A stretch of 64,000 bases of DNA from positions 1,364,001 through 1,428,000 of the forward strand of contig JBBPFI010000004.1 in NCBI GenBank assembly GCA_037974965.1, written 5' to 3'. Source of the DNA: Dacryopinax spathularia (Eukaryota; Basidiomycota; Dacrymycetes; Dacrymycetales; Dacrymycetaceae). Under the pieces are notes generated by a model. That model saw only the letters and a program-made list of their open reading frames with translations, was not told where the DNA came from and made no database searches. Position 1 is the stretch's first letter; every line of letters starts with the position of its first letter. The position numbers were made by a program, and so were the translations under genes. Positions 1-64,000 of the stretch are shown here, piece by piece.

Positions 1-2284
1 TACGTACCGATACGGTGAACGTATGCCTCGATAGTATTGGCCATCTGATAGTTGATGACCAGGCTGACGTCTTGCACATCGATACCACGGCCAGCAAGAT
101 CTGTTGCGACGAGAATGTCTGCCTCGCCTGACCGCAATGCGGCCAGCGCAGCCTCGCGCTGTTCTTGATTCTTGCCGGAGTGCAAGGTCGTTGCGCTCCA
201 CTACACATGATGATCAGTCGAGGAAACACGAGGAAGCCAGCCGAGCTTACCCCTGCGCGTTGCAGATCTCGAGCAACCATATCGGCCGTCTTCTTTTGAT
301 TGACGAAGACGATGATCGGCGGGTTGAAACCACCAGTGTTGAGGATTTCCAACATCCTCTGCCTGCAGAAGACACGAGTCAGATCATTCCGATTAAAGCG
401 TGAAAGCGCATACTTCTTCTTCTCGTCACCATGGATGAACTCTACACGTTGTTCAACCGTGTCGACAGCGCGGCCAGCTTCACCAATCGTGATTGTTGCA
501 GGTCGCCTGAGATATTTGCGCGCCAAACGCTCCACAGCGGGCGGCATAGTCGCAGAGAACAGCGTTGTCACTCGCGTTTTCGCATTCCTGTTGTCCATGT
601 CCACGTCTGCCGAGCCGTCTTCTGGCTTGAGATACTCGGTCGGGCAAGCATCCAAGATATAGTTCAGATCCGCTTCGAAACCGAGGTGCACCATACGGTC
701 GGCTTCATCCATAACGATATATGTGCACTGAGAGAGCACAAGAACATGGCGATCGAGCACATCCTTCAGACGACCAGGCGTGGCAATGACGATTTCTGCG
801 CCCTCGCGGAGATTGAATGCCTGCTCTTCCATAGCACGACCACCAACAATGGAGACGGTCGTGAAGCCGAGAGGTGCAGCAAACTTCCGCGTCTCGCTTT
901 CGATTTGTTGTGCCAACTCGCGAGTGGGAGCTAAGATCAACGCGTATGGACCCAAATGTCGGTTGTCGTCCGTCAAAGGTGGTAGCTTGCTGATGTAAAC
1001 GAGCATAGGGATAACAAATGCGGCCGTTTTACCAGAACCTAACAGCGAGTTAGTGACTGCGCCTCGATTTGTCAGCGAGCATCACGCACCAGTCTCTGCA
1101 ATACCGATAAGATCACGATTTTGCAGTCCGATGGGAATAGCCTGGCGTTGGATGGGAGAGGGTTCCTCATACCCAATCTTAGCGATGATGTCCAATATGG
1201 GCACAGGGATGGTCGACTCTTGCCATGAGCGCAAGGGTAGGGGTATTTGTCCACCTGCCAAGCAGATTAGAGCGCATATATAAGGCATTTTGATATAAAC
1301 TCACCTCTCGCAGAAATGCTGAAGTCCTCGCGGAAGATACGCCAGTCCCGTTCCTTCATCTCGTGCAACGCCTTTTGGGTCCAGTGGCGCTCGTCCGCAC
1401 CATGCCTTGCAGCTTGCCGCCTCTCCATAGGATCCGTGTGCTTCTCATCCTGACCTCTGTCGCCGTGCGCTCCATCATCCATGCCAGCAAGATGTCCCCG
1501 ACCGAACATAACACCAGCCTTTACTGCGGGCAAAGGTGCCTCAACTCCCTCGCCAGTATCTTCCTGCTCATCCCAGTCGAATACAAACTTGCGATCGCTC
1601 ATCTTGCGAACCTTTCGCTTCTTCTTGTCGACACCAAGGTATCGCGACCGGATGGCCGAGAGGTCATCTTCGGTCATACTTGGCAAGGAGGCGGCGGATG
1701 TTGACGCATCCCCATTGCTGGAAGCACTGGGAGCAGCAGCTGATGGCCCGGTGGGCGCAGATGGCGTTGCTCTGCCGCTGGCTGGACCTGAGGGTGGTCC
1801 ACCATTTCGTTGTCGGTCAGCTCGAGGGCCGGTTGGTATTCCTTGATGGTAGGCAGGGCGTGGGGCATCGTCTCTCATCCGCTTGTCACGGTGCCGATCG
1901 CGATCGTCATCTGAGGGTATGTCAACATAAGTAACAACACGCAGGCCATAACGCACTTCTCGGACGATCCGGCGGTCCGCGGCCTTGGCCATTTTGACCC
2001 TGTCCTTGGTATCGCAACTCATTCGCCTTGCTCTCGAGTGCCTCACGCTCTTTCTTCGCTCTCTCCTCCCTCTCTTTCTGTTCCTTTATTTCCTGCTCTC
2101 GGCGCTCAAGTGCGAGCTTTTGTCTCTCTGCTTTCGTCAGGAACTTCGGCTGTAGTACAACACGCGTCAGGGACGATGCGACGATGACTTGAGGTGGATG
2201 GCTTGCCTTTGATTGTGCCTCTTGTTCTGCTCTCTGTTTCTCCAGCAGTGCTTGTACAGATAGTGGTCCTCCTGGACCAGCCAT
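1..2284 (-). CDS. PRP28: PRP28-type DEAD-box spliceosomal RNA helicase (3' end off the window)
   Basis: ATP-dependent RNA helicase of the U5 snRNP that helps exchange U1 for U6 at the 5' splice site (family knowledge). Exons read from the right: 2284-1957, 1910-1305, 1254-1090, 1038-251, 200-8; four introns of 46-51 nt, and a fifth starts at the window edge. The N-terminus has the family opening [16 protein letters not shown], a charged Lys/Glu stretch, then [13 protein letters not shown] and FDWDEQEDT. The helicase core follows: motif I AETGSGKT near residue 366 (split by an intron), PTRELA, TPGR, motif [14 protein letters not shown] near residue 485, SAT, and the start of motif VI (VHRIG) where the window ends. 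Start ATG at 2284 fits the conserved opening. It is divergent from the MFS gene, with 458 bp between the starts. The rest of motif VI and the C-terminus are missing. Confidence 0.93.
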
Positions 2285-2742
2285 ACCTTGATCCGTGTAT
2301 ATGCTTTGACCCTGAGTGGATGAGAAATGCGAAACCGGTACGGTGCGGTCGGGAAGGTGATGACGGAAGAAGGCGGCTTCCGTGGGATGGATAATGTGAC
2401 TGATTCGGATGCAAGTCAAATACCGAACCCGCGGAAGCTATGAGGTGTTGTATTCACGTCCCCTGTTGGTCCCTGGCCTTTAGTCTCCTCCACTGCACCC
2501 GGTCACGCTACTCACCATCACCGACCGGTGTGCACACCACACATTCACAGTCCATTTTCCATTGCCGCACTTGCCGCAATCAAGTATTATCCGTTCGGAT
2601 CTCCACATCCGAAAGTCTGCCAGCAACGTGTTAACAACGTGTTTCCATTTCATCGTCAGCGGAACTGCTGCCAAAGTGCGGTCCGCCGTACCACCGGTTA
2701 GAAAGAGCTCGGAAAGCGGCACCTATTCACCGTTACTTCCTC
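2285..2742. promoter_or_regulatory. Divergent intergenic region between PRP28 and the MFS gene
   Basis: 458 bp between two head-to-head start codons, so it must hold both promoters. I see pyrimidine-rich stretches but no motif that I can name. Confidence 0.5.
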
Positions 2743-4612
2743 ATGCATGTACCCTTACGTCTAAAGCTCACTCTTACGTCTCTTTGCGTGATCGGGACTG
2801 CGTATGTGCGCTGCTCTTCCCTCTTTCACCTCGCGTTCATGTCTAGCTCAGGCTCTGCAATGGATCTATCTTCATCTTCCCCCTCTTGTCGCCTTCGATA
2901 GCCTTGCGACTCCATGTTGATCAGATAGATCTGACGAATGTTGCCTTGGCGTACGTGGTCTTACTAATATCTACCCCGAGCTGACCATTTCATCTTCTCT
3001 CTCTAGCGGGTTGATGTGCGTCTCGTTGCTAGCGTGCATGCGCTTTGGCTAATGCTCCCGATCTTCTTAGGGGACAGTATGTGTTTGCTGTCGTGGTAGG
3101 CATCGTGATGGACCGATTTGGGACACGGGCGTACGCAGTCACCCCTGAGTCCTTGGCGCGAAGCATAATGACCTTGTAGATGCTCTCTGGCAGCCACAGT
3201 GCTGTACGTAGCCGGATACGGCGGCATGCTGTTGGTGCTTTCAGGTTACTCTGCTGGGAGTACATCCTCTGTCGCCGTTATACGATGGCTCATCTTCCTC
3301 AACTTCCTTGCCGGGCTGGGCACGGTATCCTCGTGAGTGTCTATCGAAGTCGAATGTACCAAAGGCTCTAACCAATCGGAGCAGATACTTTGGTTTCCTC
3401 TTTGCCAGCAGCAGGAATTTTCCGCGGGCGGCCGGATTGGCAACGGGCTTGCCGTTGTCCCTCTTCGGTTTGTCTCCACTGTTCCTGTCCACCATCGCAT
3501 CCACCTTCTTCTTGGATTCCGTAACTGGCCTTCTGGACTCCACGAGGTTTTTGACCTTCTTGGCTGCGCTTCTTGGCTGTATCAATCTTGCTGGCGCCCT
3601 TGGACTCCATGTGTGGCCCAGAGACGATATCGAGAAGTCCACAGCCGCAGGAGAAATTGCCGAGGAATCCCCCGCCGAAACAGCTGATGCACTTGACGAG
3701 AACACACCTCTAGTGCAAGCTGGCAGAGCAGCACAAGGGGATGAGCATCAGCCGCTGCCCCATCTGCTGATAGATCCTCACTTTTGGGCGTTTCTCTTTA
3801 TTATAGCCATCACCACCGGTGCAGTGAGTACAATCACGTCCCGGCGGGAGAACTTTGCTTACAGTTACAGTGCGAAATGGTTATGGCGAATATCGGTACC
3901 ATCGTCCAGGCACTCATGCCGGACCGAGGGTACAATGTCCCGCACCCGCGCAGCATGCCTGTTTCCTCGGGAGCACCATCCACGTCCTTGTCCGTCAGAA
4001 AGCTGCACGTTCAATTGATATCAGCCTTCAACACCGTCTCGCGCATCGGTTCGGGACTTCTAGCGGATCGAATCACTGCTCCTCCATCAGCGGGCGCACG
4101 CCGGCTGTCAAGGTTGCTTTTTGTCACTATATCCGGCGCTGTATTGGCCATATCATTTGGATGGACTGCCTGGGGACTCCGTTCAGAGAAGAGCCTGTGG
4201 ATTTTAAGCACAGCGACTGGTGCCGGATACGGAACAGTCTTTACCATCTCGTACGCGCTATATGCACCCATAAACTGGCTCATAATTCTGAGCATGATAC
4301 CGCAGGCCAACAGTGACCGCCAGCGTATGGGGCAATCGGAACCTGGGCCGCAACTGGGGTATTATCAGCTGTCAGTGGTCTCGTTCTCGCGCACAGTGGC
4401 TCGATTAATGACATAAAATTACAGATGCTCCCTTAATCGGTACCCCGATATTCACCTTTATTTATACGGCCATATCTAAGCGGGTGGGTGGCGAGAATAC
4501 CTGCATTGGTACAGGGTGCTTTTCTCCAACGTTTGCAGTTTGTTCTATTTTCAGTGTTTTAGCTGCTGTTGTATCATTCGTCCTGACCCGCCGCTGGCGA
4601 ACAGTTTTGTGA
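2743..4612 (+). CDS. Major facilitator superfamily transporter (MCH1/nodulin-like group)
   Basis: Predicted membrane transporter of 489 aa; substrate unknown. Exons 2743-2801, 2852-2950, 3007-3033, 3071-3130, 3180-3332, 3385-3823, 3871-4250, 4306-4370 and 4425-4612 splice in phase with eight introns of 37-56 nt; one exon is only 27 nt. The protein opens with TM1 (CNGSIFIFPLLSPSIA), then VGIVMDRFGTRA, the MFS loop 2-3 signature after TM2, then paired hydrophobic segments. A hydrophilic central loop holds DENTPLVQ, and the second half has GRNWGIIS, YAPLIGTPIF and a final TM ending TRRWRTVL. The order of motifs matches fungal MCH1-like MFS proteins. The start was chosen because the first exon gives a short basic N-terminus just before TM1. 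The plasma-membrane versus vacuolar location cannot be told from the sequence. Confidence 0.85.
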
Positions 4613-5883
4613 AGCAAACATATCTTATATCTACCTAGAGAATGGCAACACTTCTTGATTCAGTAGATGTTCTCGGATCGTGCCACAAGGGACATATTCC
4701 TGAATTTTCGCTACTGCAAGTGTGGGCGCGGATTTCTCCAAATATTTTGCGGTTGTCACATGAAGATGAATTCGCTCCAATAGTCCGGCAAGCTGTGCTC
4801 AAAGGCCGCGGAACGCAGTATACGACCCGTGCTATGTGGGGCAAGGGGATAGAAAAACAAGACGATCAATCGCATCTACATCTCTCCTGCACAAATTTGT
4901 TCATATCGAATCCTGCGACAGTGGACAAGAGGAGGTGTTTCGCAATTATCCTCCCGGCCTCGTGTTTGCATATTGTCCCGATACAACTCCGGCCGCCGAT
5001 CGATTCCCGACGCTTCTTGGCCGTCTGATGCATGAGTTGCATAGCAACGCATCACGAACAGACGCTGTAGATTGGAGAATACGGAGAGTACGGAGGTGTG
5101 TACGAGAATGCCGAGAGGAGCTGCCGGTTTTCCATAAATACGATGAACGCTTCCGAGGCACGAGACCGGCCAGTCACCTGCCCACCCCTTGGCGGCATCG
5201 GTTATCGGCGTCATCAGGAGTTCATCAAGCTCCACAACACTTCCAACACGGCTCACATTGTGGATCGTAATGCCACAAATGACTTACATCAAACTACACG
5301 ACGATGTCTAGTTGTGCGATAATATCTTCTAATGAAAGTGGATGGGAGGCCATGCGTTACTAACGGTCCGTAGCGGGGGATCGGAGTGCGAATTTTGCGC
5401 CTCTTCGCTCCGCAAACATCCGTGAGGGCCGGAGTCGTAATGAACGGAAGAGGAGCAGCATGGTAGTCCACTGATACTTTTCATATCACAGTGCGTTTTG
5501 TACGACGCCAGACAACACAGGGGAAAGGGTGGAAAGGAAGCGCATAAGCTAGAGGAGCGAGAAGACGGGGTTGCAGGGTGCCACGCTGACCAGCCCCTGA
5601 GAGACGGGGGGCCAACATGATCATAGTACGGGTCAGACCCGATTCAATTGGTCTTGCAGTCAGACCCCCTTCATCCACCCCCCTTCTTCTTACGGACCGA
5701 AAGAAGCCCATTTTACCAGCCTCCCACCCTTACCCTTGACCACATTCTCTGTGCTTCTGTCATCATGCCCTCCAAACTATTTAGCTCCCGTCGATCTGCC
5801 GTCCCTCGATACCATCTCCCCCCAACATTCGGTTTCACTTTCACTGCTACCCATAATACCCTCTCTTGCACTCGGTCTACCCC
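4613..5883. other. Intergenic stretch without a recognisable gene
   Basis: About 1.27 kb. Open frames up to 144 codons occur on both strands (for example + 4642-5028 and - 4876-5256), but none shows a family motif, an exon chain or codon use that convinces me. The last part is the likely promoter of the AT-hook gene, with CT-rich runs at 5660-5750. Confidence 0.4.
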
Positions 5884-6393
5884 ATGTCGACAACCGCCAA
5901 ACGGCCTGCTGAGGAAGAGGAAGAAGAAGCTCCTGTCATACATGAGGAGGATGCCCCGGGTTGGTTTCCCTTCCTTTCTGATATGCGGAGCTCTATCTAA
6001 GTTTCTCCGGAGTTCGGAGAAAAGACGAGTCCGCGGCCCCACCAGCAGCGCCCGCTCCTAGAAAGAGAGGCCGGCCTCCAGGATCAAAGAACAAGAAAAC
6101 TCTCGCTGCGGAAGCGGCTGCTGCTGCTGCCGCTGCGAGAGGTGAGGGTGGTCCCGAATCATCGCCGGAGTCAAGCAGACGCTTAACGCGGTCTTCTGGA
6201 ACTGTAAGTTTTCTGGTGGCCGCTGTCGTCAAAGCTGATGAATGTTTTCCCAAAGGGAGGACCTTCTACCGAGGATTCCACGGGAGAACTGCCACGAAAG
6301 CGTGGACGCCCTGCGAAGAAGACGAAAGTTGACGCGGCGGAGGAGCCCCAAGAGAACCAAGAGGTCCAGGAGGCAGAGAAGGGCTCTGAATAG
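5884..6393 (+). CDS. Small AT-hook DNA-binding protein
   Basis: Predicted 134-aa nuclear protein. Exons 5884-5959, 6013-6203 and 6256-6393 join in phase; introns of 53 and 52 nt with CTAA-type branch sites. After an acidic N-terminus (AEEEEEEAPVIHEED) there are two AT-hooks, RKRGRPPGSKNKK and RKRGRPAKKTK, the Gly-Arg-Pro core that sits in the minor groove of AT-rich DNA. An Ala-rich linker and a Glu-rich tail complete it. There is no other domain, so it is probably an architectural chromatin protein of the HMGA type; the partner and targets are unknown. It is small and compositionally biased, so orthologues may go unannotated. Confidence 0.8.
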
Positions 6394-6766
6394 ATTAATC
6401 TCCAGATCATTTGGACATCGAGAAGAACGGGATCTTGCGCCTCTGATGGAGGGAAGACGCTCCGTTGGCTCAGAGACTCTTCAGTTGGCAACTTGTGAAC
6501 ACTCTGTTGTTGTAGCTTTGACTGTGTCATGGTGTCCATAAATCGTAACAATGTCTTTCATCCTCGTCTCGTCTATGATGTACAGCGCGAGCGAGCTACA
6601 GGATCACTCCACTAGGCTGCGGCCGTGGCACTTCGACCGCTGACAGAATACATTCAGACATCGGCCACCATCCGGGAGCTCCTAAGGCACGTACTACTCT
6701 CCGGCACACGTGGCGCAGACAACTTTATATTTGGCGCCAGACCCTGGCGAAGGCGGTGCCTGTCCA
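6394..6766. other. Convergent intergenic region
   Basis: About 370 bp between the ends of the AT-hook gene (+) and the kynurenine monooxygenase gene (-). It should hold both 3' UTRs. No other feature seen. Confidence 0.4.
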
Positions 6767-8520
<1,754 letters not shown>

Positions 8521-8887
8521 GGTGATAGAGAGTGTCGGAGAGGACGACCCCTACTTGACGCATATAACTAAGCCGCCGGCTCGATTGCCTGATCGAGAAT
8601 GCACATACCTCGCTGTCCCAAATCTGCTTGTCAGCGACGATCGTCTTCGGTCAAGGGAGGAAGCTCGACGGCTTCTGGAAGCTAAGGGTAGCTTTTTACG
8701 TGATTGTCTCGGGCGGTATTAGCTGTATTAATAAATAAGCTCGACCTTCCTGCAGGCTGTCATCGAATAGCGCAGCCACCGACTGTTGATCGTGCCTGAT
8801 CGACTTTAGGCTCGAGCTCAACAACTCGTCCTGCCTGCGACCCCTATTCAACACCGGGCTGTAACGCGCCAGTTGTCATCTGCATCT
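8521..8887. promoter_or_regulatory. Shared promoter of the kynurenine gene pair
   Basis: 367 bp between the start codons of the monooxygenase (-) and kynureninase (+) genes. Both promoters must lie here, which would allow joint control of two consecutive steps. No known operator or upstream ORF is recognised. Confidence 0.6.
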
Positions 8888-10472
8888 ATGGCAGTCCCGG
8901 TCGACCTCACATCGCAATCACCCGAACTCTTAGATTCAAGAGATCCTCTCAGAGCGTTCAGAGACGAGTTCTACATTCCGACGAATGGCGCTGTAGGAGC
9001 GTCGAAGGAACTGGCCGGTGACCAGCCATGCAGGTACCTCTGCGGCAATTCCCTGGGATTGTTGTCGAAGCTATCGGAATCTCTCGTCCAGGGAGAACTC
9101 AAGGTATGGGCAACCAGGCATGTTGTGTCACCACTCGTGAGATTTACCTGCTGACTGTCTGTCCTCAGAGGAGTTGTCGGTCACTTCAACCACCCCTACG
9201 GTCGAGAATGGGTAGAGTTCGGCGAGAAGCTATCGCCATTATTAGCACCTGTCGTCGGTACGCTACGTGGTCTGCATCCATCAAATACTCATACTGACAC
9301 CTGCTTAGGCGCGCATGCACATGAAGTCATCTCGATGTCCACCCTGACGGCCAACCTGCATTTGATGATGAACGCATTCTACAAGCCTACGAAGGAGCGC
9401 TTCAAGATCTTATGCGAAGCGAGAGCATTTCCGTCAGACAGAGTGCGCATATATGCAGTTGATATCGCGCTGGAACTCACAGAATGGCAGTATGCCTTCC
9501 AATCGCAAACGATTGCGCATGGGTTCGACCCCAAGACAGCAATCATTGCAATGACACCAAGAGAGGGAGAGTACCACCTCCGAGAGGACGACATACTTGA
9601 CGTGATTTCGAAGGAAGGACCTAGCATTGCCTTGATCTGCTTCAGCGGTGTGCAGTACTACACTGGGCAACTGTTCGATATTCCGAAGATCACCCATGCG
9701 GGAAAGCACGCCGTGCGTACTTGTACTGTATCCGCCGGCATACAGCAACTGACTGGTCTTAGGGGTGCATTGTCGGCTGGGATCTCGCACACGCCGTGGG
9801 CAACGTACCGTTGTCCCTGCATGATTGGGGTGTGGACTGGGCGGTATGGTGCACGTACAAGTACCTGAACTCGGGAGCTGGCGGGATTGGGGGCCTGTTC
9901 GTGCACAACAAGTGGGACCACGTAAAGAAGCCAGAGTACGCGCGCGATACTTTCTTTCCTGTCGGACATCGCTGACCAAATATAGCTTTGCCGGATGGTG
10001 GGGTCATCAGCTCTCCACACGGTTTAACATGCCGGAAGAGTTCCAGCCTATACCCGGAGCATGGGGCTACCAGCAATCGAACCCTTCGTGCCTCACTCTC
10101 GCCTCTCTTCTCGGTAGTCTCGAGATCTTCCAGTCCGCCGGCGGAGTTCAGGCTACACGCAAGAAGAGCGTTCTTCTCACCGGATATCTCGATACACTCC
10201 TTCGCGAGTCAAGTTTCTATAACAAGCCCGATGGACCGAGATTTGTCATCATCACACCTTCGGAAGCGCACCGGCGAGGAGCCCAGCTATCCCTCCTCTT
10301 CTCCCCATTAGGGGTCATGCGCAAAGTCTTTGAGGGAATGAACAAAGCCGGCGTGATAGGCGATGAGCGCGATCCGAACGTCATCCGACTAAGTCCGGTG
10401 CCGCTGTACAATACGTTTGCGGATGTCAAGCATGCTGTGGAAGTCTTGGAGGAGGTCATGCGGTCGCTGTAA
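8888..10472 (+). CDS. BNA5: Kynureninase
   Basis: PLP enzyme cleaving 3-hydroxykynurenine to 3-hydroxyanthranilate and alanine in the cytosol. Exons 8888-9117, 9169-9257, 9309-9442, 9491-9712, 9763-9935 and 9986-10472 keep phase and give 444 aa. Seen: YLCGNSLGL near the N-terminus, [22 protein letters not shown], the PREGEY motif, [19 protein letters not shown], the PLP-lysine region [25 protein letters not shown], and a C-terminal [13 protein letters not shown]. Intron 1 (9118-9168) starts with GC instead of GT. The GT-type alternatives in this stretch lose the VWATRGVVGHF reading frame, so I take it as a true GC-AG intron. The first ATG in frame is 8888. Divergent partner of the monooxygenase gene. 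Confidence 0.95.
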
Positions 10473-10922
10473 TGTATTCTTGTAGGGACGTGCACTGCCG
10501 TGGTCTGAGCTTGTTGTGCTGATAGAGGAGAAGTCAATAAAGATGAAATGATATACCAATTGGAGTAACGTTGTATTGGACCCCCCAAGTGTCAGCCTGA
10601 GCGCATCCTTGGCGGGTGGGTCCACAATCTCTTGAAGGTGCTACTGTATGAACCGCTTCCACTGGGGAAGAAGGCGTCCCTTTCTGCGAGATCCACTTCT
10701 TCCCTCTTGTCACCTGCAGCCGGCCGGAATAACAATGCTGGATTAATCCATGGAACAAGAACGGATAGCGTGAAGATCATTATGCACTATATAACTTTTG
10801 ATTTCCTTTTCGGTCCATGGGCCGGAGATATGCCGGGCAAACTCCTCTCGCAGGGTCCACCGTCTATGAGCCCAAACCGCGCGTTCTGACGTCGACGTGT
10901 CGCTCTCCTCCCACATCCAATA
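10473..10922. other. Intergenic: kynureninase 3' region and YOS9 promoter
   Basis: 450 bp. Short open frames on the minus strand overlap here, but none has a family motif. It should contain the kynureninase 3' UTR and the YOS9 promoter. Confidence 0.4.
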
Positions 10923-12620
10923 ATGGCACTGGGCGCTCTGCTCCCCATTCTTCTCTTATTCCTATCCCCGACGCCTGCATATACGCAAAGAGGGCTAAGG
11001 GTAACTAATATCGAGGATGTCTACGCCTATCCTCGGCTTAGGGTATCGTTCTTGAACGGGTTCCCCGTCAGCAACGCGACAGCGGAACGATGGTTGAAGG
11101 AAGGGCTGAAGGGTGGTGAGGGCGAGTTCCTGGGAGAGAGCAGCGATGGGGCATGGAGACAGCCGGGGCAGATAGAAGGATCTTCCGATGAGGTACGTAT
11201 ACGCGCATATACGCGCATATATTTTGCTGCGAAGCTCATACGTCGAGCAGGCAAGCCCACCATTACGATCTCGCCTGGAGCGTATGATCCTAGGACCGAA
11301 ACAATCGTCCTACCTCTGTCTCCTACCCGATGCATCAACGACCACAACCAAGCCCGCTCAATCTCTCCCTACACAACATCCCAATCCTATCGCTTCGTGG
11401 CAGCTCCTAGAGCCGCTGAACGGGAAATGCTTCTACCTCCGACAAGGCTGGTTCACCTATTCATATTGCCATAACGACCAGGTACGGCAGTTTAGGGAGA
11501 TGGCCCACTCTCATCCGCACCCGCCGTCTGGACGAACGCCGGAGGAAGATCCCAACGTACGTCCTTACACCTGCGTATGCGGTTACGATGCTGATTATAT
11601 GCGTAGTTCGAGGCATATACGCTGGGCGTCTCACCGATGCAGAATGCGGAGAACCGAGATGTGGCATTAAGAGCAGCCAACAACCTAGAGCTGCGAGGGA
11701 CTGGGCAGCGCTATCTCGTACAGACCTGGACGGACGGGACAGTATGTGACAAGTCCGGCCGACCACGAGAAGTAGAGATTCAGGTGCGTGATGACCTTCC
11801 CGTCCTGCTTGAGTCGGTCTAATCATGCACCCAGTTCCATTGCTCGATGACGACCACCGATGGCATCCTGCTCGTCAAAGAGACAAGAACATGTCAATAT
11901 GTGCTGGTACTGCAGACGCCGCGCTTGTGCAGCGAGCCCGGTTTCCGGTCAGAACGCGATTCCGAGCCTGTCAACCCCGTTCGATGTCGGGAGATTGTAG
12001 ATGCCGTTCCGTCCGCCGAATCGGGCGCGTCTCGCTCCGAAGACCAAGTCCCAGGTGCACCAGGAGCGACGCTCAGCGTCAGCTGGGCAGACAAGGCATT
12101 CCGTATGCCAAAAGAAAAGCGAGCCCAGCTACCGGAAGGCAGACAAGCTGGGGCAGAATGGGTTTCCCCTGGCGAAGAGGACGACGGACAAGCTATGGAA
12201 GGGGAGCGGGAGAAAGAGAAAGCCGCCAAGTTGGCCCAACGAAAACAAATGGTCGAGCTTGTCGCTACGCTCAACCGGCTCTTCCTGGGTGATCAGCAAG
12301 GATTGGAGAACCTGATCCAGGTGGAGGAAGCCGCGGACGGGACATTGGTGTTTATCGATATTTCTGGAGATGCTGTCGACACTCAACAGGGGAAGGGCGA
12401 GAAGCCGCAAGCGCAGACCCAAGGGCAGGCTCAAGCTCCCGCTGGCCAGGCACAGGAGGAAGAAGAGGAGAAGGGACCGAAGACGTTTGGTGATCGTGTG
12501 AGGGATGCGGTTAAGGCGTTCACTTCTGCTCGAGGGCAGAGGGCGGAGGAGGAGTGGTATGACGATGATTATGACTATGAGGATACGCTGCAGCCGCATG
12601 TGCTGCATGAGGAGCTGTAG
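10923..12620 (+). CDS. YOS9: YOS9/OS-9 ER quality-control lectin
   Basis: Luminal lectin that reads trimmed mannose on misfolded glycoproteins and hands them to the HRD1 ubiquitin ligase (ERAD). Four exons, all phase 0: 10923-11192, 11251-11556, 11607-11783, 11835-12620; 512 aa. The protein opens with a clear signal peptide (ALGALLPILLLFLSPTPAYT). The OS-9 entry SYLCLLP is followed by the MRH domain at about residues 140-290, with NGKCFYLRQGWFTYSYC, VQTWTDGTVCDKSGRPRE and a last Cys pair around LCSEPGF. The C-terminal third is Gln/Glu-rich, low complexity and acidic, and ends in HEEL, a KDEL-like ER-retention tail. Intron 1 holds a tandem 10-bp repeat (acgcgcatat twice). The HEEL ending and the MRH order make the call firm; the N-terminal extension is diverged. 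Confidence 0.9.
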
Positions 12621-13360
12621 AGAATGTACGTGCGTTCGTTAATCTCTATTGGATAATGTACCACCTCCGTAGCATGACGGTGTGAGACGGCTGGAAGGAA
12701 AGTCACCCAATCCGGCAATGTCCGAAGACCCGCCAACTCCGCCTACATATCAAACTCCGTCCTTCACACCTTCTGTGGCTCATAACACCCCCATCCAAAT
12801 TCCCAAGTACTCTGATCCAACACACAGCGGGTCGTAAATTTTGCGGGAAGAGCACAGAGAATTCTATTGATGGCAAATACTTAACTAACGTTAGTCGAGC
12901 ACACTATCTGACAAACACCCGCAGAGGCGAGCGCAAAAGACATACGAGGTGGTTTTTCGAATAGTAAACGACAATAGGGAAAAGAACGAACAAAAGAAGT
13001 GAAATAGGGGATAAAGAGAGGATAAGGAATAAGAGGAATAAGAGAGACCCGTGTGAAAGACAGACAAAGTAGTACAGGTTATTGGACAGCGTCACGTTTG
13101 AGGAAGAAGTTGGTGACATGCGTTGTACAGAATTTGGTTGGTTGGTTGATCGGTTGGTTGATGAAGGACGGCGGCTTTGCGAAAGTTTTTCTCTGAGCGC
13201 CGTGTTTTGACGAATTCCTTCCGGGTAAGTGTACAAGTACAGGCGGCCGTAGCCGCCAGAGTTCGAATATCGAGGTTTCATCGTAACCCTTCACGCTGGC
13301 AGGCGGTTATTGGGGTTCGTAGGAGACGGTCGAGGCCGACGCAGGTTGGAGGGGGTGTAA
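12621..13360. other. Convergent intergenic region
   Basis: 740 bp between the stops of YOS9 (+) and the protein kinase (-). AT-richer than its surroundings at 12900-13100 with AG-rich runs. It should hold both 3' UTRs and terminators; nothing else is recognised. Confidence 0.4.
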
Positions 13361-16300
13361 TCAGAAGAACCGCCTCTTCGTGGGCCCATTATCGACCGTC
13401 AACAACACATGCTCATGGTCCGGTTTATGCCCCGGCCGGGAACAAGGAACGATGCCCTTCAACCACGCATCGCCCTCATCCTCCTCATCCTCCTCACCCC
13501 AGTCTTCCTCCTCCTCCTCGCCATCCGCACCGTCCTCATCCTCACCGCCAGCGAGCGACCCATCCTCCTTCATCGGTTTCCTCCGATGTTCTTTGTTCAT
13601 ATGCCCACCGCATTCCGCCCCTCCGCACGCGCACTGCAGCCCTCCTCTGCCGCGCCCGCGGTATAAGTCAGAGATGGTGCAGCGCGCCTCGGGCTCGACA
13701 TGCATCATCCGTATGATCGCTGTCCGCGTCTCGCGCGGCAGGAGACGGAAGATCGAGTCCGCCCCACCGCCAATAGCAGTCTGGACCGAGGTGACACTGT
13801 CATGTCTCGTCCGATGGCTTGGCTGTGCCTGTGCAGGGGGCTGCAGGTTACTGGTCTGGCCGTTGGCGGGCTTGACGGTGCCGGAAGAGGAGATGGAGTT
13901 GTCTGATGCGTTTGCACCTCCCGTGGCGTGGGAGGGGGCAGGGGGTTTGGGGGCCGCAGCGGCGTTCTGGCTCACGTTTACGACCGGTGGGGAGGGCAGA
14001 GCGGGGGCGGTCATACTCCTGTCCCTCTTGCTTCCCACTCCCATCCCCGCACCCGCAGGAGGCGGGAGCGCCAGCTCACCCGGCGAGCCCGGGACACTCG
14101 CCGCGGACCCGGCTACACCAGCAGGAGTGAGCGCAAACGTCGATCCTACGTGAGGGGACGACGGCGCTGATGTGGTTGATCCGGCTGGACGGGGCAGGAT
14201 AGCGACGCTCGGATCAGCGGGGGGTTGGGTGTCGATCTTGAGCCTCCTCAGGTCTGAGATCGTATGCAGCGAATCCGAGTACTCGGAGGAGGACGTCGTA
14301 GCGCTCACGTCCGATGTGCCGCTCGCGGAGGAAGTGGACGTCGTGGAGAGGCTGGGGGTGTCGAAATACGACGAACCGAGCGTGCTGTCGCTTATGGGCG
14401 TCATGAATCCATTCCCATTCCCATTCCCGGCTCCGTGCCCGTTGGCAGCCATACTATTCTGCCGCGACACGTCCGTCGAAGCGGTCGAAGCGGTCGAGGC
14501 TGTCGTCCCCTGTCTATGCTTCTTCGGCCGAGCGGGCGGTTTTTCGCATAGCTCCGGATGGGACTGCACGAACAGCCGATATGAAGGGTCCGTCTTGGGG
14601 TCGGGGATCTTCCAGGGAAAACGGCGCAGGATCATGCACATGAAGATAATGCCTATGCTCCATACGTCCGTTTTTCTGGGGTCGTACACCGCGGCCGTTA
14701 GGACCTCGGGGGCGAGATACGGGTCGGAGCCTACGATCCCCGAGGCGGGGATGAGCGCCTTGCCAGGGTAGTGGAACACGGTCGCGGTGCCGAAATCGAT
14801 CAGCTTGACGACGTTGTCGGTCGTCATTACGCAGTTGTCCAGCTTGAGATCACGGTGCGCGAGACCCATGCCGTGCAGGTAGTCGACGCCGTCGCAGATC
14901 TGCCGGAAGACGCAGTAGATCTCGGGCCGGGTCATCTTGCCTGACATGACGACGCTGAAGAGGTCGTACGGGGCATACTCCATTACCTGCACGTAAACAA
15001 TGAGCATCCGAGTCAACTTCTCATCACCTGCCCGCGCTTCGCCTTCCTGCTCGAAAACCTCCCAAGCAGAGAAAGAAGAGAAGGCGGAGAAGGCAAGAAA
15101 GCGGGCAGAGAAAGTATGAAACCGGACGCACCTCATAATAATGCCCATGATCACTAACAATATCCACCGTCTCAATAACGTTCACATGCTTCAACGCGCT
15201 CCCCACACAAAACTCCGCCGTCACCTTCTTCTGATACTCCTTCTCGCTCTCCCCCGCCCGTCTCGGGCGAAACTCCTTAACGGCGTACGTCCGCCCGCCA
15301 GCCTTGGTGGACGCTTTGATTAGGCGGACTGTGCCGCCCGCGCCCGAGCCGAGGACTTTGCCCCATTTGCCGTATTTCTTCGACATGTGCGCGTGTGTTA
15401 CGGAGGCTAGCGTTGCTGGGGGGTGGGCTGGTGGGCCCTGGGAGGAGGCGGACTCGGCACCGGACTTTTGACGACGGTGATGCTTCACTCCAGGCTCGGC
15501 ATCCTCAGCGGTCAGCTCCCTCCCAGGCGTAGGAGGAACCGAGCTCGGCACGCTCGATGCGGGCGTGGCAGCCTCGGAGTGCTGCCCAGCCGGGGGAGCG
15601 GACGGAGGCACAACGCCCAACTTCTCCCTCTGCTCCTTTGCACGGGCATGCTTGATAAACCGCTCAAAATGATGGCTCATATGTTTCTCCCCATGCTCTT
15701 TCTGGCCCAGCAACTGCGGCGCTCCTCCCTGCCCATGAGGGGGCGAATGGCCTCCGGCGGGCGTCATAGTTCCAGGCGTAGGGGCGGCGCTCGCGCTCCC
15801 AGGGAGGGGAAGGGCCGGGTTGGGGAAATGGTTCCCCCTTACTTGGTTCGCGGGGCTTTCTGCGTGGGGGAGCTCTTCCATGGGTGTCATTATCCCTGGC
15901 GTGTGGGCGCCCACGCCGGTACTTGCGTGGCCTGATGCCGAGGAGGGCTGCGAATGGTGCGCCATGTGGTGGTTCAGGAACCGCTTGAGGTCGTGCAGAG
16001 GACCGACGTGCACTTTCTTTGGCGCTGGTTTCCCCGCGCTTGCGGGCGGGTGCTCAGACGAGGGAGACATGAGCGGCGTCGCAGTTGCTGTTGCCGGTGT
16101 ACCGGGTGATGAGGGGTGCGTGCCGCTCTCCTTGGGAGTGGCGGCGGAGTCGCGGTGCTGCGAGGTAGGGAGATGGAGGTTGAACGCCGATAAGGAGCGT
16201 TTGTTCCTATTGAAGAAGGATGACTGCCTTGGCAGCTGAGGTGGGTGAGCACCCGCACCCGCAGGCGCTTGCTGGGGGATGGGAGCCGCAGCCGCCACTG

Positions 16301-16569
16301 TTGCTGGAGCCGGGTCGGGCTGAGTGGCAGAGTCGGGTGGTTGGAGCTGCACGGCGGAGAGGGGCGGTGCAGGGGACGTTGCCGGCGGTGAGGGGGTGGT
16401 GACTGTGAATGATGGAGGAGGGGCAGACAGGTACTGGCTAGGTGTATGCGCGGGCGAGTCTGCGTTGACGGTGTTGTAGGACGCTTGGGTGAGGGTGACG
16501 TTTGATGCGTCGGTTGTTGTGGTCAATGGGAGGAGGGAGTTTGGATGCTGTGTGATGAGGGTGGTGCAT
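13361..16569 (-). CDS. HAL4/SAT4-type serine/threonine protein kinase
   Basis: Fungal kinase of the NPR/HAL group, which in yeast controls ion and nutrient transporters. Exons 16569-16500, 16459-15132 and 14986-13361 give about 1007 aa. Residues 1-500 are Pro/Ser/Ala-rich and disordered. The kinase domain follows: glycine loop [17 protein letters not shown] lysine, catalytic [21 protein letters not shown], and [14 protein letters not shown] low-complexity insert of about 270 aa splits the C-lobe between FPWKIPDP and [14 protein letters not shown], and the tail is strongly acidic ([17 protein letters not shown]). The intron 14987-15131 is long for this locus (145 nt) and separates the N-lobe from the hinge. 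The ATG at 16569 and the 40-nt first intron are my best choice, but weaker than the rest. Confidence 0.88.
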
Positions 16570-17753
16570 CGGTCAGCGAATGTTGTCACCTCAGCGATAG
16601 GAGGGGCATTGTAGCCAACAAACAGCAAATAGCAAATAGCAAAGGGAAGGGGAAAGGGGGAATAAAGATGAACAGCGAAATAGGACCGAATGGGAATGGG
16701 AGAGGCGAGTGAGGCAAGTAAGGGGGAGATGATCAAGGGAAGAAGGAAGCAATGGGATAAGCGTTGGATGTAAGGACGATGTGCTGGGTGGCGCTGTAGG
16801 GGCCAACGAAGGGGGATCAAGTTGCCAGCGATCTCTAAGCCGCGGCTTACCACCACCACCACAGAGCAGGGTGATGTAATCCGCCGGTCCAAGGGGGTAA
16901 AAACAGCGCACGACAGCACCAGACGAAAGAGAAGAGAAGCCGGCATTCGGCGCAAGCGAGCCAACGAACGATGAGCGAAGGGAGCACCGGTACGCGGTTG
17001 CCGATCCCTCCCGTGTGCGCGCATCAGCCAGCTCGCGTCATGCTCCCATCAACCCCTCAGGCAACGCTCGGCACACCGCACGCACCTTGGGCCATACCAT
17101 GATGCCGCATACACCTTGGTGGTGCGTTGCGTCCGCCCGTCCGTAGACGGCTGGAGAGTGAATGGACTTGGAATGGGAACGGATAAGACAAGGCATGTCG
17201 TGTCTCGAAAACCCGTCGGCATTGCGCTCGGCCGGGACCGGCATGCGTTGCACCGCCTTCGGCGGACCCTCCTCTCACCCCGGAGGCACCACCCAGGCAT
17301 GATCCAGGGGTGAGTACGTGCGGCGCGCAAAGGGAGCCGATCCCATCCCGTCCGGCTGCTTCCCCGTGCCTGTAAACCCCGATCTGCTGTCGTCCGTCGG
17401 ACGACAAGCGCACGTAATACGTACGTACGTGCGTGCGTAGCGCAGCGTATAATGTTTAAGGGGTTTTGGTGGGTGAGCTGGAGACGAGCTGCAAGGTAGT
17501 GTGGGACCGAGAGAGAGGGATGACGCGCTGCCGCGGCCTTGGCTCGAGGCTTTCTTCTCCTCCTTCTCGTCCTTCTTCGGGCGAGATACGCCCCTGACCA
17601 GAAAAAGAAATGGGAGAACCAAAAACAGTCGAGCACGTCGTGCCAGGAGCGTCGTCGTGCCAAGCGCTGCTCATGAAAAGAACGAAAGAACGAAAGCAAG
17701 AAAGTGAAAGAATAGAAAGGAGGGAGTGGCAAGGCGAAGTGCAGGAAATCGAA
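16570..17753. other. Upstream region of the kinase gene
   Basis: About 1.2 kb. The kinase frame stays open upstream to 17024, but its translation looks like untranslated leader: no conserved motif, and hydrophobic runs out of a pyrimidine-rich leader. A short TACG repeat occurs near 17420 (acgtacgtacgtgcgtgcg). I see no gene. Confidence 0.35.
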
Positions 17754-18435
17754 TCATGAACGCACCTTTTCCTTCCTACCGCCAGGCGCAACAGGATGAG
17801 CCCGCTCGACAGCCGTATCATGTACCATATCCCGCCTCTTGATCCCTTCCTCCTCCTCGTTCCCCACACCGTTCCCATCTTCCTCATCATCTTCATGTTC
17901 ATCATCCCCTCCAACCCTGAACCTCCTCCCCCCCGGAACTAGCGGACTCCTCTTCCTCCCCGCCCCTCCCATTCCTCCCATCCCCACTCCTCCAAGTGTT
18001 CCTCCAGGGCTAACAACCCCCTCCTCCCCCTCCCCATCCTCCTCACTGCTCTCCGGCGTCAGCTCCCCCGCCCGGGGCAAAACGCCCCTCGCAGTCTTGA
18101 GCGCCTTCCCAGAGGGCGTAATCAGATGAATACGCTCCATTGACGTGCTAGGGGAGATCTGGGCGCTGGACGGGGTTGAGGACGGGGGGGAGGAGGTGTG
18201 CAGTTCGAGTTGGACGGGGACCATGGGGCGGGCGGCGAGCATCTTGGCGGTGTTTGGGTGGATGTTGGATCTGGGTTTGGGGTTATGGTGGGCGAGTTTG
18301 GTTGGCTTGGTTTGGTTCGTTGGGAGTGTTGAAAGCGTTGGATGGGCGTGTGCGAGTTGTTCTGTTGCGGTGCGAAGGCGTTTGATGGAGCTGACCTCGC
18401 GCGCGATATCGATAACCGCTTCAACCCACTCGACA
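17754..18435 (-). CDS. Hypothetical protein, last exon (5' end unresolved)
   Basis: A 227-codon frame that I do not recognise. It reads from a probable acceptor at 18436 to a stop at 17754. The first part looks like a real amphipathic segment (EWVEAVIDIAREVSSIKR, then LRTATEQLAHAH), followed by a Pro/Ser/Thr-rich linker, LITPSGKALKTARGVLPRAG, and an acidic/Gly-rich tail (EDDEEDGNGVGNEEEEG). An upstream exon may end around 18498 (AFEHNPTEL), but no start codon is evident, so the gene is incomplete as described. The long low-complexity tail could be open by chance. It could be a fungal nuclear or cytoplasmic regulator; no function is claimed. Confidence 0.4.
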
Positions 18436-20399
18436 CTCGATCACTTCTCAGCAATCCAATGCAGACCACCGCAGTTAAACAGAATCCAACAGTTCGGTCG
18501 GGTTATGTTCGAAAGCAATATCAAGAAACGTAGGTTGTAGCAAGAGAACAGGTTTGTAACGAGGAGGGAAGTAGGGTAAGAGAGAGGTACAGTGGGAGGT
18601 ACTTAACCCCGCCCCACCATCCAACAACCGCCACAGGAACGGGACAGGACTGGACAGGCGTGATACGGGGCCACCTGATACAATGATGGCGCTTACGCCA
18701 AAACGTCCACGGCGGCGCTGATGCGCTTGGCCCCTTACTACTATACAACTCGGTGCGGGCCTTGGTTCCCCCGAAGTTGGTGCGTGTGCGCTAACTGGGT
18801 GGGTACGCTCCCCTTGTGCTCGAGGGGGTGTGACAGCGGGTGGGAGGGGATTGATGCGGTGGCGCTTGGGGGCGTCAGTGGGGAGGGAAGGGACCGGAGG
18901 GCCGCAGGACGCACACCAAAGTTGTGCCGCGGTGGGTTGGTTCCGTTCCTTGCGGCCCTTTCTACGCGGTCGTCTATCATGAATAAACAGGCGGCCGCGG
19001 AATACCATCCCTATCAACAATACACACTACTATTGATCTGAAAATCTGTTCTCTGTTCCGCAAAGAACGCTGGAGGTCCGATATCGGCCTACGGTATCTA
19101 CATATCATACACCTTCAAGCAAGATATCGGCTGTAGAGTAGAAGGCTATAATGGATGAATGATATCCTCGATCCCCCCTCCCCCGAACGACGTCGGCAAC
19201 CCCCGGCAGGACCATCAGCCTCCGCCCACCCACCGCCGTCTCGCACTCCTCCATAAGGCTCTCCAGAAAGGGGTTGCCAGTAAGTAGTACTCGTTGACGT
19301 CATCCCCATCCCCCTCTCCTCTCCCCTCACTTCCCACCAAGGTAAACCTCTCCCACAACAAAGCAGGCGGGAGTGTCTTGTGCCCTTCGCCAAATAAGCT
19401 CGTCCGCTCTTGATCGACGAGCGTTGACGCTGTTAACCCCACATTAATATTAGCAGCCTTGTGGTGCATACATACATCGCATGCATGCCAATCACAGGCA
19501 TGCGATTCCCCTCAGCAGGATAACGTACACAAACATGTCGCGTAAGTAAAGAGGGCGTGCCAAGAAGTGGGAACGGAATGATTGATGCCCTTATCGCTCT
19601 CCTCTCCTCTCCTCTCTTCTTTCATGCCCCCGTTCACTAATAATAAGGGCGCCGTTATCATCCGGATCCGGAGGCTTGCGTCCGCGGGAAACGCGGCTAC
19701 GAGGCGCAGGTCGCGATTGTCGAATCTGGATGGTTGACAACAATTTTTCCTTCTTGGGAGTAGGGGCGAAGGGTAGGGATGGTTGGCTGAGCTGACGTAG
19801 GGCGAAGATTTTTGGATGCTTGATGCTTGCCTTTGCTGGTGTGTTGGCCGTGTGTGTTTGCGAGCGGCTTGGCGCGGACCTTGGCATGCTTTCTCAATTT
19901 CTCGATCGCAGTTGCACTCAACTTAACCGTAGCCTCGTTGAGGTTATTCGTTATGGCGGTATAGAGCGCCATACTACATACTCTTCTTTCAGCTGCTCCG
20001 TTGCGGAGGAGGAGAAGGAAGAGGAAGGACAGGAAAGTGTTGCCTTTGTGCAGCTGACCCGAGTTGTATAATTCTCGTCTCAAGGACGGGGCCCATCCTG
20101 TCTAGCAACGTGTTAACGACGGAATAGGATGCAACACATCGAACAAGCTGTCGTCTTCCACCTTGCCAAAGCGCAAAAATGGTCGGCTGCTCAGCCTCGC
20201 CAAGCGTCCCGGACTGGAACAGATCTGATGTATTATGACGGCCTAGAATATTGTCCGCGGCAAAGTCTGTGTGTCCGCAACGCAGACGAGCCATGCGCTC
20301 ACATCACCAGTTCCAGTGCAATTCCATTATCTTGCTTGGTCTATGCTCATGCAATGCGTGATGCAAATGAAGATACTACCTTGCCCATTGATACAAACG
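18436..20399. other. Long stretch with little recognisable content
   Basis: About 2 kb between the hypothetical protein and the AAA ATPase gene. Apart from one possible 97-codon gene at 19591-19972 (listed separately) I see only unrelated short frames. Short CT/GA-rich runs occur at 19290-19330 and 19598-19625. Confidence 0.35.
19591..19972 (-). CDS. Possible small basic protein
   Basis: ATG at 19972 (MALYTAITNNLNEATVKL), an 88-nt GT-AG intron at 19792-19879, and a second exon to a stop at 19591 would give 97 aa, basic and ending in Arg/Glu repeats. Both exons are in phase. It also reads on without splicing to 19697. No family is recognised and it may be chance; its only support is the in-phase splice and the helical N-terminus. 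Confidence 0.25.
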
Positions 20400-23300
20400 C
20401 TATGGCTCGCCCCCGACCTGTCCCACCTCCCTTGCATTCTTCGATTGATCGGGCAAGCCGAACCCGAACTTATCTCCCCATCTCTTCTTCCGTCCTCTCT
20501 TGGATCCTCCTTCTCCGAATTCCTCGTTCCACTTTCTGAGATCGGACAATGTACCAAGCGACTCGGATGTTGATGCGGTGATCTCGCTCAGGGCTTTGGC
20601 GAAATGGTGCGGTCGGAGAACACGTTGTACGGATGGCACGGACGCGTTCAAGCTGACTTCCGGTCCCGGGGTAGGCGGGATAGGCGGCGGAGGCGGAGCA
20701 TCACTGCCATCCAACTGCGGTGTCAAGTCGGCGATAGGTGCTTCACTCCCTTCCGCAGGCTCCGTGGATTCCCGTTGAGTAGGAAGCTGTTCTTGTTCTT
20801 TCGGCGGTATAGACGCTTGTTGCTCGGGTATCGCAGACGGGACAGGCGTGGTTAATGCTAGCGTGTCCTTGATTAGATGCTTGGGTACGGCCCATGGAAG
20901 CTCGACAGTTTCTTTGACCGCGTCAAGTGCAGCAGATACGCATAGATCTGCGACCCAATCAGCAACTCTGTACGAGTAAATGGCAGAGACTTACGCTTAA
21001 GATCGGAGCCAGAGAAACCCTCCGTCCGCTTTGCTAAGGCAGTTATATCCACTTCAGGGGCAAGTATTTCGTCCCTCAGCAGAATCTTGAGGATCTCCGC
21101 GCGTTCCTTCTCCCCTGGTAGGTCAACGAGGAGTCTCCTTGGCAGCCGTCGCAGGACAGCATCGTCTAGGTCGAAGGGCCGATTTGTAGCGCCAATGACG
21201 ATGACGCCACCCTCCTGCGTCCGAAGGCCGTCCATCTCTTGCATGAATTCGGTGATCACTTGTCGGTGGGCTATCGCACCACCAGATTCCCGGGCGGAAA
21301 CACGGGCACCGAAGAGCGCGTCGATCTCGTCGAGGAAGATGATACAGGGAGAGAGGCGGCGGGCTAGGCTGAACACGGCTCGGACGAGTTTCTCTGAATT
21401 GCCGACATACTACGGTAACTGAGTGAGCAGATAGCTTTGACGGGCATGCAAAAGAGGACGTACCATATCCATGATATCGCTCGGCTTGATCATGAGCATC
21501 CGTGCCCCACTTTCCTTCGCAAGCGCCCTGACAACCAGCGTCTTCCCCGTCCCCGGAACACCAAACAGCAGTGCACCCGTCATCGCGTGCTGCTTGAGGA
21601 TACCCTGGCTGAACGCCTGAGGATGAAGCAGCGGTAGACTGACGATAGTGCGGATGCTATCGATCGTTGATGGAGGCAGGTGGACGTTCGCGAATGTCGT
21701 TGGCATACTGCGCGGATCGACGATACACCCCAATAGCCGTTGCTCGCTTTCGTCCAGATCCTCCGAGCGGCGAACGCGTTCTATGACCTCGTCTTCCTCC
21801 TCCTGGCTGCTTTCCCGCTTCTTGGACTCATCCTCGCTTCCTGGAGGAAGCACGACGGCTGATTTCGCAGACTCTACCCAAGCCTTTCGGGCTGCTCCGG
21901 CCGAGCGTTGGGCAGCCCAAGCGTCGAGTATTGCGGTCCATGGAATCAAAGTCGGTTTCAAACTTGACAAGATAGGAGAGCCGGCTTTGACCTGCTCAGC
22001 GACGACGCCGCCAACAGCGCGACTCGCAACGGCCCGTAGCGTGCTCCACGGCTCGACGCGCTCGCCCCATTCTTTCCAGAGCTCTTCTTGCTCCAATTCT
22101 TGCCCATTCAGCTCGAGATCAGGGAGGACACCACCGGCTGCGCCGACGGCCATCCGCATGGCGAGCATGTTGAGCTCTCTACGTCGAGCCAAGCGGGTTT
22201 CCGTTTCCAGAGCTGGATCACGTGTCGCAGGAAGGAGCGTGACAGCCCGGAAATATGCTGTGCTCGACCGTGTATCTGCGCTTGCATTGGCAGCGTCGTC
22301 CGCGTAACCCCAAGGTTGAGCATAGTCTTGCCCCGGGCCTCCGAAGTTCGAGAGGACGATTCCCTTAGGTTCCGCTGAAGTGACCGTCGCGCCACTCCTC
22401 ACAGCAGACGTTGAGGGTGATCCAGCAAACGGCGGCAGCTCATTGGCAAGCCAAAGAGACTCGTTCGTCTCCCATCCGACGAGGCGCTCGCGCAGCCGCC
22501 TCTCGCGCCCGCGTGCATCATCTTCCTCTGAACCTTCAATCCGTATCACCCCTCCCGAAGGGCGGCCGCCGCCAATGAGCATACTCAGCAGACCACTGGA
22601 GGCAGGCGGGCTTGTGACGTGTATTTGAGGGATGAGCGGGGGCGTACAGCCGAACACTATCACGGTCGGATTTGGTGGCGGCTGGGAAGGTCGAGGAATT
22701 GGCCCTGCGCGACGGGCACGGACAGCCTCCACAAGCGGGGGATACCAGTGCGATGCTGTGGGTGCGAGGAGACCAAAGTCTCTTATGTAGATGATGCGCG
22801 GCTTTGTCGCTGCCGGAACGGGTGGCGTGGCAGTTGTTGAAACAGGTATGGGCACATTCGACTCTCCCTCGCTGGCAGCCGGTACAGCCGGTGGAAGGTT
22901 AACGACATCTTCGAAGAACCTGCGCATCGCAGCTTGAGGTCCTCGTGTGGACGCGCTCGAACTGCCTAGCTTGGTGCGCGACAACGGCGGAAAGCGCATT
23001 AGTGCTGGAATTTGGATAGCCACAGCAGCGTTATGCGGGGGCATGTCGAGGTCATCCTCTTCTTCCGGATCATTATTGAGGTTCGAGGTGTTCGAGGAAG
23101 ACGATGATGAGCCTGAGGGCATGGCGGCGACGGAGGCGACCTGAAGGGGGTTAGAAGGGAGCTGGAACCCCACAGCGGCTGCATAATATTTGTCAGCATC
23201 AGACCGAGCATATATGCGCTTTAACACGTACATTTCCCAAAGACACCATACTGGCCGGCAGCTAGGTGTGCCGCATCAAGTACCACGACCTCTGCGCCCG

Positions 23301-23964
23301 CATGCCTCGCAATCTCTCGCACTGTCTCGTCTACAACATAATCGCCACCTTCGATCGGACAATAGAGTGCAAGAGTCGGTTCGACCTGGGCCTGTCCACC
23401 CGGACCGGGAAACAAGCTACGATGCTGCGTTTGTGGATGAAGGCAGAGCAGGAAGCTCGTGAGGGCTTCATGGAGGATATGAGGTGGCGGTAGACCAGGG
23501 GCGTCCTTGGGCGTTGTCGAGGAAGGTGCTCCTGGGAGCCAGAGATGAGAAGAGGCGTATTCTGCTGGAAGTTCTCCGGGTAAAGACGCCAACGTGTACC
23601 GTGGCGTGGCGGCCTTTCGTCGTCTAGGCTTGTCTTCCTTGTCTTCTTCCTTGGAAGGAGACGACTCCTCTTCTGATGGGGTAGCCGACGCGTCCTCCGC
23701 CTGCTCCGCTTTCGCTTCTACGGCCTGAGCAGCTGGGTCTGTCGCGCTCGTCTCGGTGGGCTGTTCGCTACGCCTTTGACCAGATGTGTGAAATGTTGCT
23801 CGTGATGGAGATAGGCATCGTGATTGTTGTAAGCGGCTAGGTCGTCTTGTGCTTGAACCAAGTGATAATGCTGGAGATGGTGCATGCTGTAGAGTTGAAG
23901 GTCGCGGTAATGGGCCAGCTGGACCAGCCAGTGATCGAGCTCGCTGAAACGCACGGTTGTGCAT
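20400..23964 (-). CDS. Mitochondrial AAA ATPase (MSP1/ATAD1-like)
   Basis: Exons 23964-23232, 23178-21464, 21409-20995 and 20947-20400 give 1136 aa; introns of 47-54 nt. The N-terminus is Arg/Ser-rich without acids (MHNRAFQRARSLAG, later FHTSGQRR), a typical mitochondrial presequence. A long poorly conserved region of about 550 aa follows. The single AAA module then has Walker A GVPGTGKT, the MSP1-like step YVGNSEKLVRAVF, Walker B IIFLDEIDALFG, an ATNRPFDLDDAVLRRLPRR second region of homology, and GFSGSDLKHLC. The C-terminus has LRPHHFAKALSEI, as in the meiotic-clade AAA group that extracts membrane proteins. The exact role is inferred: likely membrane-protein quality control at mitochondria. 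It is much longer than MSP1 (about 360 aa), so it belongs to the large fungal-specific subgroup. Divergent from PIS1. Confidence 0.88.
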
Positions 23965-24442
23965 CGTCACCAGTCAGACAGATCGAGACGATACTTCTCA
24001 AGCCGTGCAAGACGGTGTCAGACAGTCTCCGGCGTGTCGAAGCCGATGAGACGGGGGGTATTGGAGACTGAACCAGAAACGGTACAGCGAAGTCGGTCAG
24101 TCGCAGTCCGTCCGATTCAGGGCAGCAGTAGTGACAAGGGACGAGGCGGCCACCGGTGGTTGCGTACCCAAACGAGGAATGAATTTCTTCCGCAAAAGCG
24201 TGGATGACATAAGCAGTGCACCGCGTCATCCTGCTGAGCTCACCGCAGTCGTGAGCCAAGGGAGGGCGCACCAACCGGGAGGAGACAAGGCATCGCCCGG
24301 CCCACGCAACATCGTCCACGCACTATTTGGGCGACGTAGACCAGCGCTTACTCCAACACCACCGTCTGCTCTCTCCCTTCGACCACCTCGTACAAATATC
24401 CCCAAGTTGCACGAAACGAACTAGGCCATAGCGAGACGAACG
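23965..24442. promoter_or_regulatory. Divergent promoter region AAA ATPase / PIS1
   Basis: 478 bp between two head-to-head start codons. No named motif recognised. Confidence 0.5.
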
Positions 24443-25477
24443 ATGTCCGAGACTGACCCCCTCAGGCCGCGCGGGACGGCCCAGCGGCATACATCCGACG
24501 ATGCCAAAGCGCGCTCGCGGTCAAGGCTAGCCGAGCTTCGTACCCAGTCCGTGGCTGAAAGTGGGACGGTAGACGCCAAGCTCGCAGTCGATCTAGCGAC
24601 ACACGAAGTGCGGGAGAACGTCTACCTGTTCGTGCCCAACCTCATCGGGTACACGCGTATCATCCTCGCGGCGCTTAGCCTGCACTTTATGCCGTATCAT
24701 CCGCGATACTGCACTGTGCTCTACTGCCTGTCCTGTCTGCTGGATGCATTCGACGGTATGGCTGCAAGGGCGCTCAATCAGAGCACGAAGTTCGGTGCCG
24801 TGCTCGACATGGTCACGGACAGGTGCACGACCGCTTGCTTGCTGTGCTTCCTCAGCTCGGCCTACCCGAGCTTCGCCACCGTCTTCCAATTCCTCATCAC
24901 TCTCGACTTCAGCAGTCACTATATGCATATGTACAGGTGCGTCTGACCTCTCTTCAGATCCTGCTCAGCGCTAATCTTTATTCTGTATAGCTCGCTCGCC
25001 ACCGGTTCGAAATCACACAAGGTGGTCGCATCCGACGTCTCCCGCATTCTGTACTACTACTACACCTCCTCGACCGTCCTCTTCCTCTGCTGCGCCGGAA
25101 ACGAGCTCTTCTTCGTCGCTCTCTACCTAATGCATTTCGACCACACACCAGTCCTGAACGCCTCTTCGCCCAAGCCCATCATCGCCTGGGCAAGCGCGCA
25201 CATCATCTCGCTGTTCGTGAAGGGCGGTCCGTGGGGAACGTGGGCACTGTCATACCTCGAGCGCCTTACTTGGGCGGGGGTGATGGCGTGCTTATGTTTG
25301 CCGGTCGCTGCGCTGAAGAACGCAATCAACTGCGTCCAGTGGTGGAAGGCAAGCAAGATCCTCGTCGGTGTCGACTTGGTCGAGCGCGCGAGGCAGAGGC
25401 AACGTGAGGCAGCAGGGATTAACGGCGGACCAGGGGAAGAACTCAGAGCAGGGCAGTGGGTGGCCAAGGAGGAGTAG
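24443..25477 (+). CDS. PIS1: CDP-diacylglycerol-inositol 3-phosphatidyltransferase
   Basis: Makes phosphatidylinositol from CDP-diacylglycerol and myo-inositol in the ER membrane. Two exons, 24443-24936 and 24991-25477, give 326 aa. The full CDP-alcohol phosphotransferase signature is present in DAFDGMAARALNQSTKFGAV followed by LDMVTD: D-G-x2-A-R-x8-G-x3-D-x3-D, all key residues kept. Before it is a hydrophilic N-terminal extension of about 50 aa and the membrane entry ENVYLFVPNLIGYTRII; after it come several hydrophobic segments (TVLFLCCAGNELFFVALYL, ERLTWAGVMACLCL). It is somewhat longer than yeast Pis1 because of the N-terminal extension and a charged tail. Only one intron, placed after the signature. 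Confidence 0.95.
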
Positions 25478-26297
25478 CGCTCTCCCGCATCTGAGCAAAG
25501 ACAACGAAAAACGCGCATATATGCGGCTATCCGCGGCTCTCACCGCAAGCCGATCCAACACCCGAACACGCAACTATCCTCCGACCCGTCATACATCCCT
25601 CGGCCGCGTCCTGTCTTCTTGCCCTTCGATCCTGACTTTGTATTGATACCACTATGTTCTGTTTACCATCCCTTTCTACTTTTTTGTCTTCTCAAGCGCG
25701 CGCGGAGCTAGGGTCGGAGGTGATGTCACTCTTCTTCGTCTTCTTCTGATCGCTAACTACAACGAGACGCTGTACATAGATTCGATGATAAATATGACTG
25801 ACTGTTCTTGTCCTATTGCCATCGCACTACACAAGACTCGACCGAGGCTGGGGAGGTGCGTGGTTAAGGCCGATATAAGCGCTGAAGACAGCGTGGACAG
25901 GCTGGTCGGAACTCCAATCATGCCGCACGAGCCGCTGGGCGCGGCTGTGTCTTTGCCGCGAGAGGGGCAGCGGCTTGTTCTCCTCCTTCCGTTCACAATT
26001 CTTTGCATAATGTCTCGGCATGTTACATCGACCTTTCTTGCTTTGTACACCATAAGCCTACATGAATTTCCTCAACAAGGCGTCGGAATACACGGAGATC
26101 GTCTCGGCTATGCGGTCGCCGCAAGCGCGTCCGCACGTACTGTAGGAGCTCTGCTCGGTGGTTGCCCCACTTAGAGTGCCTCGATCGTTGCGGAACAATT
26201 CATTAGGCGGGTATAAGTCTCCCCTGGCAGCCAGCTCTCCCTGCTGCACGCTGGCTATCCCCGTAGCTTGTCTTCCGCTTGCTGTCAACTCAGCCGA
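25478..26297. other. Intergenic stretch PIS1 / aldo-keto reductase
   Basis: 820 bp. It holds the PIS1 3' UTR and the reductase promoter. Open frames on both strands (for example + 25785-26174) have no motif and no supporting splice pattern. Confidence 0.4.
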
Positions 26298-27482
26298 ATG
26301 GACGACATTGGGATCGACATGTCCGAGTTCGCCCTCCCTAACACGCATCTTGGCGGCTCTGCGTCCTCAATCTCAGTAGGCAAGATCGGCCATGGTCTGA
26401 TGTACATGACCTGGAAGCCCACGCCCGTGCCGGACGAACAATGTTTCGCAGCGATCAAGACGAGCATCGAGCACGGCGTGAGGTTCTTCAATACCGGTGC
26501 GCACTCCCTTCCAACCTCGCAAGCTTCCAAAGTCCCTTATGCTGATGATGAACCGCTCTGTGGGAACAGGGGAGTTCTACGGCATGAACCCACCCGAAGC
26601 GAACCTCGACCTCATTCGTCGCTTCCTCGCCGCGAACCCGGAGTATGCGGAGAAGATGTTTCTCAGCGTCAAGTCCCGTTCTTCGGCGGTCGAGGAGTCC
26701 CTCCGTGCGAGTGTGGCGAACATCCGAGCTCATCTCGGGACTAAGAAGGTCAACCTTTTCCAGCTTGCGCGAGTGGACAGGAATGTGCCGATCGAGCAGG
26801 CTATGGAGCTGTTGATGAAGCTGAGAGCGGAGGAGTTGTTTGACCATATTGGGATGAGCGAGTGTAGGGCTGAGACGCTCCGGCGGGCTTGCAAGGTCTG
26901 TCGTTCCCAGGTTCAGAAGTGTAAAATGGAGCTGATGCGATGCCAGGTTGCTCCAGTAGCAGTAGTCGAGATCGAAGTCAGCCCCTTCTGCTACGAAGCC
27001 GAAACGCGAGCAGTCATAGCCGCAGCCGCCGAGCTAAACGTAGCAGTCGCAGCCTACTCCCCACTCGGCCAAGGCTTCCTCACGGGGGCGATCAAGTCCC
27101 GCTCCGATCTAGAGCAGGGCGACATCCGTCTTTCTGCTATGGACAAATGGTCCGAGACGAACTTTGAGAGTAATTTGAGGTTGGCGGAGGCGATACGGGA
27201 GATTGCGGGCCGGAAGGGGGTCACGCCGGCTCAGTTGTGTATTGCTTGGGTGTCCAGTTTGGGTGACCATGTGATCCCGATTCCTGGGTCGTCGTGAGTA
27301 GCGTCACTCTGAATCATTCCCTGCACTGACCTTGCAAAAGACACCCGGGTCGGACGCTGGAGAACTTGAAGGCGGCCACCATCACGCTGACTCCGGAAGA
27401 CAGCGCCGCCATCGAAAAGGCTATGAAAGATAATCCTGTTCAAGGTCACAGGTACAACGAAGGTCATCCGGTTTGGGGATGA
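26298..27482 (+). CDS. Aldo/keto reductase, pyridoxal reductase type (AKR8)
   Basis: Likely NADPH-dependent reductase converting pyridoxal to pyridoxine in vitamin B6 salvage, by likeness to fission yeast Plr1. Exons 26298-26496, 26570-26895, 26947-27293 and 27341-27482 give 337 aa. Seen: an N-terminal strand with GKIGHGLMYMTW, FFNTGGEFYG with the catalytic Tyr, MFLSVKS with the catalytic Lys, LFQLARVD where most AKRs have His (the AKR8 variant), IGMSE, VEIEVSPF, AYSPLGQGFLTG, and the cofactor loop IPIPGSSHPGRTLENL. The 51-nt intron 26896-26946 is a multiple of three and has no stop, so a naive gene caller would translate it. The substrate is inferred from the family, not proven. Confidence 0.9.
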
Positions 27483-27658
27483 AGGGCGACAATCATCCAT
27501 GCAAGAGGACCGAATCAGGCGGAGTGTTCGAGAGCATCATAGCATATAGCGGCCGATGTCCCTTCGCACGTAGAAGTTAGTGTGAAAGTCATTCCAGGTC
27601 CTTAAATAAGCATGGCTCGTCATATATAACATCCCCTATCGTAGCAGCATCAGTATCG

Positions 27659-28756
27659 TTACTCATCATCCTCAATAACCGAATTTCCCGTAGTAATAAA
27701 CACCACTGTCATCCCCAAACAAGCCGCCAGCACCGCACTCGTAAAGATCCCCACCGAACGAACATGCCACGCCCAAGCATAGCACACGATCCCCACAAAA
27801 GCGAGGACGAACCCATTCAGCGCGCACCACGTACACAGGCTGTGCAGTCGCTCGAGCAGGTGGACCGGGGGCTTGCGCGAGCCGAGGAAATAGGTTTGTA
27901 CCATTTGCGGGTTGGCGGAGAAGGGGATTGACGGGAGGAAATCAGAGGAGTGGGAGGGCGTGTCGGGTTTCTTGGGGTGCAGCGGGCTATTCGTACGTGC
28001 GAGAGGCGGGAGCGGGGCGTGCGATGCGTGAGAAGGGGCGATAGGTGCGTTCGGCGCGTTCGGGGGGAAGAGAGCGCCGTTCAGTGCTTGAGGTGGTGCG
28101 GGCGGCCTGATGGGCTGCGAATGACCGTCCGTGTCGGTCGAGGCACGGCCTTCTTCTGCTTTGCTGGGACTCTTCAGGTCTTGCGGGCTCTCGCTGTGTT
28201 TCTCGGCTTTCTCGGCTTCTTTCTGCTCTTGTTTCGCTTCCTTGAGTTTGTACCCAACTAGCAGGAAGGCCGCGAGAAAGGAGATCGTCGCGCTAAATGC
28301 GTGGAAGACAACCGCCCCGTTAAAGCATGCGTTCGCGGTCTGGCGGACAGCAGAAGAGCTGTCGTCCTCCGTCGTAATGACGAGGAAATTGATCTCAGCA
28401 GCGGCGAAGAACGTCGTCTACAAACCGAGCGCATATAAGCATCCTGCACTGTATGCGGGGATATGAAGTGACGCACGATCAACGCGATCAGCTGAAGCCG
28501 ATCCTGCCAGCTCTGGACGAGGTTGTGCAGTGCCTCGTGCCTCGCCTGGTCGTCCAACTTGTCCTGCTCCTCTTGTGTCCGCTGGCGCCTATGATGTCCT
28601 CTAGCCGTAGAGTCGGTGTGCTGGACTTGACTCGCATTGTACACAGGCGTAGCTACTCGAGGACCTGAGAATGGGCCGTTACCTGAGTTCGATCAGTACA
28701 TGCTACCAAAGAAGTAGTGTTAGAGACGTAGAGGACGTACGACGCGGGGTAGCCAT
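27659..28756 (-). CDS. Four-TM fungal membrane protein, function unknown
   Basis: Exons 28756-28741, 28682-28477 and 28417-27659 give 326 aa; the first exon encodes only five residues. A hydrophilic N-terminus with a Gln/Asp/Lys-rich helix (QRTQEEQDKLDDQARHEAL) leads into TTFFAAAEINFLVITT and a long hydrophobic stretch around FHAFSATISFLAAFLLVGY. A cytosolic-looking 130-aa Lys/Glu then Pro-rich linker follows, then two more TM segments (LNGFVLAFVGIVCYAWAW and IFTSAVLAACLGMTVVFI) and an acidic end. The layout resembles uncharacterised basidiomycete membrane proteins. No catalytic motif. Confidence 0.75.
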
Positions 28757-29550
28757 GTTTGGTATTGGTATCAAGCAAGCAGCGAGCTCGAGCTCCTAAG
28801 CCAGCAAGGGGTATAAAAGAGAGGAGAAAGAAAGGAGTCGAAGAGGGGAACGGTAGTCACACGGCGTCTAATAAGTCGTTGCATGTTGACTGGTTGTGCT
28901 TGGCGTCGATGGAAAGAAGGGTCAATGACGTCCATAGGGGTTCGGCGACTTCTGACGAAGGCGATGAGGAGAAAGTGTGGAGAACGGCGGAGGCGATGGG
29001 GACCCGCCGACCCTACTGTAGGCGCTTGTCGAAGTCCGGTAGCTCTGATGCTCCATCCTCTTGCCTGAACGCTCAAAACTCCATGATTCTGACGACTTTG
29101 CCGTGCTGTGGAAGGAGGTGCTATACGGACTAGTGAGGTGGGCGAGCGAAGAGCCCACCCATCAACTGCGGATATATTGTCCTTGGCATCCTGCCATATC
29201 TCCTAACAAACACAGGTCTCAGCGTCCAGGATATAGAGACGGTTTCGCCGGTCACAAGGCGGTCGAGATGCATAGCATGTTCGCGATAGGAGTCTTTCGA
29301 CGATTGAGACCAACCCCTTTCGAGATATCCCATCACGTGAGTTCCAGACACGAGATCGGATGGAATGTGTGGTATGCTGTGAGACAACAGTCCGTAATGG
29401 GGGGCAGAGCGGCTATGGAGCCGTGAATTCAAGTGCATTGTAGCAGTCAGTACGAACGAAGGGTATTATTTTCAGTTCTGGTATGTTACATGCAAAGGAG
29501 ACGCCTAACACCCATACCATGCTATCGTCATCGGAGCGATTACTTACACG
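28757..29550. other. Intergenic stretch
   Basis: About 800 bp between two minus-strand membrane-protein genes. It holds the promoter of the right-to-left 27659-28756 gene and the 3' end of the next one. Open frames of up to 124 codons have no recognisable content. Confidence 0.4.
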
Positions 29551-30868
29551 CTAAACAGCACTCCCAACCTCCTCCGCCCCCAAACTGGCCCTACTCCCCC
29601 TCTTCCCCTCCTCCCTCCCAAGCTTCCCATCCATCTCCCCCATCTCCCACTCCCCATCATCCGTCTCATGCGCAAAATCGCCCACCCCGCTCAGGGCATC
29701 ACTCTGGTAATGCCGCGAGACGGCGATCGAGATTGGTTGTGCGGGGGTGATGATGTGGGAGCGGTTTCCGGGTTGGGAGCGCCAGGTTGGGGAGTGGGAG
29801 TCGGTGTTGATGCCTAGGCCGACGCGGACGATGAGGAGGCTGAAGCAGATGCCTATCATGGGGTTGATCTGCGATGAGGGGTCGTGTCAGTGCGCAGATA
29901 AAGGTACTTGAGTGGGCAGACTTACACAGTCAACCATGATGTACTGCGAGCTGGAGAAAACGTTGTGAGTGAAGTTCAGAATCCCGCCAACTCGTAGGAC
30001 TCACTTGCTGCCCGCGACGTATGTCATCAAGAAGATGAACAATGAGCACACATAAATCACCCCCGACTCAAGTATAATCGCCATAACCGGCCTCAAGCTC
30101 CCAGCAGCACTCGTCGCAGTATACATATTCACACTCCAGATCCGGTAGACAATGAGCGAGGTGACGATTATGTTCTGAGCGAGGGTGAGGCTGATCACTG
30201 CTGTTATCCAGTTGTGCAGTGCGGTGGCGAATATCGAGTCGCCGGAATGGAGGTTCGCCATCGTGACGACCATGAAGATGTCGACCGCTGCGCAATCAGG
30301 TGAGTCATCTATGTCTGGACGGATAATACAGGACTTACTGGCACTGGCGATGAACAGGATTGTAGGAAACAGAACGACCCAAAAGTTGTTGCTCCAGACA
30401 ATCCAGCAGCGATAGATCTGATGAATACAATATGTCAGGCAGCGTCTCCAATCAGGAGCGAGCCACTACTCGCCAGAATGGCATCAGCTAAGACGAAGTA
30501 CGAGCAAGTCAACGCGGTCCTTGTCACCTCCTTCCACTGAGCAAGCAGCTCAAGGTCCGCCACAGGTCCTCCTGGCTCATCTCGCAGGATGATGAACGCG
30601 TCATCCACACGCGAGAAGGTGATTGCTAGGACGGTCGTGTTGACCAGGAACATCGCGAGCGCCGCAAGGATGAGGATGTAGTTCGGTCGCTTTGTTTTCC
30701 GTCTGAACAGCAAGACGTAGAGGGCAGCGATGAGCAGAACGACGAAGATGCCTAAGCCATGACGGTCAGCCTGCAGCAGCATAAATGAGAAGTGGACGCA
30801 CCATAGAGGATGGAGCTGGAGAACAGTCCTGCCAATGTCGCTGTATCAAGAGGGAGTGAATCCGCCAT
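29551..30868 (-). CDS. Seven-TM basidiomycete membrane protein, function unknown
   Basis: Exons 30868-30802, 30751-30474, 30417-30339, 30287-30005, 29950-29926 and 29868-29551 give 349 aa, all in phase. About seven hydrophobic segments: GIFVVLLIAALYVLLF, YILILAALAMFLVNTTVLAI, YFVLADAILIYRCWIVW, FWVVLFPTILFIASATVDIF, AQNIIVTSLIVYRIW, GVIYVCSLFIFLMTYVAG, and NPMIGICFSLLIVRVGLG. A hydrophilic tail of about 85 aa follows. The RCWIVW and NPMIGI motifs are shared by a large group of uncharacterised agaricomycete proteins; a receptor-like role has been suggested for such proteins but not shown here. The intron 30418-30473 starts with GC. One exon is only 25 nt. Confidence 0.82.
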
Positions 30869-31870
30869 TATGGGAACAAGGTGATGGTACAGTATCGAGT
30901 GAATAGGGGAGCTGCGATCTCATCGGGGGCGCTCACTGCGCCGTATTTACCTGGCCGCCGGTAGCATGCGATGGCGAAGGAAGGGTGATAATTTCACTGG
31001 AAACGCTTCACCAGGCTGTCCGCAGACGAAGCATCGTGGGAAGAGGAGATAGTGGTTTTCAGGGTATCGGCGTAATGTGGAGAAGCCAACGCGGTCTCCT
31101 TGCCGTAGGTTGATAGCAGAATTTCCAGTGAGCACGCAAGCACAGCATCTGATATCCCTCTCGAGTGGGTTTGTCAAGAATATCGCGATGAGTCGGGAAG
31201 ATGGACGCGTGTGTCTTGGTAAGGTAGCGCTGATTTGCCGCCCAGAAGACCTGCAGTCGACAGTGGAGCACGATATACAGCACAGCAGCATGCAAGAAAT
31301 TGATAGGTTAAACATGTGAGAGTTGCGGGCGATGAGCTGGCACTTAACAGGAGCGGGTGAAGGATGAGCAGCAACAGAAGATGAGAGTAGCACGACCGGT
31401 CGGCAGCGATAGCGAGTATGGAACGTCGAGAAACCCTTCTCAAGAACAAGCGGCCCGGTATGGCAAGATGACCGGAAAGGCAGGAGAGCAGCAAGTGCCG
31501 CTCAACAACTCAGCCCTCACTCGCCCGATCACACAATGGATGCGGCTGTGCCCGTTCGATCTGATCGGCCGAAGGTGAGGATCATGACGAGAAGCGATGG
31601 GAGTTTAGATCGACTCCTCTGGAGACACAGGCCTCAGCTGGATGTGACAGAGAAGAGAGTGAGCACGGTGATCAGAGTTGTATCGGCGTGGACCAGAACA
31701 ACTCTCTTAGACAGACGTCACGACCTGGATAGCGTTGCGTACGGTGGGCAAGAGCTGACAGGTCTATCTGACACAGGGTCCCTGAGCCAAGCCGCCGCCG
31801 CATGGGCTCACCGATTCCTCGCCGGCCCACCCTCCGCCTAGCACACTGAAACCAGATGCTCCCTACTCAA
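30869..31870. other. Intergenic stretch, boundary to the accessory region
   Basis: 1 kb with no recognisable gene. A 101-codon frame (+ 31536-31841) begins with ATG but has no known motif and no splice support. The 88-bp tandem repeat begins at its right end. Confidence 0.35.
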
Positions 31871-32250
31871 ATAACCAGACTCGCTGGGAATACCGGACTG
31901 GCAGGAATAACGGATTTGCGAGGAAAGCAGGACTGGGCTGGATAGCGGACTCATCGGCATAACCAGACTCGCTAGGAATACCGGACTCCCGGGAATAACG
32001 GATTTGCGAGGAAAGCAGGACTGGGCTGGATAGCGGACTCATCGGCATAACCAGACTCGCTAGGAATACCGGACTCGCAGGAATAACGGATTTGCGAGGA
32101 AAGCGGGACTGGGCTGGATAGCGGACTCATCGGCATAACCAGACTCGCTAGGAATACCGGACTCGCAGGAATAACGGATTTGCGAGGAAAGCGGGACTGG
32201 GCTGGATAGCGGACTCATCGGCATAACCAGACTAGCTAGGAATACCGGAG
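31871..32250. repeat. 88-bp tandem minisatellite, four copies plus part of a fifth
   Basis: Units start at 31871, 31959, 32047, 32135 and 32223, each 88 bp apart; the last is cut after about 28 bp. Copies differ by only a few bases (for example gcaggaataa versus cccgggaataa). Inside the unit are sub-repeats of the form gga-taccggact and ggataacgga. It lies 0.2 kb beyond the stop codon of the PIF1-type helicase gene. It does not encode a sensible protein. Confidence 0.92.
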
Positions 32251-32461
32251 TCACACCCACTTGCGTTGACACTCTGCTCCCCCTTTTGAAATGCGTCGCC
32301 CTGAAAAGATGAAAGAGGCAGGTGGAATCATCATATGTCAACGAGTAAACAGACGATTGCATATTGACTGAGGCCGCTAAAAGATGAAAGACAAGGCGCC
32401 GAAGTACCCTATGAACTACTCTTGACAATGACTTGGTAGCGAAGGGAACCACGTTCCCTCA

Positions 32462-34578
32462 CTAGGACTGTCGGGAATCAAGTTCACTCAAGCCTGCTTC
32501 TTCAGGTTCGTCCGAATCTTCGAGACGCAACTGCTTCAAAGCCGGGTGAGGCGCAATCTGGCGGCCTTTGTTTAAACGCAGTCGATAAGCCAAGACGCGT
32601 TACATACCAGGTTTCCATCCCAATTCACGATCTGTAGTCCCGCTGCTGTTGTAGCGCGTGTGCCGGCAACGTACGGCTGCCCTACGGGGATTACAGGTCA
32701 GATTATAAGTAAACCGACTGGAGTGTGCCATACCATATTCAAAGCTGTTCCCAAGATCGACACGGACTCGGTCAAGCGTCAGCCCTTGCGCCTTGTGGAT
32801 TGTAAGCGCATGAGACAATATCAGGGGAATCTTTGGCAAATAATAAGCCTCCAAATATCGAAAGGTGAGTGGTCCAAACCTGGAATCGCCGCGCTTGTGT
32901 GTAAGAGTAATCGCTGGAGTGGAACATCTCGGGCAGTACCAGGTGCTGGAATCGTGGAGCGTTAGGTGTGGCCACAAACTCGACAACGGGATAGAGAAGG
33001 TTGCGCCCGTTTTTCAGTAGTAGCCCGTTGTATTCGTGACTTGTGAGCAGTTTCATCGGAGAGGACGTGCTGTATTTTCCTTCCAGTCGCGGCCAATCTG
33101 AGGTCTTCAAAAAGGCGACGATCCGTCCCCTGCTGCCGTTGACGAGACCACTGCCGTCGGATCGATTTCTCACATAGAGGACTTCTGCGCCAATCTTGAG
33201 GGAGAGGACGAACGGCACTTGCAAGGACTCTAGATCGTCTGGTATATCGGCAGAATCGATCCCTACGTAAGTCACGCGAGGTCCTCGCAAGTTCCCCAGC
33301 CTACTGTCATTTGCGCTCTTGACATCTGCCCTGCGACAATATCTGAATGGATCTTAAGCGCAATGGAGAATCTTTTGTTTTGGGTAACGCACAACTCCGT
33401 GGGTAGCAGACCATCTGGATACTCCACAGTACGCTCTAGCAGCTTCAGATCGTGTTCGGCTTCCTCGGTGAGATTGCCCGTCCGCAGACATGACAGAATA
33501 TGGATAAGCCCTATGTGGTTATCAGCCAAGCATCACTCGTGCAGTTCCCGAGCACTTCCAACTTACGGGGATCGTGCTGGCGATGAAAGCGCTTCAGGAC
33601 CACAACGTGCTTGAATGCGCGTTCCCACATGAGGCTCTGGAAAGCGAGCTTTGCTAGGCGCCGATCTTCTTTATTGACAGGCGGGAGTTGGTAAAAGTCA
33701 CCGAGGAAGACAAGCTCCTTGAATTGAGCTCGGAAGGCATTCGGAAGCGCTTGCACTGACCTGAATGCCCCCAAACGGACTGTTGGGTTGCCCTCGCACC
33801 TCGGCGACAGCATCAGACAAACGATCCAGGGTGACGCCATCTATCATGGATACTGGCGATCGCCATTAGACAAGTTGCCGAAGCATGCGGATCTCCCTTA
33901 CCTTCGTCAACAACGAGAACCTCCGTCTCTCTCCATTGCTTGGAAAGCCACGGTCGTCCGGAAATGTGCGCGGCAAGCGCTGCCGCGGATTCGCACCTCC
34001 AACCCATTCCGGCATAGGAGTGAAGAGTGCAACCGCCAATGTTATTTGCAGCGATACCTGTGGAGGCAGTCACCGCAACGCCGTGGGAATCTCCGCTACG
34101 TTTCGCGTACAGGACTCGGCGGATCGCTCTTATCAATGCCGTCTTTCCGGTACCTGCAGCCGGCGTCAGACACGAGCGAATGAGACGCCCGACCAGCGAA
34201 CGCAGCCCACGCACCTGCCTGCCCAGTTACGAAGACGTTCCGTCCTTGTAGCACCAGATTCAACGCTCGACTCTGATCCTCATCAAGAACCAGCTCTGGC
34301 TCCTCTCCCTGCGAGGATATCCGATCTTGGGCAGCGGCGCACATTTCGAGGGTGTACGGTCCTGGCCATGGCTCGGCGACGAGCTTGGGCATGCTCGCAG
34401 CGCCGTCATCGCCGATCCAGCTTGTGGATGCCGGCGGAACACGTTCGCGGGCCGCGCTGTTCGTTATCGACTTCCATCGGTCTTGCAATGCTTGAAAAGG
34501 CGTCTTCATCGTACGTCGAGCCAGAGGATGTACAAGGTCGTGATGCAGGTGACGATGAATGGTTCCGAGGCTGGACAT
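32462..34578 (-). CDS. PIF1-family DNA helicase
   Basis: 5'-3' superfamily 1B helicase acting on G-quadruplexes, telomeres or mitochondrial DNA in the family. Nine exons (34578-34215, 34153-33902, 33852-33761, 33717-33567, 33510-33393, 33342-32880, 32830-32734, 32681-32608, 32557-32462) join in phase to 568 aa; introns of 43-61 nt. Seen: [19 protein letters not shown], motif I GQAGTGKT near residue 121 (split by intron 1), [13 protein letters not shown], Walker [19 protein letters not shown], the FHRQHD step, [20 protein letters not shown], and the PIF1 signature [28 protein letters not shown], ending [11 protein letters not shown]. No Helitron Rep domain is nearby, so this is a stand-alone copy of an expanded family. 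It looks intact. Confidence 0.9.
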
Positions 34579-34761
34579 TCATTGTTCATAGGGTCCAGAG
34601 TCACAGATCGGATACTGTACTCAACTCAATCGCGTGCGGCCCAGTCGCCAACCGACTCCGTGACATCGAGCTGCCATTGTATCGACTTCCCGTCGTCCCG
34701 CCCGTGCTCCCCATTCCTCTAAGGACGACCCGCCTTCAATAAAGGGTTATGCTTGTTTGGG

Positions 34762-36453
34762 ATGGAATTCTTCCGGACTTGCTTTGGCCGCAAGAGGTAT
34801 GGCACCGGTCCCTACCCTTCTCACCCTCTCCGCTGACCTCTTTTGGTGCCACCAGCCGTCGTCGCTCTTCAAACACAAACACCCCGGCTCTTTCGAATCC
34901 TCCCGAGATACGGATGACTCAAGAATCTGCACATTCAAGCGCTGAACCCGATAAGGGCTGGATAGGCGAGAGACGTGGACATAGCAGAGCTGTGTAAAAG
35001 GCTGATGGTTTGCAGCTGTGGGCCGTCCGGGCGATGTCACGTTCGAGGAGGCTTGGACGAATTGGCTGGCGATCTCCAACACCCAAGTGCGCGGGTGACC
35101 CTTCATCTGGTAATATCAACTAATGTGTGGGTAGGACTTGAAGCGTCGCCTCGACGCGGTCATTCGCTCTCCTGTCGTCACTGCCGACGACGGGCTCGTG
35201 CGTTGCTATCGCCTCCTCGTAGAACCCGCGCTCAACCAGCAAATAAGGTATGTTTTGGCTCGAGCGGTAAATTGTATGCTGACGATATCTTAGGAGGGAG
35301 AACCACCCCGATATACCCCAGCCAATACCTTTTCGACCGATCGCGGCTCACAGTCTCCCTGCGGGAGCTGTCTCAGTGCCGATTCCCCCGCCTGACCAAC
35401 CTCCAGCGGGGTACCAACCGGAATGCTTAATCGGCGTGCGAGTGACAGTGGACGGCGGGCAGTACTTGATAATGGATGCCTGCAATGCGATACGTACGCG
35501 CCGAAATGTCTCCTTTTCCTGGACTGCTGCATAACGCGGACTGTAGTACAACTCTTGGCTACTATTCTACGGACGAAAGAAGAGCTGCATCGGCCCGCCC
35601 AGCTGCTGCTAGCCTACCACCTCTGGCTCCTCATTTTCGACAAACAAGACATACCCTTCGTCCTGGCTGCGCTATGGCTCGATCGCGCGGAGGATGTGCC
35701 AAGTGACGGCAGCCCTTCTCATGCGGATCTCGATCGTCTCTGCAGTGCCAACTGTCCCGGTGTCTGGGATCACACGCGAGATCTGGCTATCTATAAGACG
35801 GCCTTCCAAGTTACGCATGCCCAGGAAGCGCTATCGATGCTTCCCAGCGACTGGGCTGCCCTCCTTCGTGATCTTGAGGAGGCCAGCATGCGTGCGAAAA
35901 GAGCGGCGGCCGCCAAGAACACCGTGCAAGCTGCGCGCCCCATACGGGGCGAATGGGGGGCCTGTGCCGAGATGATGATATTAATTTGGTGCGCTGTCTC
36001 GCCGCGAGCCAAGGGCAATCTGTTGAAACCCCAAACAGGGTCAGTCGAATGATCGCCAGTGAAGGGCGGCGAGCTTTCCTCCGGAACCACCGCATCAAGC
36101 TGTTCTGCATGATTTTCAAAGACGACGGGGAAAGGATACTCACGCGGATTGCGGAGGAAAGTACGCCTCAGGCAAGGTGGGCCATTTTCCTCAAGATTTT
36201 CCAGCCACGGGAGAAGACCGCCACCGAACCGCCCGTTCTCACAGGGCTGCAGCTCTATGCCGTGCCTTGTTGGCGCTGCAAGAACCATGCATCAGTTGAG
36301 CGAGAGTGGGCGAGACTTGTGGACTCCGACTTAGTTCTGGAACGACGCAAGCCAAACAAATGGGTCAGCGTAACGTTGGAGAGCCCACAACGAACATTAG
36401 AAGAGCAGGAGAGGGTTATTGGCGGATCTGCTCGTAACGTGGATTGGAGCTGA
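34762..36453 (+). CDS. Orphan protein of 462 aa
   Basis: Exons 34762-34796, 34856-34974, 35016-35086, 35135-35247, 35294-35493, 35547-35988 and 36045-36453 splice in phase; introns of 41-59 nt. I do not recognise the family. A short basic start (MEFFRTCFGRKSRRRSS), a conserved-looking block EEAWTNWLAISNTQDLKRRL, a Pro-rich linker, then two helical blocks (QLLLAYHLWLLIFDKQ and DWAALLRDLEEASMRAKR) and a C-terminal block with WRCKNHASVEREWARLV. No TM, signal peptide or catalytic motif. It is divergent from the PIF1-type gene (183 bp between starts). In-phase splicing of seven exons is the main support. Confidence 0.7.
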
Positions 36454-36578
36454 CACTGCAGCTCTCCTCCGTGAACTCGCAATCATAGCTACAGACATGT
36501 CATGCGTGTTGATAGACTACCAATAATATACAGCGTCGGCAAGGAAGATGCATAGCGCAGGCTACGCGCAATTATCAA

Positions 36579-38131
36579 TTACTGCAAACCCACACCGAGT
36601 CGAGCCAATATAGCCTCAACATCAACCACGCGTTGCTCGCTGCCGTCAAGCTCCTTTAGTGCGTCGAAGTCAGTTTTCAGCGAGGCAACGCGGAACAGTT
36701 CATCGGGGTTAATGTCGGCATCGAAATTGAGGTTGGGACGCGTATCGAATACGCCCGCTGCTTGCTCGACACTACCGGTCACTATTCGGAGGGCGTACCG
36801 CTGCGTCACTTCGAGGTACTGCGCCTCGGAATGAAGCACTAAATATTTGATTCGGCTTGTCGCTTTCACAGCGTAGATGGCGGTCCGCGTCGAGTCTTCC
36901 AATCGAACGGCATATAGTTCGAGAGGGTAGCGATAAGCGAAGCCCCAGTTGATGATCGCGATGTCGCCCCACGGGATTTCTCGAATTCTTTCCTCGATTC
37001 CCGGGAGTTCGTACGGACTTAGCCAATCTTCCCACAGAGGGTCATGCTTCTCTTCGAGATCTACGGTCGCTACAGAAGAAGGAGGCAGCGTGAGTAGCTC
37101 TTGCAGCCGGTGCTTCGCCAAGGCCTGGATCGGAGTCAAGCTGCGAAAATGGCAACGGACAAAATGAACTCACAATAGCACGCTGAAGTGAAGTACATGG
37201 CAGGCTTCGTTTCCACACCGCGGGCCGTAGGCTGAGCTTGGGTACCGAGCTCATTTTCGCTCGAAAAGCGCACCGAACCAGCGACCAAATAGGCGTCCCG
37301 CGTGCTCCGATGATGATGCGGTAACCTCCACTTACGTCGTCCGAGGTCGCGGAGACCGAGTCACAATGCGCCAAGATGTTGTGAGGCCCATCCTCCGTCG
37401 TGAAAGCGATCCAGGTCGTCTGGCAAGCTGGCGGCATCGACCACGATATATCACGTGGAAATTCCGGCAAGCTGGCCATCTTGAGAAGGCTGGGGCGCCC
37501 TGGCTCTTGCGAGTGCAAAAGGTACACCATCATTCGACCACCTGGCAACAAGTCATAATCGCCAACGTAATATCCGGAGTCAATATCGATCCTTGTCCAG
37601 GCAGTCGGAAAATGCAGCCGAAGATGCGCGGCCTCAGGTGCATGCGTTTCGCACCACAAGACAATGGATGTCGAGGTACGATGCACCAGGATGGTTCCCG
37701 CTCCGACCCGGTGTACCTTGGTGCCATGCGGGATGAAATTCATTGGCATAGAATAGGGTTTCATGTTAGGACTGACGACGCCCAGTCGGACTTGCTCCTC
37801 AGTGTGCCACTCGCACTGGCCCTCCGGCCACACCCAAAGCTGGCTACCCAGGTCTGAGAACAAGACCCAGCAATTTGCTGTGTCGGCAAACGTAGCGCCC
37901 ATGAAGATTCGCTATGCGTAGAGCGTCATTAGACTAGTCAACGTACAAATGGCACCGAACGCACCGATGGTTGTTCTTCAAGCACACTGTATGCTCTATC
38001 GTCCAACCGGAATAGATGGAGGCGTGACTGCTTGTTGAACAAGGCGAAGAGGACAACATGTCCATTAAAAGCCAGAGGCGCACTGGAACCGTTGATCTCG
38101 TGTAGGACTATGGGATTGCTGTTACCGGCGT
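36579..38131 (-). pseudogene. 3' part of a host gene split by a retrotransposon
   Basis: Host gene of unknown family, transcribed leftwards. This part holds exons 38131-37947, 37911-37274, 37236-37174 and 37140-36579, in phase, with very short introns (35, 37 and 33 nt). The protein part is beta-rich and Trp-rich (CWVLFSDLGSQLWVWPEGQC, WIAFTTEDG, YRIIIGARGTPIWSLVR) and ends VEAILARLGVGLQ. It looks like a repeat-type or propeller-like fold, but that is a guess. The upstream coding part is at 48058-48608 on the far side of the element, and the insertion point lies within an exon. The gene should be inactive in this allele unless transcription starts anew. Confidence 0.7.
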
Positions 38132-38476
38132 TGAGCTGCTTACCGGAATTTCGGCCACTATCGCGACTTCGACATAGGGACCGGACGCACGGGCAGGAGC
38201 GCTGGGCTGGATCCGCGATCCGAAACCTGCGTTTCGGATACGAAAAGGGTGGCGGACGAGTCCGAACTCATTAGTTAGATTCGTATATAAGCAGAGATGT
38301 GTAGCAGACATCCGTTATCGATTCCGTTTTACCCCCTTACTAGCTCTTTCTATACTTCGGCTTGACCACACGCCAGATCACTCTTTTCGACTCCGAAATA
38401 CGTACGGGACACCACCGAAAAGCCATATCGACGCTATCCCTTGATGCTCTGGGTCTAACCTAACAGTATCTATTCA
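38132..38476 (+). repeat. Left LTR
   Basis: 345 bp, TG...CA ends. TATA-like gtatataagcag at about 38283, a likely promoter. Matches the right LTR over its whole length. Confidence 0.93.
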
Positions 38477-38715
38477 TTTGGAGGTCGATTTGGGATATTT
38501 CGACTTGGCTTTCGACGTCCACTCGCCGATATAACGATACGCACGCCGCCAACCTGTCCACTCGTAGTGGAAAGCCGTACTCGACGGTTTCCTCTCGTCT
38601 ACCGATTCGCGCTACAACTTCGAACCATACCGTACGATCTCGCTCCGCCCCGGTCTCGTCCCGGAGTATCGAAAAACTTTCTATCCGACACACCGTTACT
38701 TCCGAAATATCCGAA

Positions 38716-40980
38716 ATGCCCACTGTAGACCCTGTTGTCTCAGCGCCACGCGGGAGCATGCCTCTCCGTACGGCCCGGCCGTATCTCGACAGTGTTGCAC
38801 CCGAAACAGTGGTACGGTACTTCGAAGATGTGGAGCAGTGTGCCGAAAATGCTGGGCTACCCCCGAAAGACTGTATCAAATGGGCACTTCGGTACGCGCC
38901 CACCGATGTTGCCGAAACCTGGAAAACCTTCCCATCCGCAGAGGGCGAGGATTACCCGGCGTTCAAACGGGATGTCCTAGGACTCTACCCCGGCGCGGTC
39001 GAAGACGACTCCCTTTACACGCGAAGCGATCTCGAACGGGTCGTGAGCATGAGCGCCGGCATCCAAATGCTTAACCGTGCTCAGCTCGCGGAATATCGCC
39101 GTGTGTTCCTTCGCATCTCGACATGGCTCAGCAAGAAGAAGCGAATTTCGGACTACGAAAGAAATGCGCTGTTCATGCGGGGATTTCATTACGAATTCCA
39201 GGACAAACTCCGGAACCGCCTGCTCATTAAAAAGCCTGACCAGCGTCCGGACGACCCATACGACATGGAGGACGTGATCGCGGCGGCTGAATTCCTGTTA
39301 GCCGGGACGTCTACAAGCGGTCCATATGTTCCGCTCACGACGGCGAGCTCGATACCTGCCGTACCGTCGCCGCCATCCGGTGGACATCAGTCCGGACCGG
39401 TTCCCAATCCTCCGGTGAAGACCGAAACGGAAGCCGGTCTAATGACAGCTATTTCGACTCTTATGACAACCGTCGAAACGCTCCTGCGACGTGATATGGA
39501 ACGCGGCGCGTTGCCACCGGCTGCAAGCGGGAATTTCGGTCAAGGGTACCCGACACAGGCGCCGCGACCTCCGATGAACCCGAATCCATCCAATAACGGA
39601 GGGTGTCTGTGGTGCGGACAGTCCGGACACATGATGAGAGAGTGTAACGATCTCGAAGAGCATCTTCGACGGGGCCTCGTGATCCGAAATGCTACTACAA
39701 ACCGTCTCACGCTACCGAACGGCATGTTGTTGCCCCGCGTAATGGGTGCGAACATGAAAGAGAACGTTATTTCCTGGCATAGTCGCAATCCGAATCAGAC
39801 GGTTGCAGACCTAAATGCTCGGGCAAACATTCCGAATCGTGGGAACGCCCCAGTAAACCTCGTCTCCGTTGTATCGGACGTTCCGCCTTTCACCATAGAC
39901 GTACCCAACGACGCCTTGCCCTTTCCGGTCGCCGATGTGCACTTGGCCCCGGCCGCGGACGAAGACGACGTGAGGGATCTGGAACGAACACTAGCGGTGC
40001 TTCAAACACAGCTGCACCGGGCCCGCAACCGAAGGCAACAGGAAGGAAGGCCGCTCCCCATACGTCGCGAACGTCCGGCCGAACCGCCGAGAGCTAAGGA
40101 AGTGCCGAACCGTCGCGGACGGGAAACAACACCGGAGGAAATTATCGAACGCTCGGTCGAGGAGAGGGAGATGGTCGATAAGCCAGTCGAAAACACCGAA
40201 AACAAGGAACCGACTCGTACTCATCTCAGAGCCCCAGTAGAGGACGATAGCCGAGCGGAAAAAGTTATTTCGTCCATAATGGCTAGCGAGCTGACCGTCT
40301 CGGTCCGGGATATGCTCGCAATTTCCCCTCAAATTCGAAAATATTTTTGTCAACAAACCACCACGAAGCGCCTGCCGAAGCCCAACACAGTCTTATCGGC
40401 AGAACCTACGGCACCCCTGGAGGTCATATCGGAAGATATCGAAAAACAGCTCCTGCCAGAGGCGCGAAGCGATATTTACGACTATGTGATGCATGTGTCC
40501 GGAAATCCGCAGGCGCCCAAAGGAGCCATTGTGGCTCTGTCAATGGTCGAGCTCCGGACCATAAACGTACTTGTTGGGGATGACGATGTAGCCGTCGCTG
40601 GCACGCTGGATTCCGGCGCATCGGTGGTTCTTATGAACCACGATATTTGGAAGAAGCTGCACATCGTTTACGAACAAACTCCGGGACACATCCGTTCTGC
40701 GAACGGGGCCACCACAGCAACGGAAGGGCTTATCCGAAATCTTCGTTTATCGGTCGGGCCGGTCACCGGTTTGTTTCAGGTTCACGTCATAAAGAATCTC
40801 CCGGTTCTACTGCTTTTGGGAAGGCCGTTCCTTACGCTATTCAACGCCGAAATGAAGGACTTCGGTAATGGCGAATCGGAGCTGACCATAACATGCCCGA
40901 ATACCGGGATTACTGTTGTCCTCGCGACTCACGCAGCCGGAAATCATTCCGAACCGGCTGCGATAGAGGAGGATTTTTAG
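38716..40980 (+). CDS. gag: Retrotransposon Gag with protease domain
   Basis: 754-codon frame. Capsid-like helical region in the first 250 residues (for example NALFMRGFHYEFQDKLRNRL), a zinc knuckle CLWCGQSGHMMREC (C-x2-C-x4-H-x4-C) near residue 296, a basic linker, and a retroviral-type aspartic protease with the active-site triad in TLDSGASVVLM near residue 635, plus LLLLGRPFL further on. Part of the young Ty3/gypsy element. The end of this frame overlaps the start of pol, which suggests programmed frameshifting as known for the family. Confidence 0.88.
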   Translation: MPTVDPVVSAPRGSMPLRTARPYLDSVAPETVVRYFEDVEQCAENAGLPPKDCIKWALRYAPTDVAETWKTFPSAEGEDYPAFKRDVLGLYPGAVEDDSLYTRSDLERVVSMSAGIQMLNRAQLAEYRRVFLRISTWLSKKKRISDYERNALFMRGFHYEFQDKLRNRLLIKKPDQRPDDPYDMEDVIAAAEFLLAGTSTSGPYVPLTTASSIPAVPSPPSGGHQSGPVPNPPVKTETEAGLMTAISTLMTTVETLLRRDMERGALPPAASGNFGQGYPTQAPRPPMNPNPSNNGGCLWCGQSGHMMRECNDLEEHLRRGLVIRNATTNRLTLPNGMLLPRVMGANMKENVISWHSRNPNQTVADLNARANIPNRGNAPVNLVSVVSDVPPFTIDVPNDALPFPVADVHLAPAADEDDVRDLERTLAVLQTQLHRARNRRQQEGRPLPIRRERPAEPPRAKEVPNRRGRETTPEEIIERSVEEREMVDKPVENTENKEPTRTHLRAPVEDDSRAEKVISSIMASELTVSVRDMLAISPQIRKYFCQQTTTKRLPKPNTVLSAEPTAPLEVISEDIEKQLLPEARSDIYDYVMHVSGNPQAPKGAIVALSMVELRTINVLVGDDDVAVAGTLDSGASVVLMNHDIWKKLHIVYEQTPGHIRSANGATTATEGLIRNLRLSVGPVTGLFQVHVIKNLPVLLLLGRPFLTLFNAEMKDFGNGESELTITCPNTGITVVLATHAAGNHSEPAAIEEDF

Positions 40981-43900
40981 GAGTCAAGGACCCGGCAAAC
41001 CTACGGCGAGACGACCAGATGATATCGACATTAGCCCTTCTTATTCCACGAATAGACATTATCGATCGCGAAACCTTCTCTCAACATTATTACTTCGATA
41101 CCATCCAACATGCGCTCGCGATCCGAAAATACAAGAAAGTCGACGAGCGCGTGAAACCCGTTCCGGCACCACACCCGGAGCACCTAAAAATACGACGTCG
41201 TTTCCCTTCAAATCCTCTCGAGCACATGAAGCCTTTACCGAAACATCCGCCTGAGTTTTCCCCGGGCTTTCGACTTACCCAGGAACAGTTCGATGCCTTG
41301 AACATCAACCGACATAACTTCCTTTGGCCGGAAGAGGAGAAACTGGTGGCGTGGATTTATCGCGAACACGAAAATGCTTTTTCTTGGACAGAGTCCGAAA
41401 TTGGGCGTTTTCGTGATGACTACTTCGATCCAGTCGTTTTTCCTACAGTCGAACACACTCCATGGCAGGAGCGAAATATACCCATCCCTCCCGGTATTCT
41501 CGAGAGCGTCCTCGACATGCTTCGCGAGAAGGTGAAGGCCGGAACGTATGAGCCCTCCCAATCTGCGTACAGGTCGAAGTGGTTCGTCGTACCGAAAAAG
41601 AGTGGGGAGCACCGATTGGTTATCGATGCACGGCCGCTCAATGGCGTCATGATCCGAAGCACATCGGTCCCACCCATTACGGAACATCTCCTGGAAAGTT
41701 ACGGCGGACGCGCCTGTTATGGACTCCTAGACTTCTATCGCGGTTTTGAGCAACATTCGCTCGCTCCAGAATCGCGGGATCTGACGTCCTTCCAAACGCT
41801 CATCGGGCCTCTTCGCTATACTGTCGCCCCTATGGGAGCTCACAATATGCCTGGCATCATGCAGGATAATGTGAATTTCTTGTTTAGCGACGAGATTCCT
41901 CATATCACAACGCCCTTTATCGACGACTTAGGCATCAAAGGACCGACGACTCGTTACGAGACTAGAGGCGGGTACGAAACGATTCGCGAGAACAATGGCA
42001 TACGCCGCTTTGTGTTCGAACACCTCACGAATGTTCACCGGATCATTACCCGCGCGGAGCATGCTGGAGCGACTTTCTCCGGGCCAAAGGCGGAGTTATG
42101 CTCTCCCGAAATTATCCTTTTGGGTCATCGATGTTCATACGAAGGGCGACACCCTGATCCAGCGAAGGTGCAAAAGATAATCGAATGGAAACTACCTTGC
42201 GAAAACATTTCGGAGGTACGCGCCTTTTTGGGAACTGTTGGTATAATGCGAATTTTCATTCGCGATTTCGCCCGCATTGCTCGACCCCTTGAGAACCTCA
42301 AACGAAAGGACGTAGAGTTCCGTTTCGGCGATCGCGAATGGAACGCGGTACGCCAGCTCCAGGCAGCAGCCCTCGAAGCGGAACGCAATCACGTCCTGAC
42401 CCCGATCGATTACAAATGTGGACGCCGCGTCATCCTTGCTGTGGACTCTTCGAACATCGCGGTAGGTTTCGTACTATATCAAGAGGATGAAAAGGGGCGG
42501 CGGCGTCCATGTCGATTTGGCTCGGTCGCATGGAACGACAGAGAATCAAAATACTCTCAACCTAAACTCGAACTGTACGGAGTGTATCAGGCACTTCGAC
42601 ATTACCGTATCTGGCTGGTCGGCTTGCCCGAGTTTACGCTCGAAGTGGACGCGAAATATATCAAAGGAATGCTGAACAATCCCGACGCATGCCCAACTAC
42701 GGTGCTTAACCGATGGGTCTCCTGGATTCACCTATTCCCATTCAAACTTGTACACGTACCGGCGGACCGACACGTTGCTCCGGACGGGTTATCGCGGCGA
42801 CCACCCGCCGATATTGCCGAAATTAAGGACCGACTCCCAGACGATTTTGAAGATGATACGCTTAACCTGTCTCAGGTGTTCACGTTAGAACTCGCGTCGC
42901 AGCCGCGAGTTCCAGTTCTTTTGGCGCAGGGGGGGGATGATCCCGGCGCAGAAGCGGAGATACCCCGTGACGCCAAGACCGCGAAGCAGGACGAGACGAT
43001 CGAAAAGGTTATTCGATACCTTCGGTCCTTCCGCCGGCCTCCGCGTATGCTCGACAAAGAGTTCAAAGCGTTCTTACGGTATACCACGAAATTCTTCCTG
43101 CGGGGCGAAGACGATTTGTACAAGAGAGACAGCAACGGAAAGCACCGGCTTTACGTTTCATATCCAGATCGATTCGAGATACTAGAGGCAATGCATGACG
43201 ACCTTGGTCACCGCGGGTTCAGGACGGTACACGCTCACATCCGGCTCCGGTATTGGTGGCCCAGTCTTACACAAGACGTTAAGTGGTTTCTCAAGACGTG
43301 CGACCAATGCCAGGCGCAACAAATGAAACATGTATACATTCCACCGACTGCACAAATGCCGCAGAACCTCTTCTATAGAGCCCACTGCGACACGATGTTT
43401 ATGCCAGTATCGCGAGGCAAGCAACGGGGTTATCGGTACATATTTCAGGCCCGCTGCTCTCTCACACATTATCCGGAGTTCGCGATCTCGAAAACCGAAA
43501 ATGCCGAAAATATTGCGGAGTTCCTGTATAGTTCCGTGCTATGCCGCTGGGGTGCTATTGCCGAAATCGTCAGCGACAACGGTACGCCTTGGGTCCGCGC
43601 GTTAGAACAGCTCGCGGAAAAGTATAGCATAACGCATATCCGAATTTCGGGGTACAACTCGCGCGCGAATGGGACGGTCGAACAGAGTCATCGGAACGTT
43701 CGCGAATCTATCGTCAAGGTCTGCAAAGGAAATACAGCCGATTGGCCAGCTTCTGTACCAGCCGTATTCTGGGCGGAACGCATTTCGGTGCATACGGCAA
43801 CCGGCATGAGTCCATATTACATGGCGCATGGGACGCATCCTACGTTACCAATGGATATTGTTCAAGCAACCTGGTTGGTTCCACCTCCGGAGAAAATATT

Positions 43901-44411
43901 CAGCCGAGCAGAACTCATAGCCTACCGTGCAAGACAATTGCTCAAACGCGAGACGGATTTGAATGAGATCCGGCGTCGAATCCTGCAGGCTCGGCAAGTA
44001 TCGGCCGAGCGGTTTCGCAGAAAGTTCGAAAATATAATATCGGACGAAACGTTTGAACCGGGCCGCTTGGTATTGATTCGAAACACTGCGAACGACGGAC
44101 CGATGCGAGATAAAACCCTTCCACGATATCTCGGTCCCTTCGTTGTCGTCAAACGCACACGCGGTGGAGCATATGTGGTCGCAGACCTTGACGGCACGCC
44201 TTTTCGAAATTCCATCGCGGCCTTCAGGATCATTCCGTACTATGCTCGTTTGGATTTGAGGACGCACATCGACGCAATACTGCGTAAGCTTCGGGAAGCG
44301 CCATACGCGGTCGATGTGGACCTGCAGGCACGGCGGCCGGGAGAAGAACGGGAAGCCGCAGAAGACGACGAAGCAGAAGACGACGAAGCAGAGGACGACG
44401 AAGAAGAAAAA

Positions 44412-44458
<47 letters not shown>

Positions 44459-44513
44459 AGAAGAAGGAGAGGACGAAGACGACGGAGAGGACGACGATGC
44501 GGCAGACATATGA
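40893..44513 (+). CDS. pol: Retrotransposon Pol: reverse transcriptase, RNase H, integrase
   Basis: Open for about 1206 codons, overlapping the gag frame at its start. Reverse transcriptase with KKSGEHRLVIDARPLN and the catalytic FIDDLG step, RNase H with ILAVDSSNIAVGFVLYQ, integrase zinc finger (H-x-H...CDQCQ around residues 768-810), and the DDE core with AHCDTMF, VSDNGTPW and NGTVEQSHR. The C-terminus ends in a long Glu/Asp tract from a GAA/GAG/GAC microsatellite at about 44360-44500. I see no chromodomain. Confidence 0.9.
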
Positions 44514-44764
44514 AGCCGGAAAAATCCGAAATACCATTTCGAACCTAGACGACATAGACTTAGACGTCGCAAGCCTGCATACCAGACACCATAGGCCAAA
44601 TACCTTAAAGTCCTTCGATCCGAAATTACCGAAATTCACGCGATTGGTTTTTCACACTGTTTCTTTCCACCGCACTATCTATCGTACAGCAAGAACTACC
44701 TGGAGCATTTCTAACTACCGCTCCCTCCATTTCGACCCGCTGCCGAAACCCTCCGGACTCCGCT

Positions 44765-47183
44765 TTACTCCTCGTCGGACTCGACGCGCTCCATGTCGTC
44801 GTCCTTGGGGACAACACGGACGAGGCGCGACTCGTCGAACGTCTTGCCCTCGCGCAGGATCGCGTAGACCGTCGCGTGGGTCTTCCTGTCCTCGAGCGCG
44901 TCCTGCAAGTTGCCGAGGGAGTGCGACATCATCGCGACGAGCGAGGCGGCCAGTTCGACCTCGTCGCGCAAGATGTCGACCGCTTTATCTATACCAAAGG
45001 TCAATCGAAATATACGAAATAAACGAAATGAACTTACGGAGGGGGAGCCGGAGCGCAGCGGCGACGGGGCAGTTTTCCGTCTTCGGGTTGGGCTCCGCCA
45101 TGATCGCGACCTTCGCCCGCTTGCCGGAAGGGCCGGGTGCCGCGTCGTCGACCTCGCCGATATCGCGTTTGACGCCGACACGATGACGGCGGGCCGCTAC
45201 AATTACAGATTAGCGACGTCCGAAAAGCTCCGAAAAACCGAAAACACTCACTGGCCTGGGCGAAGTCACATCCGCCACGATCGCGATGCTTGAGACACTG
45301 GTCACAGATCCGACCACGGCGCAGAGCAATGTCGTCCGCCGTCGGATCGAAACGGTACCCTCCGGAACACGATCGGCCACGCTCCAAGCATTGGTTGCAC
45401 TAGATGCGAGTCAGCATTCCGTAAAATAGGAAGAAAAACGACGCAAAAACATACCGGGTCGTCGTTGGGAAGTCCAGGAGTGCGCTATCGGACCGACATG
45501 AGCTCGGTAGACTCCTCTACATATCGCGAACACGTACCTCCTTCTTCTTCTCCTTTCCCTTCCCCTTTCCCTTCGCCTTCGGCTTCGGCTTCGTCTTGGC
45601 GGCAGTCGCAACGGACGGGAGCGACTCGGCATCCTACGTATGATGTCAGTACGTTTCGCGATGGTAACTCGAAGGCACTCACCGACTCCGGCACAATTGC
45701 GGCCGACTTGACCTTACGGCGGCGAGGGCCCCTTGCAGCGGACGACTCCTTTTCCTATCGCACCGGTCAGAAGCAGTTCGCGAACGCTGTAGAAAACAAA
45801 CGTACCGTGTCCGAGAGGACGACGACCACCTCTTCCCTCGCTCGCGGTTTCGCGACCTCCTTCTTCTCCTTCTTCACCTCCTTCGCCGGCTCCAGCGTCT
45901 TCGCGATCGACCGCCTGGCGGTCTCGACCTTCTTCACGACGGGCGCCGGATCGCGCGCCGTCACCCTTGCCTTAGCCGCGACCTACAGCAATGTGTTAGC
46001 ATTCGGACATGCCGAAAACACCGAAAATGCGTACCTGTGCCGGGCTCGGCGCGATATCTTCACCCTCCTCGATGGGAGGGCCGCGTACACCGATCGCGAA
46101 GTCAGGAACTCCCTACCAAGTACAAGTCAGTGATCGAAACGAATATCGAAGCTACCGAAAAACGTACCTTGGCCCTTTTCCAGGCCGCCTGCGTCGCAGG
46201 ACCAAAGTAACGGACGCGGACCTTGTCCACATCCGCGATCGTACCGTTCTTCGCTGCCAGAGCAGCTATCAAATGGCGCTACAAATCCGTATTAGCCATA
46301 AACGAACCGAAAAGAAAAAGGAAAACGTACACGGACGGCGCGAACATTATCGTCGTTCGCCGCCCACACCGCTCTGTCTTCCGGCTTGGCCGGGATGGTC
46401 AGGACGACCTCCCGGACGCTCCGCACGACCGGGACGATCTCCGCGATCTCTTCCTCCGACTCGATCGCCTCCTCCTCCGACTCCAGCGCCTCCTCGAACG
46501 ACTCCTCCGCATCGACATAGTCGATAACGGCCGGAGCCGCCACGATCTTCTTCGGCGCGGCGACGGGCCTTGCCGCGATCTTTTTGGCCGGTTCGGCAAC
46601 CGGTGCCGGCGTCTTCTCCTTCGTCGCGACAGCCTTCGGCGTAGCTGACCTCCGGACGGAGGTCGACTTCGCCTTTTCGGCGGCCTTCGGCGTAGCGACC
46701 GTCTTCGCGACCTTCGGCGCAGGCGCGGGCGGTGCGACTTCCTCCATCGGCTCGTCCTCAGCGATCGCGACGTTGTCCGCAGTCGGCACAACGTCTTCTT
46801 CAGCCGGGACAGCGCTGTCCACGACCATGTCGTCCGCCTCTTCAGCCTCAACGGCCGGCGCGACCGCTTCGCCTTGATCGTCGGCGGGCGCAGCAATATC
46901 GGCTGCCTCCGCTTCACTATCAGCCTGTTATAAAAAAAAAAAAAAAAAACGTCAGCAGCAAGTTCTATCCGAAAAACAATACCGGGCGCACCTGTTCAAC
47001 TTCCCCTGCTTCTCCTTCCTCCTTCTCCTCCTCCTCCGCCGCCTTCGGAGTCGTCTCGGCGGGCGTCGTCGACTTGCGCGCCGCACGCTTGGCGCGTTCG
47101 TCCTGCTGGGCGCGAACTCCAGCGAGCTCCATTTCGGCCTTGCGAAGCCGGTCTTCGGGCTGCATGCGGGGCGCCATAGACAT
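44765..47183 (-). CDS. Antisense multi-exon gene carried by the retrotransposon
   Basis: Between pol and the right LTR the minus strand carries a chain of about ten short exons, from ATG at 47183 to a stop at 44765, separated by short GT-AG introns. Many donors read gtacg. The product is an Ala/Glu/Lys-rich charged protein (for example KVEKKEKKEVAKPR-like stretches). In its later part it has paired cysteines of the form CNQCLERGRSC and CDQCLKHRDRGGC, and it ends in a helical segment (AVDILRDEVELAASLVAMM) and acidic DDDMERVESDEE. The cysteine pairs recall small zinc-binding or DNA-binding proteins. One intron ends in an unusual run of about 18 T. The family is unknown to me. It is not env-like: no signal peptide or TM. 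Confidence 0.6.
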
Positions 47184-47502
47184 TTGAAGTAAACTAAAGT
47201 GAAAGTCGAGATGTCGGTGGTGACGAAGGTGGAGAAAAGAGAGAGACAACGAAATGGGCGGCGTCAGAGACAAACATAATGAGTCGAAATTTTGGTTCCG
47301 CACGCGGATGCCGACACGTGCTTCTCTTTCGGCAAAGACCCTAACCAGGACCGACAGAAATTCGGACAAGTCGCCATTCGAAATAGCAAAACTGCTCAAA
47401 TTCGACTAAAACGGTTGGAACAAATTGCCGCCAATGCGTCGCACCCGACTCCGGTACGATCCAGCAGCATCTCGGTTGGTACGAACCGTTCGCGAACATC
47501 TC

Positions 47503-47592
47503 GTTCTCCCTTTCGCTCTCTCTCTCTCTCTCCCTCTTTCTCTCTCTCTCTCTCTTTCTCCCTCTTTCGCTCCTTCTTTCTCTCCCTCTTGT
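47503..47592 (+). repeat. CT-rich microsatellite in the retrotransposon
   Basis: (CT)n with CCCT and TTTC interruptions. It lies between the start of the antisense gene and the right LTR, where a promoter of the antisense gene would sit. Confidence 0.85.
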
Positions 47593-47712
47593 TCCTTCCG
47601 TCGTTCTTGCCAGTTTCTATTCGACTCCTTTCCTTCCTTTCGTTTCCACCCCAACACGGTGCCCTACAAGCCAGTTGACTGGGGACAGTCAAGATCTAAG
47701 GTGGGGCGTGGA

Positions 47713-48057
47713 TGAGCTGCTTACCGGAATTTCGGCCACTATCGCGACTTCGACATAGGGACCGGACGCACGGGCAGGAGCGCTGGGCTGGATCCGCGAT
47801 CCGAAACCTGCGTTTCGGATACGAAAAGGGTGGCGGACGAGTCCGAACTCATTAGTTAGATTCGTATATAAGCAGAGATGTGTAGCAGACATCCGTTATC
47901 GATTCCGTTTTACCCCCTTACTAGCTCTTTCTATACTTCGGCTTGACCACACGCCAGATCACTCTTTTCGACTCCGAAATACGTACGGGACACCACCGAA
48001 AAGCCATATCGACGCTATCCCTTGATGCTCTGGGTCTAACCTAACAGTATCTATTCA
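47713..48057 (+). repeat. Right LTR
   Basis: 345 bp, TG...CA ends, alike to the left LTR throughout. The host gene resumes at 48058. Confidence 0.93.
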
Positions 48058-48608
48058 GCGTCGAATGCGAGATGATATGATCTGGTCACCGGACCGCCAG
48101 CACGCGTGTTTTCACCGGCAAATTCGTAAGAGACGATGACTTCCAGTCGAGTTGGTGAGGTTGATCGACCACAGGGTCTGCCGACCAGTACTGTCTGCGT
48201 AGAGTGACCGTGTTCGGGGCGCCATGTTTGCTTCCGGAGGGGCTGGTCTCCTATCCCCTTCGATCGAACGTTGGGCATGGCCTCCAACGAGCCCTCGGTT
48301 GTACAACACAGAAGCCAATCGTCATAGCAGGAGGCGTTGGCGAGGCTGGAGAGTCGTCCCTCTACCCGCAGAATATCCGCTTCATGGAGACGCAGGACGG
48401 TGTCTACCCCATCTGCTGGGATCGCAGCGCCGGGCAAGTGGGCATCTCGCCGAGGAAAGAACGCGTTTTTTGGTCCGGTCCGCGCGGGTGGGAGGGAAGG
48501 AAGGAGAGGATTGGTTGTCGAGGGTATTTGAGGCTGACGATCGGGAGCGGCATAGTATGCACCAGTAGGAGACCAAGAATGTGAAGAGATTGCATTGGGA
48601 GTAGTCAT
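48058..48608 (-). pseudogene. 5' part of the host gene split by the retrotransposon
   Basis: ATG at 48608 (MTTPNAISSHSWSPTGAYYA) opens a 183-codon exon that runs leftwards to the edge of the right LTR. It has a Pro-rich start, then DTVLRLHEADILRVEGRL and SYEFAGENTRAGGPV. It is in the same strand and frame sense as the exons at 36579-38131, and the duplicated GCGT marks where the two parts were parted. Family unknown. Confidence 0.65.
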
Positions 48609-48828
48609 GGTGGGCGGGAGATGCAGCGTCAGGGGAGGGGTGCGGCGCGGCCAACATCTTATGCTTTATGTACGCACGGGTATTTGTTCCAGCCAGTGAG
48701 TGGGCCGGCCGTCAGACGCATCGCTTCGCACCTGCTGTCATGGAACACTTCATTATGCTTCCGTCCTCCCTGCTCCCGCTCTCTTCCGATCCACCAGGCC
48801 GAGTACACACATATAGACATATCGGCGG

Positions 48829-51800
48829 ATGGAAGAAGATCCTGGATCGTCTCACGTACCCGAAGGAAAGGATTGGTCAAGAGAGTTCGTGTTACGGCGC
48901 CTTTCGAGGGACTTGCCAGAGCTGGTTGAGGAACTAATCAGCTTCATGGAAGGCGTGTTTGGCTTGCCGGCTTCAATTGAAGCCAAGAGCCGGAGGCAGT
49001 CAGTTCTCCTATGGTCCGAAGCTCTGGTACGCCGCAGATGGCAACGGCTACGTAATTGCTCGCAGGATGCCTGACCAGGAAATATCAGAACCCTCTCATC
49101 TCCTTCTATTACTACCTTTGTGCTGCCAATCTCCATCCCCCTGCTCTCCACGGTCGCATTGCCGTCGTCTTGGATGCGTCTGCTAAGCTGCACGCACTCG
49201 GACAGCCCATCCCCATGCACGAGGGGGAAGGACTGCAAGTCAGACAGCTACCTGATATATACTTCAAGAAGCATGCCTGCTTCGGCGTCTTAAAGACGGG
49301 TGCAAAGCCACTACCCACCCTTCTCACGGAAGATGGAATTTTGGAGTTGCGATGGCGCGAAAATATCTCCTCCGGGGACCATGACTCGGCTCCGGTGGTC
49401 CACTCCATCACATTGAACTGGTACGACCGCACACGTTGGGCGCTGGGTCTACTTTTCGAGAGACTGCTCAATCTCTGCAATCGGCCAAACGCACGCGATG
49501 GTATGGCAGTCAAGGACGCTGCTTATCAGAAAGCTATCCGCCATCTGTGGCACCTCGTAAATCGCTTCTTCGAGGCAATGCGCATCGACCACCTCACGGG
49601 GTCATTGATGGTTAGAGCGCTGCTCGACTGCATCCATGCTGGTCAGGCCGTCTGCCTCGGCAATATCAAGTTCGAAGATACGATCTTGAACGCAAACGTC
49701 CTGCCTGTTGCATACCAACTGTATGCCAAAGGGGGAACCCCTGATTACTGGCTCTACGGCGTGTCCCTAAGGCATCTCCACAAGGAGGCTAGCATACCTT
49801 GGTGGAACTGGACCAAAGACAATCGTCGAGAGCCTCTCCTTCGAGCCATCGAGACAGATACTTCCCCCACGCTTTGCGACGAGATACATCCCGGTATATG
49901 CTGGGAACTCCAGCCGGCTCCTGGTGCGGTCGATATCTACGTCGCACATACCCTTGACGGTTGGGTATAGAAACGACACCTTCGGGATTGTTTGGCATAG
50001 CTGATTTGAATATCACAGCTTGTCTACTGCGTGGCTTGCTTTGTTTCGCATATCGAGGGTAGCGCCCCAATGATTGCCACATTGACACTTCTATTAGAAC
50101 AGCTCGAGCAACTACTGTCGAACGTGGACAAAGCTTATCCAGACCGAGAGCCCATCCTTTTGCCCCTCCCCATAAATCTCTTTCCGAGTATTGATCTACC
50201 ACCCTGGATTGGGAAACGCTGTCCCTTCGTGGAGAGCTTACAGAAGCTGCAGAAAGAGTACATCAAGGAGGTGATATGGTGGCCACGGGCCAGGGAGGCC
50301 ATGAGAGCATATTCGGACCGCGGTGATCTGAAACCAGCCTGCCAATGGATCGTACGTGTGCTCCGCCTCAGAGGCGTTGTAGATGCTGATGGAAACGTAT
50401 CTCAGGGATTGCTATTCGCGAATTTCGACGAGGAAGCTCTTGATGCCTTTCCCGACCACATCATGCGGCAATTCATGGAACTGATGCACGCTGTGCGCGA
50501 AGTCGTCCAGACTTCACCAGACGACGACTTGACCGTCCGACATGCTGCTCCAGATCCCGTCATCATTCCTCTCTCCCTCCGACTTAAATACAGACCCCTT
50601 TTCAAGTGTGCGGACGAGACACTTATCGCTCAAGCGAAAGAGCATTTACTCCGCATGCGAGCAAGTCCTCCCACAGCTGTCGAGTCCATGCTCATTAATA
50701 CCACGAAACATCTGCAACGCAGCTTTAGTCACATTAGATCCGCCTCTCCATCATCTTCCCCCAAGCTTGAGGAGCGCTTACCGACTCCTAGACCTGGTAC
50801 GATGGCTGGTGCCATTACCAGATCGAAGGAATATGACAACGTTATAGACGAGAAGGACAGGGCGCTGTTGGTCCAGAAAAAAGACGGACCTTCCCGGCCG
50901 GCTGCAGGAAATGACGGAATCAACGCCTCGAGCGGAGACCCTTTCAACTTCCCCAGTGGGCAGTGGTCACCGAGGCCACTGAGACCCATTGATCTTGCCG
51001 ACAGCGATATTAATCACTTGCCGGCATCTAGTCAGGACCTACCACACGAGCGGCAAACCCCCCCGAACCAGACTAGTTTACATCTGCCCAATGGGCCAGC
51101 TGTATGCGCCGGAGAATCAAATCAACCAGGCAACGCCCATTGCGGAATCGCGCCAGCACAAGACGCCCGAGAAGACGGCAGCCAGGTCGACGATAACGAT
51201 GTGCAGGACCGGGGGGCTGGGGAGATAACGGGGTCGGCAAGGAGGGCATCGACGGGAAGACGCAATCGGCTCGGCGACTCGTCCAGGGCAAAGAAGCGTA
51301 AAACGGGCCACTCGAATGCATCCAGCAACCCCGTCGCCCCTATATCATACGCCCAGCGGCCATTAACGGAGGATCCCCAGAGAGCGCAGTTCCCTTACTA
51401 CTCCTCTTCAGATTTTTCGACGCGCATCATATTCAGTCTGCGACCCTCTAAGTCGAAGGCGAAACTGAGGGACTGGACGACAGATGACCAGTTCAATTGC
51501 GGCACTCGTTTCATGCCAGATCGCCTGTCGCCCAACACTAAGGATCTTGCCCAGGAGATACGCAAGCGAGGTGCTGTAGAGATCGCGTATCCAGAGGAAA
51601 AACCGACGACGGTACGCACGATTCCACTTTCATTCTGGCCGGGTTCCGCGCTGACGTATCTCTACTAGTGGAGACACGCAATATACCGTTGCCAAAGCTG
51701 TCAACGCATACGGCCGAAGTACTTGAATGTGGAGAAAGGGCTGCTCGAGGACAACTTCAAGCCGATGGAGTTCTGCGTCAACCGGGGCCCTAATACCAAG

Positions 51801-52188
51801 TGCATCGACTGCACACGGTCCGGTGCGGATTGCGTATACCGCACGCCAGAGATGCAGAACAGTGCGTATGCATTCCATCGCAGATCGTGCTGATCTAAGA
51901 CATCTTGCAGTCCCATATTGGGCTTACAACGGTGTTCCTCAGCCAAGGGGTAAGCGCAGGTCGAAACCGCAGACGGACGACAGCGAGGTCGATGAAGACG
52001 ACGGTATATACTACCTCGGCGATCCGCCGGTCCGGAAGCCAGAACTCAAAACGCCAACACTTGCGGAAATGTGGGCAAGGCGAGCGAAGGTGTTGGGCAT
52101 CAGCGATTCTCTTCGGCCTCCGACAAAATCAGAAAAGCAGATGATGAAGAAGAAGAGCATGCGCAAGACGGATCAAGGAAATGTCTGA
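48829..52188 (+). CDS. Large orphan protein (about 1034 aa) with a C-terminal cysteine cluster
   Basis: Exons 48829-48924, 48983-49051, 49089-49964, 50019-51611, 51669-51861 and 51911-52188 splice in phase. Unknown family. The first half is globular and rich in aromatic residues (NPLISFYYYLCAANL, WYDRTRWALGLLFERLLNL, GTPDYWLYGVSLRHL). The middle is low complexity with a basic patch RAKKRKTGH that could be a nuclear signal. Near residues 895-945 are six cysteines in CQSC, EFCVNRGPNTKC and CTRSGADC, a zinc-binding-like cluster with some likeness to Zn2Cys6 spacing but too spread for a clear call. The C-terminus is charged. The 37-nt intron at 49052-49088 is the weakest joint; the start could lie further upstream. 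Confidence 0.65.
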
Positions 52189-52744
52189 AGCGGGCGCACG
52201 AGGAGGTGTATATGGAGACAAGGTATAGGAGGACGTCTCGCGAATTGGTCGAGTGCGGCCGCGCTGGGAGGTTCCGTTCATGCTACCGGCCACAACGATA
52301 TGGGGAAGTCTGGGAGCGTACGTAACTATCAATCACATAGACTTGTGGTTGCTGTAGTGACCTCTTCCAAATCATATCAGCCGGCGTTTGCTAGTAAAGT
52401 ACGAGAGAAAAGAGAGAATAGCGCACAGACCCAGTGTCTCTCAAGTCAGAGATTGAGGGTCCGCTTGTCCCTCCCTGTACGACCATCATCCCGGGCAGCT
52501 CTGCTCAGCGCGACGATCACTACTCTGTCGCAAACAGGGAAGGTTCTAACCCGTACTGGAAGACTGCAACCCTTAGCAGTCGGTAGTCCGCCTGAAGCGC
52601 CCGCTCCACCCATCATTATGGAGTTCACCTTGTCGCGGTCACATCTCGGCTCGCCGACTCAAGATGGTATCAGCCGTGAGCGATCTCCTTTATAGCGTAT
52701 ATATGCGTTGTAACAAACGTTCTAGCTTTTGTGAGAGTGCTGAA
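52189..52744. other. Intergenic stretch
   Basis: 556 bp between two plus-strand orphan genes; likely 3' UTR and promoter. No other feature seen. Confidence 0.4.
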
Positions 52745-54114
52745 ATGTCTACTCTCTACATCCCCGAACCTATTTCTGAGTCCACAATCCGATCGGGTAG
52801 GAATTGAGTGGAATCGTGGCTTCTAGTAATTCACGCATGCCGTAGCTTGTTCTTCAGACTGTGAACGCGAGCAAGTCCGCGTTCTGCAAGGTTCATCTGC
52901 AGAAGTCGTTCTTCGACTCGTATCGCCTGACGATGTCTGCCGAGCTCCTCAGCGCTCAACTAGATGTAACGAAGCTCTGTTCGCATTTGGAGACATGTCT
53001 CTCCGCCGACAACCTCCAACGTATCCACCTCGTGCTGCATGCTGGTTCGGATGCTGAGGATAGCAAAGTGGTCTCCCACGTTGATGGAACCGCGGGTGCT
53101 CCTCGTATCATCATTACCAGCTGGAAGTTCGAAGGTCTGCTCCACATTCTCCTCGTATCCGCCTGCTGCTTCTGTACTGACGCCGGCTTGAATGATCACC
53201 CTGTCAAGGCAACGATATCACCGCCCCGACTCCTTCCGGCACTCGTCCTGCGCGTGCAGAAGTCGGGCACAAGGCACGCGCAAAATCAGTGGGATCTGTC
53301 TGTCTGGAATACTCCGATACGTACACACATGTTGCGTCTGCGCCAGTCCCGTTCCACGTTTGCGACGATTTCTACGCTTTCACGTTCGACGTTCCGACCA
53401 CCGTACTGGTCCTGGACGATCTGCGGGACCTTGTGAACACCGACGGCCCGCTCCTGAAGTGCGCATTTGGGCCGAATGAGGTGGTGTTGAAAGGCAGAAA
53501 AGGCTCGGATGACACTCATCGTATGCTAATTGCTAATTTCGTCTTAGATGCGCAAGGATCTTCCGTGTCGGTGAATATTCACGTCACACGCTGTGTGAGC
53601 TATCGAAGTGCACGCACGACTGTTCACAAATCTGTGTCTGCACGAGACTTCGGGGTAAGGCTAAAATCCATATGTATTGCAAGCAATATTTGACGCATAT
53701 ACCTAGCTGGTAGGGCACTTGTGTTCCGATCTGCAAGTGCCGATGACATTGAACTATGGCGCCCGTCATGTCGATCCAGTTATCATCTCCGGCTCTTGGG
53801 GAAGAACGAGGTATCGACCTGGCACGATGGATCTACAGGTCACCCTGATCAACCGTGAAGCTGAGAAACCCAGCAAGCCCAAGTCACCCAACTTTGTGGT
53901 CCTCGGCGAACCGCCGCGACGTCAATCCGCCGTGTCCGCGCGGCAGGTCCCGCCTCCCGGGGCTGCTCAGCAGGTGGTTCCCGTTTTGCCGAGTGAGATC
54001 TATGACGATACGGTGCCGGACTCGGATGACGTCTGTGCGCCGGAGTCAAGCAACTGGGATGATGGGACTGTACCAGGGGGCTTTTGCAAGGCCTCGCCGC
54101 CAGTGAGCTCCTGA
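52745..54114 (+). CDS. Orphan protein of 380 aa
   Basis: Exons 52745-52796, 52858-52934, 52975-53134, 53209-53654 and 53707-54114 join in phase; introns of 40-74 nt. Unknown family. It starts MSTLYIPEPISE and has a first globular block with DDLCSHLETCLSADNL and IHLVLHAGSDAEDSK. A beta-rich middle contains FHVCDDFYAFTFDVPTTVL and GPNEVVLKGRKGSDD, followed by LVGHLCSDLQVPMTLNYG, and the tail is Pro/Asp-rich. No TM or signal peptide. The consistent phase over five exons supports it; function not claimed. Confidence 0.65.
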
Positions 54115-54574
54115 AATCCTTGTGGTTGTCCCGTGCTCATCTGCTGCATAGCTTGCCTTGTATCGGGGGCTCACCCGCAGTAACATCGATATGCTAGGAG
54201 ACGAGCGTGCTGTCGAGGCTCGTCAACCGATCTTTCCACCACTGCCTACAGATCGTCGCTGCTAGACGGGCGGTTTTCGACAGAGCGGCCTCACTTGCAG
54301 TTGCACACCGTGAGATTGCAGTAGCGTTCGTCTTTTGTCTTTATTGGGACGCAAGCTGGCAATCCTCTCGGATTCATATACAGCAGTTAGCATCATTGTT
54401 ACTAATTCACACGGTCTCCTCTTCGGTTGCCCCGACATGCTGAGCAGTTGTTCATCCACGGGACGAAATCGACTTCCCCGAAAGTTGGTAGACAGTCCAC
54501 TAAGAAAGAGCGCAACTACGAAGGCAACATGCATTGGTTCATTAACTGGGTGGTATTACTTGCGCTGACGACTA
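54115..54574. other. Convergent intergenic region
   Basis: 460 bp between the stops of the 380-aa orphan (+) and the F-box gene (-). Nothing else recognised. Confidence 0.4.
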
Positions 54575-56102
54575 CTAATTCCTGCGACAAAGGACGGCCT
54601 TAATGCTGTCGATGTACTCATCCGCCTCCTGCACAACCTCCGGGACGTCCCCTTCGAACAACAATCTCAAACCTGGCCAAATCCGCTCTTTCACCGTTGC
54701 CACATACTGCATCTCTCCCTCAATTGAGCGCAGACGCAACTTGAAATCCGTATTCGGTTGGCGAGGCTCGGGCCATATCAAGCCCATTCGGAAGTTGGCC
54801 AGTGTGAGTTGGACCTCGCTCAGCTTGGGACACGTATGCGTGATTGCAGCCAAGTCGACGATGGACACCGCCGCAGCATCGGCATCGAAGCAGTCGTCGA
54901 GCCTAATCCACGATATCGCTAGATAGACTAGTTCGCTCCAATTCGCGGTTAATAGCAGAACAGCATTGCTTCCCGTGGTGATCGGTTGTCGTGCTTCATG
55001 GTGGAGAGAAAAGCGAGTTATGGCGCAACATGCACTCAAAGCAGAAAAGTCAGCGAGCTTGACAGCGTGTCCGATCAGGTCCGAGCCCCGGCTGCGTAAG
55101 TTGATCTCGATCTCCTGGAGCAGTGGGAGCCTGCGCGATGCAACGAGGGAAAGCTCGGTCAACGACTCGCTCAGATCTGGATGCGACAAGTCGAGCACGA
55201 GGAAGTGAATAGGCGCTTCCACAACTTCCAGGAGTGAGCGCACGTTGAGCGTCGATGAGCTCAGTACGAGGGCAACTAAGGCTGGCCAGGAAGGGCGGTG
55301 AACGAGGGAGTCGCATGCATGCTGCACAGCCGCTGAGTCATGCTGACCGACCACTTCCAATCTCTCGATTCGCGAAGTACACAACTCCTCGAGAAGATCT
55401 TCTCGGAGAAGCGAGAACTGGAGAGATAGGCATCGAAGCAACCTCTGCCCGGTAATCAACGTCTTCAGAGGAAGCACCGTCAACGGACCTAGTCCTCGTT
55501 GATGAAGCCCAAGTCGTTGTAAGCGCGGAGAACGCGTAGGTAGTTCTTGGAGGAGCGCGTGGACAGCTTGCTCCCACCTCGGGAAGTCCTGGACGGTCGA
55601 TCGCGTGATTGTAATAGACAGACATTCAAGGTCCAGAACGAGGCACTTTTGCAAGGCATGGACACCGCCGGGTGTGTCAGTTGACACACTAAGGCGGCGA
55701 AGATTTGGGAATACCGGGAGTTGCCGAGCCTGAAAGCGGAGGAGATCCAGCTGAAGAGCTAATAGCATCGGTTCGGTGTGTTCTTCCTGCACATCCCAAT
55801 GGAGAGAGATGACAGATTGCCTATAGAAGTCGATCCTGCTCATGACCTACATGCGATGAGAGAAGGGTGCGCATACACGGGTCCAGCGTCCTAGTACTGC
55901 TTACCAGCCCAGTTTCATGCAGAGATATGCTACGTATGAGAGCATATAGCAGCTGCAGATTACCCGATCTCCAGACCGTCGCCAGGGTTCGGAAGGCAAA
56001 ACGAGCCGTACAAGCAAAGGAGATAGCATCGGCTCCGGATAGGTTCCCTGCGATCATACTGACCAACTCAGGTATACCGAACACCCTACCTCTAGCAGAC
56101 AT
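54575..56102 (-). CDS. F-box protein with leucine-rich C-terminus
   Basis: Probable substrate receptor of an SCF ubiquitin ligase; target unknown. Exons 56102-55905 and 55846-54575 give 489 aa. The N-terminal F-box reads RVFGIPELVSMIAGNLSGAD with the following CTARFAFRTLATVWR. The rest is a diverged leucine-rich solenoid typical of the agaricomycete family: FPNLRRLSVSTDTPGG, LKTLITGQRLLRCLSLQFSL, SRIERLEVVGQ, PIHFLVLDLSHPDLSESL, THTCPKLSEVQLTLANF. It ends YIDSIKAVLCRRN. The ATG chosen is six residues before the F-box. Such genes form large, fast-evolving families in mushrooms, which fits the accessory setting. Confidence 0.85.
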
Positions 56103-57194
56103 CCTTGTGAGCAGCGGCGTGGTTCTCTCCACAGCAGCTGACTCTGACCCGCGACTGCAGACGTTATCAGCTCAAGGCATGCGCGTTACTGAGTATATGC
56201 GCATCGACATACTTCATGAGCAGCAGACCCGCTTCCCTGGAGACGGCATCACTCTGGCTGAGAGGCATTGTCATGATCTGTAGGCAGTTCTGCTTAAGAT
56301 GCGAGCTGACCGCGGCGGTGGTAGTTCCAGAATAGCGGAGGCGGACAGCAGGTTGTTCGCGAGTCCGGTCGACTCGGAAGCAAACTGTTCTGACACCAAA
56401 AACATTATGGCAAATTCGGTCATTCCCCGGGATCGCCCATCCCCTCGATCCCTCGTTCTAGCGATCGCCCGTGGCTGCGAAACACCCTATACACCGAAGC
56501 AACCATACTACGGAATCGCCCATACACCAAATCACCCATTCTACGGAATCGCCCATTCCGCCAATCACCCTTTTAAGGATTGCCCATAGCGATATCACCC
56601 ATTCTACGGAAATACCGACTCCACCGTGGCACCCATTCTGTAGAGCGGATTCGCCCTCTTCTCTAGTGTGACTGTGTCGAAGCATGGAGGCATTCACATC
56701 GTGGCACTAAGGCGCTGAACAATTGGCGATCTTCGGGACGGAAGCGTCCGGAACTTGCTCTTTCTCGCCGCCTCGGCACGCGAGGCGACATGGTATTCCC
56801 AGATTTTCATGAGGCGTTCGGACCCAGCGATCTACGTCATCAGCTATTCATGCACACGCCTTTTTCTGAGTAAGTGAGTCAATCATGTCCGTAGATTCAC
56901 GCTAACGCATGCTCGCGATCAGGACACCCATGTCGCTGTGCACGAGTTCGCTGCACATCTCAACGATGAACGGAAACGAGCATCTCGACGCGACTTGCCC
57001 ATGGCTGGCTATATCAAAGTGTGCACTCTGCATTGATGTGTTTGTCCGCGTCTCAAGCCTAAGCTAAGCTCACGGCCTCCGTTCCATCCGCCGTCCTTTG
57101 AGCCCCCTTCGACATCTGTACACTCTGGCACCTATGGTATGGGAACATCACACGCACTCCTCTCACTATCGCAACCCTACCGGATCAAATCAAC
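56103..57194. other. Stretch with degenerate 33-bp repeats, upstream of the integrase gene
   Basis: 1.1 kb. At about 56505-56640 there are three to four degenerate units of about 33 bp built on acggaatcgcccat and caccaaatcacccattct. At 56824 an ATG opens a short frame (MVFPDFHEAFGPSDLRHQL) that could be a lost exon, but I cannot connect it to a gene. Confidence 0.5.
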
Positions 57195-58735
57195 ATGGCG
57201 GTCTATCCAGTAAGGAGCTCTTCGGTCCTGTCCCTCCACCAAGGACTCACTCGTGGCGGCAGTCCCATTTGACCGCCTGGGGGAGTTTGAAGACCTCTTA
57301 CGGAACATGCTCAAGCAGGGATTAAAGCGTCAGCAAATGATACGGGATTTGTATGTCCTCCACGGCTGGGGGATGAGGTTCGTTCTAGGCGCCCGCGAAG
57401 CCGCTGCCTGATCCGTCTTGCTCAGTGAGCGTACTCTTCACCGTTGGATTGTCCGCCTGGACCTCCCCACTCCTCGACATGTGGTCCACTCGGAAGAAGA
57501 GGTTGCAAGGGCCGTTGTTGAGGTCGTCGGAGAGGATCTGACGGCTTCTTGGGGCAGAGATCGGGTGCTGCACAAGGTCAGGCTGGAGAAGGATATGCCC
57601 GACGTCCGCAGGTACGCCCACTTACATTGACCTCATTCACGGCTCAACCTCTCATTCGACAGTACTCTCGTCCGACCCTTCCTGGTTGCCTTGGATGAAC
57701 ACAGCTCTCGAGCCAGAGCACCGCGGGCCGGTCGTCGTTTGCATCACAGTTCGTTATATTCTATCGGCCCCGGAGAGGAGTGGAGCGGAGACGGACATGA
57801 TAAATTGGCTCGCATGGAGATGCCCATTTGGGGACTTAGAGACAAAGCAACTCGCCGCACCCTCGGCTTGTGGGTTGTTCCCAATTCTCGACTGCTAGCC
57901 GTGCCTGCAACGCTATTTCTCCATGCCGCTCGCACAGTCGGAGGTTGGTTGCTTCACGCTATTTGCAACCACGCAGTCTGATATCAGTGTTCAGGCATTC
58001 CGGTGAAGCTCACCCTAGATAAGGGCTCGGAAGGGGGGCAGCTTGGTCTGCTGCAAACTCAATTGCGGTAAGAGATTCCTTCTCCAGGCGTCTGCCCAAT
58101 ACCATCTCACATGTATGGCGCCAGGCATCGATATGCTCCCGACCTCGATCATCGGGCCTTGCCTCCCTTCGCCCAGATCAAATCCGTATTCAATATCACA
58201 ATTGAGCGATCCTGGAGATATCTATACGAAAACCAACTGCTCTCCATTCTAAACGCCTGGGAAGCTGGCGCGCAAGCAGGCATCTATCATGGGGCTATCC
58301 CTCTGGAATAGTAAGTTCCGTTCTTCTGTGCGCGCAATTCGTCACATGGAACTATCTATGCACAGCGCGGTGGCACGTTGGCTGTGGGCTAAGGTTGTGC
58401 AGCAACAGCTCGATAGGTATGTCGAGGAGCGCAATGCGGCTCGTATCCGCAAGCAACCCAGGAGCCATCTTCCCACCGGCGACTCCCCGAATCGGTTCTG
58501 GCACGATCCGGAAAGCTGGGGGCTTGTCAACGTCATGATACCCGTCCCCGCCACCGATATTGATGAGCTGATTGAAGAGCATACCCCACCGGGTCTGTTT
58601 CAGTTCGTCTCGGATGAGATGGAGCTGCTCTGCACGCGTTTGTACACGGCAGTCGGATCCCCTTCCCTCAGTATTTTGTGCGTCTGGAGCGTGTACTCTG
58701 ATATGCTTCAAGTGTATAATGAGCATCATGTGTAA
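57195..58735 (+). CDS. Integrase-core (DDE) protein, basidiomycete single-gene family
   Basis: Exons 57195-57209, 57244-57377, 57426-57611, 57663-57943, 57995-58067, 58125-58310 and 58366-58735 join in phase to 414 aa. The protein belongs to an integrase-core group abundant in Agaricomycetes. Catalytic residues are all visible: first Asp in GPGEEWSGDGHDKL, second Asp in LTLDKGSEGGQ, Glu in TIERSWRYLYE. Family landmarks are WLWAKVVQQQLDRYVEERN, PTGDSPNRFW, NVMIPVPATDID and a final helix CVWSVYSDMLQVY. The N-terminus has a helix-turn-helix-like block (RTLHRWIVRLDLPTPR). I see no terminal inverted repeats. It could be a transposase or a captured host gene; it looks intact. The first exon (five codons) and the 34-nt intron 1 are the least sure. 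Confidence 0.82.
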
Positions 58736-59048
58736 GCGCTAACTCACCTGTGGAATCAAATGTCGACCCCGACAGCTGTTTTGCACTATGCCTTTTCATG
58801 TGGGAATTCTATACTAAGCCACGATGCTTGAGGCGACGCGGCGGACTTGGCATCTCCAGATCGCTCGGGCAGGGTCTGCGCTTCAAGCATCCATTACGCA
58901 TTTGATTCCCATTCTACAGGTTGAAGCGACGAAGCCATGCCAGTAGCTTACTATAGTAGGGTACGGCGGTGGGATTCTCATGAATACACTAAAAGTGGTC
59001 TTGCAACGAAATCCTGTCATATCCGACAACCGGCCCCTATTCTTCATT
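58736..59048. other. Convergent intergenic region
   Basis: 313 bp between the integrase-core gene (+) and the 249-aa orphan (-). No feature seen and no inverted repeat noticed. Confidence 0.4.
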
Positions 59049-59940
59049 CTACCCGTCAGAAGAAAATGTCGGCATGTTGGTGCATGAGGTCGACCATGTT
59101 TCGAACCATGTCCAGGTCTGCGACAGGATGATTGAGGTCAGTGTACGAGAAAACTGTAGGTTGAAGGCCCAATCACCTATGTCGTTGCCAAACTCGCTGT
59201 GGGTGTATATAGCAATGACGCAATCAGGACGGATCAGCCCTAGAACTTCAACGCAATTCCCCTCGCTGCCGATTGTTTTCGAGTATGTCTGTGCACGAAA
59301 AGGTTCAGCGAGCCGTTCCGTCCAGAATGCCAGTCCAACACACACCTTGCCCGAGTACAGGTGGACTGCTTTTCCGTCTGCCGCGATCCCTGTGAACGAA
59401 GGCCCTGTGACCTAGAACGCAACCAAAATACCGGGAGCTCGTCAGCAACCATGCAGGGCAGAAACTGTCATCGTACAGGTATGGCACTTAGCTTTACCAG
59501 GATACGGACGTATCGTCCAACATACTCTGGCAGATGCCCAGCGTAGACGTGCGGAGTTGGTGATCCTAAAGGTGGAGGAAGGGGACTGAGGTCGTCTAAG
59601 GCGCTGTTCCACCTTGAGGCCGGTGTTGAGATTTCCTCTTCGGCCAGATGAAACTCGTCAGAGGACGCCTCGGCAGACGATGTTGGAGAACATTTGCTGA
59701 TATCCTCAGGTCGAGCTTCAACAGGCATTGTGACAGCTGAAGGTGGTGAGGGCAGTTGTAGAAAGGGGGATGAGGTGGAGGCGCTAGGGAGCCAGTGTGG
59801 CACGGGTAAGAAGGAAGGGGTCGAGTGCTGGATATACCAGTGGCCACTGGCCAGTCGGCACACGAGAGCAGCGACTCCAGAAGCATAGCGTTCGTGTATT
59901 TGCGGTGCACAGGAAAAAACCCCTAGCAACCTGACTCCAT
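59049..59940 (-). CDS. Orphan protein of about 249 aa
   Basis: Exons 59940-59931, 59874-59498 and 59411-59049 splice in phase, though the first holds only ten bases and its ATG is uncertain. Unknown family. A block VAALVCRLASGHWYIQ, a Pro/Ser-rich middle, acidic DEFHLAEEEI, then a globular end starting VTGPSFTGIAADGKAVHLYSG, followed by VCVGLAFWTERLAEPFRAQ and IRPDCVIAIYTHSEFGNDIG. The C-terminal half looks beta-rich. No TM or catalytic motif is clear. Confidence 0.45.
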
Positions 59941-60887
59941 TTCGCCATCGAAGCTTCTAGACCGTGTGGTTCGTCGCGAGATTGCGTGTATATTTCCCGG
60001 TGTATGGGGAATATCCTACGTTCGTGATCAGCAAAGCGTCAACGGTAGGTTTCTCAAAAATGCATCGAGAAGAGGGGCCTACTTCAATCTGCTACGGCTC
60101 CCTCTGCGTCGGCGACTACACACGGACGAGAACACCAAGTCGGCCTGTGATCCATTGGAGGAAGTCGTTCATCGGAGGGAGCCCCCGCGACCGCCGGTGA
60201 GGATGATCGAAGAGCACCGTAAGAGGGGGTTTGTCTCTTCCGAGCATGCGTTCCCTTTGGTGACGGCTGAAGAATGAGAACACGTCTCTTCGGCGGAGGA
60301 CCGTGGTTGCTGACCATGAGCTCATACCATAGTAAGAGCGCGCCTGTGGGAAGCTCTCCCTGCGTCGGTGATGGGAGAAGCACAAGAGTAGATCGCCTGT
60401 GAACTTCTTGCGAGCAAGGTACGAGCAAGCTGCTTCCGCGCTTCTTTTGCGTGGTCGAACACGTTCAGGACGCCCGGAAGGAAAGATACCAGCGGAGGCA
60501 CTTTAGAACGCCAAGTGCACGTCAAGCACGGACGGAAGCAACCGTAACGCGACGAAGCAGGAAGTCGTTGCAATACTAGTATGGCGATGGAGCCAACCCA
60601 GTACAAACGCACCTCTCACCACCCTGCTCAAGACCACTTGCGGAATGCGACGGAAACTTGGGTTCGATCTACAAAGCCAGCTGTGCTTATTTTGCAGCAA
60701 AACTCGTACGCATGAATCGGAGATCGGGAATCGTGGGTTCGAGGCGTACATCAACACGGCATGAACAGTAACGTCCTCGGCCGAGCCACGAACATTATAT
60801 ATTCAGCCCCGAATTCGTCTCCAACGTCGTGCCACCCGGACGTCATACTCCTTGCGGCAACCGGTCTGATTTCTTCGCTCCTCGACG
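59941..60887. other. Intergenic stretch before the alpha-kinase gene
   Basis: About 950 bp. Open frames on both strands (for example + 59966-60277) have no motif I can name. The right part must hold the alpha-kinase promoter; tattatat-like AT-rich sequence at 60794-60800. Confidence 0.35.
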
Positions 60888-63800
60888 ATGTCTGAGTCTC
60901 ACGGTGTCTGCGCCGGTTGTGGACAGGAATACCCCTACTTAACCGACCAATACTGCTTTGCCTGCGAGCAGAAGGTGCAGGCGAACGAGCCCTCGCAGGT
61001 AGTAGCCTGTTGGGGTTGCAGCAGGCCCTTTCCATTCCTGCCGAGTGCTGGGGCCTGCGGCGCGTGTGCGAAGAGGAAGACCGTCGAAGGTAAGCATTGT
61101 GTTGATGTTATATTTCCCTACGGGCCTGACGCTTGCCTCAGCTTCCGGCAACGAGAGTACAACCACGAATGCCGCCAGGTCCACCTCGCTTGGCTCTCTG
61201 CACCGGTCGTCGGAAGAGGTGCGCTCGCTTGTAACCATAGCTGAATATTCGTCCAGCCTAATGCGTTTCAGCTGTCTACAGTGACGAACAACACCCTAGC
61301 CCTCATGCGACACAAGCGAGGAGAAGCCCTTCTCCGGACGCAGAGAATGGGTGGTGCGCTTCCTGCAAGACTACCGACTCCGTACGGGGGCCCGCTGCAG
61401 TCATCGAGACCGCACAACATCACGATCAGAGTGAGGCATGTCATTATATATCCAACGGGCTAGAACTGACGCTTACAGATTACTAATACTCTCCGAGCAC
61501 CGAAACGAACCCGCATGCACCACACACAGCTCGAAACGAACCCTGGTACGACTCTTTGGGAGGATGTGCGGCAGACGTTAATCGACGGAATTGCTGCGAA
61601 GGTCAAGAGAGATCCTAGCGCTGGTTGCGATATCATCAGGTGCTGACTTCCTACGGTGTTCGCTTGCCTGCTCCATGGCTGATTACCTGCGATACCAGGG
61701 ATTTGACCGAGCTGGAGATTGAGGCAAGTGAGGACGTGCTTTGCGAAAAGGCACAGAGCGGTACACTGGAACGGCTTTGGAACTACTACATCGATCCGAA
61801 GTTCAACAACCAACATGTGAGGCTATGCGACGTCAAGCAACGAGTACTCAGGCTGCGGGCCGTCGTCTGGATGCCGGATGCTTATGACGCTGCTCTTAGG
61901 GCGTCTGCCGGCCAGGTGGGTAGCTTTGGCTTGACAGCCATGCCGTCTTGACGCTGACGAATCCATAGCGAGGCTTCGCGTTTGATTCTCTAGAGGCCGA
62001 AGAACCTGAATTCTTTGCCTCCTCCATTTCGAGTCATCCGAAAGGAATAAATCGCGACACCAATCGCCTGTCGAGCTCACCAATGAAGAGCGCCACTTAT
62101 TCAATCGTCGCCCCAAAGAGCCCGAGTCCGTCTCCGCGACGCCGGGCATACCGCCACGCATCTGCCACTAGGACTGCCAATCATATAATGTCCGCAGCTG
62201 ATACTGCTTCCGCCGCCAAGCTTCCGGCAATCTACGGCCCCGGATCGTTCACCTCAAGTATTGTGAACACTCAAATGTTCGTCGTGCAAGAATGGAGAAT
62301 TGAAATCGATCAGAATGACTACGAATGCGAGCTCGCGGATCAAGGAACGCGTTTTGAGGTGTTCATCAGGCAGACCGCCTTCGCGAGGGGTTCGTCAAAG
62401 ATAGCGTTCAAGGTGGCACATCCTGCGAATCTTGAACCGCCATATTAACCCTGTTGCCAGTTACGACGCAAGGACGAGCTGGAGAAAGGTTATGCATATG
62501 TCGCCAAACAGCTTTACGTGGATGATGGAGGACAGGAACCATCCCGAATAGGAAATAAGGTTCATCTTCAGGAGGAGCTGGCCCGGGCTGAGCGTGCCAA
62601 GCTGATTTTGCGTGCTTTCCAACAACGCTGCCACACTCTGGGCGTCAACGTGCATCGTATGCCTGTAAACTATGTCTTATGGTGGCGTAGAAGCTTACCT
62701 TTTCTCGCAGCTATGGAGGTAGCCGAATCCTCGTTGTTCGAGGCAGTTCTCCCACCGGCGGACGCAGGGAAGGCTTGGATCGTCGATTCGTTCATCGGCC
62801 AGGAAAAGCCAATCAAGTTTTCGGGTACCGATCGTGCGGGACAGCACCCTCCTTCGCAAGAGGCCGGCGCGGCAGTGGACGCACTAGCCCACTTCTCATT
62901 GCTCTTCTCAAACCGAACTCTGGTGCTGGTTGACCTGCAAGGTGTGTCGTCTGTGCATTGTTGTGCGATGCACTTATGTAGAACACCGTTCAGGGATCAA
63001 GCGCTTCCTCGGGAATGAAGGCCGTCCCACTCTCGTCTTGTTCGATATCCAGACGCATACGTGAGTGCTCACACCCCGGTGGGACTTAAGCAAACTGATG
63101 GATCCCTTATGCAGGACTGCCGGAGAGAGTGGTCTGGGAGACATGGGACCGACTGGTATCGAGAACTTCGTGACTCAGCATTGCTGCGGAGCGATTTGTC
63201 GCGCATTGCGTCTTCAAGAAGCTCATACTTTGTATGGAATTTTCCGGCAACATGATGGGAGTCTGACGTCGGCTTCAGGGAACCGGGTGCAGCTACTCAG
63301 TCGCACGGTATTGTCGGTAATAGTCCTAGCCGCATGCGCGGAGCTGGGGAGTCGGAGGCCACTGTGATCTCCACTCCTCGCATGGAGACCAGGCGCTCCA
63401 CTCGCACTGTGGGTGCAACAGACGAAGCCTTGAGCGCAGGCGAAGCCCGGGAGTGCGTAGCTATTTGCGATCTCCTCGTGAACTTTATGACTTAGCCGGG
63501 CTAGGATTCAAACGGGCGCTATCGGTCTTTTCCTCCTACCCAATGGCTCTCTCTACGCACCAGCCGAGTTACAGAAGTTTGACCCGGCAATGACCTCATT
63601 ATCTTGGCGCTGGTGTATCGACATCGTTCATTGGCGTACCGTGCCCATCCCTCAATGCGCTGACTTCGTCACCTCGGCTCGCAAAGGAGTGGATGCATTG
63701 AATGTAAACATCTCGAACAAATCTTCTGTGAGTATATCGCGGTCCTCTCAATCATATGTGAACGTATCACTAACTTCCATAAGCTCATGCCGCTTAACTG

Positions 63801-64000
63801 GCCCACGCGCATGAGGTCTGTGAATGGTCATGGAGAGGAACTGATTGCTGCCAGCCAGTTGGAGCCATGGACATCTGAAGCCGCTGAAATCATCTGTCGT
63901 CTCCGAAGCCACCATATTATGACAGAATGGACAGCTCACCAAGCTGAGAATAGCGCAGGCGGCACAAGGCAAGTGCGTCTGGCGAGGGATATGGCATGGA
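60888..64000 (+). CDS. Alpha-type protein kinase with N-terminal zinc-ribbon-like region (3' end off the window)
   Basis: Atypical kinase of the MHCK/EF2K family. Exons 60888-61089, 61142-61218, 61272-61430, 61479-61639, 61699-61915, 61969-62412, 62461-62941, 62994-63060, 63115-63231, 63279-63452, 63505-63727 and 63784-63972 keep phase (837 residues seen); a donor follows at 63973. Three to four Cys pairs open the protein: CAGCGQEYPYL, CFACEQK, CWGCSRPFPFL, CGACAKR. The kinase domain spans about residues 340-650: lysine in YVAKQLYV, FSGTDRAGQHPPS, LVLVDLQG, LFDIQTHT, the glycine-rich GESGLGDMGPTGIENF, and zinc ligands in QHCCGAIC. If the intron 63232-63278 were not spliced, a stop at 63367 would end the protein just after the kinase domain; I prefer the spliced form because the next frame stays open and continues in phase. 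The C-terminal extension is unknown. Confidence 0.85.

Follow-up and report, generated by a model that had tools for sequence, protein, structure and literature searches.

A multi-intron antisense gene in Ty3/gypsy-like retrotransposons of Dacryopinax spathularia, and the zinc-binding regulatory protein that it may encode

Antisense accessory genes are known from the plant Retand elements and from the HTLV retroviruses. In the Retand lineage of plant Ty3/gypsy elements (Grande, RIRE2 and Retand), antisense ORFs encode TRP28. According to the available text of that study, all clusters of recent elements have a potential antisense coding region located between pol and the 3' LTR, TRP28 is found in 97% of the clusters, where DNA binding is predicted for it and regulation of transposition suggested, and the antisense product of Grande is nuclear (PMC11963269). 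HBZ of HTLV-1 and APH-2 of HTLV-2 are nuclear proteins made from spliced antisense transcripts, and the accessible part of the source states that they reduce viral expression or replication (PMC10186651). The LTR retrotransposons of bdelloid rotifers have additional ORF3s, which the excerpted description presents as separate transcription units with spliced messages; the types named there are env, DEDDy, GDSL, CC and TM (PMC5408684).

The locus described here lies in a 64,000-nucleotide stretch of the genome of the basidiomycete Dacryopinax spathularia, hereafter the window. As in Retand, the antisense strand of its retrotransposon has a conserved coding region in the interval from pol to the 3' LTR. 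The element differs in that this region is a multi-intron gene, whereas those of Retand are described as ORFs with introns unmentioned in the available text, and in that it comes from a fungus rather than a flowering plant (PMC11963269). Like HBZ and APH-2, it is an antisense gene of an LTR element, with splicing predicted. HBZ, however, is a bZIP protein of an animal virus and is expressed from the 3' LTR, and its spliced and unspliced forms, as the consulted part of the source gives them, differ at the 5' end of the message and include no 11-exon gene (PMC10186651). The rotifer ORF3s also differ, since nothing in the excerpts presents them as antisense genes that contain introns (PMC5408684). 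No fungal LTR element with a multi-intron antisense gene was among the matches listed in a literature search, most subscription papers being outside its coverage. Antisense accessory genes are known as such; new among them is the multi-intron fungal form.

The element and its antisense gene

The LTR retrotransposon occupies positions 38132-48057 of the window. Its two 345-bp LTRs (5' LTR, 38132-38476; 3' LTR, 47713-48057; both plus strand) are identical, have TG...CA ends and are flanked on the left and right sides by a 4-bp GCGT target-site duplication. The gag-protease ORF (38716-40980, plus strand) encodes 754 amino acids, residues 624-706 being the aspartyl protease. The pol ORF (40893-44513, plus strand) is in another frame and encodes 1206 amino acids with a Glu/Asp-rich tail. 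Protease, RNase H and the integrase zinc-binding (H2C2) domain were found by Pfam above the cut-off in Ty3/gypsy order; RVT_1 is at the right place in pol, below the Pfam cut-off (18.8 vs 29.6 bits). When pol was used as the query in a protein search, 1203 of the 7992 candidates scored were relatives. The organisms named among the best 120 are Leucocoprinus, Rhodofomes, Pleurotus (two) and Candolleomyces (two), which we take to be basidiomycete genera, at 43-54% identity; scans of IMG/VR with pol and with the pol alignment found no relatives. The element is a Ty3/gypsy-like LTR retrotransposon with the antisense gene between pol and the right LTR, as the first-pass annotation had placed it. 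The C-terminus of pol, at 44360-44500, is a Glu/Asp-rich run of short repeats whose length differs between copies. Residues 444-552 of gag (40045-40371) show a sub-threshold match to DUF4100 (PF13352, 24.9 vs 27.9 bits), a domain that is also listed for some of the pol relatives.

The antisense gene runs from 47183 to 44765 on the minus strand. It starts with an ATG at 47183, ends with a TAA at 44767-44765, and has 11 exons with a coding length of 1881 nt, giving a predicted product of 626 amino acids (626 codons). The ten introns are 49-67 nt each; all ten have GT-AG boundaries and the donors of five start with GTACG. The ends are those that the first-pass annotation had given, and the GT-AG sites with frequent gtacg donors are as it had described them. 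Its count of about ten exons was right as to the multi-exon structure and one short as to the exact number.

All exons are on the minus strand. Exon 1 (46992-47183) carries the ATG. Exon 2 (46331-46924) encodes an acidic and Ala/Lys/Pro-rich stretch and the beginning of the first of two domains shared with other families; the core of this domain 1 is in exon 3 (46168-46278). Exons 4 (46035-46112), 5 (45806-45982) and 6 (45683-45754), given by the gene model and the gene finder alike, are followed by the Lys/Gly-rich exon 7 (45538-45633) and by exon 8 (45455-45484), which is 30 nt long. Exon 9 (45252-45399) begins exactly at the first Cys codon of a six-cysteine, zinc-cluster-like domain, CX2CX6C-X20-CX2CX8C. 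Exon 10 (45038-45196) encodes the basic segment after the cysteines and exon 11 (44765-44988) the acidic end with the TAA stop. Both cysteine motifs and the acidic tail reported earlier are present.

The gene was also modelled with a gene finder whose codon scores came from the sense gag and pol ORFs only and whose splice scores were generic for fungi. It recovered the identical ten introns and stop, with the start two codons later, at a score of 68.0; the sense strand of the same region scored 17.6. A gene scoring at least 8 appeared in four of 100 dinucleotide shuffles, with 12.8 as the highest score. Because 68.0 is far above the shuffles, chance is excluded. Over-reading was rejected on the same shuffles, on conservation across copies and on the codon pattern. 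The antisense multi-exon gene in the window is confirmed to be real.

Copies, introns and selection

The window's element belongs to what is called family A here; families B, C and D are its relatives in the same genome. A DNA search of the 29.2-Mb assembly with the 2419-base antisense gene gave 15 matches, eight near-full (2418 or 2419 of 2419 bases, 84-100% identity) and seven partial. When spliced at the same places, six of the eight near-full copies give an uninterrupted product; the reading frame is broken by one internal stop in L008 and by a frameshift in L007. The introns start with GT in 80 of 80 cases and have AG at the aligned acceptor in 79 of 80, the exception being intron 1 of L003, where an AG that preserves the frame is found 3 nt upstream. 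Apart from the frameshifted L007, exons change in length by multiples of three, and the introns differ between copies in length and sequence. Mean identity by segment is 88.3-94.6% for exons and 72.9-89.5% for introns, two ranges that overlap slightly. The exon pattern, the loss of which in other copies would have spoken against the first-pass annotation, is kept in all eight near-full copies.

LTR elements are expected to lose sense-strand introns on retrotransposition. They replicate through the sense genomic RNA, and an intron of the opposite strand is not spliced out of it; the arrangement is the mirror image of laboratory antisense-intron reporters. In the window's element, replication would copy a sense RNA that carries the introns as CT...AC, and they would persist because that RNA offers no substrate for splicing them. 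The spliced antisense mRNA would not be the template for replication. The first-pass annotation had argued from strand in this way, and the copies fit the argument, all ten introns being kept in eight of eight near-full copies with no intronless copy among them.

The LTR pairs of five of the eight copies were compared and showed 0, 1, 1, 1 and 5 differences in 344-345 sites. The four pairs with 0 or 1 differences are recent insertions. Of the five family A copies checked, all but the one on C7 have matching 4-bp flanks. This C7 copy is nested: at C7:1305645-1318083 the last exon of a family C antisense gene is interrupted by a family A element (LTRs at 1305935-1306279 and 1315516-1315860), whose outer flanks lack the matching 4-bp duplication. 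Pieces of an older antisense gene copy, 79-81% identical, were found at C1:2478070-2500595 and C8:348393-365061. At both places 10 bp separate the end of the same piece from the LTR of a young element, a pattern that suggests segmental duplication or recombination of a nested insertion.

Selection on the antisense gene, a test that had been proposed with the original reading, was measured over the six intact copies (15 pairs, L007 and L008 left out). The mean dN/dS is 0.21 (range 0.16-0.68), and nonsynonymous changes are depleted at p < 1e-6 in 14 of the 15 pairs. The exception is the pair L002-L004, with 17 nonsynonymous and 8 synonymous changes (p 0.25); pol has stops in both copies, and the pattern is as expected for decay after insertion. 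For comparison, dN/dS is 0.05 for gag-pro (six pairs from four copies) and 0.04 for pol (one pair only). The antisense gene is under purifying selection but is less constrained than gag-pol. An arms race could produce such a difference (0.21 vs 0.05 in gag-pro) if the protein were aimed at the host, countering silencing by DNA methylation, heterochromatin or RNA interference, so that selection would be for escape and not for self-regulation. Its acidic and Lys/Ala/Pro-rich sequence and its zinc-cluster-like domain would suit a protein that acts on chromatin. However, looser constraint also fits a low-complexity protein and the family A protein has no Pfam domain; a host target is considered unlikely, and regulation of the element itself is the reading followed below.

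The flanks of the gene are conserved as strongly as its exons (5', 93.6%; 3', 95.9%). Part of the conservation around the antisense gene is therefore non-coding, and coding does not explain the flanks. If all of it were of this kind, the sequence would be kept for the genomic RNA or an antisense RNA, and the open frame would be incidental. The changes, however, are concentrated at third codon positions: among the six intact copies the variable columns number 47, 31 and 117 at the three positions, of 627 each. Insertions and deletions in the exons of intact copies come in multiples of three, while the introns vary in length and sequence between copies. The codon pattern argues strongly against an RNA-only function, which is very improbable, and for a protein-coding gene. 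On the 3' side, the 135 nt past the antisense stop (44630-44764) are 95.9% identical over the eight copies, above the exons, possibly as a shared 3' processing signal or a genomic RNA signal.

Related antisense genes in families B, C and D

A genome search with pol identified family B. Three of its copies match the window's pol along its length at 67-68% identity; in a fourth copy, on C11, pol matches in two pieces at 73% and 58%. The pol of family C is 64-66% identical in its first part and 53-54% in its second. The LTRs, taken from one element each, are 365 bp and 99.7% identical in B and about 466 bp and 100% identical in C. The gene finder scored the antisense strands after pol at 55.3 (B), 72.6 (C) and 65.5 (D), and the sense strands at 9.9-15.9. 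The refined models have 10 exons and 654 amino acids in B and 8 exons and 716 amino acids in C, guidance having been taken from A and from other copies; B was retested after refinement. A first B model, which counted an open intron as coding and placed the start too far upstream, was discarded; with it, two other copies had seemed frameshifted, with dN/dS of 1.3-1.4 over the short parts compared. In C, the acceptor of the cysteine exon was set by hand, guided by A, to the TAG before the first Cys, the finder having taken a later one. Further copies are constrained as in family A: in B, L062 is intact with a dN/dS of 0.19, while codon 12 of L066 is a stop and its dN/dS is 0.12, and the one further C copy examined is intact with 0.18 (Fisher p for the B and C comparisons 5e-14, 6e-18 and 5e-20).

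The proteins of the three families are related. By blastp, A matches B at 2.7e-13 (36% identity) in the cysteine region and at 4.3e-9 (29%) in domain 1; A-C gives 1.7e-5 (28%) and B-C 3.9e-8 (27%). Four introns are aligned across the families. Two, both phase 0, bound the core of domain 1, that is, exon 3 in A. Of the others, one in phase 0 immediately precedes the first Cys and one in phase 1 follows the last Cys by a few residues. All four positions are identical in A and B; C is displaced by one residue at the second and the fourth. No further intron is aligned across all three families. Protein searches of the genome located four B loci and six C loci, each adjoining a pol match. In every copy with an adjacent pol match, 17 of 17 (seven of seven A, four of four B, six of six C), the gene is on the strand opposite to pol. 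The eighth family A copy (C9 at 730856) is without one. Judged by these sequence comparisons, the antisense gene is an old, inherited accessory gene common to several element families. The first-pass annotation had called it a cargo gene and proposed looking for it in other copies; the copies exist, and the label understates a gene of such distribution.

Short GT-AG introns are also what a captured host gene would have, and such a gene could ride along as a passenger of no use to the element. Two things speak against this. The gene is under purifying selection in three families, with pol at 53-68% identity, and, among the best candidates scored, the A, B and C proteins have no matches in the genome other than copies of the elements or parts of such copies; the reading of a host paralogue was rejected on these matches. 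A useless passenger is improbable, and an accessory gene of the elements is the better description. Outside this genome, in a database of 5.8 billion proteins, no relatives were found for residues 250-626 of A (scored on the 7995 candidates with the most words in common, a list that low-complexity words may have crowded) or for residues 400-654 of B (1340 candidates, E up to 1); the conservation is thus that seen within one genome.

A gene of seven to ten introns has survived in these elements, with shared intron positions in three families, because it is on the strand opposite to the element's own genes. Introns in a retroelement become in this way markers of vertical inheritance.

Family D is more distant, with a pol 47-48% identical to the window's and, in one element, LTRs of 474 bp that are 98.9% identical. 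A first D model had merged two genes and was discarded; it was split and the part adjacent to pol retested. The antisense gene adjoining pol has 5 exons and 838 amino acids. In a second copy it is open, exon lengths are unchanged, four of four introns are GT-AG and dN/dS is 0.18. Over the five exons the pair differs at 21 of 1881 nonsynonymous and 38 of 634 synonymous sites (p 1.5e-10), with mismatches of 11, 12 and 36 by codon position. Similarity of the D protein to those of A-C was undetected (best E 1.1), and its gene is apparently unrelated to theirs. As controls, the 4 kb after the pol match, not bounded by LTRs, were taken from two distant Ty3-like elements (25% and 29% identity). In the first, the sense frame runs on (score 31.4) into an apparent chromodomain and the antisense strand gives a two-exon gene scoring 14.2; in the second, the antisense strand of the 4 kb gives no gene. 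At C9:457581-465224 (L058, L067), 7.6 kb separate the pol of D from its 3' LTR. A candidate for a second long antisense gene, of 855 amino acids, is near the LTR there, mostly outside the coverage of the second copy.

The predicted protein and its possible role

The family A protein is largely acidic or Lys/Ala/Pro-rich and of low complexity, with two conserved domains. An alignment of the cysteine domain from three A, one B and one C sequence has 14 invariant columns, six of which are the cysteines, and basic residues then follow. Six cysteines followed by basic residues are also found in the fungal Zn2Cys6 (Gal4-type) transcription factors, the spacing of which is CX2CX6CX5-12CX2CX6-8C. The spacing in family C, CX2CX6C-X8-CX2CX6C, fits this exactly. 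The loop between the third and fourth cysteines exceeds that of the canonical cluster in A, with 20 residues, and in B, with 19, and the Pfam cut-off for Zn_clus (PF00172, 21 bits) is missed, B scoring 9.3 and C 7.1, with no match for A. Pfam on the whole A protein, with E up to 1, gives no family. It shows no bZIP match, and an env-like gene, already dismissed in the earlier reading, was rejected since Pfam gives no match. TRP28 (PF04195) is absent from the A protein (E up to 1) and from the whole B protein and the C-terminal pieces of A and C (E up to 10). A PDB profile search with the cysteine domain returned ribosomal proteins only (best E 0.024), taken as chance.

The antisense gene may encode a zinc-binding regulatory protein. 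The spliced message would encode a protein mostly of low complexity; of its two conserved domains, one is a putative Zn2Cys6-like cluster of six cysteines with basic residues after it. Such a product would act in the nucleus on DNA or chromatin and control how active the element is, in the way that HBZ acts on HTLV-1. These motifs are weak ones, and on them we think it probable that the protein is a DNA- or chromatin-binding nuclear regulator of this kind. A putative DNA-binding domain could also serve to tether the integration complex to target DNA or chromatin, and Pfam shows no chromodomain in the window's pol. Expression from the antisense strand would, however, separate the protein from the packaging of gag-pol, and we see little likelihood in tethering as its role; regulation of the element remains the preferred one.

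A wider reading takes the families together. The gene would be a spliceosome-dependent, multi-intron antisense regulator inherited with pol (pol 53-68% identical, the matched protein 27-36%), with the introns at both shared domains fixed. Together with D, it would represent a recurrent solution of LTR elements, convergent with TRP28 of Retand and with HBZ, in which the asymmetry of the strands protects the introns and makes the regulator depend on nuclear splicing. The chances of this whole picture are, in our judgement, about even. The element would gain a regulator whose mRNA cannot be the replicating RNA. That HBZ-like antisense regulators arose independently in fungi, plants and animal retroviruses is a claim that can be tested, and genes of this type may go unnoticed in fungal genomes or be taken for host genes in annotation.

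Transcription would start from an internal promoter of the gene's own, just upstream of 47183. The predicted promoter and 5' leader (47184-47373, minus strand) were placed by conservation over the eight copies: the 140 nt before the ATG are 90-97% identical, the preceding 50 nt 89%, and the stretch toward the LTR 75-84%. The conserved block suggests a start that is internal rather than in the 3' LTR. The antisense gene of Grande is reportedly transcribed from its own promoter, by the title of a paper on that element. Positions 47516-47568 of the window, within the variable stretch that separates the conserved block from the 3' LTR, are an unbroken run of C and T, which is GA-rich on the antisense strand.
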